This document shows, piece after piece, positions 1 to 62,329 of a DNA stretch of 62,329 bases (within the stretch, counting starts at the first letter, position 1; every line of letters begins with the position of its first letter). The stretch is from positions 1 through 62,329 of the forward strand of contig PDZV01000022.1 in the NCBI GenBank assembly GCA_002753135.1, written 5' to 3'. Origin of the DNA: Magnetococcales bacterium WMHbinv6 (GTDB lineage Bacteria; Pseudomonadota; Magnetococcia; Magnetococcales; Magnetaquicoccaceae). The translations under genes were made by a program, and so were the position numbers. The notes under the pieces were generated by a model that did no database searches, had not been told where the DNA came from, and saw nothing but the letters and a program-made list of their open reading frames with translations.

Positions 1-206
1 GCAGTGGTCCGGGTTGGCGCACAGCCAGTTGAACGGTCTGCAGGCGGATTCGTTTCAGATTAGTGCAAAAATAACTGGAATGTCAACATAATAGAGTTCA
101 TCAACCCTCGCCAGGCGGATGACGGAAACAGCGCATGCTCAATATATAGACAACAAGTTGACATCTTACTCCATAATGCACAAAAAATAGTCATTCATTA
201 AAAACA

Positions 207-219
207 AATCAATAAGTTA
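207..219. promoter_or_regulatory. IHF consensus site
   Basis: Thirteen bases match the IHF consensus WATCAANNNNTTR exactly (AATCAA, TAAG, TTA). The site lies about 50 bp upstream of the sigma-54 element at 268-283, the usual place for a DNA bend between an enhancer and a sigma-54 promoter. The match is seen in the sequence; the role is inferred. Confidence 0.45.
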
Positions 220-267
220 ACGAAATATTTATTGAAAAATATCAATATTTTTAAATAGTTAAAAAAG

Positions 268-283
268 TGGCGCGACTATTGCT
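268..283 (+). promoter_or_regulatory. sigma-54 (-24/-12) promoter of the porin gene
   Basis: TGGCGCGA, three bases, then TTGCT fits the RpoN consensus TGGCACGRNNNTTGCW with one mismatch, and the GG and GC doublets have the correct spacing. It lies about 65 bp before the porin start codon. The sigma-54 gene itself is in this window at 6775. An enhancer-binding activator would be required; none is encoded nearby. Confidence 0.6.
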
Positions 284-346
284 GCCTATCTGTCAAGGGA
301 TTATGGATTTTGCATATTTTTTAACCGCAATGGCAAAGGAGTCATC

Positions 347-1195
347 ATGTCTGTACTGCGCACGTCGTATGCTTTGCTCACAGTGTTAGGTTTGTCAGCT
401 TTGGCGGCAGCACCGGTGACAGCAGCAGAAGCCGATAAAGCAAACGCCTCTCCGCACACTTTTACGGCCAATATCGGAGTGGTCAGCAACTATATTTTTC
501 GTGGCCTGACGCAAACCTGGGATAAAGCTGCTCTGCAAGCCGGTGTCGATTACAGCCATGCCAACGGCTGGTATGCCGGTTTATGGGGATCCAGCATCAG
601 CGACAAGCAGTATGCCGACGGTTGGATGGAGCTGGATCTGTATGGTGGTTACAACGGCAAGTTCAACGACGACTGGGGCTGGACTGTCGGCGTCCTGGGC
701 GTCTACTATCCCAGCGCCGATTACCACAAAGCCACGCCGCCCCCCTCCGCCAAATCGCAATCTTACGATAACGCCGAACTCAACGCGGGGATCAGCTATC
801 AATGGGTGAGCGCCAAAGTCTCCGTCGCGGTGACCGACTATTTTGGTGCCAACAGCAATTCCGGTTACAAAGAAGGGAGCAAAGGAACCACCTATTGGGA
901 TTTGACCGCCAATATTCCTCTGCCGGAAGAGACTTTTACCAAGGATGTGACCATTCCGGTCCATATCGGGCGGACCAATTATACCACCGACACAGCGGCA
1001 GGGATCGATCCGAGCTATACCGATTACAAGGTGGGCATCAGCAAAACCTTTGATGGTGGTTGGAATGTGGGTGCCGCCTATACTTATGCCTCCAACGGTG
1101 CCTTGTACAACAACACCTCTTCGGTCAAAAACGCCACAGACAGGCTGGATCTGGGTGGCAGCAATGTTCTGTTAAACCTGACCAAAATCTTTTAG
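347..1195 (+). CDS. TorF-family putative porin (Gcw_chp family)
   Basis: The 282-residue exported protein is probably an outer-membrane beta-barrel. Residues 1-26 form a signal peptide ending near VTA-AEA. The mature start, with the phrase SNYIFRGLTQT, is the hallmark of the Gcw_chp/TorF family, and alternating aromatic strands run to a terminal phenylalanine (TKIF) expected for BAM recognition. The start at 347 has a good AAAGGAG Shine-Dalgarno sequence. Expression is likely sigma-54 dependent, from the element at 268-283. It stands alone and faces a convergent CoA-binding gene. What passes through the pore is not known from the sequence; the family is found in bacteria with varied respiratory and nitrogen or sulfur metabolism. 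Confidence 0.8.
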   Translation: MSVLRTSYALLTVLGLSALAAAPVTAAEADKANASPHTFTANIGVVSNYIFRGLTQTWDKAALQAGVDYSHANGWYAGLWGSSISDKQYADGWMELDLYGGYNGKFNDDWGWTVGVLGVYYPSADYHKATPPPSAKSQSYDNAELNAGISYQWVSAKVSVAVTDYFGANSNSGYKEGSKGTTYWDLTANIPLPEETFTKDVTIPVHIGRTNYTTDTAAGIDPSYTDYKVGISKTFDGGWNVGAAYTYASNGALYNNTSSVKNATDRLDLGGSNVLLNLTKIF

Positions 1196-1230
1196 TCAGC
1201 CCACTTTTCACCCCCGCTCACGCGGGGGGG

Positions 1231-1260
1231 GGCCGGGTGAGCGGCTCCTCTCACCCGGCC
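1231..1260. terminator. GC-rich hairpin between convergent genes
   Basis: An 11-bp perfect stem (GGCCGGGTGAG with its complement) and an 8-base loop lie just after the porin stop and just before the end of the convergent CoA-binding gene. There is no long T run on either side, only short AT stretches, so it may act as a weak bidirectional terminator or RNA-stabilising hairpin. Confidence 0.5.
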
Positions 1261-1267
1261 AAATTTA

Positions 1268-1729
1268 TTACAAGCTGGCCGCCAGACGCCGATGTTCCAC
1301 CATCAGACAACGATCCTGCACGGCAGTCAAACCGCCCTGCCGGGCAATGGTCATTGAACCTTCATGCACAATACTGCTCTGCAACCAAAACAGTCCGGCA
1401 GACTCTCTTTTGCCACCCATCACCCGAACAGCCGCTGCTGCCACCGGCGGGGTATCGTCAGCAGCACGAAAGACATCGACAATATCCACGACAATTTCCG
1501 CCGGAATGGCCTCCAGCGAAGCGTAACAGGGTTCGCCCAACACCGACTCACTGGCCGGACGCACCGGAATGATTTTGTAGCCTGCCTGTTGCAGATAGGC
1601 CGCTACCCGATAGGATGGCCGATCGGTTTTCGGCGAGAGACCGACCACGGCAATGGTCCGTGCCCGGCGCAACAATTCAATCAATTGCTCGTCGCTCACA
1701 CCATCGAGCGCTTGGGCGGAAGATGACAT
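1268..1729 (-). CDS. CoA-binding domain protein (YccU-like)
   Basis: This 153-residue protein has a Rossmann-like CoA-binding fold. The phrase AVVGLSPKTDRPSY near residue 27 is the nucleotide-binding loop typical of the YccU family, followed by a short strand-helix repeat with VDIVDVFR. Family members bind CoA in the manner of succinyl-CoA synthetase alpha subunits but lack the catalytic histidine domain, and their cellular role is unsettled. The ATG has a strong AGGAG six bases upstream. It converges on the porin, with the hairpin at 1231-1260 between them, and follows the CBS gene at 1787 in the same direction, so the two could be cotranscribed. Confidence 0.8.
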   Translation of the reverse strand: MSSSAQALDGVSDEQLIELLRRARTIAVVGLSPKTDRPSYRVAAYLQQAGYKIIPVRPASESVLGEPCYASLEAIPAEIVVDIVDVFRAADDTPPVAAAAVRVMGGKRESAGLFWLQSSIVHEGSMTIARQGGLTAVQDRCLMVEHRRLAASL

Positions 1730-1786
1730 GTTTCACTCCTGATTAGCTGTCAATAAAGGCCAAACAACTCATAAAAATTCCTGGTG

Positions 1787-2932
1787 TCAACCGCAATGAC
1801 TCCGCCCGCTCTCGGAGCCGTGCAGGGTCCAGAAGATGCGATCTTCCCCGGTTGGGGTATGGACCAGGCTGAAACGACAGATGGTACATACACCCGCTCC
1901 GTGACCGGTACGCAACGGCAGAGTAATCCGGTCCATCGTACCGCAGTTGTTCAGTAAAATTGTAATTGCTCCCCAAATTTCCGGATCCCGGGCCAAATCA
2001 TGCACCGAGCGCCCCACCCAGGAAGCATCCAACTCCAGCTCGGCAGCCCCCTTGGTGTTGAGGGCCAGAATACGATGTGTGCCGGAGGGTTCAAACCAAA
2101 TGGCCGGATCGTTGATATCCTCCGGGTTGAGGATGGCCTTATGGGTACGGGCGGAATTAACCACCTGTTTGAGCAGATCGGTCTGGGTCAGCAGACCGAC
2201 CAAACGACGGGGAACACCGGTCAAGCTGTCCCGTTCCACCACCGGGATGCGCCGATGACCGCTGCGCACGAACAGATCGAGGGCATACAACAGATTACGA
2301 TCCGGTTCGATGGTGATGGGCATGGTACTGGGAACTTTGGCCAACGGTGTATCGGGATGCCATTCCGGCGTCAGACGAAAGCGCAACAGATCCCCTTCGG
2401 TCACCATACCCTGCAAGCTGTCGCCATCGGTCAACAGCAGACATCCCCGGTGCCAGGAGACCATCTGGCGGGCCGCTTCGGCAAAAGTCAGCTCACTGGT
2501 CACCGCCGGATGGCGGGGCTGAATGATATCCGATACCCGATAATGGGCCATCAACTCGGAACGAGGCAGCGAGGCGACAATTTGTTTTTCGGTGATCCCG
2601 CCGGAAAGCATGTTATCATCATTCAGCACCGGAAAACGGCGAAAGCGACGGTTGTTGTAGATATTGAGCAACGATTGACAGGGGGTGTCTTCCCGCACCG
2701 TCTGCGGAATGGAGAGGGTAAAATGTTGAAAGGTGGCCTTGTTCAGATCATGACCGGCGACCATCCAACGCAACAAATCAAATTCGGTCACCAGACCCAC
2801 CGGGGCCATATTGTCCAACACCACGGCAAAACCGAAGGGTTGCCGCATCAAACGGCGAATCGCCTCCATCAGGGTTGTGGTGGGAGAGAGAGTGATCAAA
2901 TCGGCAAACATACATTCGCGAACAATGGTCAT
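1787..2932 (-). CDS. Four-CBS-domain protein with C-terminal PAS-like region
   Basis: This 381-residue cytoplasmic protein carries four consecutive CBS motifs (roughly residues 5-60, 75-125, 140-190 and 205-265), each with the usual hydrophobic strand followed by G-hV/IT-x-x-D/Q. CBS pairs bind adenine nucleotides or related ligands. The last 110 residues look PAS-like, with the phrase ALNTKGAAELELD resembling a PAS core. There is no GGDEF, HisKA or EAL output domain, so it may pass a signal by protein contact. The start used is the ATG after GGAGGAAAG; an upstream in-frame ATG at 2965 lacks a better site. It is divergent from kdsD. Function unknown. Confidence 0.7.
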   Translation of the reverse strand: MTIVRECMFADLITLSPTTTLMEAIRRLMRQPFGFAVVLDNMAPVGLVTEFDLLRWMVAGHDLNKATFQHFTLSIPQTVREDTPCQSLLNIYNNRRFRRFPVLNDDNMLSGGITEKQIVASLPRSELMAHYRVSDIIQPRHPAVTSELTFAEAARQMVSWHRGCLLLTDGDSLQGMVTEGDLLRFRLTPEWHPDTPLAKVPSTMPITIEPDRNLLYALDLFVRSGHRRIPVVERDSLTGVPRRLVGLLTQTDLLKQVVNSARTHKAILNPEDINDPAIWFEPSGTHRILALNTKGAAELELDASWVGRSVHDLARDPEIWGAITILLNNCGTMDRITLPLRTGHGAGVCTICRFSLVHTPTGEDRIFWTLHGSESGRSHCG

Positions 2933-3089
2933 CTTTCCTCCGGATATGTTGGGGCCGTGTGTCAAGCGGCCCTGCCGACAAACAGGGAAATTTTTCCGTC
3001 AGGCAGTGGCAAGCCGCACGCAATGGATTATTATGCGGGATGGCATCGTGTTTTGTCCTGGTTTTTTTGTATAGGTAAAGCAGAATCTC

Positions 3090-4082
3090 ATGAACGACAC
3101 AGAAAACAGAATATCGCACGCCAGGGAAACCCTGTTGCTGGAAGCCGAAGCGATTCAGGCGATGGCTTCGCGCCTCGACGAACGCTTTCTTGCAGCGGTA
3201 ACGATGATGGAGGCCTGCAAGGGCCGGATTGTGGTGAGCGGCATGGGCAAATCCGGGTTGATCGGGATGAAAATTGCCGCCACTTTGGCCAGTACCGGCA
3301 CACCGGCCTTTTTTCTGCACCCGGCAGAAGGAAGCCATGGCGATATCGGCATGGTCACCCGACGGGATGTGCTCTTGGCCATTTCCAACAGCGGCGAAAC
3401 GGCAGAACTGATCACCCTGCTGCCCGCCCTGAAATTTTTGGGCGTGGAGATCATCAGCCTGGTGGGTCGCTTACACTCGACGCTGGCACGGGTCAGCACC
3501 ATTGCCCTGGATGTGGCGGTGGAACGGGAGGCCTGTCCGTTGGGACTGGCACCCACCTGTTCGACCACAGCAGCCCTGGCCATGGGTGACGCGCTGGCCG
3601 TCGCCTTGCTGGAGCGCCGACAACTGAGCCCGGAACAGTTTGCCTTATTTCACCCCGGTGGCGCTTTGGGGAAAAAATTGTTGCTCCGGGTTGCAGACCT
3701 CATGCACACTGGCCCCACTATCCCGTTGGTTTCCCATCGGGAGAGCATGCGTCAGGCGGTGTTGGAGATGACCGCCAAACGGTTGGGAGTCACCGGCATC
3801 ATCGATGACAACGGCGCTCTGGTGGGCATCATCACCGACGGCGATTTACGGCGTTTGCTGGAACGAGGCGGTCAGCAGGAGAAGATGCAAGATCTGCTGG
3901 CCTGCCCGACAGCACAGGTGATGACCCGGCAACCGAAAACCATCGCCGCCCAGGCCCTGGCGGTCGAGGCACTGCGCCTCATGGAGGAAAAAAAGATTAC
4001 CACTTTGTTTGTCGGCCAACTGGCTGCCGCTCCAGAGGGGATTATTCACTTGCATGATATTTTGGGAGCCGGACTGTTATGA
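3090..4082 (+). CDS. kdsD: Arabinose-5-phosphate isomerase (KdsD)
   Basis: This enzyme interconverts D-ribulose-5-phosphate and D-arabinose-5-phosphate, the first step of KDO synthesis for LPS. It has 330 residues, the normal length. An N-terminal SIS domain contains GMGKSG near residue 50, HPAEGSHGD, and SNSGET, which contacts sugar phosphate. Two C-terminal CBS domains lie at about 205-330. It heads a run of overlapping genes: its TGA overlaps the kdsC ATG. The next step shown here is KdsC; kdsA and kdsB are not in the window. Confidence 0.93.
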   Translation: MNDTENRISHARETLLLEAEAIQAMASRLDERFLAAVTMMEACKGRIVVSGMGKSGLIGMKIAATLASTGTPAFFLHPAEGSHGDIGMVTRRDVLLAISNSGETAELITLLPALKFLGVEIISLVGRLHSTLARVSTIALDVAVEREACPLGLAPTCSTTAALAMGDALAVALLERRQLSPEQFALFHPGGALGKKLLLRVADLMHTGPTIPLVSHRESMRQAVLEMTAKRLGVTGIIDDNGALVGIITDGDLRRLLERGGQQEKMQDLLACPTAQVMTRQPKTIAAQALAVEALRLMEEKKITTLFVGQLAAAPEGIIHLHDILGAGLL

Positions 4083-4651
4083 GTGGAGAAGCTCGGCCCT
4101 GGCCGGAAGAGAGGGCGCAATCAATCCGCATGGTGGCTTTGGATGTGGATGGTGTCTTGACCGACGGTGTCATCCAGTTGGATAATAACGGGGTGGAAAG
4201 CAAGCGCTTTTATGTGCGTGACGGCATGGGCATCCGCCTCATGTTGCAGGCGGGTATCCGGGTTGGTCTGTTGACAGCCCGCCAATCTGCCCTGGTCAGC
4301 CATCGGGCTGCCGAACTGTCGCTCAGTTTTGTCCATCAAGGTGCGCGACGCAAATGGCCAACCTTGCAACAGGAGTTGCAACAAGCCGGTCTGCAGCCGG
4401 AGCAATGTCTGTTCATGGGGGATGATCTGGTGGATTTGGCGGCACTGCACCAGGTCGGTTTGGCCGTAGCCCCTGCCGATGCCGATCTTGAAGTGTTGCG
4501 GCGGGTTCATTGGGTAACGCAAGCCAAAGGGGGATATGGAGCCGTGCGCGAAATGGCCGAACGTCTGTTACGCAGCCAGGGGCAGTGGGACAAACTGGTG
4601 CAGGGATTGTTGCAGGGAGAGCCGGATCCCCGGCCACAGATACCAGAATGA
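4079..4651 (+). CDS. kdsC: 3-deoxy-D-manno-octulosonate 8-phosphate phosphatase (KdsC)
   Basis: This HAD-superfamily phosphatase removes phosphate from KDO-8-P to give KDO. It has 190 residues. The HAD motif I, DVDGVLTDG, is at residues 22-30 with the nucleophile and acid aspartates at 22 and 24. Motif III/IV aspartates are in MGDDLVDLAAL near residue 115, and the KDO-phosphatase phrase RDGMGIRLM is present. It overlaps kdsD by four bases and lptC by four bases (ATGA), so these genes are translationally coupled. The C-terminal end is somewhat extended. Confidence 0.93.
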   Translation: MSGEARPWPEERAQSIRMVALDVDGVLTDGVIQLDNNGVESKRFYVRDGMGIRLMLQAGIRVGLLTARQSALVSHRAAELSLSFVHQGARRKWPTLQQELQQAGLQPEQCLFMGDDLVDLAALHQVGLAVAPADADLEVLRRVHWVTQAKGGYGAVREMAERLLRSQGQWDKLVQGLLQGEPDPRPQIPE

Positions 4652-5319
4652 AAAGGCCGGTCAAAACGCTTTTGATTGCCATTCCTTTGTTGGTGGTGGG
4701 CGTGGTAGTCTGGTATCTGCAACATCCGAATCGGGTAAGTACCGGATCTAACCGGGTGACATCCGGGGGGGATCCCTGTCGCAGTATGCCAACGACCGCT
4801 GCGGCCAACAAAAACTGCGCACAGGCCGGTCAAGAGAGCGAGCCTCCGGCAACCGCCACACAGGTCAACGATCTGCAACTGACCCAACTGGCTGGTGAGC
4901 GCACCGAATGGCGACTGCTTGCACCCTTTGCCCGGGATGATGGCAAAAATAAAATCATGATCCAGCAACCGGATCTGCTGCTGTATGGCAGCGATGGTCA
5001 ACTCTCTGCCGTCACCGCGCAGGAGGGCACCGTAAACAGCCAGACCCAGGTGATGACTTTTAGCGGGCAGGTGGTCGCCACCAGCGATCAGCAGCGCTTG
5101 ACCAGTGAGATCCTGCACTTCGATCCTGCCCGTAAAATGTTGTATACTCAACAACCTTTTGTTCTGGTTGACGAGACAATGCAACTGGAAGGGGTCGGAT
5201 TTGCCCTGTTGCAGGAAAAGCAATCGATGATTGTGCAACAAAAAGTACGTGTTCATTATTTTGCCGTCGGCGATGAGGAAGACCGTGAAGAAGAAGATGG
5301 TGCAACCCCCCGTTCCTGA
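4648..5319 (+). CDS. lptC: LPS export periplasmic protein LptC
   Basis: LptC is the bitopic inner-membrane protein that passes LPS from LptBFG to LptA. The 223-residue sequence has one N-terminal membrane anchor (residues 6-24, an LLIAIPLLVVGVVVW-type segment) followed by a periplasmic beta-jellyroll (DLLLYGSDGQLSAVTAQEG, then repeated strand turns). The start ATG overlaps the kdsC stop. An earlier in-frame start within kdsC is possible but would place extra sequence before the anchor. Its 3' end overlaps the start of lptA. The assignment rests strongly on order (kdsD-kdsC-lptC-lptA-lptB), since LptC sequences diverge. Confidence 0.85.
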   Translation: MKRPVKTLLIAIPLLVVGVVVWYLQHPNRVSTGSNRVTSGGDPCRSMPTTAAANKNCAQAGQESEPPATATQVNDLQLTQLAGERTEWRLLAPFARDDGKNKIMIQQPDLLLYGSDGQLSAVTAQEGTVNSQTQVMTFSGQVVATSDQQRLTSEILHFDPARKMLYTQQPFVLVDETMQLEGVGFALLQEKQSMIVQQKVRVHYFAVGDEEDREEEDGATPRS

Positions 5320-5959
5320 ACATTGGCACCCCGTTTCGGCTTGGATGAGGCTCGGGCTGCTGTTTTTTTTCTTGGCCACTCTTTTTGCGTTGCCTGCACA
5401 ATCGTGGGCTGCGGCAACGACGACCCAGGAAGGGCTGACCATTACAGCCGATCGGATGGAATTGGATGACAAAAAACAGGTGGCGGTCTTTTTCGGTTCG
5501 GTGCGGGCCGACGAAAAGCGCATCCAGCTGAGTGCCGATAAAATGACTGTCTTCTACCAAAAAAAAAGCCGCCGTCTGCCAGCCTCGGCAGGCAATAAAC
5601 GGGGTGGGGTGGCAAAAATTCATGCCGAAGGTCATGTCGTACTGAACCAGGAAGAGAGCCAGGGAACAGCGGATGAAATGATCTATCAGGTGGACAAACA
5701 GCTGCTGGAGATGATCGGTCAGGTACAGAATGCCGCCATCCTGCATGCCAACGACCGCCTGGAAGGCAAACGGATCCTGGTCACCATCTCGGAAGAGCAT
5801 ACCATCAGCAAAATTACCGTGCAGAGCGGTGATCAACGTCGGGTTTCCGCCCGCATCATGCCGACCGATAACAGTGAAGGCGCTGCCCCCCCCTCGGCAA
5901 CCGGAACAACGGCAGTCAAGCCGGGAAAATCCAGCAACACCAAAACAGGCGCACAGTGA
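5273..5959 (+). CDS. lptA: LPS transport periplasmic protein LptA
   Basis: LptA forms the periplasmic bridge carrying LPS to the outer membrane. It has a hydrophobic signal segment (about residues 26-45, ending QSWAAA), then an OstA-type jellyroll: GLTITADRMELDDKKQVAVFFGSV is the conserved opening strand pair, and repeated beta strands follow with HAEGHVVLNQEES. The C-terminal tail is low-complexity (Ala, Pro, Thr). The start is uncertain: ATG at 5273 or ATG at 5297, both inside the lptC 3' end, the second preceded by GAAGAAGAAG. Its TGA overlaps the GTG start of lptB. Confidence 0.87.
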   Translation: MRKTVKKKMVQPPVPEHWHPVSAWMRLGLLFFFLATLFALPAQSWAAATTTQEGLTITADRMELDDKKQVAVFFGSVRADEKRIQLSADKMTVFYQKKSRRLPASAGNKRGGVAKIHAEGHVVLNQEESQGTADEMIYQVDKQLLEMIGQVQNAAILHANDRLEGKRILVTISEEHTISKITVQSGDQRRVSARIMPTDNSEGAAPPSATGTTAVKPGKSSNTKTGAQ

Positions 5960-6747
5960 GCAGGATGGAAAAGAGCCAACCCTCTGCTGAAACGGTTGCC
6001 CAACAACAGCTCCCCTCCTCCGACAAACGGTCGTTGCAGGTCGCCGGCTTGGGAAAAACTTTCCGTGGACGCAAGGTGGTAGCAAAAGTAGACCTTTCCC
6101 TTATCCCCGGAGAGGTGGTAGGTTTATTGGGACCGAACGGTGCTGGCAAAACCACCACCTTCTATATGATCGTCGGTTTGGTTGCTCCGGAAGAGGGTAC
6201 GATTCATTTGGACGGGCACGAAATCACCCACGCGCCGATGTATCGTCGCGCCAGGGCGGGTATCTCCTATCTGCCCCAGGAGCCTTCCATCTTCCGCAAA
6301 ATGAGTGTACGGGAAAATGTCCTCTCCATCCTGGAAACTTTGCCGTTGTCCCGTTCGGAGCGACTGGAACGTTTAGAACACTTGCTCAACGAACTGGGTG
6401 TGTTATCGTTAGCAGAAGTTCCGGGATATGCCCTGTCGGGAGGGGAGCGGCGGCGTGTGGAAGTGGCACGGGCTTTGGCCATCGAACCCCGTTATATCCT
6501 CTTGGATGAACCATTTGCCGGCGTTGATCCGTTGGCCGTGGAGGAGATACAAACCATCATCCGCCACCTGCAACAACGGCATATCGGTATCTTGATCACC
6601 GATCATAATGTACGGGAAACGTTAGGCATTTGCGACCGCGCCTATGTCATGTCCGATGGCAGGGTGCTGGCCCATGGTGTACCAGAACAACTGGTCGGCG
6701 ATGAAAATGTGCGGGCGATGTATTTGGGCAAAGATTTTCAACTGTAA
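5956..6747 (+). CDS. lptB: LPS export ABC transporter ATP-binding protein LptB
   Basis: This ATPase powers LPS extraction from the inner membrane with LptF and LptG, which are not in the window. It has 263 residues: Walker A GPNGAGKTT at 59-67, signature LSGGERRRVE, Walker B YILLDEPFAGVDP, and the H-loop ITDHNVRETL. The start is GTG at 5956, in a four-base GTGA overlap with lptA; an ATG three codons later is an alternative. About 25 residues precede the ABC domain, slightly more than usual. It sits directly upstream of rpoN, the classical arrangement. Confidence 0.95.
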   Translation: MSRMEKSQPSAETVAQQQLPSSDKRSLQVAGLGKTFRGRKVVAKVDLSLIPGEVVGLLGPNGAGKTTTFYMIVGLVAPEEGTIHLDGHEITHAPMYRRARAGISYLPQEPSIFRKMSVRENVLSILETLPLSRSERLERLEHLLNELGVLSLAEVPGYALSGGERRRVEVARALAIEPRYILLDEPFAGVDPLAVEEIQTIIRHLQQRHIGILITDHNVRETLGICDRAYVMSDGRVLAHGVPEQLVGDENVRAMYLGKDFQL

Positions 6748-6774
6748 CTTTACGGCAGGAATTGAGGCTTTCTT

Positions 6775-8259
6775 ATGGCGTTAGGTTTGGAACTGAAACT
6801 GCGGATGGGCCAGCAACTGGTAATGACACCCCAGTTGCAAATGGCCATCAAGCTGTTGCAGATGTCCAGCCTGGAATTGGCTGATTACCTCCAGGAAGAG
6901 CTGGATAAAAATCCGTTGCTGGAACGGGATGATGAGCGCCCCGAAGAGGAGATGGTCGGCATGAACGAGCTGCTGGCCAATGAAAGATCGGCAGAAAGCG
7001 GCTCCGCAGCTGACCACGACGGGGAGCCAACCGAACAAAATCTTTGCGAAGATTTGCCGGTCGATGCCTCCTGGGCGGATATTTATGGCGATCAATCCGG
7101 TTCCTATACGTCATCACAAACCTTCGACAGCAATGCCAGCAGCGAAGCCCCTCCTCTGGAAAACACCCTGGTACGCAACGAAACCCTGACCGATTATCTG
7201 ATCTGGCAACTGGGCGTCTCGGCGATCAACGAGCGGGAACGGGTCATCGGCATAACCATCATAGATGCCATTGATGATAACGGTTATTTAACCACCGATC
7301 TGCAAACCATTGCCGATATTACCCGCTTTACCCTGGATGAGGTGGAAGATGCCTTGTTGCTGGTGCAATCCTTTGAACCGGCTGGCGTAGCAGCCCGCAC
7401 TCTATCAGAATGTTTGTTGCTGCAGTTAAAAAGTCGCAAGCAGGCCCATCCCCCTTATACCACTTTGTTGGAAAATCTGGAGGATTTGGCCCGACGGGAT
7501 TTTCGCAAACTCAAGCGCATCTTGAAGTTGTCGGATGATGAATTGCAGGATGCGGTCGAACTGATTCAATCGCTCAATCCCAAACCCGGCCTGGCCTTTG
7601 GCAGTGAACAGGCCAATTATATTTCGCCGGATGTGTACGTGCGCAAACAGGATGGGCAATGGATTGTGGAGGTCAATACCGACGCCATGCCCAAACTGCG
7701 CGTCAATAAAGAGTATGACAACGCGATCAATGGCCGCCTGTCGGCTCAGGATAAACGATTTCTGCAGGATAATGCCCGTTCCGCCCAATGGCTGATCAAG
7801 AGTCTGGAACAACGCTCCAGCACCATCTACCGGGTGGCAGAGTCGATTGTCCGTTTTCAGACCAACTTTTTGGAATATGGTCGCGAACATTTAAAACCGT
7901 TGATTCTCAAGGATGTAGCCGACGATATCGGCGTCCACGAATCGACCGCCTCACGGGTCACCAGCAATAAATATATCCATACCCCGCGAGGTATTTTTGA
8001 GCTGAAATATTTTTTTTCCTCCTCGCTGGTTTCTCAATCCGGGGAAAACCACTCTTCCGAAGCAGTCAAATTCAAAATTCAAAAACTGGTGGAAAGTGAA
8101 TCCCCCAACCGCCCCTATTCCGATGAAAAACTTGCCAAACTACTGAAAGACCAAGGCATTATCGTTGCCCGACGCACGATTGCCAAATATCGCGATATTC
8201 TGAGTATCCCCTCCTCCTCCCGTCGCAAACAGTTGGGAACCGGTGGTGGTGAAAGTTGA
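6775..8259 (+). CDS. rpoN: RNA polymerase sigma-54 factor RpoN
   Basis: This alternative sigma factor recognises -24/-12 promoters and needs an AAA+ activator. It has 494 residues, the usual length. Region I is glutamine- and leucine-rich (MTPQLQMAIKLLQM near residue 20) and inhibits opening until activated. An acidic region II follows, then the core-binding region. The C-terminal RpoN box ARRTIAKYR lies at about 466-474. It sits 27 bases after lptB and before ptsN. The porin promoter at 268-283 is a plausible target in this same window. Confidence 0.97.
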   Translation: MALGLELKLRMGQQLVMTPQLQMAIKLLQMSSLELADYLQEELDKNPLLERDDERPEEEMVGMNELLANERSAESGSAADHDGEPTEQNLCEDLPVDASWADIYGDQSGSYTSSQTFDSNASSEAPPLENTLVRNETLTDYLIWQLGVSAINERERVIGITIIDAIDDNGYLTTDLQTIADITRFTLDEVEDALLLVQSFEPAGVAARTLSECLLLQLKSRKQAHPPYTTLLENLEDLARRDFRKLKRILKLSDDELQDAVELIQSLNPKPGLAFGSEQANYISPDVYVRKQDGQWIVEVNTDAMPKLRVNKEYDNAINGRLSAQDKRFLQDNARSAQWLIKSLEQRSSTIYRVAESIVRFQTNFLEYGREHLKPLILKDVADDIGVHESTASRVTSNKYIHTPRGIFELKYFFSSSLVSQSGENHSSEAVKFKIQKLVESESPNRPYSDEKLAKLLKDQGIIVARRTIAKYRDILSIPSSSRRKQLGTGGGES

Positions 8260-8289
8260 TCCAAGCAGCCGGGATCACTCTTTTTTCCG

Positions 8290-8306
8290 GGCAGCAACCT
8301 GCTGCC
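8290..8306 (+). promoter_or_regulatory. Small hairpin just before ptsN
   Basis: GGCAGCA and TGCTGCC form a 7-bp stem with a 3-base loop ending 10 bases before the ptsN ATG, where a ribosome-binding site would normally be. No clear Shine-Dalgarno is visible there, so the hairpin may modulate ptsN translation. This is inference. Confidence 0.3.
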
Positions 8307-8316
8307 AACCCTGTCC

Positions 8317-8778
8317 ATGCACATAACCCACTTAATCACCCCGTCGCGTATTCTCCCTGATCTGCAGGGTAGCCAGCCTGCCGAAGTGTTTGCGCAGATT
8401 GGGCAACGATTTGCCCATGATCTTGCATTCAGCTCGGAAGAGGAGATTGCCAAGCTGTTTCTGCAGCGGGAGGCGATCAGTTCGACGGCCACCGGCCTTG
8501 GTCTTGCCTTTCCGCATGCCCGCTTGCCAGGGTTGCACACGCCAATGGCTGTCTTTGCCCGTTCGCGGCACGGTGTTGCTTTGTTGACGCCGGATCAGGA
8601 ACCGGTTCATCTGCTGATGGCATTGTTATCGCCGCCGGAAGCACGTGTCTACCACATCAAGGCACTGACCACTCTGGTTCGCCTTTTGCGTCGCCCCACG
8701 ATACGGCTGCGCCTGATGGCCATTCATGAGCCGGAACTGCTCTATCATGCGTTGGTCACGGAAGAGGATGAAACATGA
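8317..8778 (+). CDS. ptsN: PTS IIA-like nitrogen-regulatory protein PtsN
   Basis: EIIA-Ntr is a phosphoacceptor of the nitrogen-linked PTS that regulates potassium transport and other processes by protein contacts. It has 153 residues. The fold fits: FLQREAISSTATGLGLAFPHAR carries the phosphorylated histidine at about residue 67, and LLMALLSPPEA is the following conserved strand-helix. In most proteobacteria hpf lies between rpoN and ptsN; here there is no such gene. It overlaps rapZ by four bases. TrkAH, a known type of PtsN target in enterics, is also encoded here at 18793. Confidence 0.9.
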   Translation: MHITHLITPSRILPDLQGSQPAEVFAQIGQRFAHDLAFSSEEEIAKLFLQREAISSTATGLGLAFPHARLPGLHTPMAVFARSRHGVALLTPDQEPVHLLMALLSPPEARVYHIKALTTLVRLLRRPTIRLRLMAIHEPELLYHALVTEEDET

Positions 8779-9731
8779 GCCTGCAAAGTGAAATTCCTTC
8801 TGCCCTTCCGCAAGCGGCCCCGGCTGGCTCTTTTGTGATCCGCCATCTGGTTCTGGTGACTGGACTTTCTGGAGCAGGAAAATCGATCACCTTGAAATAT
8901 CTTGAGGATATGGGTTTCTATTGGACCGATAATCTGCCCATGTCGCTGGTACCAAGCTATTTGTACCATTTGGCGGCGGGGGGAGAACCCAATGTCCGGG
9001 TCGCGGTGGGTATTCATTTACGGGAAACAGGCTGTTTGTCCAGTTTTCAGGCCGATTACCGGCAGATTGCCGCCCTGGCCGAACAGTGTGAAGTGTTGTT
9101 TTTTGAAGCCAATCCCGAGACCTTGTTCATTCGTTATCAAGAGACGCGACGGCGTCATCCGTTGGCCCAGGGGCGCACGGTGCAAGAGGCCATTTTGTTG
9201 GAGAGGCAGGCCCTGGAGCCGGTGCGAGCCATTGCCGATCTGGTGATCGACACCTCGCGCACCAGCACGCCACAACTCAAAGATCGTCTCTCCCAGCTGT
9301 TTCAGGAGATGCTGATCGATCGGCGCAACGAGGGTGAACTGACCATTTTTATCCGCTCTTTCGGGTTCAAGTACGGAGCCAACACCGATGCCGACATGGT
9401 TCTCGATGGCCGCTTTTTGCCCAACCCCTATTATGACCCACAGTTGCGACCGTTCAACGGGCGGGAGGAACCGGTCATACGTTTTCTTGAGCGGGATGGC
9501 GAAGCCCTGGCTTTTCTGGACCGGCTGCAATCGCTGTTCGACTATCTGATCCCACGCTATCAGAAGGAAAAAAAACGCTATTTCACGGTAGACATCGGCT
9601 GCACCGGCGGCTACCATCGCTCGGTCTTCCTGGTCGAACAACTCACCCGCCGCCTGCGCCAACAAGGCTTCACGGTCCTGATGCGCCACCGGGATCTGCA
9701 CCGGGATCCACCAAAAACGGCGGATGATTAA
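8775..9731 (+). CDS. rapZ: RNase adapter protein RapZ
   Basis: RapZ is a nucleotide-binding adapter; in enterics it delivers the GlmZ small RNA to RNase E and so controls amino-sugar synthesis. It has 318 residues: Walker A GLSGAGKS at 30-37 in the N-terminal kinase-like domain, and the C-terminal RNA-binding domain has the family phrases FGFKYGA, ADMVLDGRFLPNPYY and IGCTGGYHRSV. The usual residue after GCTGG is a basic one; here it is Tyr. Outside enterics the RNA partner is unknown. Last gene of the LPS/rpoN run; the usual npr gene does not follow. Confidence 0.95.
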   Translation: MSLQSEIPSALPQAAPAGSFVIRHLVLVTGLSGAGKSITLKYLEDMGFYWTDNLPMSLVPSYLYHLAAGGEPNVRVAVGIHLRETGCLSSFQADYRQIAALAEQCEVLFFEANPETLFIRYQETRRRHPLAQGRTVQEAILLERQALEPVRAIADLVIDTSRTSTPQLKDRLSQLFQEMLIDRRNEGELTIFIRSFGFKYGANTDADMVLDGRFLPNPYYDPQLRPFNGREEPVIRFLERDGEALAFLDRLQSLFDYLIPRYQKEKKRYFTVDIGCTGGYHRSVFLVEQLTRRLRQQGFTVLMRHRDLHRDPPKTADD

Positions 9732-9757
9732 CTAATGGATGGTCAGAGGATACAACC

Positions 9758-10864
9758 ATGTTAAAACGGATCTATATTGATAATTTTCGTTGTTTTGTCA
9801 ATTTTGAATTGAAACTGAATGCCATCAATTTGATGTTGGGTAGCAATGGTTCGGGAAAAACAAGTATTTTTGACGTGTTGCAACGCATTCAGGAGTTTGT
9901 TATTGGCAATGCCCGAGTTTATGATCTTTTTCCGGTCGCTGATCTGACGCGGTGGCAACTGTTGGACCAACAGCGTTTTGAACTGGAACTGCTTGTCGAC
10001 AATGATAGTTATCTTTATTCTCTGTTGATTGAGCATGACAGTGAACGCAAGCGCATGCGTGTGCTAGAGGAAAAACTCGACATGAATGGCAAACCGCTCT
10101 TTGTTTGCCATAAAGGACAAGCGCAACTGTTTCGTGACGACCATTCGCCGGGCCCCCAATATCCTTTTGACTGGACATTGTCAGCTGTTGCGACTCTCCA
10201 CGAAAGACCGGAAAATAAAAAATTGACCCGATTCAAGCGTCAACTGGCAAAAATCATCATCGTCCGACCCATTCCAGCTTTGGTGGAAAAAGAGAGCCGC
10301 GGTGAACAAGAACGGTTGCACTACCGAATGGAAAATTTTCTTTCCTGGTATCGCCATCTTTCTCAGGAACACACGGCTGCCATATTCTTCCTGTTTCAGC
10401 AATTGCAATCAATCCTTCCCGGTTTTGTTGCCATGCGTTTAAAAGGCATGGGAGAAGAAGCACGGGCATTAAAGGTATTATTTTCCTCTCACTCTGAACA
10501 AGAAAACTTTACTTTTGATTTTCATGAATTGTCCGACGGGCAAAAAATGTTGATTATGATCTACAGCTTGATATTGGGCATGCAAGGAGAAAAACTTTCT
10601 CTTTTTATCGATGAACCTGATAATTTTCTCTCCCTGCGGGAAATTCAGCCCTGGTTGTCGCACCTTATCCATTTATCTGCAAACGACAGGGAGCAGGCGG
10701 TGTTGGTATCGCACCATCCAGAAATCGTCAACTATTTGGGATGCGAATATGGGCATTGGTTGCAACGGGAACAGTGCGGACCGGTGCGCGTAGGCCAAGA
10801 ACCACCCCAACCGGTGGCAGGATTGACTCTGGCGGAAACCTTTGGCCGGGGCTGGGAACAATGA
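9758..10864 (+). CDS. AAA/ABC-type ATPase of a two-gene ATPase-TOPRIM module
   Basis: The 368-residue ATPase resembles RecF/SMC-like AAA_21 proteins. The N-terminal phrase IDNFRCFVNFEL and Walker A GSNGSGKT (28-35) begin it. A signature-like LSDGQKM near 256, Walker B LSLFIDEPDN near 282, and an H-loop VSHHPEI complete a split ABC head; the region between is short, so it has no long coiled coil. A four-base ATGA overlap couples it to a TOPRIM-like protein. Such pairs occur among anti-phage systems (for example OLD-like and PARIS systems). That is analogy from architecture; the exact family is not identified. It lies between rapZ and sbcD. Confidence 0.75.
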   Translation: MLKRIYIDNFRCFVNFELKLNAINLMLGSNGSGKTSIFDVLQRIQEFVIGNARVYDLFPVADLTRWQLLDQQRFELELLVDNDSYLYSLLIEHDSERKRMRVLEEKLDMNGKPLFVCHKGQAQLFRDDHSPGPQYPFDWTLSAVATLHERPENKKLTRFKRQLAKIIIVRPIPALVEKESRGEQERLHYRMENFLSWYRHLSQEHTAAIFFLFQQLQSILPGFVAMRLKGMGEEARALKVLFSSHSEQENFTFDFHELSDGQKMLIMIYSLILGMQGEKLSLFIDEPDNFLSLREIQPWLSHLIHLSANDREQAVLVSHHPEIVNYLGCEYGHWLQREQCGPVRVGQEPPQPVAGLTLAETFGRGWEQ

Positions 10865-11379
10865 GTGTTACGTGTGTTCTGCTTTGCGAAGATCAGCAAA
10901 CGGAGCGATTCATCAAACAATATCTGCTACAAAGTGGCTGGAACCATCGTGACATTCGTACAGTAATCCGACAACACGGTAAAGGTGCTGCGGAACAATG
11001 GGTTCGGCAGAGCTTGCCTGCTGAACTCAAAGCCATGCGCAGCAAACAAAATCGTGTGTTGATTGTCGGCACGGACGCAGACAAAATGAGTGTTACCAGT
11101 CGAATCCAGACCTTGATCAAAGAGTGCAAAGTAAACAATGTCGCATGGATAAAGCCAAATGAACGGGTCCTCTTGATTATTCCGAAACGCAACATCGAAA
11201 CATGGATTGCCTTTCTGCATGGTGCATCAGTAGATGAAGAAAAAGATTATCAACACCATGAATGTTTAAATTGCAAACCAGAAATCGCGCAATTAAAAAG
11301 GATGTGCCAGACCAATCAGTGGCCCCCGGCACCACCCTCTTCCTTGCTTAGCGCCTGTAGTGAATTTAACAAACTATAA
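10861..11379 (+). CDS. TOPRIM-like protein, partner of the upstream ATPase
   Basis: This 172-residue protein starts with a strand LLCED containing Glu10, then carries the pair VGTDADK with Asp72 and Asp74. A glutamate after the first strand and a DxD after a later strand are the metal-binding signature of TOPRIM nucleases and topoisomerases. A later phrase, IPKRNIETWIAFL, resembles a segment seen in RloB/DUF4276-like partners of ATPases. The ATG overlaps the upstream gene's TGA, so the two are coupled. Nuclease activity is a prediction. The C-terminus ends shortly before the sbcD start. Confidence 0.65.
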   Translation: MSVTCVLLCEDQQTERFIKQYLLQSGWNHRDIRTVIRQHGKGAAEQWVRQSLPAELKAMRSKQNRVLIVGTDADKMSVTSRIQTLIKECKVNNVAWIKPNERVLLIIPKRNIETWIAFLHGASVDEEKDYQHHECLNCKPEIAQLKRMCQTNQWPPAPPSSLLSACSEFNKL

Positions 11380-11402
11380 CTATTACAAAACTGCTTTCGG
11401 TC

Positions 11403-12629
11403 ATGATCATCCTCCACACCTCCGACTGGCATATTGGGCATACCTTGTACGGGCGGCAGCGTCATGAAGAGTATGAGGCGTTGTTGCGATGGCTGTTGCA
11501 GGTGTTGCAGGAAGAACAGGTGGACCTGTTGCTGATTGCCGGGGATATTTTTGACTCCCCGCTGCCTGGCACACGGGCCTTGAGTTATTATTACCGCCTG
11601 CTGGCGGCCAGCGTCCGCTATTGTCGTCATGTGGTGGTTATCGGCGGCAATCATGACTCGCCGGCCCTGCTGGACGGACCGGCTGCTTTGCTCCAGGAGC
11701 TGCGGGTGCATGTCATCGGTGGCAAGCGGGCCGATGTGGCAGATGAGGTGCTGCTGCTCCGTCGCCCGGACGGTACACCGGAACTGCTGCTGGCCGCCGT
11801 CCCTTTTCTGCGCGAACGGGATCTGCGCACCCCATCCCCCGGTGAATCGGCTGAGGAAAAAGAACAACAGCTGCTGCAAGGGCTGCAGAACCATTACCAG
11901 GCCGTGGTTGCGCAGGCCAAACAGATCCGGGAACAGTGGCAACAGCCGCTTCCCTTGCTGGTCACCGGCCATCTGTTCATCAGCGGTTGCCCGGTGAGCG
12001 GTGACGAGGGGATGCGCGATCTGTACGTGGGCAACCTGGGACAAATCCCGGTGGCCCTGCTGCCGGAAGAGATCGACTATCTGGCCCTGGGCCACCTGCA
12101 TCGGGCGCAAAAAGTGCAAGGTTCCGAACGGATACGCTACAGCGGCTCACCGCTGCCGCTGGGCTTCGCCGATGGCAAACACCCTAAATCCATGACCCTG
12201 CTTTCCCTGGAACCCACCGCATGCAACTGCCGTCTGTTGCCCGTGCCCTGCTGGCAAACGCTGCAAACCATCCGCGGCAGTTGGTCAGAGATTGAAAGCA
12301 GGTTGCAACAACTGCGGCTCGCCGGCTCATCGGCCTGGTTGGAAATCATCCACGAAGGCAAAGAGATACTCGGCAATCTGCGTGAACGCATCGAAGCGAT
12401 CACCGCCTCCTCTACCCTGCAGGTTTTGCGCATCAAAGAACAACGCCTGATTGAACAGGCCCTGCACCAACAGTATGATGAGGATGACGGGTACGATCTG
12501 GATCCGCTGCAGGTATTCCAGCATTGTTTGCAGCAGCACGGGATTGAAACGGAACAACAAATCCTCCTGCAACAGGCCTTTGCGGAAATTCTCCACTCCC
12601 TGGATTTGCCTGCGGACGAAGAATCATAA
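11403..12629 (+). CDS. sbcD: Exonuclease SbcCD, nuclease subunit D
   Basis: This is the Mre11-type calcineurin-like nuclease of the SbcCD complex, which cuts hairpins and double-strand ends and limits palindromes. It has 408 residues with phosphoesterase motifs SDWHIGH (Asp8, His10), AGDIFDS, GNHDS and GHLHRAQ. The C-terminal half contains the capping and SbcC-binding region. The start at ATG 11403 keeps the first motif close to the N-terminus. sbcC follows only after an intervening 824-residue kinase gene, an unusual separation. Confidence 0.95.
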   Translation: MIILHTSDWHIGHTLYGRQRHEEYEALLRWLLQVLQEEQVDLLLIAGDIFDSPLPGTRALSYYYRLLAASVRYCRHVVVIGGNHDSPALLDGPAALLQELRVHVIGGKRADVADEVLLLRRPDGTPELLLAAVPFLRERDLRTPSPGESAEEKEQQLLQGLQNHYQAVVAQAKQIREQWQQPLPLLVTGHLFISGCPVSGDEGMRDLYVGNLGQIPVALLPEEIDYLALGHLHRAQKVQGSERIRYSGSPLPLGFADGKHPKSMTLLSLEPTACNCRLLPVPCWQTLQTIRGSWSEIESRLQQLRLAGSSAWLEIIHEGKEILGNLRERIEAITASSTLQVLRIKEQRLIEQALHQQYDEDDGYDLDPLQVFQHCLQQHGIETEQQILLQQAFAEILHSLDLPADEES

Positions 12630-12829
12630 ACCATCTCTTTGCAGTCCGCCATATACCGGCAGCCAAGGGGCAAGGGAGTTTGATTATTCGCAGTTTTATG
12701 TTATGGTAGGCAAAATCGCTTGCCGACTCGGGCGGCGAGTGGTCAAAAATTTTCCTGAAAATATGGCACAAGAACTTGCTACGCCGGTTGATTCACCAAC
12801 TCTGAGATGGAACTCAACGGATACAGGTT

Positions 12830-15304
12830 ATGGAACAATCACCCCCTGCTCTTCTTTTCGTTGGCAATCGGACTGATTCTATCGGCCTGCTGCGCCTGCT
12901 GCTGGCGCAAAGCAGCTTGTCTGAGACCATTTTCCATCCTGTCGCCACCATGGAACAGGCCCTGAACTGGCTCGAACAGGAAAAGTTGCTGCCACTCATT
13001 TTGCTCGATGGCTCCCCTGCCGATCCGGTCACGAGAGAGGCAATCCAATACTTGCACAGCTGCAATCCGGCGGTACCGGTGGTGGTGCTGGCAGAGCTGT
13101 TTTCTCCCTCTCAGACCGTCACGGCCATGCAAGCGGGCGCTCAGGAGATTCTCAGCTGGACGGAACTGACTGGCAGCAGCTTGCAGCAGGCCATTTTCCG
13201 TGCCCAGGCACGCCAACAATACCTGTCGACGCTTGTACGGCAAGGTCAAACCGCTCCGCAGGAAAAACAGTTGGCGGAATACCAGCAATTGGCCAAAATC
13301 GGCAGTTGGGAACTGGATCTGCACAGCAATAGCCTCAAATGGTCAGAAGAGGTGTTCCGCATTTTTGAGATGGATCCGCGCTACTTTGCCGCCTCCTATG
13401 AAGGGTTTATTGCTCTGGTGCATCCGGACGACCGGGAGTTGGTCAATCAAACCTATCTGCAATCGGTCCGCAACCAAACCTCCTATAATCTGGAACATCG
13501 TCTGTTGTTTTCTGACGGTCGTCTCAAACATGTCCATGAGCGGGGGGAAACCCATTATGATGCTGCGGGCAAACCGATCCGCTCGATTGGCACCGTTCAG
13601 GACATCAGCGAACGCAAACTGGCGGAACGCCGGGAGGTGGAACAGGCCGCCCGCTATCATACCCTGTTTCAGGAGTCGCCAATTTCCCTGTGGGAAGAGG
13701 ATTTCAGTGCGGTAAAACAGTATCTGGATACCCTGCAGCAGCAAGGTATCACCGACATGCCAAACCATTTGCGCAGCCATCGTGAAACCGTCAAACGGTG
13801 TGCCAGCCTGGTGCGCATAGTAGACATTAACCAGAGTACCATCCACCTGTTTGCTGCCAGCAATCAACAAGAGATGTTGGCCAACCTGCCGCAATTTTTT
13901 ACCGATGATTCTCTGGAAGCCTTTTGCGACGAACTGATTGCCTTCTGGAGAGGGCAAGCCATGTATTGTACCGACTGCAACGAAAAAACCCTGAAAGGCC
14001 AGGTGATCTGGGTTCAGTTGCACGCCGTGCTGGTTGCCGGTTATGAACAAAGCTGGGGCCGGGTATTGGTGACGGTGGTGGATATGACGGCACGCAAGGT
14101 GGCGGAACAGAATCTGCTGGCGGCCAAGCAGGCGGCAGAGGCCGCCAACCAGGCGAAAAGTGAGTTTCTGGCCACCATGAGTCATGAAATTCGCACCCCG
14201 ATGAATATCATCATGGGCATGTCCGAGGTGTTGGTGCAACAAATTGCCGAAGGGGGCGATGAGCAGCAAGTCAGCTACATTCACGCCTTGCAGCGCAACT
14301 CCAATACCCTGCTGGAATTATTGAATAATCTTCTGGATCTGACCAAAGTGGAGGCCGACTCGATCGAGTTGGAGTCCATTGAATTCGATGTGATGGAACT
14401 CCTGCACAATCTGGTCTGCATGTTCCAGGTTCTGGTCAAAGAAAAGGGGGTACTGTTGCAACTGCAGGCCCAGATTCCCTCGGTGCAGCGTCGGGGCGAT
14501 CCGCTGCGCCTGCGCCAGGTATTGACCAATCTGATCAGCAACGCCATTAAATTTACCGAACACGGATCGATTACCCTGGCGGCCCATATCGATTCACTCG
14601 ACGGCCAACGACTCAGCTTTTCGGTCAGCGATACCGGCATTGGCATTCCAGAACAGAAACAGGCGATGATTTTCCAACTGTTTCAGCAGGCGGACACCTC
14701 GCACACCCGCAAGTATGGCGGCACCGGATTGGGATTGTATTTGTGCAAAAAAATTGTTGCTTTGCTGGGCGGCAATCTGCAACTGGCCAGCAAGCCTGGG
14801 CAAGGAAGCCGTTTTTATTTTACCATCGACCTGCCCATCGTCGCCACCGTACCAGCCACCCAGCCACCGCTGACCATACCGCTGGGTAGCAGCATGACCA
14901 AATGGGATGGTGTACGGATTCTGCTGGTCGAAGATTCAGAAGATAACATTTTTCTGGTCAAAACGTTCCTGCGTTCCACCGGCATTCAACTCGATGTGGC
15001 CGATAATGGTCAGATCGCCGTCGAAAAGGTGCAGAGCAACCACTATGATCTGGTGTTGATGGATATTCAGATGCCGGTGATGGATGGTTATACGGCCACA
15101 CGTCTGATTCGCCATTGGGAGCAGCAACAGCAACGGCCTGCGTTGCCGATTTTGGCCTTGACTGCCTATGCCCTGCATGGTGATCGGGCCAACAGTATCG
15201 CCGCAGGTTGCGATGGCCATTTGACCAAGCCGATTCGCAAGGCCTGCCTGTTTCGTGAGATGTCTGCCATCATGCACGGCAACCAACTTTGTTCTTTTTC
15301 ATAA
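12830..15304 (+). CDS. Hybrid sensor histidine kinase / response regulator
   Basis: This 824-residue cytoplasmic kinase has no membrane segment or signal peptide. Domains in order: a receiver-like region (about 5-125, with an aspartate in ILLDGSP near 62); PAS/PAC about 145-270; a second PAS-like segment about 278-425; HisKA with FLATMSHEIRTPM (phosphohistidine at about 452); HATPase_c with LISNAIKF, DTGIGIP and GTGLGLYL; and a C-terminal receiver with LVLMDIQMPVMDG (Asp about 744). No output domain is present, so phosphate probably goes to an HPt protein elsewhere. It is inserted between sbcD and sbcC; sbcC begins 15 bases after its stop. Confidence 0.88.
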   Translation: MEQSPPALLFVGNRTDSIGLLRLLLAQSSLSETIFHPVATMEQALNWLEQEKLLPLILLDGSPADPVTREAIQYLHSCNPAVPVVVLAELFSPSQTVTAMQAGAQEILSWTELTGSSLQQAIFRAQARQQYLSTLVRQGQTAPQEKQLAEYQQLAKIGSWELDLHSNSLKWSEEVFRIFEMDPRYFAASYEGFIALVHPDDRELVNQTYLQSVRNQTSYNLEHRLLFSDGRLKHVHERGETHYDAAGKPIRSIGTVQDISERKLAERREVEQAARYHTLFQESPISLWEEDFSAVKQYLDTLQQQGITDMPNHLRSHRETVKRCASLVRIVDINQSTIHLFAASNQQEMLANLPQFFTDDSLEAFCDELIAFWRGQAMYCTDCNEKTLKGQVIWVQLHAVLVAGYEQSWGRVLVTVVDMTARKVAEQNLLAAKQAAEAANQAKSEFLATMSHEIRTPMNIIMGMSEVLVQQIAEGGDEQQVSYIHALQRNSNTLLELLNNLLDLTKVEADSIELESIEFDVMELLHNLVCMFQVLVKEKGVLLQLQAQIPSVQRRGDPLRLRQVLTNLISNAIKFTEHGSITLAAHIDSLDGQRLSFSVSDTGIGIPEQKQAMIFQLFQQADTSHTRKYGGTGLGLYLCKKIVALLGGNLQLASKPGQGSRFYFTIDLPIVATVPATQPPLTIPLGSSMTKWDGVRILLVEDSEDNIFLVKTFLRSTGIQLDVADNGQIAVEKVQSNHYDLVLMDIQMPVMDGYTATRLIRHWEQQQQRPALPILALTAYALHGDRANSIAAGCDGHLTKPIRKACLFREMSAIMHGNQLCSFS

Positions 15305-15319
15305 CATCTTTATGATGCC

Positions 15320-18300
15320 ATGCGCATTCTGAGAATCCAGTGCAAAAACCTCAATTCTCTGGTGGGGGAGTGGCAGATTGATCTGCAACACCCCTCTTTT
15401 TGCCATGAACCCCTTTTTGCCATCACCGGTCCAACCGGAGCGGGCAAAAGCACCTTGTTGGATGCCATTTGTCTGGCGTTGTATGGCCGCACCCCCCGTC
15501 TGTCCCGTCTGAGCAAAAGCGGCAATGAGATCATGTCACGGCGTTGTGGCGACTGTTATGCTGAAGTGGAATTTCGCACTGCGGAGGGCCATTTTCAGGC
15601 CCAGTGGAGCCAGCGACGCAGTCGCGGGCGGGCGGATGGCGAGTTGCAACCTCCCCGGCATCGTCTGGAACAACTGGATGGGGAAAAGCGGGTCATTGCC
15701 GAATCACTGCGCGAGGTCGCTGCCGCCATTGAACAAAAAACCGGTTTGGATTTTGACCGTTTCAGCCGGGCCATGCTCTTGGCGCAGGGGCAATTTGCCG
15801 CTTTTTTGCAGGCCACGGCAGACGAACGGGCACCGATTCTGGAACAGATTACCGGTACGGAAATTTACAGCACTCTTTCGATCAAGGTGCATGAGCGACG
15901 GGCCCTGGAGCTGCGCCAGAAAGAGGAGTTGGCGCGTGCGGTAGCAGAGATCCGTTGCCTGAGCAGCGAGGAAGAGCAGGGGTTGCAGCAGGAGAGAGAG
16001 AGCTTGCAGCAACAACTGGCGGTGCTGCAACAGCAGTTGATCGACAGCGAGCAGGGGCTGCAGTGGTGGGCGCTGCTGGCCCGTCTGCAACAGGAAGAGC
16101 AGCAGTTGAGTGGCCGACACGCCGATTGGCAACAGAGGCGTGTTGCCTTTCGGGCAGACGAAGCCCGCCTGCAGGCGGCACTGCGGGCCATGGAGCTGTC
16201 GGCAGAGCAGGCAGCCTTGCGGGCACGCCGCCAGCAACGTCTGCAGACAGAGGGTCGCCTGCAGCGTCTGTTGACGCAACGTCCTGGCCAGATGATCCGC
16301 CAGCAGCAGAGGACGGAAGCGTTGCATAAGACGGAGCAGGCGCTGACCGATTATCGCCAGGAGGCGGCACAGCAACGCGCCTTGATCGAGCAGGTACGCC
16401 AACAGGATCAGCTGCTGCAAGCGTTATGGAGACCCGTTGCAGCTGGCGAACAGAGCCTGCGCAAAGCCAAAGAGTCCCTGCACCGCCTGCAGGAGCAGAT
16501 AGCGCAGCAGGAAAAGCGGCGCAATACCGTTGCCGACCGTCTGCAACAGCTGAATCAGCAACAAAGCCAAGCAGCTGGCGAGCAGGCGCTGGCCGGGGAG
16601 CTTACCGGCATTGAGCAGCGTTTTCTCCAGTTGCGTCAGGTACTTGAACAGCCTCCTTGCACTGCCACCGGACAAGAGACCGCACAGGTTGGCAATGAGA
16701 GTGTGGCCGAGTTGCAGAGGCGCTTGCAACAGTTGCAGAGCAGCCTGCCCTGGCAGACGGAAAAACGGCGCTTGGTGCAGGAACAGCTCATCCTGCAGGA
16801 GCGGGAGTGGGCCATGCTGCAGCAGATAGCCAATTTGCAGGAGGCCCGCCAGCAACTGCGCCCCGGTGAAGCCTGCCCGTTGTGTGGTGCCCTGGAGCAT
16901 CCCTATGTTGCCGCCGATCTGCCGGCACCGGATGGAGCATGGCAACGTTTGCAGCAGTTACGGCAACAGCTGCAGCAACAACAGACCCTTTTGGAATCCT
17001 TGCACCAGCAAGAGGCGTGGTTGATCTGGCTGCTGCAACGGCAACAGGCTTTGGAGAGTGCGCAACAGCTGGTTGCTCCGTTTGGCCTGACGCTGACGGT
17101 TGCCTCACCGTTGGCCAACCTGCTGCAGAACCTGCAGAAACGCTGTCGGCAGTGGCAGGAGAGAGAAGAAGAACGGCAACGACTGGCAAACGAACAGAGC
17201 GTACTGGCCGCCACCCTGCAACAACAACAGCAGCAACAGCAACAGTGGCAGATGCAGATTGCCCAGGATGAATCCCGTCTGCATGGAATGCGCCAGGAGT
17301 GGTCGGAGCTGCAGAGTGAACGACAACGACTGTTTGGGGCAGAGGATCCGCAGCAACGCCAGCAGGCGTTGGAGGCCCAGGGCAAGGAGCGGGAAACGCA
17401 ACAACAACAGGCCCGACAGGCATGGCAGGAGGGCAGCAAGGCGTTGGCGGTGCTGGACCATGAAGTGGCGGGGTTGCAGAGTGACTTGCAGCAGGGGGAA
17501 TCGCTGTGGCGTCACCAGGAAGAGCGGTTGCAACAACGTCTGCAGGAGGCCGGTTTTGTTGATGAATCCCATTGGCACTCAGCCAGTTTATCCGAGGCGC
17601 AACGCACGGCGTTGCAAGGCCAGTTACAGCAATTGACAGAAGAGGAACATCATCTGCTGCGGCGCCGCACAGAAGTGCGGCAACAGTTGCAACAGGCGCA
17701 AGAGACAGCAGTAACCGGCGAGAGTGCCGAAAAGTTGCAGACGCTTCGCCAAAGCTTGCTGGAGAGTCAACAGAGTCTGCAGCAGCAATGGGGGGCGATC
17801 GAGCAGCGTTTACTGGATCAGGCCCAGCAGCGGGATGAACGACAACGACGACAGCAGAGTTGGCAACAGCAGCAACAGGCCTGTGCCCGTTGGGAGATGT
17901 TGCACACTCTGATCGGCTCGGCAGATGGCAAAAAATTTCGCAATTTTGCCCAGGGCTTGACCTTTGAACGGGTGGTCAGGCAAGCCAACCGGCAGCTGTT
18001 GCGCCTGAACGACCGCTACCAACTGTGCCGCGACGCGCAACAACCATTGGAATTGAATGTGGTTGATTTGTATCAAGCCGGAGAGGTTCGTTCCAGCCGC
18101 AATCTCTCCGGTGGCGAAAGTTTTGTGGTCAGTCTGGCCTTGGCCCTGGGGCTGGCGCAGTTGCCCGGACAGCGGATTCAGGTGGATTCGCTCTTTCTCG
18201 ATGAAGGGTTTGGCACCCTGGACGAAAACGCCCTGCAGACCGCCCTGGAAAGTTTGGCCACCCTGCAACAAGAGGGCAAACAGATCGGCATCATCTCCCA

Positions 18301-18463
18301 CATCGCCGCACTGCGTGAGCGGATCCCCGCACAAATTTTCATCCAACCGCAAGGGGGTGGACGCAGCATTATTACAGGCCCTGGTTGTGAAAAATTATCA
18401 TCCGGCAAAACAACCCGCCTCTCCACGCAAGATCGCATACTTCCCACTTCACAAAACATGTAA
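15320..18463 (+). CDS. sbcC: Exonuclease SbcCD, ATPase subunit C
   Basis: This is the Rad50-type ATPase partner of SbcD. It has 1047 residues: Walker A GPTGAGKST at 37-45, a very long coiled coil broken by a zinc hook CPLC at about 520, then ABC signature LSGGESF near 928 and Walker B LFLDEGFGTLDE. The arms are unusually rich in glutamine, including a run of eight or more. The start ATG at 15320 has no strong Shine-Dalgarno and follows the kinase gene closely, so coupling or joint transcription is likely. Confidence 0.95.
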   Translation: MRILRIQCKNLNSLVGEWQIDLQHPSFCHEPLFAITGPTGAGKSTLLDAICLALYGRTPRLSRLSKSGNEIMSRRCGDCYAEVEFRTAEGHFQAQWSQRRSRGRADGELQPPRHRLEQLDGEKRVIAESLREVAAAIEQKTGLDFDRFSRAMLLAQGQFAAFLQATADERAPILEQITGTEIYSTLSIKVHERRALELRQKEELARAVAEIRCLSSEEEQGLQQERESLQQQLAVLQQQLIDSEQGLQWWALLARLQQEEQQLSGRHADWQQRRVAFRADEARLQAALRAMELSAEQAALRARRQQRLQTEGRLQRLLTQRPGQMIRQQQRTEALHKTEQALTDYRQEAAQQRALIEQVRQQDQLLQALWRPVAAGEQSLRKAKESLHRLQEQIAQQEKRRNTVADRLQQLNQQQSQAAGEQALAGELTGIEQRFLQLRQVLEQPPCTATGQETAQVGNESVAELQRRLQQLQSSLPWQTEKRRLVQEQLILQEREWAMLQQIANLQEARQQLRPGEACPLCGALEHPYVAADLPAPDGAWQRLQQLRQQLQQQQTLLESLHQQEAWLIWLLQRQQALESAQQLVAPFGLTLTVASPLANLLQNLQKRCRQWQEREEERQRLANEQSVLAATLQQQQQQQQQWQMQIAQDESRLHGMRQEWSELQSERQRLFGAEDPQQRQQALEAQGKERETQQQQARQAWQEGSKALAVLDHEVAGLQSDLQQGESLWRHQEERLQQRLQEAGFVDESHWHSASLSEAQRTALQGQLQQLTEEEHHLLRRRTEVRQQLQQAQETAVTGESAEKLQTLRQSLLESQQSLQQQWGAIEQRLLDQAQQRDERQRRQQSWQQQQQACARWEMLHTLIGSADGKKFRNFAQGLTFERVVRQANRQLLRLNDRYQLCRDAQQPLELNVVDLYQAGEVRSSRNLSGGESFVVSLALALGLAQLPGQRIQVDSLFLDEGFGTLDENALQTALESLATLQQEGKQIGIISHIAALRERIPAQIFIQPQGGGRSIITGPGCEKLSSGKTTRLSTQDRILPTSQNM

Positions 18464-18792
18464 ACCAAGTGCTACCATTCGCTGAGCATCTGCCGACCTG
18501 TCGCCGTGCATGGAGGAAGAATGGGCAAGACAACCTGTTGGCAAGTAAAAAATCGTCCGCTCTGCTTTGTGCGGGTGACGACAGGGTGAAAAGGGGGAAC
18601 ATGTCAACGTATTGAAAAATTTTTAAAACGAATTGAATCAAATTTATATTGTAGAACCCTCGCACCATGACCACAATATCCCCGGGTTTCCGGCAACCGC
18701 CAACGATGTATTGCGCTCTGCTGTCTGTACGTCTCTGGCCAAGCTGCACATCAGGGCAATGATTCCGTTCCTCTCATCAAGATTGATTATCC
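18464..18792. other. Intergenic region between sbcC and trkA
   Basis: About 330 bases hold no convincing gene. The middle (18605-18655) is AT-rich and could contain the trkA promoter, but no -35/-10 pair with correct spacing stands out. No hairpin with a T run is evident after sbcC. Confidence 0.5.
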
Positions 18793-20142
18793 ATGAATGT
18801 CATCATTATCGGTGCCGGTGTCATCGGGACCACGTTGGCTAAAAAACTCTCCAGCGACGGACATCACGTCGTGATTATAGCCCAAGAGGCCGCCGCCGCC
18901 AAACAGATTCAGGAAAGCATGGATGTACAAGTCATGCTTGGCGATGCCGCTGATGCCCCACTGCTGCACAGCGCCGGTCTTGCGGAAGCCGATCTGGTGC
19001 TGGCGGTCACCGACTCCGACGAAAACAACCTGATCATCACCCTGATTGCCCAGGCCCACAACCCAAAAGCCAAAATTATCGCCCGGGTACGCAAGAAACA
19101 GTTTCTCGATAATCCGGTACTCAGCAAAGGGTTGACCCTTGGTGCTGCCCTGGTCTTCAGCCCGGAACATGCCGCCGTCGAAATGGTTCTCGACCTGCTC
19201 CATGTTGATCATGCCTTTGAAGTGGTCCCCTTTAAACACGGCATGGTACGCATCGCCGGTTTTACCCTTGGACCGGAGAGCCCGCTGCTCGGACGTCCGT
19301 TGCAGGAGAGTCAACTCGCCCGTTATGGTGCCCTGATCGTCGCCGTGGAAAATCAAGATGGTGCCGTGGTTATCCCCAACGGTGGCACGGTTCTGCAAGC
19401 CAGTGATCGGGTGCTGCTCACCAGCGATCATCAAAGCGGCTTTGCACCCGTTCTACCCCTGTTGGGACGCACCCCAGTGCAACATCGCAAAATTGTTATC
19501 GCCGGTGGCGGCTGGAAAGGGGAACAGGTGGCCAGAGCCATCGAAAAGCGGGGAATTCCGGTGGTGATTCTGGAAAAATCTCTCAGTCGCTGCCAGGAAC
19601 TGGCTGAGATGCTCGACAATACCGATGTCATTCACTGCGATGCCACCGATCCAGAGACCATCCGCAACCTGGCGCGTCGCGCTTCCACCCTGATCGGCAT
19701 GACCGGACAACAGGAGGTCAATCTGTTGCTCTGCCTGCTGGCCAGACAGGGTGGTGCCAGCCGCACCATCGCCTTGATGGATAACGAAGCCTACCTCACC
19801 CTGGCCCCCACCCTGGGAATCGATGCCGTGGTCAGCCCCAAACTGGCCGCCGTTGGTAAAATCATGCGCTTTCTCAGCCCCGGCAAGGTGATCGATGCGG
19901 CAACCGCCTTCAACGGACATGTGGATGCCGTATTCGTGGAAATTCCAGCCAACAGCCGGGTCGTCGGTTCACCGCTGAAGTCGATCGGCCTGCCGAAACA
20001 ACTGCTGATCGCTGCCGTGGTACGCAACGGCAAATTGATCATTCCGAAAGGAGATTTTACCTTCGGTGCCGGAGACCAAACCCTGATCATTACCGCCGCC
20101 GGTCATTTCCATAAAGTCGATCTCTTTACGGGGGCCGTATGA
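18793..20142 (+). CDS. trkA: Trk potassium uptake protein TrkA
   Basis: TrkA is the peripheral NAD(H)/ATP-binding gating subunit of the Trk potassium system. It has 449 residues with two repeats, each a Rossmann fold plus RCK C-domain. The first nucleotide loop is GAGVIG at 7-12; the second, in IVIAGGGWKGEQVA at about 235, is slightly changed. The ATP/NAD aspartates and glutamates at the strand ends are conserved in appearance (VLAVTDSDE). It is coupled to trkH by an ATGA overlap. Confidence 0.95.
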   Translation: MNVIIIGAGVIGTTLAKKLSSDGHHVVIIAQEAAAAKQIQESMDVQVMLGDAADAPLLHSAGLAEADLVLAVTDSDENNLIITLIAQAHNPKAKIIARVRKKQFLDNPVLSKGLTLGAALVFSPEHAAVEMVLDLLHVDHAFEVVPFKHGMVRIAGFTLGPESPLLGRPLQESQLARYGALIVAVENQDGAVVIPNGGTVLQASDRVLLTSDHQSGFAPVLPLLGRTPVQHRKIVIAGGGWKGEQVARAIEKRGIPVVILEKSLSRCQELAEMLDNTDVIHCDATDPETIRNLARRASTLIGMTGQQEVNLLLCLLARQGGASRTIALMDNEAYLTLAPTLGIDAVVSPKLAAVGKIMRFLSPGKVIDAATAFNGHVDAVFVEIPANSRVVGSPLKSIGLPKQLLIAAVVRNGKLIIPKGDFTFGAGDQTLIITAAGHFHKVDLFTGAV

Positions 20143-21575
20143 ATCTTCTGTTTGATTTGCGCATGCTGAGTCTTTTGCTCGGCCTGATTGCTCTGTTTCA
20201 ATGCATCCCCCTCCTGCTGGCCCTGGCATTGGGTGAAGATCCCACCCCACTGCTCCAATCGATTCTGTTCTCCCTGACCGCCACAGCTTGCGGCCTGTTG
20301 ATCTCGCGCCGCGCCGACAACCGCATGACCCCCAGAGACGGCTTTCTGGTCACCAGCCTGGGATGGTTTCTCGCCGCATTTTTTGGTGGCTTGCCTTACG
20401 CCTTACACGGTGGATTGGATCTGCCCGCCGCCTTTTTTGAGGCAGCCTCCGGCTTCACTACCACTGGTTCCTCGGCCATGACCGATATCGAAGTCTGGCC
20501 ACAAAGCATTCTGTTCTGGCGCAGCACCACCCACTGGCTGGGTGGCATGGGTATGGTGTTGATGATGATCGCCATTTTGCCGCTTCTCGGCACCGGCGGC
20601 ACGCAACTGATGAAAGCCGAAGTGCCGGGACCGACCAAGGATCGGATGACCCCTCGCCTGATCTCCACCGCCCGCGCTCTGTGGGGCGTCTATGCTCTGA
20701 TTACCCTGGTCGGCATATTGGGCTTTATTGTCTTCGGCATGACCCCACTGGATGCCGTGAACCACTCTTTCGCCGCCATCGCCACCGGGGGTTTCTCCAC
20801 CAAAAATCTCAGCATGGGCTTTTTTTCGCCTGCGGCCCAATGGTGGGCCATCCTGATCATGTTTCTAGGCGGCACCAACTTCCTTATACATTACCGGGTA
20901 TTGACGCAAGGTGATTGGAAGGCTCTCACCTATGAAGAGTTTGTCGGCTATTTGATCATCATCTTCGGTTTTACCGCTTATTGCGTTGCCGTCTTGCTGC
21001 GCACAGCCGACTGGTCCATCGAAGAGACCATCCGCCACGCGTTGTTTCAAGTGATCTCAATTATGACCACCACCGGCTTTGCCAGCACCGACTGGGAACA
21101 ATGGCCGGCGGCCTTGCAAATGCTGCTCGGTGTGGTGATGGTCATCGGTGGCATGTCTGGCTCTACAGGCGGTGGCATCAAGGTGGTGCGGGTGATTATT
21201 CTCCTGAAAACCATTCCTGCCGTTACCACCCGTTTGTTGCAACCCTATCAGATTGCCATCTCGAAAATGGACCGCCAACCCCTGAGCCGGGAAATTCTCG
21301 AAAATGCCGTGGCGACTTTTATTCTCTCGATGGGCTATGTGCTGTGCGGCGGCCTGTTACTGAACGCTTTGGACATGGATCTGCTCTCGGCCATGGGAGC
21401 CTCGCTGACCGCCTGGGCCAATGTTGGCCCCGGTTTCAATACCGTTGGTGCCATGGATAATTTTGCCCATGTACCTGATTTCGGTAAAATTATTCTCGCC
21501 TCGATGATGATTGTCGGACGTTTGGAAATTTTCACCATTTTGATGTTGTTTTCGCATAAATTTTGGCGCACCTGA
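20139..21575 (+). CDS. trkH: Trk potassium transporter subunit TrkH
   Basis: This is the inner-membrane potassium channel/transporter subunit. It has 478 residues and four pore repeats, each with a selectivity glycine: GFTTTGSSAMTD, IATGGFSTKN, TTTGFASTDW and NVGPGFNTVG. Ten or so hydrophobic segments span the protein. The start ATG overlaps the trkA stop by four bases. In enterics TrkH works with TrkA and is affected by PtsN; both proteins are encoded in this window. Confidence 0.95.
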   Translation: MNLLFDLRMLSLLLGLIALFQCIPLLLALALGEDPTPLLQSILFSLTATACGLLISRRADNRMTPRDGFLVTSLGWFLAAFFGGLPYALHGGLDLPAAFFEAASGFTTTGSSAMTDIEVWPQSILFWRSTTHWLGGMGMVLMMIAILPLLGTGGTQLMKAEVPGPTKDRMTPRLISTARALWGVYALITLVGILGFIVFGMTPLDAVNHSFAAIATGGFSTKNLSMGFFSPAAQWWAILIMFLGGTNFLIHYRVLTQGDWKALTYEEFVGYLIIIFGFTAYCVAVLLRTADWSIEETIRHALFQVISIMTTTGFASTDWEQWPAALQMLLGVVMVIGGMSGSTGGGIKVVRVIILLKTIPAVTTRLLQPYQIAISKMDRQPLSREILENAVATFILSMGYVLCGGLLLNALDMDLLSAMGASLTAWANVGPGFNTVGAMDNFAHVPDFGKIILASMMIVGRLEIFTILMLFSHKFWRT

Positions 21576-21615
21576 CCGCAGCATCCGCACCACCTGCGCC
21601 AACAGTGGGGGAAAA

Positions 21616-21951
21616 ATGGCGGCAATAGAACGACAAGGCCAACGCTACGAGATCAATGAAATGGGGTTTTTATGCCATTGGCAGGCGTGGGATGCAGAGA
21701 TTGCCGCCCATTTTGCCGCCGAAGAGTCGATCACCTTGCAGGAAGCCCATTGGCAGGTGATCGACACCTTGCGCAACCATTTCCAGGAGTACGGCATCGC
21801 CCCGATGATTCGTATGCTGTGCAACAGCTTGCAAAGAAAATATGGCCCAGAGGCGTTCGACCGGACGACACTGCACCACCTTTTCCCCGGCGACCTGGCC
21901 AAACAGGCCTGCCGCATCGCCGGCTTGCCCAATAGCATCGGCTGCGTGTGA
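21616..21951 (+). CDS. dsrC: DsrC/TusE family sulfur carrier with both C-terminal cysteines
   Basis: This is a small sulfur-carrier protein of 111 residues. The C-terminal arm ACRIAGLPNSIGCV holds two cysteines eleven residues apart, Cys99 and the penultimate Cys110. Both are found in true DsrC proteins, which carry sulfur as a trisulfide for sulfite reductase or related systems; TusE of E. coli keeps only the last. No dsrAB, tus or sHdr genes are adjacent. It lies 40 bases after trkH and is followed by a terminator-like hairpin. It could serve a remote dissimilatory sulfur pathway. Confidence 0.88.
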   Translation: MAAIERQGQRYEINEMGFLCHWQAWDAEIAAHFAAEESITLQEAHWQVIDTLRNHFQEYGIAPMIRMLCNSLQRKYGPEAFDRTTLHHLFPGDLAKQACRIAGLPNSIGCV

Positions 21952-22068
21952 GACTGTCCTGGCCCCCAGTTTGACTGACACGGAAAGGCCGGATCGGTTT
22001 CGTATCCACGGTGGAATCAATTATGGTTACGGCGTACTTGCTCCGATTTGCCCATCGTCGGCAAGAAG

Positions 22069-22097
22069 CTCCCGGAGTAGTTAGCCGGGGGGTTTTT
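22069..22097 (+). terminator. Rho-independent terminator after dsrC
   Basis: A 7-bp stem built on CCCGG/CCGGG is followed by five T residues at 22093-22097. Position and strand fit the end of the trkA-trkH-dsrC unit, about 120 bases after the dsrC stop. Confidence 0.6.
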
Positions 22098-22127
22098 GTG
22101 GGCGGGCTCGTTCATCTGGTCGGGTGG

Positions 22128-22490
22128 TTATCGGACAGGCGAGGCAGGAGGTTGGGGCGGTACAGACGCGGGGACCTGTTGGCGCAGATCTTGTGCGGAA
22201 AGATAGACCGGCACGGGTGGGAAATATCGATTAATGGCGGCCACGCCACCCAGGATGATGATTCCGGTTGCGATCACCCATTTGATGGTTTCCACCTTGG
22301 CGGTTTCAATTTCCTTGCGCAACTCAAGTTTGGCAAGTTCAACATCCTCTTTCGTGGCCAACTCCTGTAACCGGGATTCTTCCACCTTCTGAAGCACGTT
22401 TGACAACGCCTTCGCCTGAGCTTCGGCCTGTGCAGTCGGAACTCCGGCTGTTTCCAGTTCCTTGGCGAAGGCAAGCATATGTAGAACCAT
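22128..22490 (-). CDS. DUF1640-like coiled-coil membrane protein
   Basis: A 120-residue protein. An N-terminal helix (AFAKELETAGVPTAQAEAQA) is followed by a charged coiled coil (LATKEDVELAKLELRKEIE) and one membrane helix (about residues 70-90, VIATGIIILGGVAAI), then a proline-rich tail. This layout matches DUF1640/CCDC90-like proteins, relatives of mitochondrial MCUR1, which are widespread in bacteria with unknown function. The start chosen is the ATG at 22490; an upstream ATG at 22514 lies within a tandem repeat. It is convergent with dsrC. Confidence 0.7.
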   Translation of the reverse strand: MVLHMLAFAKELETAGVPTAQAEAQAKALSNVLQKVEESRLQELATKEDVELAKLELRKEIETAKVETIKWVIATGIIILGGVAAINRYFPPVPVYLSAQDLRQQVPASVPPQPPASPVR

Positions 22491-22525
22491 GTGGCGCGGT
22501 AATAGTAAAACCATGTGGCGCGGTA
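22485..22525. repeat. Short tandem direct repeat, 24-nt period
   Basis: A 17-base unit starting AACCATGTGGCGCGG occurs at 22485-22501 and again, identically, at 22509-22525. It spans the start region of the DUF1640-like gene, so two in-frame candidate ATGs, 24 bases apart, are each part of one copy. Confidence 0.8.
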
Positions 22526-22600
22526 CATCCTGCTGCTTACTATTTGCTTACTGAAACAAAAACGGCCACCTTGTAAGTGACCGTAAGTGCCTGAAAAATA

Positions 22601-22675
22601 TGGTGGGCGGCACAGGGTTCGAACCTGTGGCCCCTGCCGTGTGAAGGCAGTGCTCTCCCGCTGAGCTAGCCGCCC
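22601..22675 (-). tRNA. tRNA-Val (anticodon CAC)
   Basis: The cloverleaf is complete on the minus strand: a 7-bp acceptor stem (GGGCGGC with GCCGCCC), D arm GCTC/GAGC, anticodon stem CTGCC/GGCAG with loop TTCACAC (anticodon CAC, reading GUG), T arm ACAGG-TTCGAAC-CCTGT, and an encoded 3' CCA at 22601-22603. A promoter lies just upstream at 22696-22724. Confidence 0.95.
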
Positions 22676-22695
22676 GAAGTGCGAAGACGAGGTGC

Positions 22696-22724
22696 AGGGT
22701 AACCAAATTTTTCTCCGGGGTCAA
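22696..22724 (-). promoter_or_regulatory. Sigma-70 promoter of tRNA-Val
   Basis: On the minus strand TTGACC (22724-22719) and TACCCT (22701-22696) are separated by exactly 17 bases, about 20 bases before the mature tRNA 5' end. Confidence 0.6.
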
Positions 22725-22762
22725 GTCTCTACCTGCACCCCCGGCAAAGAAGCTCTCTCGCT

Positions 22763-23695
22763 TTATTTGACCGGCTCCAGCGGGATCACTGTCTGGAAAT
22801 GTTTGCTCTCCCCACGCCGGGCCGACGAGGTCACATCCAGGGTTACCGCCACTTTGCGCGGTTGCGGATGCCAGGGCATGACCGCCTTGCCGGTGGCCGT
22901 ACCACCCGGAGCTTGCAGCAGCAACTGGCGCGTGGCAATCTGCCGTGCCTCCACATCCCATTGTGCGACAAGCCGATCAAAGGCAATCGGAGAACTCGAC
23001 AAACCACGGGCATAACCCATGCTGCGCAACACCTCGCCCCATACCCGCATCGGATCGGCTATCATCGCCAAATGGCCTACTTTGACCCGCTCCACCTCCA
23101 AAGAAAACCGCTCCTGCCGCTCGCCCGAGGCCTGCAAGCGCTTGAAACTGACCGGCAAGGGGGGCATCTTCTTGGCAGCCCGCAATGGCAAATGGCGCAA
23201 ATGCAACGGCCCACTCTCCAGCTGCCAGTTTTTTTGCATATCCATCCAGCCCCGCACCTGCTGCAACGCCCCTTCTGGAATTTCGGCGCTGGCCAGTTGC
23301 AGCGTGTATCCTTCCGCAGTCAGAGCAACCTGCAGATCGGTCAAGGTTAAATCGTGGATATCCACCTGCTCAAAAAAATGATCAAAAGCCCCTTTTGCCC
23401 CCGGCAACAAGCGCATCACGGCAGCAAAAATCTGTTTTGGCTCTCCTTGCGCCCGTTGCAGTCGAATTTCGGCGGTTAATGGCTTCAAGGTGCGCAAAAT
23501 CAACTCACCATCCATCTTCAAATCGGGACGATCAACCCGAATCTGTTGCGCCAACAGATCCCGACCGCCATTGAGTTCACCGGCGGCGCGGCGACCGTTG
23601 CCCCCCTCTTCCGCCCAGGCGCAAGCTGGCAGCAAAGCAACAGCCAACAGCAGCGCCATACAGGTGTTAACGGACCAGAATAAAAAGATTTTCAT
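22763..23695 (-). CDS. Exported protein of unknown function
   Basis: I do not recognise this 310-residue protein. It begins with a signal peptide (about 1-28, ending ACAWAEE). The mature part is hydrophilic with alternating beta-strand patterns (FDHFFEQVDIHDLTLTDLQV) suggestive of an AsmA- or DUF945-like periplasmic beta protein, but this is only an impression. It follows the HtrA gene on the same strand: its ATG lies inside the in-frame PDZ2 remnant of htrA (overlap 29 bases), so the two were probably one translationally coupled unit. It may work with the protease in envelope quality control, an inference from position. Confidence 0.7.
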   Translation of the reverse strand: MKIFLFWSVNTCMALLLAVALLPACAWAEEGGNGRRAAGELNGGRDLLAQQIRVDRPDLKMDGELILRTLKPLTAEIRLQRAQGEPKQIFAAVMRLLPGAKGAFDHFFEQVDIHDLTLTDLQVALTAEGYTLQLASAEIPEGALQQVRGWMDMQKNWQLESGPLHLRHLPLRAAKKMPPLPVSFKRLQASGERQERFSLEVERVKVGHLAMIADPMRVWGEVLRSMGYARGLSSSPIAFDRLVAQWDVEARQIATRQLLLQAPGGTATGKAVMPWHPQPRKVAVTLDVTSSARRGESKHFQTVIPLEPVK

Positions 23696-23867
23696 TGCCC
23701 CGCCGAATACCGATCAATAGCTTGTTTTTAACCTTTTGCAGGATGGCTTTCATCTCGCGAAATGAGTTGACCGGCCTTTTCTGTAACGACAAAATACGGT
23801 CTTCGGTCCGCAGTTTGATCATCCAGGCCGGACTCTCCTCTTCCACGGAGAGAACACGAATACCCTC
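23667..23867 (-). pseudogene. Second PDZ domain of HtrA, cut off by an in-frame amber codon
   Basis: Directly after the TAG of the protease gene the same frame stays open for 66 codons and ends in TAA at 23667. It encodes a recognisable PDZ2: GIRVLSVEEESPAW, then RTEDRILSLQKRPVNS, then the end RRGNENLFILVR, which matches the closing strand of DegQ/DegP PDZ2. It could be lost from the product, reached by readthrough, or be started from an internal GTG. A sequencing error is also possible. Confidence 0.8.
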
Positions 23868-25049
23868 CTAGTTTTCGCTTCCTTCCAAAGATTCCAGTAT
23901 CGCCCCTTGCAAGCGACTGTCCAACTCTTCGCCCTCGATCCGTTGCCTTTCTGGTTCGGCCAAGGTGGCGGTAACCTGCCGCGTCACCCCATCGCGCACA
24001 AACTCCAAGGGCAACGGTTCCCCGGCACGCACCAGGCCAATGGCGTTGTGCAGATCGCCCCGACTGCGGATCGCATGACCGTTGGCACGGATAATGACAT
24101 CTCCCCGCCGCAATCCGGCCCGTTCCGCCGGAGAACCGGCAACCACTTTGGCCACCACGGCCCCTTCGCGGACCGGCACGGCAAAAGCCTCGGACAATTC
24201 AGGCGTCAGGTCTTGTGCTTGCACTCCCAAACCACCGCGCCGGACATCGCCGTATTGCAGCAGTTGATCCATAATCTGCCGGGCCATATTCACCGGAATG
24301 GCAAAGCCGATTCCCACATTGCCGCCGCCTCTGGCCAAAATGGCGGTATTGATGCCGATCAACTCCCCGCGCAGATTGACCAGCGCCCCACCCGAGTTGC
24401 CCGGGTTGATCGAGGCATCGGTCTGGATAAAATCTTCATACCCCTTGATACCCAACCCCTTGCGCCCCAAGGCGCTGACAATACCGGAGGTCACGGTCTG
24501 CCCCAAACCGAACGGATTGCCGACGGCAATGACAAAATCACCAACCCGCAACTTTTCGGAATCCCCCAAAGGGAGATCCTGTAAATTTTTGGCCTGCACT
24601 TGAATCACGGCAATATCAGTCGCCGGATCCACCCCGACAATGCGCGCCTGTACCGATCGACCGTCGCGCAGGGTGACCGTAATCTGGTCGGCTTTGCCAA
24701 TCACATGCTGATTGGTCAAAATAATCCCCTTGCGGGCATCGACCACCACCCCTGAACCGAGACTTTTCTGTTCCCGCTCCTGACTTTGGCCCCCTTGCCG
24801 TGGCTGTTTAAAAAATTGACCAAAAAAAGGATCCGATAATAAAGGATGCTCAGGAACCTGCGTGCGTGTACTGGTGGCAATATTGACAACTGCCGGAATG
24901 ACCGGTGCAATAATGTCGGCCAAGGTGGGCATCGGCATCCCCTGTACCGCCTGGGGCAGATTGGCCCCCGCCTGCAGCACCGAACCACCGCAGCAGCAGC
25001 CCAACAACGCCAACAAACCGACAGTGATGGTGCGAACAAAAGCTTTCAT
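23868..25049 (-). CDS. Do-family serine protease (HtrA/DegQ-like), lacking PDZ2
   Basis: A periplasmic protease-chaperone of 393 residues. The signal region (1-27) contains LLGCC, which could act as a lipobox at Cys18. The trypsin-like domain has the triad His115 (TNQHVIG), Asp145 (ATDIAV) and Ser219 (GNSGG). PDZ1 starts near 262 (RGGLGVQAQDL). The frame stops at TAG in the linker after PDZ1, and an intact second PDZ continues downstream (23667-23867). A normal DegP/DegQ has about 460-500 residues. TAG is an ordinary stop elsewhere in the window (porin, DHH gene). As read, the product resembles the one-PDZ DegS form. Confidence 0.9.
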   Translation of the reverse strand: MKAFVRTITVGLLALLGCCCGGSVLQAGANLPQAVQGMPMPTLADIIAPVIPAVVNIATSTRTQVPEHPLLSDPFFGQFFKQPRQGGQSQEREQKSLGSGVVVDARKGIILTNQHVIGKADQITVTLRDGRSVQARIVGVDPATDIAVIQVQAKNLQDLPLGDSEKLRVGDFVIAVGNPFGLGQTVTSGIVSALGRKGLGIKGYEDFIQTDASINPGNSGGALVNLRGELIGINTAILARGGGNVGIGFAIPVNMARQIMDQLLQYGDVRRGGLGVQAQDLTPELSEAFAVPVREGAVVAKVVAGSPAERAGLRRGDVIIRANGHAIRSRGDLHNAIGLVRAGEPLPLEFVRDGVTRQVTATLAEPERQRIEGEELDSRLQGAILESLEGSEN

Positions 25050-25106
25050 CTACACAATCCCTCACTGAATAGTAAACCGGTGAACCGACATACAAATAGG
25101 GCTCTT

Positions 25107-25547
25107 TTACCCCAAGCGCAATGGCGTCACCACTCCGCTGCGACGAAAAAGCAGATAATCTTCGAGAATGGTGGCATGATCAAAGGCCATCGGCAGCGGC
25201 AATTCCGCAAGTTGTACAATACGCACCTGCGCGGCATCATCGGCGGCCACCGGCAAACCATGCGCCTCGGCCACATAGACAGCCGAAGCGGTATGCGAAC
25301 GACTGTCACGGGCCGGATCGGAATAGATACCCAACAGGGCTTTCAGGGTCACTGTCAATGAGGTCTCTTCAGCAGCTTCGCGGATGGCCGCCTGTTCCAC
25401 CCGCTCCCCCACATCGACAAAGCCCCCCGGAATGGCCAAACCATAGGGGGGAAATTTGCGTTCGATCAACACAAGCGGACGATCGGGCAGATCCAATAGT
25501 TCGATAATAATATCCGTGACTAAGTGGGGGGTGCGGATGGTTCGCAT
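25107..25547 (-). CDS. Nudix hydrolase
   Basis: A 146-residue hydrolase of nucleoside diphosphates linked to another moiety. The Nudix box is GGFVDVGERVEQAAIREAAEE followed by TSL; the glycine usually found after EE is replaced. The neighbourhood of the box (PPYGLAIPGGFVD, YSDPARDSR) resembles the ADP-ribose pyrophosphatase-like group, but the substrate cannot be set. Its start lies inside the 3' end of lipB (28-base overlap), so it depends on lipB transcription. Confidence 0.88.
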   Translation of the reverse strand: MRTIRTPHLVTDIIIELLDLPDRPLVLIERKFPPYGLAIPGGFVDVGERVEQAAIREAAEETSLTVTLKALLGIYSDPARDSRSHTASAVYVAEAHGLPVAADDAAQVRIVQLAELPLPMAFDHATILEDYLLFRRSGVVTPLRLG

Positions 25548-26248
25548 GCCTCTTCACCTTCCGATGATTCGAGAGTTGATCCTTGTGCCGGATGGGGCAA
25601 ATCAATGACTTCGTAGTGGAACACGTCGCAAAAAGCGTTGATCAGCATGGTTTCCAACCGCTCGCGGGAGATCTCTACCCCCAATGCGGCCAGGGAGGTG
25701 ACCGGACGATCCGGCAGACCACAGGGAACAATCCCCCGATACAACGACAGATCCGGTGCCCGGTTTAACGACAGGCCATGGTAGGTAATTCCCTGCCGGA
25801 TACGCACCCCGACGGCAGCCAGTTTGCCTTCTGCCAACCAGACCCCCGGATGTCGTTCATCTCGCGCGCCGCGCAGGCCCAAAAGGGCCAGCGTGCGAAT
25901 CACCACCTCTTCCAATTGAAAAACATGCTGGCGCACGGCAGTCAAGGCATAAGGGCGCAAATCGCGCAACAAATAGGCAAGCAGTTGCCCTGGTCCATGA
26001 TAGGTGATCTGCCCGCCCCGATCGGTCATCATGACCGGAACCGCCGCACACGCCGCATCTACCCGCAACACATCCTGCAAGCGACCAGAACGGCCAACGG
26101 TATAGACAGAAGGATGCTCAAGAAACAACAAACGGTCCGTCAGCTTTTTTTTGCTCAGACGCATACTTTCCACCTGTTGTATTTGCCAACGCAAGGCCGT
26201 GCTGTAGGGTACCAGTTCGCTGCGCAACCAATACAAAGGGTGGGACAT
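25520..26248 (-). CDS. lipB: Octanoyltransferase LipB
   Basis: LipB moves the octanoyl group from acyl carrier protein to lipoyl domains, the first step of protein lipoylation. It has 242 residues from the ATG with AGGAG six bases upstream; an in-frame ATG at 26269 is weaker. The catalytic lysine lies in LAEGKLAAVGVR and the cysteine in VPCGLPDR; TYHGPGQL and EHPSVYTVGR are family phrases. The C-terminal tail beyond residue 220 is long and acidic. LipA, the next enzyme, is encoded at 57300, about 31 kb away. Confidence 0.95.
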   Translation of the reverse strand: MSHPLYWLRSELVPYSTALRWQIQQVESMRLSKKKLTDRLLFLEHPSVYTVGRSGRLQDVLRVDAACAAVPVMMTDRGGQITYHGPGQLLAYLLRDLRPYALTAVRQHVFQLEEVVIRTLALLGLRGARDERHPGVWLAEGKLAAVGVRIRQGITYHGLSLNRAPDLSLYRGIVPCGLPDRPVTSLAALGVEISRERLETMLINAFCDVFHYEVIDLPHPAQGSTLESSEGEEACEPSAPPT

Positions 26249-26300
26249 TTGTTGCTCCTGCTCGGGCAAGGCACAATTACACGCTCCGTGAACGTACCAA

Positions 26301-26340
26301 CAAAAACGGGGTCCAAGAAAAGCACTTTTTCTGGACCCCG
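26301..26340 (-). terminator. Rho-independent terminator of the cytidylate-kinase-like gene
   Basis: A 9-bp stem CGGGGTCCA/TGGACCCCG is extended by GAAAA paired with TTTTC around a small bulge. On the minus strand it is followed by five T residues (26302-26306). It lies about 100 bases after the gene at 26435. The stem almost repeats the terminator at 41604-41640. Confidence 0.75.
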
Positions 26341-26434
26341 TCGCTAGGGCCTGATCTCATACGGCCCAACACCCCTTGATACGGCGTTGTTGGACCGATC
26401 TGCTGCTCACATCAATACGTTGACAAACCGTTTA

Positions 26435-27157
26435 TCACTCCGTTGGGGCAGGATTAGCCTCTGCTGCTTCAGCAATCTGAAAACCCGCCTCCTGCATGGC
26501 CATGACGATGATGCGAACCATCTGCTCTGGGGAGTAGAGATCGGAATTGATGACCAGATCATATCCCTGCACCGGAGAGGGAAACCGTTTGCTGACCTCT
26601 TCGTTAAATTTTTCCCGATCTTTGTTGACACGAAGAATCTCTTTTTCGGCGTCGGCCTTTTTCATTTGCTGGCTCTCCATCAAGCGGCGACTGCAGGCCC
26701 GCAGAGAACCATCCAAACGCACACGAAAAGCTGCCCGTTCCGGCAGCAACAGGTGGGCAGCCCGTCCGACAACCACGCCACCACCCGGTCCGATACCAAC
26801 GATCACTTTGGCCATGTAACGGAAATAGGCATCCTTGTTGGTGCTTTTTTTGGAGAAAAAAGCATGCACCATGTCATCCACCAGGGTGGTGACATGTTCA
26901 TCCAACCGTTCCAGCAAATGTTTATCCCCTTTGGCCTCTTTGCTGATGGCATCCAGCAGTTTACGATCATACATCGGCACGCCGAGACGTTCAGCCAAAA
27001 GGTTGGCGGTTTCCGTATCCGGCGTACCGAAATAACGGGACAAGGTTACCAGGGGTTTGCCAGGAATCGGTTTCCCCTTTTTTTGATTATCCACCGGATA
27101 CAATCCCGAACCGATGATCGATTGTACCAAGCCGAGCGAAGCTGCCTGTTTTGCCAT
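26435..27157 (-). CDS. Cytidylate kinase-like family protein
   Basis: A 240-residue protein of the Cytidylate_kin2 family. The phrase TLSRYFGTPDTETANLLAERLG, with SRYFG in place of a normal P-loop, starts the nucleotide fold at about residue 38; YDRKLLDAISKEA follows, then VVVGRAAHLLL and a lid-like RVNKDREKFN. Such proteins bind nucleotides but their substrate is not established; true CMP kinases carry a classical GxxxxGK loop. The start used is the ATG at 27157, preceded by GGGGAT; a longer frame to 27211 is possible. It follows ppk2 on the same strand by about 100 bases. Confidence 0.8.
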   Translation of the reverse strand: MAKQAASLGLVQSIIGSGLYPVDNQKKGKPIPGKPLVTLSRYFGTPDTETANLLAERLGVPMYDRKLLDAISKEAKGDKHLLERLDEHVTTLVDDMVHAFFSKKSTNKDAYFRYMAKVIVGIGPGGGVVVGRAAHLLLPERAAFRVRLDGSLRACSRRLMESQQMKKADAEKEILRVNKDREKFNEEVSKRFPSPVQGYDLVINSDLYSPEQMVRIIVMAMQEAGFQIAEAAEANPAPTE

Positions 27158-27259
27158 GAATTGATCCCCGTCTGATTTGCTACGCCATTCCTCCCAACGG
27201 TACCGGAACAAATAGTGCCCGCACCGTCAGCCCTGCTTTCTGTCACTTGTCAAGCGACA

Positions 27260-28186
27260 TTATTCGATACCGATCTCTTCCTGCACACTGCGAATGATCC
27301 GACGATCATATTCGAGCAGTTTGCGACTTTTTTCTTTGTAGTTCAGCTTGCTGAGAAAATAACGGATACTCTCCAAACGGGCCCGTTTTTTATCATCCGA
27401 TTTGATGATGGTCCATGGACAGTCGACCGTCGAGGTATAGAAAAAGGTATCCTCTTTGGCTTTGCTATACTCTTCCCACTTATCCTGAGACTCCCTGTCG
27501 ACCGGGCTTAATTTCCACTGTTTCAGCGGATCGGTCATCCGGCTGTTGAACCGGTACAACTGCTCCTGTTTGCTGACCGAAAAATAATATTTGAAAAGAA
27601 CAATCCCGGAATTGACCAACATTTTTTCAAATTCTGGCACCGAACGCAAAAATTCTTTCACTTCTGCTTCGCTGCAAAACCCCATCACCCGTTCCACCCC
27701 GGCGCGGTTATACCAACTGCGATCAAAGAGAACGATCTCTCCTGCCGACGGCAGATGATGCACATAGCGTTGAAAATACCACTGGGTGCGTTCTTTTTCG
27801 CTGGGTTTTTCCAGGGCAACCACCCGGCAACCCCGGGGATTTAAATGTTCGATAAAACGCTTGATGGTTCCCCCTTTACCGGAAGCGTCCCGCCCTTCAA
27901 AAAGGACGACAATCTTCAAACCGTTCTCTTTTACCCAATTCTGCATTTTAACCAACTCGATATGCAGCGGGGCGATCAATTGAAGATATTCTTCTTCTTT
28001 CAAGGCTTTAAGACGGGGAGAAACCGAACGACTCGCCCGCGAGGAACCCATTCCCAGAACAATTTCTTGGCGTGTTGCGCCCCCTTTTTTGTCGGACCGG
28101 TTGGCGACAGCGTCGCGTGGATGCGCCTGGCGTGCGGCCCCTTGGCTGGCAAAGGTCCCATCGCTGGAGCCCGAATGGTCCGACAT
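27260..28186 (-). CDS. ppk2: Polyphosphate kinase 2
   Basis: PPK2 transfers phosphate from polyphosphate to nucleotides (in this single-domain class typically NDP to NTP, or the reverse). It has 308 residues from the ATG with GGGAG upstream. A basic, disordered first 60 residues precede Walker A FEGRDASGKGG, then Walker B VLFDRSWYNRAG and the lid phrase PLKQWKLSPVDRES. A frame open to 28312 would add 42 residues with no family support. A CHAD-domain protein, a polyphosphate-binding family, is encoded at 52214. Confidence 0.93.
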   Translation of the reverse strand: MSDHSGSSDGTFASQGAARQAHPRDAVANRSDKKGGATRQEIVLGMGSSRASRSVSPRLKALKEEEYLQLIAPLHIELVKMQNWVKENGLKIVVLFEGRDASGKGGTIKRFIEHLNPRGCRVVALEKPSEKERTQWYFQRYVHHLPSAGEIVLFDRSWYNRAGVERVMGFCSEAEVKEFLRSVPEFEKMLVNSGIVLFKYYFSVSKQEQLYRFNSRMTDPLKQWKLSPVDRESQDKWEEYSKAKEDTFFYTSTVDCPWTIIKSDDKKRARLESIRYFLSKLNYKEKSRKLLEYDRRIIRSVQEEIGIE

Positions 28187-28312
28187 GCCGATCTCCCGGA
28201 TTGGAAAGGTATAATAACGTAAGCTATCGATTTGCATACAACAGGCAATATTCCCCCAGCCTCCAAAAAAGCTTCCCAAGGATAGAGGATCAGGTACTTT
28301 TTGTCTACTCAA

Positions 28313-30391
28313 TTATTCTTTGGGCTGATTTTTCTGCATGAATACAACAAAGTCGGCAGGAGGAAGGGGGCGACTGTAATAGTAGCCCTGAATTTCGTCG
28401 CACTGTTCCTGACGCAGAAAAGCCAATTGTTCAGCGGTTTCCACCCCTTCGGCGATGACAGTCAAACCCAGACTGTGGGCCAGGCTGATCACGGCGCGGA
28501 TAATGGATGCATCATCGGCATCCTTGGTGCAGTTGCGCACAAAAGATTGATCAATTTTCAGCGTATTGATCGGAAAACGCTTCAAATAGCTCAAAGAAGA
28601 AAAGCCGGTGCCAAAATCATCGATGGCCAGTTTGATATGGGCGTCAGACAACATTTTTAATATTGCAAAGGTATTACCGACTTCACCCATGGCAATACTT
28701 TCGGTCAATTCCAGCTCCACCCACTGGGGATCCAGCCCGGAGGTGCTGAGTACGGCGTTGACGGTATCGATAAAGTCAGGTTGCTTGAACTGAATGCCAG
28801 AGAGATTGACCGCCAGACGAATCGGTGTCAGACCGCTATCCCACCAGGATTTTGCCTGTTGACAAACCCAATTCAAAGCCCAGGTGCCCATGGGCACGAT
28901 CAAGCCGATCTCTTCGGCCAGGGGAATGAATTGGGCTGGCGAAACCATCCCCTCTTGCGGACGTTGCCAGCGGATCAAGGCTTCCGCACCGATCAGACGA
29001 CCGCTGCGCGCATCCATTTGCGGCTGAAAAAACATAAGAAATTCATCACGTTCTAACGCATTGCGCAGATTGCTTTCCATGACCATCCGCGCCATGGAAA
29101 AGGTGTTTAACGAGTTGCGATAAAATTGAAAATTGTTGCGTCCCTGTTCTTTGGCATGATAGAGCGCGGCGTCGGCATTTTTCATCAAGGTTTGCACATC
29201 TTCACCATCCAGCGGAGAGATGCCGATACCAACGCTGACCCCGACATAATATTCCATGCTGTCGATAATGAAGGGCTTGGCAAAGCGGTCCAGAATATTT
29301 TTTGACACCTGGGCCGCTTCCTGGGTGTGCGACAGTTTGGACAAAATAATGCCAAACTCATCCCCTCCCAACCGTCCCAAGGCATCGGAGCCGATCAAAT
29401 GGGCGTTGGCACTTAAAACATCGGATAACCGCTCACTGACCTGGACCAGCAGGCGATCCCCAACATCGTGGCCCATGCTGTCGTTGATCACTTTGAAACG
29501 GTCCAAATCCAACAACAAAATCGCCACCATGCCATCCCGACTGAGAGAATCGTTCAAGGCATAGGATAACCGTTCCTGAAAAAGATGGCGGTTGGGCAAA
29601 TCGGTCAGGGTATCATGGCCCAACAGGTGCAACAGACTCTCTTCCGACTCCTTGAGAGCGGTAAGATCAGAAAAAACCCCTACATAGTTGCGAATGGAAC
29701 CTTCCGGCCCAAGAATGGCGCTGATGGTCAACCATTGCAGATATTCGGTGCCATCCTTGCGGCGACTCCAGAACTCTCCCTGCCAACGACCACTTTCTGT
29801 CAGAGTTTCCCAGAATTTACTATAAAAATTTTTGTCGTGCCGTTCGGACTGAATCAGCTTCATGCTGTTGCCGAGGGCATCTTCGGCGTTATAACCGGTG
29901 ATGCGGGTAAAGGCCGGATTGATGGATTGCACAATGGCCTCTGGATCGGTGACCACAATGCCATCGTTGGTATTATCAAATACGCTGGAAGCGAGATAGA
30001 GTTTGCGCTCTGCCTCCTGATCTTTCAACAAATAGCTTACCCGGTTGCGCAAAATCGCCCAATGCACCGGTTTGGTGATAAAATCGACCGCACCCACCGT
30101 ATAGGCCCGGTCCACAGAATCATCATCATTGAGACCGGTGATCATCAACACCGGAATGTGGCTGGTGTCAGGGCGCTTTTTTAATGCGGAACAGGCGTCG
30201 AAACCATTGAGTACCGGCATGTTGGCATCCATCAGCACAATGTCGGGCAAGCGCTTCTCGATGGCGGCCAATGCCTCGGCACCATTGGTGAATTTGACGA
30301 CTTCATAGCCGCATTTTTCCAGAAAACGACCCAGCATCAAGCGTGTTACGCCATCATCATCGACGACAAAGATAACAGGCGTATGCTTCAT
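28313..30391 (-). CDS. Response regulator with PAS, GGDEF and EAL domains
   Basis: A 692-residue cyclic-di-GMP enzyme with phosphorylation control. The receiver domain is N-terminal (Asp55 in IVLMDANMP), then a PAS/PAC (about 135-255), then a diguanylate cyclase with an intact GGDEF near 342, then an EAL phosphodiesterase (GAEALIRW near 468, with the later ELTES, DDFGTG and KIDQSFV motifs intact). The inhibitory RxxD site before GGDEF is not apparent. Both activities may therefore be present. The ATG overlaps the stop of the phosphoesterase gene by four bases, so the two are cotranscribed. Confidence 0.92.
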   Translation of the reverse strand: MKHTPVIFVVDDDGVTRLMLGRFLEKCGYEVVKFTNGAEALAAIEKRLPDIVLMDANMPVLNGFDACSALKKRPDTSHIPVLMITGLNDDDSVDRAYTVGAVDFITKPVHWAILRNRVSYLLKDQEAERKLYLASSVFDNTNDGIVVTDPEAIVQSINPAFTRITGYNAEDALGNSMKLIQSERHDKNFYSKFWETLTESGRWQGEFWSRRKDGTEYLQWLTISAILGPEGSIRNYVGVFSDLTALKESEESLLHLLGHDTLTDLPNRHLFQERLSYALNDSLSRDGMVAILLLDLDRFKVINDSMGHDVGDRLLVQVSERLSDVLSANAHLIGSDALGRLGGDEFGIILSKLSHTQEAAQVSKNILDRFAKPFIIDSMEYYVGVSVGIGISPLDGEDVQTLMKNADAALYHAKEQGRNNFQFYRNSLNTFSMARMVMESNLRNALERDEFLMFFQPQMDARSGRLIGAEALIRWQRPQEGMVSPAQFIPLAEEIGLIVPMGTWALNWVCQQAKSWWDSGLTPIRLAVNLSGIQFKQPDFIDTVNAVLSTSGLDPQWVELELTESIAMGEVGNTFAILKMLSDAHIKLAIDDFGTGFSSLSYLKRFPINTLKIDQSFVRNCTKDADDASIIRAVISLAHSLGLTVIAEGVETAEQLAFLRQEQCDEIQGYYYSRPLPPADFVVFMQKNQPKE

Positions 30392-30879
30392 GACAGGGTT
30401 ATCAGTTCCGACTGGGAAGTGAGTGTATCATAAATCATGATGGTTGCCGTTTTTCCAAATCCGTGGGCTGTGCCGGGGTTCAATATTCGCGTCCTTCCCT
30501 CCTGGCGGTCTTCTGCCCTGTGGGTGTGGCCGTAAATTACCAGATCATAGGTTTGACTGCACGACAAAGCCTGCAGCAAAGCAGGTTCGGTGCCATGATA
30601 AACAACTGCCCGCTTTTCGTCGGGCAGATCCAGTTCCAACAAATCACCTTTGAGAGTTGCCCCTAATTTTTCTGCAGCTTTGAGCAGCCCTATCCGTTCC
30701 CCGTCATTGTTGCCATAGACGACAAAGAGCGTCAATCCTTCCAGACAGCGCAAGGCTGGCGGACTGACAATATCACCAGCATGAACCACCCAATCGACCC
30801 CTCGTGCGCGAAAAATGCGCGCTGCTTGCTCGATATGGGTAATGTGATCGTGTGAGTCAGAAATCAATCCCAATCGCAT
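30388..30879 (-). CDS. YfcE/MJ0936-type metallophosphoesterase
   Basis: A 163-residue phosphodiesterase of the calcineurin-like superfamily. It has the metal ligands of the family: SDSHDH at 7-12, HAGDIV, GNNDGE and GHTHRAE, plus NPGTAH near the end. The start is the ATG at 30879, close before the first motif; the open frame to 30960 only adds unlike residues. It is upstream of, and overlaps, the c-di-GMP response regulator. Related enzymes hydrolyse small phosphodiesters such as cAMP analogues in vitro; the natural substrate is unknown. Confidence 0.88.
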   Translation of the reverse strand: MRLGLISDSHDHITHIEQAARIFRARGVDWVVHAGDIVSPPALRCLEGLTLFVVYGNNDGERIGLLKAAEKLGATLKGDLLELDLPDEKRAVVYHGTEPALLQALSCSQTYDLVIYGHTHRAEDRQEGRTRILNPGTAHGFGKTATIMIYDTLTSQSELITLS

Positions 30880-31148
30880 GGGTTTTGTTTCTCCCTTTTC
30901 TTGCCCAGAAAATTGCCACCAAGCCGGCACCTGGCCGACCCAAGCCGCCGCTCCCTGCACGCCGGCCAGTATACCCGTATCTTATGGAGCAAGAAAAGTG
31001 CAACCGATCATGAGGAATCAGGTATGCTATTTACAAAACAGGGCTGTTGCTGGCAGAATAGGCCATTACGTAAAAGAAAGCAAAAGGGTTTCTGCGTTGG
31101 GTTGCAAAATTTGCAGGATAATGCCAATCATCCACCAAGGTTCTTCAT

Positions 31149-32639
31149 ATGACGAGCAAATCCGGTGATCCCATCATCGAACTGCGCGGCCACCTGCTGC
31201 AGAATATTTTTCACCGCATCACCCTGACCGAACAAAATTTTCTTGCGCAAATGAGCAGCAGAACCGATTTTAACGCCATGGTTCAGGTTCGTTTGATGCA
31301 GGGAGTTGCCTCGCTGGTCCGCCTGCTGTTGTCGATACTGCAGACACTCTCTCTGGTCAAAACCCTTTTTGGTGTCCGTGACGAAGCCACGCTTCGTTTT
31401 TTCAAAGATCACGTCGAGTTGAACGTGCAACCGATTCGTTTCTGGGTGGCCGGGCAAAATGGTGAACAGAGCGAATTAAGTTGGCAACATACCGGAATAC
31501 ACGGCAAACGAAGAACTTTTTTGTTTGTCTTCAAGCGCTGCCATCTCTATTTAACCCAAGAGGACGAAGAGGCCCGCGTGGTGGATCTGGGCCCCATGCC
31601 AGAGGCGGCATTTCATGATCTGCTCAACCGTTTGCAGGCCTTTGCCTCCTCTTCGTCCATTCGGCGGCAGATCGCGGCCAATCCCTACCGTTTTCAGGCA
31701 GAGGGGATGCAACGTTTGGCCGTTGCCATTGCCTTGCTCCTTTTTTCTTTGGGCACAGGTTTGCTGGCCATCGCCTATGGACCTCAATTGTTGCACCTGT
31801 TTTCTCCAGAAATAACAGAAAACAAGGAAGAACAATCCGCTCTTTCTGCAACCGCTACAGAAACGCCTTCTGGAACAGAAAGCAAACCCGACATTGCTGA
31901 TGATCTGGCATTTTTACTGGCTAAAGAATTAAAATATCGAGATATTCTTAACAATGACCCCAATAACGTCGAAGCCAGAGAAGGATTGGCATTGCTGGCC
32001 GAACAGTATGTCAGCCTGGCACGCAAGGCGATAGAGGAGAGACAACTGGCCCGTGCCGAAGAGTTGGTTGGACGGGCAGAACAGATCGATCCGGACCTCT
32101 CCTCCATACCACCAGTCAAGGACAAAATTCGCCGACTGCGCGATGAGTTGCAGGTGGACAAAAACAAGAGCAAAGAGACCGCCGGCCGCAGTCCGACTGC
32201 CAGCAAACCACAACTGCCTGTGGATAACAAAAAATTCAGTTATCTGGTGGATAATGGCGACGGCACCATCACCGATACCCGTGCCGGTTTGGTGGTGGTC
32301 AAAACATCGTGTCTGGATCAGGATCCCTGGGAACAATCGGTCGCCATGGTCACCCGTTTGGGTGATGGTCAGTGTGGCCTGGCCGATGATTCCGCCCCTG
32401 GTGACTGGCGTTTGCCAAACAAAGAGGAACTGATAAGCTTGTTGGAATGGGAAAAGAGCGGCCTCTTTTCCGTTGCACGCGGCCGCAGCTATTGGTCTGG
32501 AACCACCCATTTCGGTGATGAAGCCTTGGCCTGGTATGTCGATGTCAAAAGTGGCTATGTGGATTATGGGGCAAAACAACAGCAGCGGCACCACGTCTGG
32601 CCGGTACGCAATGAAGCACCAGCGGCTGGACACCAATAA
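31149..32639 (+). CDS. Membrane protein with C-terminal DUF1566 (Lcl-type) domain
   Basis: A 496-residue protein. The N-terminal 190 residues are cytoplasmic and not recognised. One membrane helix lies at about 196-217 (AVAIALLLFSLGTGLLAIA). A tetratricopeptide-like helical stretch follows (NVEAREGLALLAEQYVSLARKA), then the DUF1566 domain from about 360: GTITDTRAGLVV, DWRLPNKEELISLL, SYWSGTT and the closing HHVWPVRN. DUF1566 has a C-type-lectin-like fold and is often a ligand-binding module. An AAGG site lies eight bases before the ATG. It precedes an FGE-like protein with the same kind of fold. Confidence 0.75.
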   Translation: MTSKSGDPIIELRGHLLQNIFHRITLTEQNFLAQMSSRTDFNAMVQVRLMQGVASLVRLLLSILQTLSLVKTLFGVRDEATLRFFKDHVELNVQPIRFWVAGQNGEQSELSWQHTGIHGKRRTFLFVFKRCHLYLTQEDEEARVVDLGPMPEAAFHDLLNRLQAFASSSSIRRQIAANPYRFQAEGMQRLAVAIALLLFSLGTGLLAIAYGPQLLHLFSPEITENKEEQSALSATATETPSGTESKPDIADDLAFLLAKELKYRDILNNDPNNVEAREGLALLAEQYVSLARKAIEERQLARAEELVGRAEQIDPDLSSIPPVKDKIRRLRDELQVDKNKSKETAGRSPTASKPQLPVDNKKFSYLVDNGDGTITDTRAGLVVVKTSCLDQDPWEQSVAMVTRLGDGQCGLADDSAPGDWRLPNKEELISLLEWEKSGLFSVARGRSYWSGTTHFGDEALAWYVDVKSGYVDYGAKQQQRHHVWPVRNEAPAAGHQ

Positions 32640-32751
32640 CCCGTTGTGTTCATGTTCGTATCCGTTTATTGTGGTAGGCGGGTAAGCAATCGCATCAAAA
32701 CGGATGGACAGGCGTCCGTCTTCAGCGCAATCGTTTCAGGAGGTGTGACAG

Positions 32752-33711
32752 ATGGCGGTCCTCGTCAATTCATCTTCGGATAAATTATTACAATATCGAG
32801 CTATTGTCCGGGTTGTCTCCAAAAGTCATGGCGGAGTCATGCCCAATCAGGTCCGACTGATTCTGCAATCAGAGGCAGAAGCACTGGATTTGGACCCGAT
32901 GGATGTGCGGCGCATCTTGGGTATGTACAGTTTTTCGCAGGACTCATGGGATCGCTGGGTATCCGTTGGCGAAGGCAAATTTCCCCGTTGGCGGGTGATG
33001 CCCAATCAACCGGAATTAGGCACCTTCTGGCGCGATTTGCGTACCAATATGGAGTTTGTCTGGGTTCCGGGTGGTGAGTATGAGATGGGCAATCTGTTTG
33101 GAGGCGGTTTTGCCAACGAAAAACCGGTGCATGAAGTTTCGTTGCAAGGGTTCTGGTTGGGCCGCTTTCCGGTAATTCAGGAGGAGTGGATAGCCTTGAT
33201 GGGCGAAAAACCGCCCGCTTATCGCGAGGGTGCCCGCTTGCCGGTGGAACAGGTCTCCTGGGAGGATGCCCAAACCTTCATCGAAAAAATGAACGCCGAG
33301 GAAGAGGGTCGCTTTCGCCTGCCGACCGAAGCAGAGTGGGAGTATGCCGCCCGCAGCGGCGGCAAAAAAGAGGCCTTTGCCGGCGGCAAAGAGGTGGATG
33401 AGGTTGCGTGGCACAGTGGAAACAGTGGCGGAGAGTCGCATCCGGTTGGTAGCAAGGAGGCCAATGGCTTGGGGCTGTTTGACATGTGTGGCAACGTCTT
33501 GGAATGGTGTTCGGATTGGTTTGACGAAAACAGCTATCCCAAAACCCCGGTGGCCAATCCGAAAGGCCCGGCCAAAGGCACCTATCGGGTTTTACGCGGT
33601 GGCAGTTGGGACAGTGCCCCCAATTATGTACGCACCACAGCCCGCAATTATTGGGAGCCGGACAACCGCGATTTTTATACCGGTTTTCGTGTAGTGCGCA
33701 ACAGTGCCTGA
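32752..33711 (+). CDS. Formylglycine-generating-enzyme-like (SUMF1/FGE-sulfatase) protein
   Basis: A 319-residue protein. Residues 1-85 form an unrecognised helical domain (about 1-65) plus linker; the FGE-sulfatase domain follows: FVWVPGGEYEMG, PVEQVSWEDAQTFI, FRLPTEAEWEYAAR, FDMCGNVLEWCSDWF and the closing RVLRGGSW...GFRVVRNS. The cysteine pair used by formylglycine-generating enzymes near the C-terminus is absent (DSAPNYVRTTARNY), so sulfatase activation is unlikely; this is a binding or structural variant. AGGAGG lies upstream of the ATG. It forms part of a set with the DUF1566 protein and following signal-transduction genes. Confidence 0.85.
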   Translation: MAVLVNSSSDKLLQYRAIVRVVSKSHGGVMPNQVRLILQSEAEALDLDPMDVRRILGMYSFSQDSWDRWVSVGEGKFPRWRVMPNQPELGTFWRDLRTNMEFVWVPGGEYEMGNLFGGGFANEKPVHEVSLQGFWLGRFPVIQEEWIALMGEKPPAYREGARLPVEQVSWEDAQTFIEKMNAEEEGRFRLPTEAEWEYAARSGGKKEAFAGGKEVDEVAWHSGNSGGESHPVGSKEANGLGLFDMCGNVLEWCSDWFDENSYPKTPVANPKGPAKGTYRVLRGGSWDSAPNYVRTTARNYWEPDNRDFYTGFRVVRNSA

Positions 33712-33864
33712 TGGCGGTGGCAGCAGGCAGCCTTTGTGCAACCACTTGCAGAGAAGGCTGGCAAAGGGTAGCCTATCCGGCAAGAAGAGATGGGGCGGTA
33801 TTCGACCGTAGATAAGGATTTTGATGCGCTGCAAGCGCCTCCAATTGTGGCGGGCCAATACGTT

Positions 33865-34911
33865 ATGAAGAGTACAATCCTGCTGGTTGATGACGAGGAT
33901 GCCAATCTGGAAATCCTGAACGGGTTGCTGAAGGATGAGTATGCGCTGCTGAGCGCCAAGAATGGCCCAAAAGCGTTATCTCTGGCAAAACAACAACCCG
34001 ATTTGATTTTGTTGGACATCATGATGCCCGGCATGGATGGCTATGAGGTCTGTCGGCGTCTGAAAGCCAATGAGCAAACCAAAGATATCCCGATCATCTT
34101 CATTGCCTCCAAACGTGAGATGACCGAAGAGCTGGACGGTCTGCAACTCGGTGCCGCCGATTATATCGCCAAACCGCTCACCCCGATGGAAGTCAAAGCC
34201 CGTGTCAAAGCCTACATCGCCCTGCGGGCCATCGACAAACCGGATGATACGGTAAGCGGTTGCCCCACCTGCCGCAGTCTGGTCACACAACTGGATGCTA
34301 TGGTCCACTCTGCCGATGCCCTGATGAAAGAGGGTACCCTCACTCCAGAACAAAAAAAGGGCCTTTCGGCCATTCGCAATCAGGGTTTCCACTCCTTGAG
34401 CATGGTACAGTTATCTTTGCATATAGCCGCCATCGAACAAGGTAAATTTGTCCTGAAAAGCAGCAACGTTGATCTGCTTTCCTTGCTGCGCAATATTCGC
34501 AGTCACTATGAAACCATTTTGCGCAACAAAAAGATTTCGCTAAAAATTCAACTTCAGAACCAATCAGATGCTGAACAGAACTCCTTTTTGGTGCGTGGGG
34601 ATAAACTGTTAACCTATGCCTTATTGGCCAATCTGTTGGAACGGGCGCTGGAGGCTTCACCGCCGGAACAAAACATTACCGTTTCCATGGAAGAGTCCGG
34701 CAAAAATGCCATTGTCCGCGTTTGTGACATGGGCTGCGTGGCGGCAGATATTCGGGAACGGTTTTTTGATAAAGATGTCAAGGTGGCCTATCAAGCCAAG
34801 CTGGTTACCGAGATTCAAAGCGGTCGCATTCGCATGCGCACGGATGAAGTCAAAGGAACAGAAATTGTCTTTTCCATGCCGAGAGGCGAAGGGGACAAAC
34901 AGAGCAACTAG
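33865..34911 (+). CDS. Response regulator fused to a degenerate histidine-kinase-like ATPase
   Basis: A 348-residue protein. The receiver domain is N-terminal (ILLVDDEDANLEIL; acceptor Asp in LILLDIMMPGMDGYE near residue 53). A linker with CPTC follows, then a dimerisation-like helix (HSLSMVQLSLHIAAIEQ) and an HATPase-like region (TYALLANLLERALEASP as an N-box equivalent, VRVCDMG as G1). A phosphoacceptor HE motif is not seen, so ATP-dependent signalling or protein binding may be its output. The start is uncertain: ATG 33865 places the receiver correctly; ATG 33790 is also in frame. Next in line with two further signalling genes. Confidence 0.7.
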   Translation: MKSTILLVDDEDANLEILNGLLKDEYALLSAKNGPKALSLAKQQPDLILLDIMMPGMDGYEVCRRLKANEQTKDIPIIFIASKREMTEELDGLQLGAADYIAKPLTPMEVKARVKAYIALRAIDKPDDTVSGCPTCRSLVTQLDAMVHSADALMKEGTLTPEQKKGLSAIRNQGFHSLSMVQLSLHIAAIEQGKFVLKSSNVDLLSLLRNIRSHYETILRNKKISLKIQLQNQSDAEQNSFLVRGDKLLTYALLANLLERALEASPPEQNITVSMEESGKNAIVRVCDMGCVAADIRERFFDKDVKVAYQAKLVTEIQSGRIRMRTDEVKGTEIVFSMPRGEGDKQSN

Positions 34912-35107
34912 GATCTGTTCTCAATTCGAGGCCAATAGCCCTTCAGACAAGGTGCCAGGACCGCGAGCAGCGCAGTATACCACCTGTATGTGAGCAGCGG
35001 TGCGGCCCGGTAAGGCTATAGCAAGGGATTTTGGGCCAAACGAGAACAGGCACCAGGATCGTGCCAACCCAATCAGGCTGAATAATCAGGCAGTTGTGGA
35101 ATCATTT

Positions 35108-35878
35108 ATGAACAAGGATAAAATACTCGTTGTCGATGATGAACAGCTCATCTTTGACTCCATTGATGACACACTCGGGGATCACTATCAGCTTTTTCAT
35201 GCGCAGAATGGCGAAATTGGCCTGCAAATGTTGCAAGATGTCAAACCCATTCTGGTGATCCTGGACATTCGCATGCCGGTGATGGATGGTTTTGAGTTTT
35301 TGAAACGGGTTGGCGTGGCCATTGATGATCCCTATGCCATCATTGTTCTTTCCGGGCATGCTGCCGGTGCCGACATCGGCGCTTGTTACGAAATGGGGGT
35401 TACGGCCTTTTTGCGCAAACCCTTCAATGTCTTTGAGTTGAAAGGTTTGGCCAAACAGTGCATCAGTGCCAAAAAGCAGTATCAGGCACTGTTGCAGGAG
35501 CGGCAGACACTGCGCGCCTTTTTTGATTATTCGATGGATATGATTGCCGTATTGGACAAGGATTTCAAGGTTGTCGATGTCAACCCGGCGGCAGAACTGC
35601 TGTTCGGTTATGATAAAACCCAGTTGCAGGGTATGGCCTTGCAGAATCTGTTGCCAGTTGCAGAGCAAGTCGAGGCGGTGGAGAGATTTTTAACCACAGC
35701 AGACACTTTTCCCGATCAACTGACCATTCAACCGCAGGGCTGTGAACCGGTACAGGTGGTTTTGAAACTGGCCATTCTGCATGACGAAGCGGGCAATCCG
35801 ATTGAGGCGGTCATGGATGAGTCCAATCGGCTGGTCTGGTCTACTGCCAGCCTGTTGCTGACCCGCCCTTCGCTGTAA
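35108..35878 (+). CDS. Response regulator with PAS domain
   Basis: A 256-residue protein. The receiver domain occupies about 1-120 (ILVVDDEQLIFDSI; acceptor in VILDIRMPVMDGFEF near 57; FLRKPF switch region). A PAS domain follows (about 135-245: FDYSMDMIAVLDKDFKVVDVNPAA). No enzymatic output is present, so it probably acts as a single-step adaptor for the kinase that follows. The start is the ATG at 35108; the open frame extends 36 codons further without support. It sits 40 bases before the sensor kinase gene. Confidence 0.8.
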   Translation: MNKDKILVVDDEQLIFDSIDDTLGDHYQLFHAQNGEIGLQMLQDVKPILVILDIRMPVMDGFEFLKRVGVAIDDPYAIIVLSGHAAGADIGACYEMGVTAFLRKPFNVFELKGLAKQCISAKKQYQALLQERQTLRAFFDYSMDMIAVLDKDFKVVDVNPAAELLFGYDKTQLQGMALQNLLPVAEQVEAVERFLTTADTFPDQLTIQPQGCEPVQVVLKLAILHDEAGNPIEAVMDESNRLVWSTASLLLTRPSL

Positions 35879-35918
35879 ACATATTTTTTTCCATCCCGAT
35901 CACTTGCGAGCGGCCTTC

Positions 35919-37553
35919 ATGGTGAGCATACAACGTCTTGTGGCCTTGCTGATTCTCTGTACGGCGCTGCTTTGCCTGCCACTTCGGGCAGAGGCCAACC
36001 GTACCGTACGGGTCGGCGTCTATCAGAATCCTCCCGGCGTATCCATCCTCGAAAACGGCAAAGTACAAGGCTTTTATATCGATATCCTGGAAGAGACCGC
36101 CTCTGAAGAGGGGTGGCAACTGCTCTATGTGCCGGGCAACTGGGCTGACGGCTTGGCACGACTGGAAAGCAATGAAATTGATCTGTTGGTGGCCATCGCC
36201 CACACTCAGGAACGGAGCAAAAAATATCAGTTCACGCGGGAAACGGTCTTTTCCAACTGGGGACAGGTCTATACCCGCAACGCGGAGATACAATCGATTC
36301 TGCACCTGGAAAAACGCAAAGTGGCCGGGATGAAGAATGATATTTACACGATTCGCTTCGTTGAGTTGATGAACAGCTTCAATATTCCTTTTACCCTGGT
36401 GGAAACCGATGAATATCGGGATATTTTTAAGCAAATTGCCAACGGTACGGTGGATGCTGGGGTGATTTCCCGGGCCAACGCCAAGGCCATGGAACAGGAT
36501 TTTGATCTGTTTCGCTCACCAATCGTCTGTTGTCCGATGGAGATCCGTTATGCCACCCTGAAAGGGCGCAATCTGGAAATTCTCGACGGCCTGGACCGGC
36601 ATATCGGACAAATGCGCAAAAACAAGGAGTCGCTCTACTATCGTTCGCTGGAACGGTGGTTCGGGGGTGAAGGCAAACGAGAGTTTCCCGCCTGGTTGAT
36701 CTGGGCCCTGGCGGTTATCAGCGGTGCTGCCGTTCTTTTGTCTGTGGGTATTTTCATCTTGCGCCGACAGGCCCGGTTGATTGCCGAAAAACTGGAGCAG
36801 TCCTATGCTGACAAACGGGCAATGGAGGTCAAAATGCTGGCCGCCTCCAAACTGGCCACCATCGGCGAGGTAGCCACCGGAGTGGCACACGAGTTGAACC
36901 AGCCATTGACCTACATCAGCACCTTTACCCAAAACATGGAAGTCTCCTTACAGAACAACACGCTGGATATCGAGCGGATCAAAAAGCGGATCGGTACAGT
37001 CAACGAGCAATTTCGCCGTATTGATGAAATCATTCGCCATTTGCAAACCTTTGGCCGCAAAGATGAAACCATTGGCGGCAACAGCATGCAGCCGATTCAT
37101 CTTTCGGAAGTGGTGGACAAGACGCTGCTTTTTCTGGGAGAACGGATTCGTTTGCGCAACATTGCCCTGGAAAAAAATTATGCTGAAGGGGTGCCAAAAA
37201 TTGCAGGCAACATGACCCGTCTGGAACAAATTTTCATCAATTTTTTCCAGAATGCCATCCACGCCTTGGCCAATCGTGAGCGTGCCACCATCACCATCAC
37301 CATCAAACATTTGCCGGAAAGTCACAAGGTGCAGGTGCAGTTTACCGATAACGGCATGGGCATGGAGCCAGAGGTACGCAAGAAAATTTTTGAACCCTTT
37401 TTCACCACCAAGGGGATCGGCGAAGGGACCGGCTTAGGCCTTTCCATTGTGTATGGTATTGTGCAAGAGCATGGTGGTTCCATCAACTGCATATCGGAAC
37501 CTGGTATTGGCACCACCTTTGCCCTGCTTTTTCCGGAAAAGAACGACGCCTGA
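35919..37553 (+). CDS. Sensor histidine kinase with periplasmic solute-binding (SBP_bac_3) domain
   Basis: A 544-residue membrane kinase. A signal/anchor lies at residues 1-24. A periplasmic solute-binding-like domain (about 28-245: VRVGVYQNPPGVSILENGKVQGFYIDILEE) resembles polar-amino-acid receptors and suggests small-molecule sensing. One membrane helix lies near 260-280. HisKA has GVAHELNQPLTYI (His324); HATPase_c has FFQNAIHAL, TDNGMGM, FFTTK and GTGLGLSIV. The start is the ATG at 35919, five codons after a TTG that also fits. It is the probable kinase partner of the two response regulators just upstream. Confidence 0.88.
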   Translation: MVSIQRLVALLILCTALLCLPLRAEANRTVRVGVYQNPPGVSILENGKVQGFYIDILEETASEEGWQLLYVPGNWADGLARLESNEIDLLVAIAHTQERSKKYQFTRETVFSNWGQVYTRNAEIQSILHLEKRKVAGMKNDIYTIRFVELMNSFNIPFTLVETDEYRDIFKQIANGTVDAGVISRANAKAMEQDFDLFRSPIVCCPMEIRYATLKGRNLEILDGLDRHIGQMRKNKESLYYRSLERWFGGEGKREFPAWLIWALAVISGAAVLLSVGIFILRRQARLIAEKLEQSYADKRAMEVKMLAASKLATIGEVATGVAHELNQPLTYISTFTQNMEVSLQNNTLDIERIKKRIGTVNEQFRRIDEIIRHLQTFGRKDETIGGNSMQPIHLSEVVDKTLLFLGERIRLRNIALEKNYAEGVPKIAGNMTRLEQIFINFFQNAIHALANRERATITITIKHLPESHKVQVQFTDNGMGMEPEVRKKIFEPFFTTKGIGEGTGLGLSIVYGIVQEHGGSINCISEPGIGTTFALLFPEKNDA

Positions 37554-37565
37554 CCAGAGAGTTGC

Positions 37566-37943
37566 TCAGAGATTTTCCCAGGCGATCAAACCCCAGGTCA
37601 GCACCACCAGCAGCAGACTGAGCAGCACCGCTGCCGAGCCAATATCCTTGGCCTGTCCGGCCAGAGGGTGAAACTCGGTACCGCCCCGATCCACGGTCGC
37701 CTCGATGGCCGAATTGAGCAGTTCGGTGATGAGTACCAGCAGCAGAGAGCCAAGCAGGAGCGCTTTTTGCGTGGCGTTTTGGCCGAGCCAGAAGCCAAGA
37801 GGTGCCAAAAGCAGGGCAAGCAGCAGCTCCTGGCGAAAAGCGGCTTCGTTTTGCCAGGCGGCCTGCAACCCTTGCAGGGAGTAGCCAGCGGCACGGATAA
37901 TCCGTTGCCAGCCGGTATTTTTGGCGACACGTCCGTTCATCAT
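37566..37943 (-). CDS. dgkA: Diacylglycerol kinase DgkA
   Basis: This small inner-membrane kinase phosphorylates diacylglycerol, recycling lipid made during membrane-derived oligosaccharide or LPS modification. It has 125 residues with three predicted membrane helices (about 40-60, 62-80 and 102-122) and an amphipathic N-terminus. The catalytic segment ELLNSAIEATVDR matches the family core E-x-x-N-S-A-I-E. It lies only a few bases after prfC on the same strand and faces the sensor kinase gene. Confidence 0.92.
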   Translation of the reverse strand: MMNGRVAKNTGWQRIIRAAGYSLQGLQAAWQNEAAFRQELLLALLLAPLGFWLGQNATQKALLLGSLLLVLITELLNSAIEATVDRGGTEFHPLAGQAKDIGSAAVLLSLLLVVLTWGLIAWENL

Positions 37944-37947
37944 ACCG

Positions 37948-39528
37948 TCACTCTTTGACTTTCAAAAAGCGGACTCCCGGCCACTCTTTGATGGCATTAT
38001 CCAGTCGCCAGGCGTTGCGGGCCAGAAAGACCGGACAGCCATCATGATCCTGAGCCATCTCACCGATGTTGGCATCGGCAAACCGTTTCAACAGCTTGGC
38101 ATCATCCGCTTCCAGCCAGCGGGCGGTATGAATGCTGGTCGATTCCAGATGGACCGGAATATTGTATTCGGTGCGAATGCGATCAGCGATAACATCAAAT
38201 TGCAAGCCACCCACCACCCCGATAATCCAATCCGAGCCCAATTCGGTCTTGAACACCCGAGCAGCCCCCTCTTCGCCCAACTGCACCAGGGTGCGTCCCA
38301 AATGTTTCAAGCGCAACGGATCATCGGCGCGCACCCGGCGCAGCAGTTCCGGGGCAAAATTGGGAATGCCCAAAAAGTGCAGATCTTCGCCCTCGGTTAA
38401 GGTATCGCCGATACGCAGCACACCGTGGTTGGGTATACCGATAATATCCCCGGCCCAGGCCTCATCGGCCAGGCCGCGATCCTGGGCCAGAAACATCATC
38501 GGGTTGTGCAGCGTCAACATTTTGCCACTGCGCACATGACGCATTTTCATGCCACGCAAAAAATGGCCGGAGCAGAGGCGGACAAAGGCGACGCGATCCC
38601 GATGGTTGGGGTCCATGTTGGCTTGTATTTTAAAGACAAAGCCGCTGACCTTTTCCTCCAAAGGATCGACCATCCGTTCCGTTGCCTTTTGCGGGCGCGG
38701 CGAGGGTGCCAGTTCCGCCACCCCTTGCAGCAGTTCCCGGACACCAAAATTATTGATGGCGCTGCCAAAAAAGACCGGGGTCATATGGCCCTGGCGGTAG
38801 CTGTTGAGGTTGAAGCTCGGGCACAAGCCACGGGCCATCTCCACCTCTTCGCGCAGGGTTTTGGCGGCATTGGGGGGCAATAGCTGATCGATTTTATTGT
38901 CTTGCAAACCGTTGCAGGTCTCTCCATCCAACACTTCGCGCCCGTCGCTGCGATCCATGAACAGCAGTTGATCGTGGCGCAGATCGTAGCAGCCAAAAAA
39001 ATCACGCCCCATACCGATGGGCCAGGTGACAGGTGCTGTTTCCAGCGCCAACTGTTCTTCAATTTCGCTCATCAAATCAAACGGATCTCGACCATCGCGG
39101 TCCATTTTATTGATAAAGGTGATAATCGGCACGTTGCGCAGGCGGCAGACCTCAAACAGCTTCAAGGTTTGCGCTTCGATACCCTTGGCGGCATCAATAA
39201 CCATGATGGCTGAATCCACCGCAGTCAGGGTACGGTAGGTATCTTCGCTGAAGTCGGCATGTCCCGGGGTATCCAGCAGGTTGAAGGTCAACCCCTGATA
39301 CTCGTAGGTCATGACAGAAACCGTTACTGAAATACCCCTTTCCTGCTCAACCTTCATCCAGTCGGAACGGGCCAAGCGCTGTTGCCCTCTGGCTTTCACC
39401 CGCCCAGCCATCTGGATGGCACCACCAAAAAGGAGCAATTTTTCGGTCAAGGTGGTTTTGCCGGCATCCGGATGGGAAATGATGGCAAAGGTCCGCCGCA
39501 GCGGAACTGGATGTTGTTCTTCAGACAT
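37948..39528 (-). CDS. prfC: Peptide chain release factor 3
   Basis: RF3 is a GTPase that recycles RF1/RF2 after translation termination. It has 526 residues, the usual length: G1 SHPDAGKTT near 16, G3 DTPGHADFSED, G4 NKMDRDGRDP, followed by domains II and III (GCDVLQ-equivalent VGGLQFDVI; end WPGVRFLKVKE). It lies downstream of a small membrane-protein ORF (39560-39724) with 31 bases between, and dgkA follows after four bases, so the three may be one operon. Confidence 0.96.
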   Translation of the reverse strand: MSEEQHPVPLRRTFAIISHPDAGKTTLTEKLLLFGGAIQMAGRVKARGQQRLARSDWMKVEQERGISVTVSVMTYEYQGLTFNLLDTPGHADFSEDTYRTLTAVDSAIMVIDAAKGIEAQTLKLFEVCRLRNVPIITFINKMDRDGRDPFDLMSEIEEQLALETAPVTWPIGMGRDFFGCYDLRHDQLLFMDRSDGREVLDGETCNGLQDNKIDQLLPPNAAKTLREEVEMARGLCPSFNLNSYRQGHMTPVFFGSAINNFGVRELLQGVAELAPSPRPQKATERMVDPLEEKVSGFVFKIQANMDPNHRDRVAFVRLCSGHFLRGMKMRHVRSGKMLTLHNPMMFLAQDRGLADEAWAGDIIGIPNHGVLRIGDTLTEGEDLHFLGIPNFAPELLRRVRADDPLRLKHLGRTLVQLGEEGAARVFKTELGSDWIIGVVGGLQFDVIADRIRTEYNIPVHLESTSIHTARWLEADDAKLLKRFADANIGEMAQDHDGCPVFLARNAWRLDNAIKEWPGVRFLKVKE

Positions 39529-39559
39529 CTTTTCCTGACGTTTTCGGCTGGCAAAACAA

Positions 39560-39724
39560 TTAACGGATGGTATGGCTCACAAAGTAGGTTGCCTTTTGCA
39601 CGGCGGTAGAAAAAGCGACGACGAGAATCGTCGAGCAAAAAATGGCAGTTACGGTCAAGAGCGACTGTTTGATTGCTCGCCAGCGATAGAGTTCCTCAGA
39701 ATCTCCTTTAAAATGGCTCACCAT
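39560..39724 (-). CDS. Small single-span membrane protein, 54 residues
   Basis: This short gene begins with ATG (39722-39724) after an AAGGAG site seven bases upstream. The product is MVSHFKGDSEELYRWRAIK in its first 19 residues, then a hydrophobic helix at about 20-42 (LLTVTAIFCSTILVVAFS), then a polar end. The pattern of a short charged N-terminus and one membrane helix suggests a bitopic inner-membrane peptide. No family is recognised. It ends 31 bases before prfC, so it is likely cotranscribed. Codon use looks ordinary for the region. Confidence 0.6.
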   Translation of the reverse strand: MVSHFKGDSEELYRWRAIKQSLLTVTAIFCSTILVVAFSTAVQKATYFVSHTIR

Positions 39725-39873
39725 GGTCCTGCTCCTTCTCCTTCAGATACGATGAATGGGGTAGACTGAGCTTGTAGCCCCGGTTTGCCAATAACCTTGC
39801 AACTTGTTTGCCAAAATACTACAATCGTCAAAAAGTTGTTGTATTGATTATTGTTAATGGCGTTATTAAACAT
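39718..39873 (-). CDS. Possible 51-residue ORF upstream of the small membrane protein
   Basis: An ATG at 39873 follows GGGAGG, with a stop at 39718 that overlaps the start of the next small gene by seven bases. The product is rich in asparagine at its start (MFNNAINNNQYNN) with no domain recognised. It may be a leader peptide coupling translation to the membrane-protein gene, or chance. Confidence 0.3.
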   Translation of the reverse strand: MFNNAINNNQYNNFLTIVVFWQTSCKVIGKPGLQAQSTPFIVSEGEGAGPW

Positions 39874-39991
39874 CAACCTCCCTGTTACAGAGTGTTAACG
39901 GCAGTGTCAGAATGTTATCGAAAACCACGAGCCCCCCCTTTTCTTTGACTCTGCAGGCAAGTTTATGACGTTTTCTGAGTCAATACTCTCA

Positions 39992-40987
39992 TCACCCCTC
40001 TCCCAAAGACCACAACGCATAGCGACTCTCCCCGCCTTTCTGCATTCCCAAGGGAAGGTAAAAACCTTCGGACAAAGGCTGGCTGGTCCATAAACCCATG
40101 GTGGCACATCCCAGCGCGCGGGCGTGGGCGGTGGCGGTGTGGAGCAAGTGGCGGCCTAGGCCTTGCTTGCGCCAGTGGGGACGCAGGCCGATGGGACCGA
40201 AAAAGGCCATTTTTTCCGGGCCGGGTTGTACGATACAGAAACCGACCACCTCAGATGCTGCCTCGACAATCCACACATCGCGGCCTGGTTGCTCGGTGCA
40301 GTAGGTGGTAGCCAACCCATAGCCATTGAAGGGTTCATAGCTTGGGTCAACTCGGCTCAAGGTTTCGTGCTGCCATCCGATACTGAAATGTTTCTGCAAC
40401 AAGTCACGCAATCCGTTGGCGTGATATAGTTGATATTGATTGATTTTTACTCCAGACAGGGGGGAGTGTGGCAAAGATTGTTGCCACGATGAGGCGTTTA
40501 CGTTGCATTGCAGAAACAACTCTCCCGGCTGCCAACGTCCACCGCTTTGGCTGACAAATGTTTCCATGGACGTCAAACCTTGCACTATCCCAGGCCAAAT
40601 GCCGTTCCAGTGCAGCGCGCTGATTATCTCCAATTGGCCGGCAGCTTTCGTTTCCCTGCATAGCGACTGCCACAGAAGAGTTGCCAGCCCCTGTCTCTGC
40701 CATGCCGGGTCGATGCCGAGCCAGTGCAGTTGCAGGCGGTTGCTGGGGGTCAACAGGGGGTTGGCCAGCCGATTGGCCAATACAGCCCCCAACAGTTGGC
40801 CATCTGCTGTCAGCAGGAGACGAGAGGCGTCACCTGGCCACAAAGCTGAGTCAAACAACCGTTTCTGCAGATAGTTTTCTGCCATTTGCCGCCCGTAGGG
40901 CAGCGGCAAGCTGGCACAGACCCGGTTGTAAAGTGCGACTACCGCCTGCTGCCAGGCGGGTGTCAGGGGAAGAATATACAGGTTCAT
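39992..40987 (-). CDS. Tandem GNAT acetyltransferase
   Basis: A 331-residue protein with two GNAT-like halves. The first holds LGIDPAWQRQGLATLL (about 90-105), the second IGLRPHWRKQGLGRHLL (about 265-282); both match the acetyl-CoA pyrophosphate loop (Q/R-x-x-G-x-G/A). The substrate is not predictable from sequence. Its start overlaps the stop of the HD hydrolase gene by four bases (ATGA), so the pair is coupled. A stretch of about 265 bases without a confident gene lies downstream, except for the weak ORF at 39718-39873. Confidence 0.8.
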   Translation of the reverse strand: MNLYILPLTPAWQQAVVALYNRVCASLPLPYGRQMAENYLQKRLFDSALWPGDASRLLLTADGQLLGAVLANRLANPLLTPSNRLQLHWLGIDPAWQRQGLATLLWQSLCRETKAAGQLEIISALHWNGIWPGIVQGLTSMETFVSQSGGRWQPGELFLQCNVNASSWQQSLPHSPLSGVKINQYQLYHANGLRDLLQKHFSIGWQHETLSRVDPSYEPFNGYGLATTYCTEQPGRDVWIVEAASEVVGFCIVQPGPEKMAFFGPIGLRPHWRKQGLGRHLLHTATAHARALGCATMGLWTSQPLSEGFYLPLGMQKGGESRYALWSLGEG

Positions 40988-41535
40988 GGCGCGTCAAACA
41001 GTTGTGCAAAGCGCTGTAAAAATTGTGCTTTGGCCTCTTCTGGTGACCAGCAGGCAATCAGGCTGATATGCAGCGGTGGCGGCAAACCGAGCCAGGGTGC
41101 CGGTTCCAGGGCCATCAAGGCCGCTTTTTCTGTCGACAACAGCAGCATATCTACCTGTTTGATCTCTTCTGGCATCTCGGCGGGCAGGGCGAAACGGGTA
41201 GCGATTACCTGTAACAGGCGATCTTCGTATTGGCGAAAAACGGGCATCTGCTGTTTGATCGGTTGCGGCAGGTCGGACAGATAGGCCTCTGCGGCATCGT
41301 GCAGCAATCCCCAACGGGCTGACTGCGCTGTTACCAGGTGGGAAACGTGTACGGCATGTTCGGCGACGGAATAAAAGCGCCGACAATGGCCGTTGAAACG
41401 GCATTGCATGGCCAAAGAGTGGGCAATATCGACGATATCCACCTCTTCCGCCCGGGCGTCCAATGGCCAAAACTGTCGACCGGAAAAGGTTTGAATCCAC
41501 GATTTACGACACCTTTTTTCTGCTCCGTCTTCCAT
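40984..41535 (-). CDS. HD-domain phosphohydrolase (YfbR-like)
   Basis: A 183-residue protein. Metal ligands of the HD domain are visible: His in FYSVAEHAVHV, His-Asp in GLLHDAAEAYLSD, and a late Asp in KQVDMLLLSTE. This layout resembles the YfbR group of 5'-nucleotidases acting on dNMPs. The ATG at 41535 is favoured because AGGAGG lies ten bases upstream; a GTG at 41544 lies too close to that site. It overlaps the GNAT gene. Upstream is the gltBD terminator. Confidence 0.85.
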   Translation of the reverse strand: MEDGAEKRCRKSWIQTFSGRQFWPLDARAEEVDIVDIAHSLAMQCRFNGHCRRFYSVAEHAVHVSHLVTAQSARWGLLHDAAEAYLSDLPQPIKQQMPVFRQYEDRLLQVIATRFALPAEMPEEIKQVDMLLLSTEKAALMALEPAPWLGLPPPLHISLIACWSPEEAKAQFLQRFAQLFDAP

Positions 41536-41603
41536 CCCTGCCACGCCTCCTCACCACGCTAAATTGACACCAGCAGGCATCAATTACTGTCGGTTTGAAA
41601 CCG

Positions 41604-41640
41604 AAAAAAACAGGGTCCAAGAACTCTGTTCTGGACCCTG
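41604..41640 (-). terminator. Rho-independent terminator of gltBD
   Basis: The stem CAGGGTCCA/TGGACCCTG (9 bp) is extended by GAA/TTC around a short loop, and on the minus strand is followed by seven T residues (41604-41610). It lies about 36 bases after the gltD stop. Its stem nearly repeats that at 26307-26340. Confidence 0.85.
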
Positions 41641-41675
41641 CCACTTTTCCGAATCTTCCTGGTAAACAAGAGAAA

Positions 41676-43118
41676 CTACGGCAAAACACTCTCCCCACCG
41701 CGCAGCCAACCGTCAATCGCTCGGGCCGCTTGACGACCGCCATAAATCGCTTTCAATACCAACGATTGGCCGGTCGCCATGTCGCCGGCGGCAAAAACGC
41801 CTTCTACACTGGTGGCATAACCGCTATTGACCCGCACGTTGCCCCTCTCGTCGAGTTCAACCCCCAACCCATCCAGCAAACCACTCTTCACCGGGGCGAC
41901 AAAGCCCATGGCCAATAAAACCAGCTCAGCCTGCAAAACAAATTCGCTGCCAGCAATCTCCTCCATGCGCGGGCGTCCACCACCCTCCGGCTCCAGCCAG
42001 TTCAGACGAACACAGTGCAGCTTTTTCACCTGCCCCTCATCACCCTCAAACTTTTTGGTGAGGATGCTCCACTCTTGGCTGCAACCCTCCTGGTGTGAGG
42101 TGGAAATACGCAACTGTACCGGCCACATCGGCCAGGGTGTCTCGGTCGCACGATCCTTGGGCGGCTTGGGCAGCAACTCAATCTGTGTCACACTCTTGGC
42201 CCCTTGACGTACCGAAGTGCCAACACAGTCGGCCCCGGTATCTCCACCACCGACTACCACCACATGCCGATTGGTAGCCAAAATGGCCGTCTCTGCCGAC
42301 AAATCTTCACCACCCAAACGACGATTCTGTTGACCGAGAAAATCCATCGCAAAATGAATGCCGCGCAACTCCCGGCCTGGAATCGGCAAATCCCGTGGCT
42401 GCTCAGCGCCACCGCTCAACAAAATGGCATCAAACTCCTGGCGCAGTTGCTCAGCTGTCACATCCACCCCAACATGCACCCCGGTGCGGACAGTCAGCCC
42501 CTCCCCGACCATCTGTTGCAAACGACGGTCGATAATCTGCTTTTCCAGCTTGAAGTTGGGAATGCCATAACGCAACAAACCACCGGCCTTGCGGGCTTTT
42601 TCAAACAGGGTCACCGTATGACCGGCCCGGGTCAACTGTTGGGCTGCCGCCATGCCTGCCGGACCGGAGCCTATCACCGCCACCCGCTTGCCACTCTTGA
42701 CCTTGGCCGGACGAGGCACAATCAAACCACGGGCAAACCCCTCCTCAACGATGGTGCGCTCAATCTGACGGATGGAAACCGGCTCCCGGTTGATCCCCAC
42801 CACACAAGAGGCCTCGCACAAGGCCGGACAGACATTGCCGGTAAATTCAGGAAAATTGTTGGTGCGGTGCAACGTTTCCACCGCCATGGCCCATTCGCCC
42901 TTATAAACCCAATCGTTCCACTGCGGAATATAGTTGCCCAGCGAACAACCATTATGGCAAAAGGGAATGCCACAATCCATGCAGCGGGCCGCCTGCTCTT
43001 GAATCTTTTCCTTGGCAAAAGGCTGATATAAAGAATCCCAGTCGGTGATCCGTTCGGCGACCGGACGCAACGAAGGCGTTACCCGCTCAATTTCGATAAA
43101 ACCGGTTACTTTGCCCAT
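41676..43118 (-). CDS. gltD: Glutamate synthase small (beta) subunit GltD
   Basis: GltD is the NADPH-oxidising subunit that feeds electrons to GltB. It has 480 residues. The N-terminal iron-sulfur cysteines are in [13 protein letters not shown] (residues about 42-54). FAD binding uses [13 protein letters not shown] and NADPH binding [12 protein letters not shown]. The closing [12 protein letters not shown] and AIDGWLRGG fit. It lies 27 bases after gltB on the same strand. A terminator closes the operon. No ammonium transporter or PII gene is adjacent. Confidence 0.96.
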
Positions 43119-43145
43119 TCTTATTCATCCAATCCGCAGAAACTG

Positions 43146-47678
<4,533 letters not shown>

Positions 47679-47721
47679 TAATGTTCCCAATATCTCTCAA
47701 TGAAAAGGCAAAAACGCCTCG

Positions 47722-47751
47722 AGTATCCCCCAACTGCGCACCCGGTGTCAA
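47722..47751 (-). promoter_or_regulatory. Sigma-70 promoter of gltB
   Basis: TTGACA (47751-47746) and GATACT (47727-47722) are 18 bases apart on the minus strand, about 45 bases upstream of the gltB start. The -35 is perfect, the -10 weaker. It would place gltBD under separate control from the rluD gene just upstream. Confidence 0.55.
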
Positions 47752-47821
47752 CGACTGGCAATTTTGCCGAGGCAATTGCAGGGCGGGCATCTTGATGCTG
47801 TTCAGCCAAGGGGTGTGTGCA

Positions 47822-48847
47822 TCACGCCAGAGAACGCAACATCTGCAGCAACTGCTGCATATCGGGGGGAGGATCGGCGGTAAATTGCAGACGTTGACCG
47901 CTGTGCGGATGGGTGAAGCCGAGCATGGCGGCATGCAGCGCCTGACGGGCAAAGCCGCCGACCACCTGCCTGGCCGCTTCGGGCCATCGCTGTGGCGGGG
48001 TAAAGGGGCGACTGTACAGGGGATCACCCAACAGAGGAAATCCCCGGTGCGCCAGATGGACACGAATTTGATGGGTGCGACCGGTTTCCAGTCGACAGGC
48101 CAGCAGGGAGCAGCCAGCCCATGTCTCCAACCGCTGAAAATGGGTGATGGCAGCGCGACCGCCGTTGACCACGGCCATCTTTTGCCGTTCCCTGGGATGG
48201 CGTCCGATGGGGGCTTCTATGCGACCGTTGACCTCCGGCACCCCCTTGACCAGCGCCAGATAGCGCCTGTCGCTGCTGTGAACGGCAAATTGCGACGATA
48301 AATGGTGGTGAGCCTGATCATTTTTTGCCACCACCAGCAGGCCGCTGGTCTCTTTATCCAGACGGTGGACAATGCCCGGTCGCGCCACACCGCCAATGCC
48401 AGACAGACCATCCCGACAGTGATACAACAAAGCATTGACCAACGTACCCCGCCACCCCTCTGGACCTGCGCCCGGATGCACCGTCATCCCTGCCGCTTTG
48501 TTGACCACCAGCAGATGCTTGTCTTCGTAGACAATCGACAGGGGTATATTTTCAGCCTCGACCTGCAGGGGAACCGGCAAGGGAATGGTCAGCTCAAACC
48601 ACTGCCCTGCTTTGACTTTTTCATTATCGGAGCGCAGAGGCTGCCAGGCGCTCTCCTCCGGTTGTGCCGCTGCCGCCTGCTGCATCACCGCTTGGGCGCT
48701 TAACAGGCGCTGAATTTGACTGCGGCTGAGATGGGGGGCACAACGGGCCAACGCCTTGTCGACCCGCTCCCCGGAGAGCGTTTCGGGTATGCACAGACGA
48801 AAGCGACTCCCTTCCTCTTCGTCTGCCTCAATCTCCTCTTCAAGCAC
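47822..48847 (-). CDS. rluD: RluA-family pseudouridine synthase (RluD-like)
   Basis: This enzyme isomerises uridine in 23S rRNA. It has 341 residues. An N-terminal S4 RNA-binding domain (RVDKALARCAPHLSRSQIQRLL) is followed by the synthase domain, with the catalytic aspartate in HRLDKETSGLLVVAK and later ETGRTHQIRVHL. RluD modifies helix 69 in enterics; which uridine is targeted here is inferred from similarity. The start is unclear: GTG 48847 or TTG 48856, both inside the end of ubiG; I use the GTG. Confidence 0.9.
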   Translation of the reverse strand: MLEEEIEADEEEGSRFRLCIPETLSGERVDKALARCAPHLSRSQIQRLLSAQAVMQQAAAAQPEESAWQPLRSDNEKVKAGQWFELTIPLPVPLQVEAENIPLSIVYEDKHLLVVNKAAGMTVHPGAGPEGWRGTLVNALLYHCRDGLSGIGGVARPGIVHRLDKETSGLLVVAKNDQAHHHLSSQFAVHSSDRRYLALVKGVPEVNGRIEAPIGRHPRERQKMAVVNGGRAAITHFQRLETWAGCSLLACRLETGRTHQIRVHLAHRGFPLLGDPLYSRPFTPPQRWPEAARQVVGGFARQALHAAMLGFTHPHSGQRLQFTADPPPDMQQLLQMLRSLA

Positions 48848-49553
48848 GCCGCGCAAAACCCAAATAATTGATGTTGGGATCGTTGCTCAATTGAAAAGAG
48901 TTGCTAAACGGTTGATAGGACATGCCGCGAATGTCATGCAACTGCAAGCCGACGCGGCGCATTGCTTGATCCAACTCGGAAGGACGAATAAATTTGCCGT
49001 AGGTATGGGTTCCTTTCGGCAACCAGCGCAGTATATATTCCGCCCCGACGATGGCCGCCACCCACGACTGCACGGTACGATTGAGGGTGGCAAAGAAAAA
49101 CCATCCGTCCGGCTTGAGCAGACGGGAACAACTGGCAACAAAATCATCTACATTCGGCACATGTTCCAATACCTCCATGGCCAAGACCACATCGAATCCT
49201 GCCGGATCGGCCAGGGCCAGATCTTCTGCCGCCTGCACCCGATAATCGACCGATGAACAACTCTGCTGCTGGTGGGCTTTGGCAGTGCCGATAATCCGTT
49301 CCGAACGGTCGATGGCAACCACCGTTGCCCCCTGCTGTTCCATCGCCTCAGACAAAATGCCACCACCACAACCGATATCCAACAACCGCAAGCCGGACAA
49401 GGAACCATATTCCGAACCGGTCAACTGCTGGCAGATATAACCGACCCGCAACGGATTGATCTGGTGCAGGAGTTTAAACTTGCCCTCCGGCTCCCACCAT
49501 TCGTGGGCCATACGTTCAAATTTGGCTATCTCTTCCGCGTCTACCGTTTCCAT
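48840..49553 (-). CDS. ubiG: Ubiquinone biosynthesis O-methyltransferase UbiG
   Basis: UbiG carries out O-methylation steps in ubiquinone synthesis (polyprenyl dihydroxybenzoate and demethylubiquinol). It has 237 residues with the SAM-binding loop LLDIGCGGGILSEAM near 60, EVLEHV and the family phrase GTHTYGKFIRPSEL. The ATG after GGAGGAGAG is used; a longer frame to 49577 is open. The 3' end overlaps the rluD gene start. It implies a ubiquinone-using respiratory chain. Confidence 0.95.
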   Translation of the reverse strand: METVDAEEIAKFERMAHEWWEPEGKFKLLHQINPLRVGYICQQLTGSEYGSLSGLRLLDIGCGGGILSEAMEQQGATVVAIDRSERIIGTAKAHQQQSCSSVDYRVQAAEDLALADPAGFDVVLAMEVLEHVPNVDDFVASCSRLLKPDGWFFFATLNRTVQSWVAAIVGAEYILRWLPKGTHTYGKFIRPSELDQAMRRVGLQLHDIRGMSYQPFSNSFQLSNDPNINYLGFARRA

Positions 49554-49768
49554 CGCTCTCCTCCTGCTAACCAGCATCCGTCACCAAGGGGAGCCTACAC
49601 CACTACCTTGCATAGGCCCGCTTCTTGCTTGTATAACTGCCAGGCAGCGACAGATCTCCGTTACTGCCGGGATAAGGGACTGTTACTCTACCACACTATT
49701 CTCCAGGTAGCCATGCAGTCCTGCGTTGTCGTAAAAAGGAATGTCAGGAAGGGAGGTTGTCGAGTGCT

Positions 49769-50941
49769 ATGGTTCGGCGCGATCTGTTGAAAGCCCTGTT
49801 GTATACCGCCAGCGGACTGATTTTGCCGGTGCCGATGGTGGAAGCCCGCTCCCTGACCCGGATCAGCCATCTGCGTTTATGGAACAGCACAGAGCAGACC
49901 CGTCTGGTCTTTGATCTGGATAACTCCCTGCGCTTTTCATTGAAACAACTGAACAATCCAGACCGAATCGTGCTGGAACTGCGTCAGGTGGAGTGGGCGA
50001 TGGATCCGGCCCTGCTGCATATCGATGATCCGGTGGTCGGCGAGCTGCACATGACCCGCCTGGCACCAGGACAGGTGCAACTGGAATGCTTGTTGAAACG
50101 GCCCATGGTGGCCAACGCCTATCTGCTCCATTCGGCGCAAGGCAAGCATCCCCGCCTGGTGGTCGAACTGCAACCCAAAGAAAATTTTGATGATGATACT
50201 GATCCGGCCCGGGCCAGCCTGGTGGCACAAACCCGTGGTCGAGAACCGGTGATCGTCATTGATCCGGGACACGGCGGCGAGGATCCCGGTGCCATCGGTC
50301 ATGCTGGCACCTACGAAAAACATGTCACCCTGGAAGTGGGGCGCAAACTGGTGCGCGCCCTGGGCAGTGCGGGCTTCAAGGCCCATCTGACCCGCAGCGA
50401 CGATTATTTTGTCGGGTTACGGAAACGTGTTTCCATCGCTCGCAAGCATGGTGCTGATTTGTTTGTCAGTTTGCATGCGGATGCGTTTCGGATACAGTCG
50501 GCACGCGGTGCTTCTGTCTACTGTCTTTCCGATCGGGGCAAGCCCGAACCGGATCGGGCTCTGCGCTCTCTGGTGGAAAAAGAGAACAGCGCCGACTTGA
50601 TCGGCGGCGTCGATCTGGGTCAGGTGGCCGATCCAGAACTGCGCGACATTCTCATGGATCTCTCGCAACGCGATGCCCGCAACCGGGCTCTGGCTTACGG
50701 CACCAGCCTGCTCAACTCTTTGAAAAAAGTCCCCTCGCTGCGCATCCATTTTCGTGGTGTCAAACAGGCCGGCTTTGCGGTTTTGAAAGCGCCGGACATA
50801 CCGTCCGTTCTGGTGGAAATGGCCTTTTTATCCAATCGGGATGAAGAGCTGCAGTTGCGCCGTACCGAGCATCAAGAGGCCCTGGTCCGTGCCTTGACCC
50901 ACGGCACGCAATCGTTTTTCCGCTCTGCCTCTCTGGCCTGA
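49769..50941 (+). CDS. N-acetylmuramoyl-L-alanine amidase (AmiC-like)
   Basis: A periplasmic amidase that cuts peptidoglycan stem peptides for cell separation. It has 390 residues from the ATG at 49769; a TTG four codons earlier follows GGAGG directly. A twin-arginine-like start (VRRDLLKALLY) precedes a hydrophobic segment. An AMIN domain (about 30-125, LRFSLKQLNNPDRIVLEL) targets the septum or envelope. The Amidase_3 domain has the zinc motif DPGHGGEDPGAIG, SLHADAF and VEMAFLSN. Its stop codon directly abuts the stop of the convergent gap gene. Confidence 0.9.
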   Translation: MVRRDLLKALLYTASGLILPVPMVEARSLTRISHLRLWNSTEQTRLVFDLDNSLRFSLKQLNNPDRIVLELRQVEWAMDPALLHIDDPVVGELHMTRLAPGQVQLECLLKRPMVANAYLLHSAQGKHPRLVVELQPKENFDDDTDPARASLVAQTRGREPVIVIDPGHGGEDPGAIGHAGTYEKHVTLEVGRKLVRALGSAGFKAHLTRSDDYFVGLRKRVSIARKHGADLFVSLHADAFRIQSARGASVYCLSDRGKPEPDRALRSLVEKENSADLIGGVDLGQVADPELRDILMDLSQRDARNRALAYGTSLLNSLKKVPSLRIHFRGVKQAGFAVLKAPDIPSVLVEMAFLSNRDEELQLRRTEHQEALVRALTHGTQSFFRSASLA

Positions 50942-51964
50942 TCACCCCTCCCCCCCCCTGGCCGCAATCCGGTTGAACAACTCCACCAACCGGTTACAGT
51001 AGCCTGTCTCATTATCATACCAAGCCAATATTTTGACATGCGTCTGATCGATCACCCGGGTAGAAAGGGCATCAATCACCGCCGAACGGGGATCATTGCT
51101 GTAGTCGATGGAGACCAGCGGTCTGCTCTCAAAGCCCAAAATGCCAGACAACGTCCCCTCTGCCGCCTGTTGCAACAACCCGTTGACCTCCTGCTCTGTC
51201 GTGGCGCGGGCCACCTCAAAGGTCATGTCGGTCAACGAGGCGTGCAGGAGCGGCACCCGCACTGCCATACCATCGATTTTGCCCGCCAACTGCGGAAAGA
51301 TGTGGCCAATGGCGCGGGCGGCACTGGTGGTGGTCGGAATCATCGACAGGGATGCCGCCCGCCCTCGCCGCCAGTCGCTGCGGTAACTGTCGACCACGCT
51401 TTGTGAATTATTGGCACAGTGAATGGTGGTCATCGAACCGCGCACGATACCCAACCCCTCAAGAATCACCTTGACCACCGGGGCCAGCGAATTGGTGGTA
51501 CAGGAGGCGGCAGTGACGATGCGATGACGCTGTGGATCATACGCCTGTTCATTGACCCCCATCACCACATTCAATACCGCCGGATCAAGAATCGGTGTAG
51601 AGACCACGACCGTGCGCACCCCGTGCGCCAGAGAGGGTTGCAGCCGTTCAACATGCTTGTGTTGACCCGTTGCATCCAGCAACAGTTCGACCCCCTGCTC
51701 TGCCCACGGGATCCGTGCCTGCTCCGGCACCTGGCTCAAAACAATCCGTTGCCCGTCGATCTGCAACGCCCCCGGCTGGCTCTCCACCGGCACAGACCAG
51801 CGTCCATGGGTGGAATCCTGTTGCAACAGATGGGCAGCGCAGGCGGCATCTCCTGATAAATCATTGACATGCACAACCTGCCAACCGGATGCTTTCTGCC
51901 AGGCCGTGCGCATGAACTGCCGACCTATCCGGCCAAAGCCATTGATGCCAACCCGTACCGTCAT
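50942..51964 (-). CDS. gap: Glyceraldehyde-3-phosphate dehydrogenase family (GapA/Epd type)
   Basis: A 340-residue NAD-dependent dehydrogenase. The Rossmann loop GINGFGRIGR is at 6-15 and the catalytic cysteine lies in ASCTTNSLAPV near 160. It could act in glycolysis or, as Epd, in erythrose-4-phosphate oxidation. The ATG with AAGAGGAG upstream is used; an upstream frame to 52021 is open but adds an unrelated stretch. It converges on the amidase with no bases between the stops. No pgk, tkt or fba gene is adjacent, so the role is set only by similarity. Confidence 0.88.
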   Translation of the reverse strand: MTVRVGINGFGRIGRQFMRTAWQKASGWQVVHVNDLSGDAACAAHLLQQDSTHGRWSVPVESQPGALQIDGQRIVLSQVPEQARIPWAEQGVELLLDATGQHKHVERLQPSLAHGVRTVVVSTPILDPAVLNVVMGVNEQAYDPQRHRIVTAASCTTNSLAPVVKVILEGLGIVRGSMTTIHCANNSQSVVDSYRSDWRRGRAASLSMIPTTTSAARAIGHIFPQLAGKIDGMAVRVPLLHASLTDMTFEVARATTEQEVNGLLQQAAEGTLSGILGFESRPLVSIDYSNDPRSAVIDALSTRVIDQTHVKILAWYDNETGYCNRLVELFNRIAARGGEG

Positions 51965-52213
51965 CCAGACCACTCCTCTTACCCGCATCCAACCACAGGC
52001 GAACCCCTCTCCCGCCCACAATCGGTCTGCAGTGTACCCCTACTCCTCATGGCAAGCAAAGTGTTACGCTGGCCGCCTGCAGCTGTCGGGAGAACACGGA
52101 AACTTGGTTGTAGACAGGGCAAAGGCAATCTGTTATGCTGATAGGATTATCTGCGCTTGGGTCAGGGCAGAAATACCAAAAAAATCTCTCACAAAGAGGT
52201 CAATGAAAAACAC

Positions 52214-53146
52214 ATGGCACTTCCTGCAATCCGAAAACCCGTCGTCCTGACGACACGGCAAACCATCAATGATGCCTTCGAAGCCATCATGCGCCATAAC
52301 TTTGACGACATGCAACAATGGATTCCTGTTGCCTTCAGCCGTGAAGATATCGAAGGCGTACATCAGGTCCGTGTCTCCCTGCGCCGCTTGCGCTCGGCCA
52401 TCTCCGTCTTCCGCAGAGCCATCCCCCGCACCATCACCGATCCCTGGAACGAGGAGATGCGTTGGGTCGCCAGCGAATTTGGCCCCACCCGTGACCTGGA
52501 CGTGCTGATCTCCGAAGGGCTGGAGAGCGTTGCTGGTAAAATTCCGTTGCCGGAGGGTGAACAAAAATTGCTCTCCGTCGCCAGACAGCATCAGGATGCC
52601 GCCTATGCCCGCATCCGCCAGTTGATCGAAAGCGAGCGCTACAAGACCTTTGTCACCAATTTTGACCAATGGATTACCGTGCGCGGTTGGTTCCAGGTGG
52701 ATATGCCGGCTGAAACCCGTGCTTATATGGTCAACGAAATCGCCTTTTACGCCAAAAAAGTGTTGAGCAAGCGGCTCAAGGTGGTTCTCAACGCCGGAAC
52801 CACGCTGGATGCCCTCTCCGACCCGGAGTTGCATCAACTGCGCATCGAGTGCAAAAAACTGCGCTATGCCACAGAGTTTTTTTCGGCTTTGTTCGACAAC
52901 AAAGCGATGAGCGAATTTACCGGGCAACTCAAAGAGGTACAGGGTCTGTTGGGCATTCTCAACGATGTGGCGGTGATGCCCACCCTGGTCAACCAGCTGC
53001 TGCAAGGCAGTTCGGACCTGGAAATGCACAGCTATGCCGGGGCCTTGATTGGTTGGCGCAGCTATCAGGGTGCCGACATTCGCAAACAACTGGTCACCCC
53101 CTGGAAAAATTTTTCCCGCACTTTTGCCCCCTGGGAAAAACGCTGA
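52214..53146 (+). CDS. CHAD domain protein
   Basis: A 310-residue all-helical protein. The conserved CHAD histidines and basic clusters are visible: GVHQVRVSLRRLRSAI near 50, RDLDVLI, ELHQLRIECKKLRYATEFF and DVAVMP. CHAD domains bind inorganic polyphosphate and localise to polyphosphate granules in studied cases. PPK2 is encoded in the window at 27260, but the genes are not linked. The start is the ATG at 52214; an in-frame TTG at 52157 also exists. A strong terminator follows. Confidence 0.9.
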   Translation: MALPAIRKPVVLTTRQTINDAFEAIMRHNFDDMQQWIPVAFSREDIEGVHQVRVSLRRLRSAISVFRRAIPRTITDPWNEEMRWVASEFGPTRDLDVLISEGLESVAGKIPLPEGEQKLLSVARQHQDAAYARIRQLIESERYKTFVTNFDQWITVRGWFQVDMPAETRAYMVNEIAFYAKKVLSKRLKVVLNAGTTLDALSDPELHQLRIECKKLRYATEFFSALFDNKAMSEFTGQLKEVQGLLGILNDVAVMPTLVNQLLQGSSDLEMHSYAGALIGWRSYQGADIRKQLVTPWKNFSRTFAPWEKR

Positions 53147-53177
53147 CCCCTCTCCGCCGGCAGCGCCGCTTCCAGAA

Positions 53178-53219
53178 ACCGGATTCCGCCCCGTTGCGGA
53201 GTCCGGTTTTCTTTTTTTT
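53178..53219 (+). terminator. Rho-independent terminator after the CHAD gene
   Basis: An 11-bp stem (CCGGATTCCGC with GCGGAGTCCGG, one T-G pair) and a 6-base loop are followed by TTTTCTTTTTTTT. It ends the plus-strand CHAD transcript 30 bases after the stop, before the convergent etfA gene. Confidence 0.9.
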
Positions 53220-53231
53220 CAGGCCAGAAAA

Positions 53232-54170
53232 CTATTCCGTGCCCTGCAGCCACTCTGGAAGCAACTGATAGAGATCCCCCTGCAGTGACCAGTCGGCAAT
53301 TTGCATCAACGGAGCCAGCGGATCGCTATTGATGGCGACAATGGTTTTGGCCTGTTTAATCCCGGCCAGGTGGGGTATGGAACCGGAAATACCGATACCG
53401 ATATAGAGATCCGGGGCGATGACCTGTCCGGTTTGCCCGATCTGGGCCGTACTCGGCTGCAACCCGGCATCCACCGCCGCCCGCGAGGCCCCGACCGCTG
53501 CCGACAGCCGTTCGGCCAGCGTTTCGATCAAGGCAAAACTGCCCCCGGCTATCAATCCTCCGCCACCGGCGACCACACGCCGGGCGGTGGCCAGCTCGGG
53601 ACGATCGTTGTTTTGCAGCGGCGTTCGTTGCAACAGAGTGGCACCCCCCGGCCACGGCGGGCAGGTAAAACGGTGCAACGGCGGCGCGGGCGCGGCCTCC
53701 CGGGGCTGCGCGGCAAAGGCAAACGGTTGCAGAGTCAAACAGACCGGCAGCCCGCTCACCTGGACGGTGGCCAGCATATGTCCGCTCAGGCGCGGCAACA
53801 CAAAGGTATCGGCAGAACAGATGCGCTGCACGCCGGTCAACATCGGGCGGGCCAACAGCGCCGCCACACGCGGCAACAGCGTCACCCCCAACGGCGAATC
53901 GGCCATCGCGAGATAAGAAAAAGGCTCCACCTGCCCGACCAGCCAGGCAGCGACCGCCTCCGGGCAGACGCCCTCCGCACCTGCAGACGATAAAGACCAG
54001 TGGGCGACCACCGGCTGCCAATGGGGCAGCACCTGCCCGGCAACCTCGCCCAACCACAACACCGTCACCTCACCCAAGGGAGCCATAGCTGCCACCAGTC
54101 GATCCAGGCGGCTGTCTCCCTCCTGGCGCAACCCTTCCGCTTCTGCCAACAACAGCACGGCCACGCTCAC
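53232..54170 (-). CDS. etfA: Electron transfer flavoprotein alpha subunit (EtfA/FixB)
   Basis: The FAD-binding subunit of an electron-transfer flavoprotein. It has 312 residues. The C-terminal FAD domain is clear: VVAGGGGLIAGGSF, AVGASRAAVDAG, IGQTGQVIAPDLYIG and GISGSIPHLAGIKQA with VAINSDP. The N-terminal domain is alanine-rich and divergent. I place the start at a GTG (54170) that overlaps the etfB stop; the frame is open far upstream inside etfB but without support. No dehydrogenase or quinone oxidoreductase gene is next to it. Confidence 0.9.
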   Translation of the reverse strand: MSVAVLLLAEAEGLRQEGDSRLDRLVAAMAPLGEVTVLWLGEVAGQVLPHWQPVVAHWSLSSAGAEGVCPEAVAAWLVGQVEPFSYLAMADSPLGVTLLPRVAALLARPMLTGVQRICSADTFVLPRLSGHMLATVQVSGLPVCLTLQPFAFAAQPREAAPAPPLHRFTCPPWPGGATLLQRTPLQNNDRPELATARRVVAGGGGLIAGGSFALIETLAERLSAAVGASRAAVDAGLQPSTAQIGQTGQVIAPDLYIGIGISGSIPHLAGIKQAKTIVAINSDPLAPLMQIADWSLQGDLYQLLPEWLQGTE

Positions 54171-54964
54171 ATCTCCCCGGCGGATCGCCCGGCAGAGTGC
54201 GGCGGCAACACCCCCTGCTGCTGCAGAGCGTGCAACAACTGCTTCAGCGTGGCAACCCGCTGCCCAGCAGGGCGGGCTTCGGGCAACTGCCAACCGAGCA
54301 GGCGCAGCGACCCTTCCTCGGCCAGATGCCACGCTGCAGGCGACAGACGCTGCAACGGTTTGCGCCGGGCTTTGAGCAGGTTGGGCAAGCTGGCATAGCG
54401 TACGCCGCCACTCTCGGCAATTCCGTTCAAACGCCAATCCACCGTCACCACCGCCGGTAACGGCAGCGACCAACGTTCGTGAAACCCCTCCCACTCCCGC
54501 TCGACCAGCGCCGTCTGCCCGTGCAGCGCCAGGCCGCTGACGTGGGTCATCTGCCCCCAGCCCAGCAGTGCCGCAGCCATCGGCCCGGTTTGGTTGTGGT
54601 TATGGTCAATGGTCTGGCGGCCACAAAGCAGCAGATCCACTTGCCAATGGCGGGCCACCGCCGCCAAGCCCCTGGCCACCGCCAGCGGTGACCACTCCTC
54701 TTCGCTCTGCAGCAAGCACGCCTGATCCGCCCCCATAGCCAAGGCGGTCCGCAAATGGTTTTCCCAGGCAGCGGGTCCGACGCTGACCACCCCGATCTGC
54801 TCCACCGCGCCAGCCTCGCGCAAGCGCAACGCCGCCTCCAGGGCCAGTTCATCAAACGGATTGATCTGTGTCGCTTCCGCTGGCGCGGCCTCTTCCCCTG
54901 TGGCGGTCAAAGGGATCGGCTGGGTCGGATCGCGGACCGGCTTCAAGGCAACCAAAATTTTCAC
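54167..54964 (-). CDS. etfB: Electron transfer flavoprotein beta subunit (EtfB/FixA)
   Basis: The partner subunit binding AMP or a second FAD. It has 265 residues: an N-terminal MKILVALKPVRDP strand, NPFDELALEAALRL, VVSVGP, and DLLLCGRQTIDHNHNQTGP, which match the family nucleotide site. It begins with GTG, overlapping the dsbA stop (GTGA), and overlaps etfA in the same way. The run osmC-dsbA-etfB-etfA is therefore one transcript. Electron donor and acceptor are unknown. Confidence 0.92.
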   Translation of the reverse strand: MKILVALKPVRDPTQPIPLTATGEEAAPAEATQINPFDELALEAALRLREAGAVEQIGVVSVGPAAWENHLRTALAMGADQACLLQSEEEWSPLAVARGLAAVARHWQVDLLLCGRQTIDHNHNQTGPMAAALLGWGQMTHVSGLALHGQTALVEREWEGFHERWSLPLPAVVTVDWRLNGIAESGGVRYASLPNLLKARRKPLQRLSPAAWHLAEEGSLRLLGWQLPEARPAGQRVATLKQLLHALQQQGVLPPHSAGRSAGEM

Positions 54965-55596
54965 TTTTTGGCCAGTTCCTCGATAATCGCAAAGAGGCGG
55001 TCATAATCCACCCCATCTGCTCCTCCTTTGGCATGCTTGCTGGGCAAGAGCAGATAGCTGCCATTGACCACCAGCGTCGGGGTAAAAGAGACCTTATAAG
55101 CCGTTTGCAACGATTTGGCCTGTGACAGTTTGGCAGAGACACCAAAGGCGTTGAGCTGGGCCTGAAACGCCTTGCCATCCAACCCCAGCCCTTCGGCCAT
55201 GAAGATCAACTCTTCGGCATTTTCAATATCGCCGGTGTGGTTGAAATGGGCATTAAAAATTGCCTGTTTCATCGCCTCGCCCTTGCCGAGAAATTCGGCA
55301 GCAAAAAAGGCACGTACCGGCATATCGGTCTGTTTGCCCCAATAGACTGGAATAGAGCGAAAAGTATATTTTGACTTGTTTTTTTCTGCCCACTCTGCTG
55401 TATGCGGGGCCAGCGACGCACAGTGCGGACATTTAAAATTGAAAACTTCCACCACCTCCGGTTTATCCCCGGAACGGGGCACCGCCGGAGAAATCTGCTC
55501 ATAATGGATCCCCGCCTGCAACGGTTCGCCTGCCCCGGCCAGCCAGGACAGCAGCAAACTGATCCCCAATCCGAAAGCAAAAACAGTACGCCGCAT
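54961..55596 (-). CDS. dsbA: Thiol:disulfide interchange protein DsbA family
   Basis: A periplasmic oxidoreductase that introduces disulfide bonds. It has 211 residues, a signal peptide (1-28, ending GEPLQA), and the active site CPHC in FNFKCPHCASLAPH near 57-60. The cis-proline loop is in VSFTPTLVVNG. It is followed by etfB with a four-base overlap and preceded by the OsmC-like gene with three bases between. DsbB is not in the window. Confidence 0.92.
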   Translation of the reverse strand: MRRTVFAFGLGISLLLSWLAGAGEPLQAGIHYEQISPAVPRSGDKPEVVEVFNFKCPHCASLAPHTAEWAEKNKSKYTFRSIPVYWGKQTDMPVRAFFAAEFLGKGEAMKQAIFNAHFNHTGDIENAEELIFMAEGLGLDGKAFQAQLNAFGVSAKLSQAKSLQTAYKVSFTPTLVVNGSYLLLPSKHAKGGADGVDYDRLFAIIEELAKK

Positions 55597-55599
55597 GAA

Positions 55600-56025
55600 T
55601 CACCCTTCCACAATTTCAAAAGAGGTATGAATGTGAGCCGTTTTTCCCAGCATGGCCGAGGCGGAGCAGTAGGTCTGTTCGGACAGGCGAATGGCCCTTT
55701 CCACAGCATTGGCAGGTAAAGCCTTGCCTGTGACCACAAAATGCAGGAAAATCTCCAGAAATACTTTGGGATCGCTTTCGGCGCGCACCCCTTTGAGCGT
55801 CGCCACACAATCGGTCACCGCGTGCCGTCCCTTGCGCAGAATGGTCACCACATCGATGGAAGCACAGCCACCCATGCCGATCAGCAAGAGTTCCATAGGG
55901 CGCACCCCCATGTCACGTCCGCCGACGCTTGGCGCGGCATCCATGACCAGGGAGTGTCCTGAACCGGATTCTCCCACCATCTGCATGCCTTCGATCAATT
56001 TTACCCGTGCGGTCAGTTCCGCCAT
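55600..56025 (-). CDS. OsmC/Ohr-family protein (YhfA-like)
   Basis: A 141-residue protein of the OsmC superfamily. The phrase PMELLLIGMGGCASIDVV contains the first reactive cysteine, and the second is in EQTYCSASAMLGK; both fit a thiol peroxidase-type pair, although YhfA members are less studied. The ATG at 56025 has AAGGAGA; a longer frame is open to 56091. It is first in the run that continues with dsbA, suggesting a redox role. Confidence 0.87.
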   Translation of the reverse strand: MAELTARVKLIEGMQMVGESGSGHSLVMDAAPSVGGRDMGVRPMELLLIGMGGCASIDVVTILRKGRHAVTDCVATLKGVRAESDPKVFLEIFLHFVVTGKALPANAVERAIRLSEQTYCSASAMLGKTAHIHTSFEIVEG

Positions 56026-56190
56026 AGCTGTCTCCTTACCTGTCCACTGTCGCCCGCCTGCTTCGGGCCGGGAAAAAAAGGTTGCAAACACGAGTCAAGC
56101 AGGTTCACTCTGTGGTAACATGTCACGTCGCCATGGTCAAATGAATCGGGGCTAAAGGTCAAGTACTGATCAACAGGGGAACCATTTCTG

Positions 56191-57300
56191 ATGAAAAAAG
56201 AGTCCGGCACCATTCCATCTCTCAATTCGGAACATAAACAGATTGCCCTGCTGGAAACGTTGCTGCGCGAACGCAGCGGCGAACGGCATGTGGTGATTTT
56301 GCAGGATTTTCCTGACCCGGATGCCCTCTCCTGCGGCTTTGCCTATCGCTGCATCGCCGCCGCCTGGGGCATCGAAGCCGATATTTTGTACGGGGGGCGA
56401 ATCAGCCATCAAGAGAATATCGCCATGGTCAATCTGCTCAATATTCCGGCGTCGCAGTACGATGAACACGAATTTCCGAAAGGTTATTATCAGGGCAGCG
56501 TCTTTGTCGACGGACAAGGGACCACCTCTTCGCTGGTGGAACGGTTATGCAAGGCAGAAATTCCGGTTCTTGCCGTGGTCGATCACCATGCGCCGCAAGA
56601 TAAACTTAAACCCATTTTTGCCGATTTGCGCCCGTCGGTGGGGGCATGTGCCTCCATTTTTGTCGATTATCTGCAAGGGGGCCTGTTGCCCCTGGTTTCA
56701 AAACCGGAACATCGTTATCTGGCCACCGCCCTGATGCACGGCATCATCTCGGAGACCGGGGCCCTGATCGAAGCGCAACCGCCCGATTTTACTGCTGCCG
56801 CCTATTTGCAACCTTTCTGTGACCGTGATGTGTTGAACGAAATCCTCCATCAACAACGCAGTCAAAAGGTGATGGAGGTGATTCGTCTGGCCCTGGAAAA
56901 CCGGGTGATTCGTTCCGGATTTTGCATCACCGGGGTGGGCTATTTGCGGGCGGCGGATCGGGACGCCCTGCCGCAGGCCGCCGACTTTCTGCTCACCGAA
57001 GAGACGGTGCATACGGTGATTGTTTTCGGCATCGTGCAGGGCGACAAAGAGGAGATTCACGGCTCTTTGCGCACCACCCGGCTGTCGTTGTCGCCGGATC
57101 AGTTTCTCAAAGATGCCCTGGGCCGCACGGAGGGGGGATCCCATTATGGCGGGGGCAAGGCCCGGGCGGGTGGTTTTGAAATTCCTTTGGGCTTTCTCGC
57201 CGGGCAGGATGATCCGGAGTTGGCCAAGCTGAAATGGGAAACGTTTAACGCCAAAATTCAGAAAAAATTTCTCACCAAAATTGGCGCGGAAGATCAATAG
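56191..57300 (+). CDS. DHH-family phosphoesterase (NrnA-like)
   Basis: A 369-residue phosphoesterase of the DHH/DHHA1 type. The metal motifs FPDPDALSCG, VDGQG and VVDHHAP are present, and the DHHA1 domain ends in GGSHYGGGKARAGG near 325. The family includes nanoRNases and pAp phosphatases. The start is ATG at 56191. Its TAG stop shares a base with the lipA GTG start, so the two are coupled. The promoter is not clearly visible in the 160 bases between it and the OsmC-like gene. Confidence 0.9.
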   Translation: MKKESGTIPSLNSEHKQIALLETLLRERSGERHVVILQDFPDPDALSCGFAYRCIAAAWGIEADILYGGRISHQENIAMVNLLNIPASQYDEHEFPKGYYQGSVFVDGQGTTSSLVERLCKAEIPVLAVVDHHAPQDKLKPIFADLRPSVGACASIFVDYLQGGLLPLVSKPEHRYLATALMHGIISETGALIEAQPPDFTAAAYLQPFCDRDVLNEILHQQRSQKVMEVIRLALENRVIRSGFCITGVGYLRAADRDALPQAADFLLTEETVHTVIVFGIVQGDKEEIHGSLRTTRLSLSPDQFLKDALGRTEGGSHYGGGKARAGGFEIPLGFLAGQDDPELAKLKWETFNAKIQKKFLTKIGAEDQ

Positions 57301-58166
57301 TGGTGTCTGTGCTGCGCAAACCCGCCTGGCTGAAAGTCAGCGACGCCCGCAGCGCCGAATATCTGGCCGTGGACCGCCTGTTGCGGCAGCAACAGCTCAG
57401 CACGGTCTGCTCTTCGGCCTTGTGCCCCAACCGGGGCGGCTGCTGGCGGGACGGCACGGCAGCGTTCATGATTCTTGGCAACCTTTGCACCCGCAACTGT
57501 GCCTTTTGTGCCGTACCGAGCGGCAAACCGGCCCCGGTTGATCACGAGGAACCGGCCCGTCTGGTCGCCGCCATCGCCCAACTGGCGTTACGCCATGTGG
57601 TGATCACCTCGGTGGATCGCGATGATCTGGCCGATGGCGGTACCGGCCATTTTGTCGCCTGCGTCCAGGCCATCCGCGCTGCCTCTCTGCCACACACCCC
57701 GAGCATTGAGCTGCTGACCCCCGATTTTCGCGGCAAGGAGGGAGCCCTGGCCACCCTGCTCGCCTGCCGCCCGGAGGTCTTCAACCACAACATGGAGACC
57801 GTCGCCCGCCTCTACCCACAGGTGCGACCAGCCGCCCGTTACGCCTATTCGCTGCAGGTACTGGCCCAGGCCGCCGCCTCTGGTCTGCGCTGCAAATCAG
57901 GCATCATGCTCGGACTCGGGGAAAGCGACGATGAGGTCGCAACCCTGTTGCAGGATCTGCGCAGCGCCGGGGTCACCTTGTTGACCATCGGTCAATATCT
58001 GCAACCCACCCGCGCGCAACACCCGGTGGTCCGCTACCTCCCCCCGGAAGCCTTCCAAACCTGGCGAAGCCATGCTCTTTCCCTGGGCTTTCAAGCCGTC
58101 GAAAGCCACCCCCTGGCCCGCTCCTCCTTCCACGCCCGCCAACTGCTCACCGACGCCCACCCCTGA
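57300..58166 (+). CDS. lipA: Lipoyl synthase LipA
   Basis: This radical-SAM enzyme inserts two sulfurs into octanoyl groups. It has 288 residues. The radical-SAM cluster is CTRNCAFC near 62-69, the auxiliary cluster cysteines lie in VCSSALCPNRGGC, and the C-terminal serine ligand region is ARSSFHAR. It starts with GTG at 57300, overlapping the DHH gene stop. Its N-terminus is a little shorter than usual. The partner lipB is at 25520, far away. Confidence 0.95.
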   Translation: MVSVLRKPAWLKVSDARSAEYLAVDRLLRQQQLSTVCSSALCPNRGGCWRDGTAAFMILGNLCTRNCAFCAVPSGKPAPVDHEEPARLVAAIAQLALRHVVITSVDRDDLADGGTGHFVACVQAIRAASLPHTPSIELLTPDFRGKEGALATLLACRPEVFNHNMETVARLYPQVRPAARYAYSLQVLAQAAASGLRCKSGIMLGLGESDDEVATLLQDLRSAGVTLLTIGQYLQPTRAQHPVVRYLPPEAFQTWRSHALSLGFQAVESHPLARSSFHARQLLTDAHP

Positions 58167-58204
58167 GCCCCAAAAAAAAATTCACCCCACCACACTGCAA
58201 CTCC

Positions 58205-58233
58205 TTGACCCACCCCGCAACCTCCTGTATAAG
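58205..58233 (+). promoter_or_regulatory. Sigma-70 promoter of tRNA-Ile
   Basis: TTGACC (58205-58210) and TATAAG (58228-58233) are 17 bases apart. Transcription would start about 20 bases before the mature tRNA 5' end. Confidence 0.75.
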
Positions 58234-58258
58234 TTCCGGCTCTGTTGCTGATCTAGTT

Positions 58259-58335
<77 letters not shown>

Positions 58336-58364
58336 TTTTTAAGTTGCAAGATCGATGTCTTCAA

Positions 58365-58391
58365 AGGTCGCCCACTACGGCGGCCTTTTTT
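58365..58391 (+). terminator. Rho-independent terminator after tRNA-Ile
   Basis: An 8-bp stem AGGTCGCC/GGCGGCCT and a 6-base loop are followed by six T residues (58386-58391). Confidence 0.8.
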
Positions 58392-58682
58392 GTTGGGAAT
58401 TCGACAATATTTTCAAGGGTTGCGGAGAAGCGTCTGTTTTCAACCCTACTCCGTAAGGTCGGCCAACGCATACCGCTGGCTCAAAAACGAATAATTTTTC
58501 TTCACCCTATCACCCCCCCCCCGAGGACTTCCCTTGATCCGATCCTACGGCCTACTAATACCAATCTATCTTTAGAAATCAATTAGTTAATCAATAAATC
58601 TCCTTTACCCGTTTCGATCCCTTCTCCTAATCGTTACCAAGCAGAAGGAGTATTTGGTTATGCGCTAACCAACAAAAAGAAC
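58392..58682. other. AT-rich non-coding stretch between tRNA-Ile and the deaminase promoter
   Basis: No convincing gene lies here. It includes a run of ten C residues (58513-58522) and becomes strongly AT-rich from about 58550. An RBS-like GAAGGAG precedes ATG CGC TAA at about 58660, a two-codon ORF inside an inverted repeat. I saw no perfect direct repeat of the tRNA 3' end that would mark an attachment site within this stretch. Confidence 0.4.
58654..58672. repeat. Perfect inverted repeat upstream of the deaminase promoter
   Basis: TTGGTTA and TAACCAA (7 bp) flank a 5-base centre, 10 bases before the -35 at 58683. It could be an operator or an RNA hairpin. Confidence 0.5.
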
Positions 58683-58710
58683 TTGACAAATATTGTTAGA
58701 TACATACAAT
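58683..58710 (+). promoter_or_regulatory. Sigma-70 promoter of the deaminase leader
   Basis: TTGACA (58683-58688) and TACAAT (58705-58710) are separated by 16 bases. The transcript would start near 58717, leaving an AT-rich leader of about 155 nt before the ATG at 58872. A second possible -10 TATAAT lies at 58773-58778 with a poor -35. Confidence 0.65.
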
Positions 58711-58871
58711 CTAAAATAAAATGATTTTTATCACACAACTCAACAACCCATTCTTTCGCATAAACGCTTTTATATAATTTATTTTTATTTGCACTGGCTG
58801 TTGCAACATCAAAGCATTGCAGTCGTTCAATATTTTATCATCTTATACAATAGTTTAAGCGTGGAGGAATT

Positions 58872-60554
58872 ATGCCAACCCAAAGAACGCACGAAAACCA
58901 GCATGGAAAATATATATCTTCTGCAATCGCAGAGATCTATCGACATGAGAACAACACAATTATCCTCGGGTTAACAGGAAGGACGGGAAGTGGTTGTAGC
59001 ACTGTAGCGAAAATATTGCAAAATGTTTCTGAAGATATTTCATACGAAGAAAGCCCATCAGAAGATGATTTTAGAAAAATAAAAATAATCAATAAGTTTG
59101 CAAAAACAAACTGGAAACAATTCATATGCATACAAGTTAGATCAGTTCTTACAACATTTCTATTTGATGATATTTCAAAGACCAGAAAATTACTCTCTTC
59201 ATGCATTGACAGGAAAGACCTTGCCAAACTGACAGAGATAGTAACTAATCATAGCAATACTTATAAGAATATTACAGATCAGTCAAACGGTCAAACAGAG
59301 TATTACACAAAAAAATTACCATTACACTGCGATGAGATAAAAGAAACTATTGGCGAGAGTGCATTTGTTCAATTATATCAAAAAATTGGTGAAAATATAC
59401 GAAAATCCGGACTTCCATCAATAAACACCGAGAAAAACAATATGTTCTTTACACTTGCTGAACGAATCAATCAGATTATTCAAACAATAAAGAATGAACA
59501 ACAATCAATGAATAAGCATGTTCATATAGTGATTGATGCAATACGCCACCCTTTAGAAGTTATATATTTTCGAGGTAAGTACCCATCATTCTTTCTTGTA
59601 GCGGTTTCTACAACTGACAAAGAACGCAAAGATCGATTAATCAAACAAAATTATTTAATGTCTGATATTGAATCAATTGATAATAAAGAATATTCAAAAA
59701 CCCACAATCCTGACGAACCAAGTTTTTACTCTACCCAGGACATTCAAGGATGCCTCCAACGAGCTGACATATATATAAGAAACCCGAACGAAGAAACTAG
59801 TACAAAAAAATATAAAGAGTTAACAAAACAAATTATTAGGTATGTTACCCTTATCATGAGACCAGGAATTGTAACTCCTAGCCATATTGAACGCTGCATG
59901 CAAATTGCCTATTCAGCAAAGTATAATTCTGGATGTATATCAAGACAAGTTGGAGCTGTCATTACCGACAAGAACTATTCTATACGATCAATTGGGTGGA
60001 ACGATGTACCTTTTGGACATGTACCGTGCAATCTTCGTAGTCGTGATGATTTAGTTAACGATGAGGATGGTGACGCTTATAGCTGTTTCGAAAAAGAGGA
60101 TGAAAGATATAAAAAGGCATTTACAGATTTATACAATAAAAACAAAAGCAAATATGAAGAGATCAATAAACAAGGAAGAAATAACGCTTTTTGTTTCAAG
60201 GAAGCATATAATGAATACATAGGACAAAAGAATCAGGTTCATACAAGATCGTTACACGCCGAAGAAAACGCCTTTCTTCAAATAGCAAAATATGGTGTTT
60301 CCTCTATAGAAGGAGGAATATTATTTACAACTGCAAGCCCTTGTGAACTTTGCTCTAAGAAAGCTTACCAGCTTGGCATTTCTAAAATTTATTATATAGA
60401 TCCATATCCAGGCATTTCTATAGATCATATTTTAAAAGGCGGCAAATACAACCCAAAATTAATTTTATTTTCAGGAGCAGTTGGACGTGCTTTTCACGAA
60501 TTATACTCACCTGTTGTTCCATATAAGGATGAATTAAAGGCGTTACTCTATTAA
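58872..60554 (+). CDS. Anti-phage dCTP deaminase (AvcD-like) with P-loop domain
   Basis: The 560-residue protein has an N-terminal kinase-like P-loop domain (GLTGRTGSGCST, residues 33-44; the usual lysine is a cysteine) and a C-terminal deoxycytidylate deaminase domain. Zinc and catalytic residues are in LHAEENAF near 463 and SPCELC near 492. This two-domain plan matches the anti-phage dCTP deaminases and the AvcD toxin, which deplete dCTP or dCMP during infection; in Vibrio AvcD is held by an adjacent RNA, AvcI. The gene is far more AT-rich than its neighbours and lies beside tRNA-Ile. GGAGG lies before the ATG. The assignment is from domain architecture. Confidence 0.85.
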   Translation: MPTQRTHENQHGKYISSAIAEIYRHENNTIILGLTGRTGSGCSTVAKILQNVSEDISYEESPSEDDFRKIKIINKFAKTNWKQFICIQVRSVLTTFLFDDISKTRKLLSSCIDRKDLAKLTEIVTNHSNTYKNITDQSNGQTEYYTKKLPLHCDEIKETIGESAFVQLYQKIGENIRKSGLPSINTEKNNMFFTLAERINQIIQTIKNEQQSMNKHVHIVIDAIRHPLEVIYFRGKYPSFFLVAVSTTDKERKDRLIKQNYLMSDIESIDNKEYSKTHNPDEPSFYSTQDIQGCLQRADIYIRNPNEETSTKKYKELTKQIIRYVTLIMRPGIVTPSHIERCMQIAYSAKYNSGCISRQVGAVITDKNYSIRSIGWNDVPFGHVPCNLRSRDDLVNDEDGDAYSCFEKEDERYKKAFTDLYNKNKSKYEEINKQGRNNAFCFKEAYNEYIGQKNQVHTRSLHAEENAFLQIAKYGVSSIEGGILFTTASPCELCSKKAYQLGISKIYYIDPYPGISIDHILKGGKYNPKLILFSGAVGRAFHELYSPVVPYKDELKALLY

Positions 60555-60585
60555 CATCGAATCCTCTTAGATTTATTTCACTACT

Positions 60586-60669
60586 GGGAATTCTAAGGGG
60601 AATTCCCGTAGGGTCGAGAACTGGCGCGCCAACCGTAGGAGAGAGGAATTCCCAGAGAGGAATTCCCAG
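60586..60669. repeat. Cluster of GGAATTCCC-type short repeats
   Basis: Within 85 bases the motif GGGAATTC/GAATTCCC occurs four times: at about 60586, 60597 and two tandem 14-nt copies of AGAGGAATTCCCAG at 60642-60655 and 60656-60669. A palindrome GGCGCGCC lies between. It follows the deaminase gene and could be a remnant of a palindromic or REP-like element, or a recombination boundary. Confidence 0.65.
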
Positions 60670-60762
60670 GACACCCACCTGAAATCCCCTGTTGATCAGA
60701 CCTCAAGCTATATACGCACCAAATAAATTGAAAATTGCCACAGGTGGCACGATCAGGAAAAA

Positions 60763-61113
60763 TTAATCGGCTGTTGATAAATATTTATTCTCTTCTGAGA
60801 TATGGAACAGCTGGTGGAAATTGGCGGAGAGGAAAATTTCTTTTATGTGTTGTTTGCTGTTGACAATATGAATTTCTTTGTTTTCTTTAAGCAATCTATC
60901 ACGCAGTAACAACAGCATGCCCAAGGCGGAGGAATCGACATATTCAGCTTCAGACAGATCGACAATAATAATCTTCTCAACGGAATGGTTACTTATCGAC
61001 AGGCAGGCGTCCCAAAATTTGCCGTGCATTTTAAAGTTGAAACGCCCTTTAACATGCACGGTGGCACCATGGTCACTCTGCGAAATATAGATGCTGTCAT
61101 TCACCAGAATCAT
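60763..61113 (-). CDS. STAS-domain (anti-sigma-factor antagonist type) protein
   Basis: A 116-residue protein with one STAS fold. The conserved helix region DLSEAEYVDSSALGMLLLL holds the serine normally phosphorylated in SpoIIAA-like proteins. The start is the ATG at 61113, preceded by GGAG; it overlaps the end of the second STAS gene. No anti-sigma kinase or PP2C gene is in the window. Confidence 0.85.
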   Translation of the reverse strand: MILVNDSIYISQSDHGATVHVKGRFNFKMHGKFWDACLSISNHSVEKIIIVDLSEAEYVDSSALGMLLLLRDRLLKENKEIHIVNSKQHIKEIFLSANFHQLFHISEENKYLSTAD

Positions 61114-61453
61114 TTTTCTCGTCTCCGCCGGTGCATTCGTAAACCACATCAAACAAATCGTCGACATGATTCAACATGATCCAGCTTTTTGCCTTTTCGT
61201 TCATGCGACTGATGGCAATCTTTTGTCTGCCTTGCCCGACGGAAGCATGCATCATCAGCAACATGCCCAGTGCGGATATATCGTTGACATCTGCCATCGA
61301 CAGATCAACCACATACCGCAACGCTGCCCCTGTATCACTGCCTGAGGTGGCGTAGGCTGCCTCAAACTGTTCTCTGAGTTGCGCGTCAAACAATCCATTG
61401 ACCTTGATGCGCCGTTGATTATTCTCTTGTAAAACAGAAAGTGAAGTATCCAT
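61097..61453 (-). CDS. STAS-domain protein, upstream partner
   Basis: A 118-residue STAS protein; the key region DLSMADVNDISALGMLLMM has a serine at the phosphorylation position. The ATG at 61453 has AGGAGAGG upstream. Its 3' end overlaps the other STAS gene by 17 bases, so both are one transcript. The two sequences are clearly related but divergent, suggesting an old duplication with separate partners. Confidence 0.85.
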   Translation of the reverse strand: MDTSLSVLQENNQRRIKVNGLFDAQLREQFEAAYATSGSDTGAALRYVVDLSMADVNDISALGMLLMMHASVGQGRQKIAISRMNEKAKSWIMLNHVDDLFDVVYECTGGDEKNDSGE

Positions 61454-61802
61454 TTCCTCTCCTGTCATTCATTGACACCCATTCTGACAATAGTTCTGCC
61501 TGCCTCCAATCCTGCCTTGCGCAACCTGACAATCCACTTAAAACGGCACAACAAGAGATGATGCTGATTCTGACTATACCACCCAGCAGGCAAAATTTAT
61601 ACGGTGATAACTGACCATAGGCGTAGAGATGTCCATGATATTCTTGTGGCTTAAAATCGACAGCGGGCGACCATGCACCCGCGCACGGCGAGACGATTAC
61701 CGAAGAGCGCTGGCCAATTCTGTGTTCTGCCTCGGATGGAATGAAACAATTGCCTCATTCGGGCAAGCCACATACAATGGCCAACCGACGGAGGTACGAA
61801 TC
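61454..61802. other. Intergenic region between the STAS genes and the IS remnant
   Basis: No clear gene. An open frame on the plus strand (61629-62033) has no recognised family and runs through the transposase remnant in another frame; I treat it as chance. The promoter of the STAS genes should lie near 61460-61560 on the minus strand but no good -35/-10 pair is obvious. Confidence 0.4.
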
Positions 61803-62329
61803 ATGTCAAAACAGGTCAGGAAGTATCACTCCCCCCGGAAGAAGACAGCCATGTTGAGGATGTCTTGCCCCCGGTTGCCTGGAAACGGTGAGTTTCGGAT
61901 AATGACCCGAACGACCGACAAGCACAGGAGGAGTGAACATGGCTCGACCATCCAATTTGCCCCCCGAACAGCGCACGGAAATCGTATTGCCCTGTTGCGG
62001 AGAGAGGAACCGGTATCTATACTGGCCCGCTGATATGGTGTCAGCAGCAAGACGCTGACCCAATGGAAGGATGATTTTATCGCTGCTGGCACCGCTGGTT
62101 TGGCTGCTGGAAAACGCCAGGCGAGTGACAATGCAAAACGATTGGCTGATTTTGAATCGGCAGTGGCAGAGCGAGACAGGGTTAGCGGCGAGTTGACCAT
62201 CGCCAATGTGATCCTAAAAAAAATGGTGCCGTCCTCCCCTCGACGACAGTTTTCGCCAGGAGTTGACGGCCATGTGCCAATCCAACCCCATTGTTCGGCA
62301 AACAAAGGTGCTGGACAAAATGACCTGTG
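61803..62329 (+). mobile_element. Degraded IS3-type element, running off the window
   Basis: The region contains a frameshifted transposase OrfA (61940 onward) and, before it, an ORF start at 61803 whose first residues (SKQVRKYHSPRKKTAMLR) resemble another transposase-type HTH N-terminus but soon lose similarity. The element end and inverted repeats are not visible; it continues past 62329. Confidence 0.55.
61940..62329 (+). pseudogene. IS3-family transposase OrfA, frameshifted
   Basis: ATG at 61940 follows AGGAGGAG. The first 17 codons read MARPSNLPPEQRTEIVL; similarity then continues in another frame as LLRREEPVSILAR, an in-frame TGA, YGVSSKTLTQWKDDF, and later ERDRVSGELTIANVILKKM. This is the helix-turn-helix and leucine-rich coil of IS3-type OrfA. 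At least one frameshift and one stop break it, and a second shift is likely near 62235. It is partial at the right edge. Confidence 0.75.

Follow-up and report, generated by a model that had tools for sequence, protein, structure and literature searches.

PARIS pairs an ABC ATPase with a TOPRIM nuclease, which the ATPase keeps inactive until a trigger is sensed (PMC12409363). In BREX loci, TOPRIM-linked OLD-ABC dyads have been described as suicidal effectors that serve as a backup (PMC12839542). What defines HEC systems is their location between Hma genes; one of them, HEC-04, combines ABC ATPase and TOPRIM in a single fused protein and is reported to protect E. coli against T4 and T5 (PMC12111858). 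We analyzed a gene pair in a contig of Magnetococcales bacterium WMHbinv6 (PDZV01000022.1; the whole stretch of 62,329 nucleotides is referred to here as the window) that encodes an ABC ATPase and a small TOPRIM protein. The results make it probable that this pair is a compact two-gene defense module, belongs to an uncatalogued family of split OLD-type ATPase/TOPRIM dyads, and works like PARIS.

The layout of the locus is given in Table 1. The original prediction, made from sequence alone, had described an ATPase gene coupled by an ATGA overlap to the gene of a 172-residue protein, with the pair lying between rapZ and sbcD; the open reading frame coordinates, the 4-nucleotide overlap, and the two flanking genes all agree with this description. 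The TOPRIM open reading frame has a longer in-frame start at 10741, and its homologues begin at the position equivalent to 10861. A -4 overlap of the two genes was also seen at four other loci (L023, L028, L088, and L094). With edge gaps of just 26 and 23 bp, the pair sits within a series of codirectional genes. Its GC content is 45% compared to 54% for the whole window, and 27 of 608 segments of 1.6 kb are equally low. Downstream, a histidine kinase-like open reading frame separates sbcD from sbcC in the window, while the two are directly adjacent in two other genomes (G003 and G006).

Table 1. Features of the ATPase/TOPRIM gene pair and its surroundings in the window.
Feature	Coordinates	Strand	Remarks
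rapZ	8775-9731	+	Flank 5' of the pair
Gap from rapZ stop to ATPase start, 26 bp	9732-9757	+	Left edge of the variable rapZ-sbcD slot
OLD/Rad50-type ABC ATPase, 368 aa, ATG start	9758-10864	+	Predicted sensor/regulator; Pfam, AlphaFold2, and structure matches
ATGA start/stop overlap, 4 nt	10861-10864	+	Couples the ATPase and TOPRIM genes; sequence
Small stand-alone TOPRIM protein, 172 aa	10861-11379	+	Predicted metal-dependent nuclease effector; AlphaFold2, structure matches, and conserved residues
Gap from TOPRIM stop to sbcD start, 23 bp	11380-11402	+	Right edge of the rapZ-sbcD slot
sbcD	11403-12629	+	Flank 3' of the pair
Hybrid sensor histidine kinase-like open reading frame	12830-15304		Between sbcD and sbcC
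sbcC	15320-18463		Named by homology to genes 3' of sbcD in related genomes

The ATPase contains Walker A (G28-x-N-G-x-G-K34), signature (S259-D-G-Q262), Walker B (D285-E286), and H-loop (H319) motifs and matches the Pfam families AAA_21 (5.5e-13) and AAA_15 (5.7e-11). K34, D285, E286, and H319 are invariant in all 84 ATPases compared, and the S-D-G-Q signature is nearly so. The AlphaFold2 model built on the 84-sequence alignment (pLDDT 92.7 and pTM 0.90) matched Rad50, PtuA, and SMC heads with Z values of about 20 to 21 in structure comparison (VIA) and the OLD nuclease of Thermus scotoductus (6p74) with a Foldseek E value of 2e-13. The protein is an OLD/Rad50-type ABC ATPase with intact motifs, the type that constitutes the ATPase half of a split OLD-type ATPase and TOPRIM dyad. 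The best PADLOC match for any member of the ATPase family was no better than 5e-29, and the family therefore apparently lacks a specific PADLOC model; for the window ATPase, the best match was PDC-M25A (85 bits).

The TOPRIM protein was less accessible to profile searches. It matched no Pfam family above the cutoff, the single sequence gave no usable family in Pfam, NCBIfam, and PADLOC, and no relative was found among PDB sequences with phmmer or hmmsearch. Weak matches of the sequence to Colicin_E5, DUF498, and PDH_N were discarded as noise. Of the profiles that the original prediction had suggested, AAA_21 applied to the ATPase, the window TOPRIM protein matched none above the cutoff, and DUF4276 and RloB were matched weakly by relatives. 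DUF4276 was matched by 14 of 87 relatives (best, 3.9e-4) and DUF3226 by 13 of 87 (best, 8e-7). These weak matches agree with a TOPRIM assignment, since we take DUF4276, DUF3226, and RloB to be TOPRIM-type families.

The AlphaFold2 model of the TOPRIM protein (87 sequences; pLDDT 91.9) runs in the order strand, E10, helix, strand, helix, strand, D72xD74, helix, strand, N111-I-E113, helix. Its top structural matches are Toprim domains of OLD proteins, namely, 6p74 (Z of 8.5 over 130 residues at 3.7 Å), 6nk8 (Z of 7.5), and 6njv (Z of 7.0). Pyrococcus PH0156 (2p62; Z of 7.5) was also among the best matches, and the top rank in Foldseek was again 6nk8, at an E value of 0.0055. A prediction lacking this fold would have spoken against the original proposal, but the model does give an OLD-like Toprim fold. 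The Glu10/Asp72-x-Asp74 signature on which that proposal was based is likewise confirmed: among 87 homologues, E10 is conserved in 87, D72 in 86, and D74 in 86 (one gap), and E113, which had not been listed, is conserved in 87. The Z values are moderate, but the TOPRIM assignment is firm because the acidic residues lie at TOPRIM positions and are conserved. The ATPase gene is thus adjacent to a separate TOPRIM protein gene with E and DxD, as in a split dyad.

We scanned GTDB for TOPRIM homologues and retained the best 80 of 199 relatives. A homologous ATPase gene was located directly upstream on the same strand in 79 of these 80 loci (the exception being L084), and in none of the 80 were the two fused. 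The pairwise distances of the ATPase and TOPRIM proteins were correlated (Mantel r of 0.81, with 0 of 1,000 permutations as high); the two proteins codiverge. The occurrence of homologous pairs in many phyla, in the same order and on the same strand, indicates that the arrangement in the window is more than chance. The ATPase tree spans at least 18 phyla, with 29 phylum-label changes compared to a minimum of 17. This suggests some transfer, yet there are long vertical stretches too, and mislabeled bins and paralogues could contribute to the label changes. A TOPRIM match was found in 9 of 100 relatives and, across the phylum, in 11 of the 398 genomes sampled, with some matches in this second set being weak. 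The pair is accessory and patchy and is found at different loci, which differs from the core housekeeping genes, always at this locus, that would have argued against the original prediction. The window's own genome has a second, divergent pair (contig C69:18235-19861; L010 and L020; 35% identical when the ATPases are compared) upstream of an htpG-like gene, and a pair occupies the equivalent position in G006. At two loci, the TOPRIM reading frame is broken (L036:7971-8168 and L045:3248-3298), by decay or assembly error.

Hma or BREX operons contain the pair at 8 of the 80 loci (best 80 of 199), and the majority of the 80 have no obvious defense neighbor. The pair lies between the Hma methylase and Hma ATPase genes in L022 and beside one or both of these genes in L049, L051, and L086. 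At four other loci (L030, L031, L035, and L071), pglX-type and pglZ genes accompany the pair, and a conserved gene of the 682-aa class, which may be the Lon-like BREX gene, is next in order. The ATPase gene of L031 starts within an ATGA overlap with the pglX-type gene. Because the base rate of PglZ is low (above the cutoff in 16 of 200 genomes of the phylum), four PglZ neighborhoods in 80 loci are far beyond chance; the rough binomial value is 3e-10, or 4e-5 if only two are independent, which is an order-of-magnitude estimate with a base rate taken from one phylum. The original prediction of a candidate defense system, which had proposed counting homologous pairs near defense genes, is supported by this association, that is, by the embedding in Hma and BREX operons together with the variable slot that the pair occupies in the window.

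We infer a defense role for the pair and, with it, complex formation, sensing, nuclease activity, and abortive infection. The ABC ATPase would probably oligomerize, bind the small TOPRIM protein, and keep it inactive. The ATPase would release or activate the TOPRIM protein on sensing infection, for which a phage protein or abnormal DNA could be the cue. The TOPRIM protein would then cut nucleic acid, either DNA or RNA, in a divalent-metal-dependent reaction via E10, D72, D74, and E113, and this cutting would halt phage growth, probably at the expense of the cell. The anatomy and the defense associations of the pair fit the PARIS route.

The position of the pair between rapZ and sbcD raises the alternative of a housekeeping module for DNA repair or genome maintenance, in which the pair would cooperate with SbcCD or with RecBCD-type functions to process DNA ends or intermediates. 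The slot between rapZ and sbcD is variable in the genus. It holds a TPR gene in G001 (L129), a ParA-type and AlbA/HATPase gene pair in G003 (L131), and a small gene with a 943-aa ParA-type protein matching the PADLOC candidate PDC-M28B/C in G004 (L132); G005 has no clear gene there, and rapZ and sbcD are on separate contigs in G006. The interval thus looks like a small hotspot. Since four sister genomes keep sbcD beside or near rapZ without the pair there, the proximity to sbcD belongs to the site and not to the pair. The original prediction had placed the pair next to end-processing nuclease genes, and this position is true but mostly incidental, as sbcD is near rapZ in four pairless sister genomes.

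Outside the genus, the pair also occupies housekeeping sites, where gene names were read from the sequence. In five Methylococcaceae-type genomes (L026, L059, L063, L100, and L101), it lies between the two glutamate synthase genes in the order gltB-pair-gltD, all in one direction, and in four Chlorobi, it lies within an ABC transporter operon. These stable sites in housekeeping operons speak against a simple defense story and could reflect domestication or a second role. On a Cloacimonadota contig (L064:6887-13703), the pair is directly 5' of sbcD and sbcC and close to a large helicase-like gene. A repair function would account for sbcD and sbcC downstream of the pair in the window and next to it in L064, for the fixed housekeeping operon positions in some lineages, and for the Rad50-like character of OLD-type ATPases, and Cran1, an OLD protein of archaea, has a cell cycle function and apparently none in defense (PMC12796447). 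However, sbcCD is near the pair in just 2 of 89 loci (the window and L064), relatives have sbcD near rapZ without the pair, the pair is present in only the 9 of 100 and 11 of 398 genomes given above, and pairs are found within Hma and BREX operons. We therefore consider the repair module unlikely, and a defense function remains the preferred interpretation.

The distribution on mobile elements was examined as well. The 50,697 phage records searched gave no match to the pair. Among 2.9 million viral contigs, there was no TOPRIM relative, and the ATPase matches were just short motifs; in 72,556 plasmid records, there was no TOPRIM relative and only two distant ATPases. A Dolichospermum plasmid ATPase match had no recognizable TOPRIM partner annotated beside it, and the annotation of one distant ATPase relative in a public record is just "AAA family ATPase." The near-absence from phages, viral contigs, and plasmids is unusual for a mobile defense module and counts against a simple defense story, although the main hosts of the family are environmental bacteria, for which phage and plasmid sampling is poor. 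It also bears on the possibility of a toxin-antitoxin or plasmid stability module, in which a TOPRIM toxin would be held by the ATPase and the main role would be addiction or anti-plasmid rather than anti-phage activity. The strict pairing of the ATPase and TOPRIM genes would be expected of such a module, and PARIS, which has the same architecture, includes a solved AriA chain called "AriA antitoxin" in the PDB. This possibility is about as unlikely as a repair function, as the family is hardly present on plasmids and the restriction-like operon embedding points to invader control; its molecular mechanism, moreover, overlaps that of the PARIS-like defense module.

In the OLD nuclease of T. scotoductus, metal A is bound by E377, D431, and D433 and metal B by D381, S478, and E480 (PMC7049728). 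The TOPRIM family of the window retains the metal A set (E10, D72, and D74) and the equivalent of E480 (E113), an equivalence inferred from order and secondary structure rather than from residue-level superposition. The metal B acid at the ExxxD/E position is absent from the family, which has T14, Q, or H there, and S478 is replaced by N111, so the two-metal ligand set of OLD nucleases (ExxxD/E and SxE) is incomplete in the window protein. Catalysis by the TOPRIM protein is thus not certain. A catalytically dead regulator, in which the TOPRIM protein would no longer cut but serve the ATPase as a nucleic acid-binding adaptor, would explain the incomplete metal B ligands (T14 for D/E and N111 for S), but it is the least probable explanation, since E10, D72, D74, and E113 are kept in 86 to 87 of 87 homologues across phyla and an inactive domain would need none of them.

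Going beyond the PARIS-like defense module, it is conceivable, although we hold it with little confidence, that the family consists of uncatalogued, phylogenetically broad chromosomal defense dyads lodged in host operons (rapZ-sbcD, gltB-gltD, BREX, and Hma), with a minimal TOPRIM nuclease and an altered metal B site. Both sensor and target might then be new; the dyads could, for example, watch over the function of the host operon itself or respond to the inhibition of restriction systems. The present analysis adds to the split OLD-ATPase/TOPRIM defense dyads an unmodeled family whose members come from at least 18 phyla, free-living environmental groups among them. Its recurrent embedding in Hma and BREX operons leads to the testable hypothesis that inhibition of restriction calls the dyads into action as a backup, and the small TOPRIM protein with an altered metal B site offers a minimal system in which to test the chemistry of TOPRIM nucleases.

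Among known systems, HEC-01 (Hma-embedded candidate 01), PARIS, and AbiL stand nearest to the pair. Class 1 OLD proteins, Gabija GajA, and retron Eco8 share both domains with the pair but have them fused in one protein, while the pair is separate, with no fusion in the 80 loci. Gabija has a helicase and the retron has a reverse transcriptase and noncoding RNA alongside the ATPase-TOPRIM protein; the window has no such partner. DUF4276 and DUF3226 resemble the TOPRIM protein through weak matches of relatives and, structurally, through PH0156 (2p62), while the window protein itself is unmatched. For PDC-M25, the M25A model matches the window ATPase, but M25B does not match the window TOPRIM protein and matches only 3 of 87 relatives (best, 7e-4). 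The mad3 and mad4 genes of MADS likewise encode an ATPase followed by a small protein, and mad4 matched the TOPRIM protein weakly (E value of 0.012). The mad3 profile (PDLC04135) was rejected as an identity for the ATPase: six proteins that are mere neighbors, apparently ordinary ABC transporter subunits, match it at E values of <1e-20, down to 2e-32, and the profile is therefore unspecific and unfit by itself for calling MADS. No other MADS genes were identified near the window pair, which is flanked by rapZ and sbcD. AbiL (AbiLi and AbiLii, with an RloB-type partner) also combines an ATPase with a TOPRIM-type partner, and the AbiLi model scores 66 bits on the ATPase. In contrast, the window TOPRIM protein has no AbiLii or RloB match, and only 3 and 2 of 87 relatives, respectively, match weakly.

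PARIS (AriA/AriB, "class 4" OLD) shares with the pair an OLD-type ABC ATPase and a TOPRIM nuclease encoded by separate adjacent genes, and the AriA model matches 58 of 84 ATPases. The solved AriA has 464 aa compared to 368 aa for the window ATPase. In the profile searches, AriB was not among the families matching the window TOPRIM protein or the 25 families listed for its relatives. Nor did AriB appear in the list of structure matches to the TOPRIM model, an absence that by itself rules nothing out. PARIS is further characterized by an AriA hexamer that sequesters AriB, a trigger such as Ocr, and tRNA cleavage.

HEC-01 likewise consists of two adjacent genes, an OLD-type ATPase gene followed by that of a small TOPRIM-type protein. 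The motif order is E / DxD / E-L-E-x-W in HEC-01B and E / DxD / N-I-E-T-W in the window family. HEC-01 ATPases are related to the window family over the full length (hhalign, 99.8%; E value of 1.7e-27), and the window ATPase matches HEC-01A over nearly its full length (67.8 bits; E value of 2e-19), below its match to PDC-M25A (85 bits). The TOPRIM profiles of the two families are distantly related (probability of 91%; E value of 1e-6). The window TOPRIM protein has no HEC-01B match and its relatives reach an E value of 1.7e-7 at best, compared to about 100 to 290 bits for genuine HEC-01B, which also differs in length and in the C-terminal region. The Hma embedding typical of HEC-01 is absent at the window, with its rapZ and sbcD flanks, but present in relatives such as L022 and L049 and nearly so in L051 and L086. 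HEC-01B matches are common in this bacterial order, and across the phylum, 40 of the 249 genomes sampled have them; the window's genome itself has an HEC-01A/HEC-01B-type pair elsewhere (contig C24:117166-117807; L146). Comparison with genuine HEC-01 loci led us to reject a HEC-01 identity for the TOPRIM partner. As the ATPases are clearly related and the TOPRIM proteins distantly so, the window pair is best termed a sister family of HEC-01. The original suggestion that the pair may be undescribed is fair for the family, but the kind to which it belongs is known from the split dyads of PARIS, AbiL, and HEC-01.
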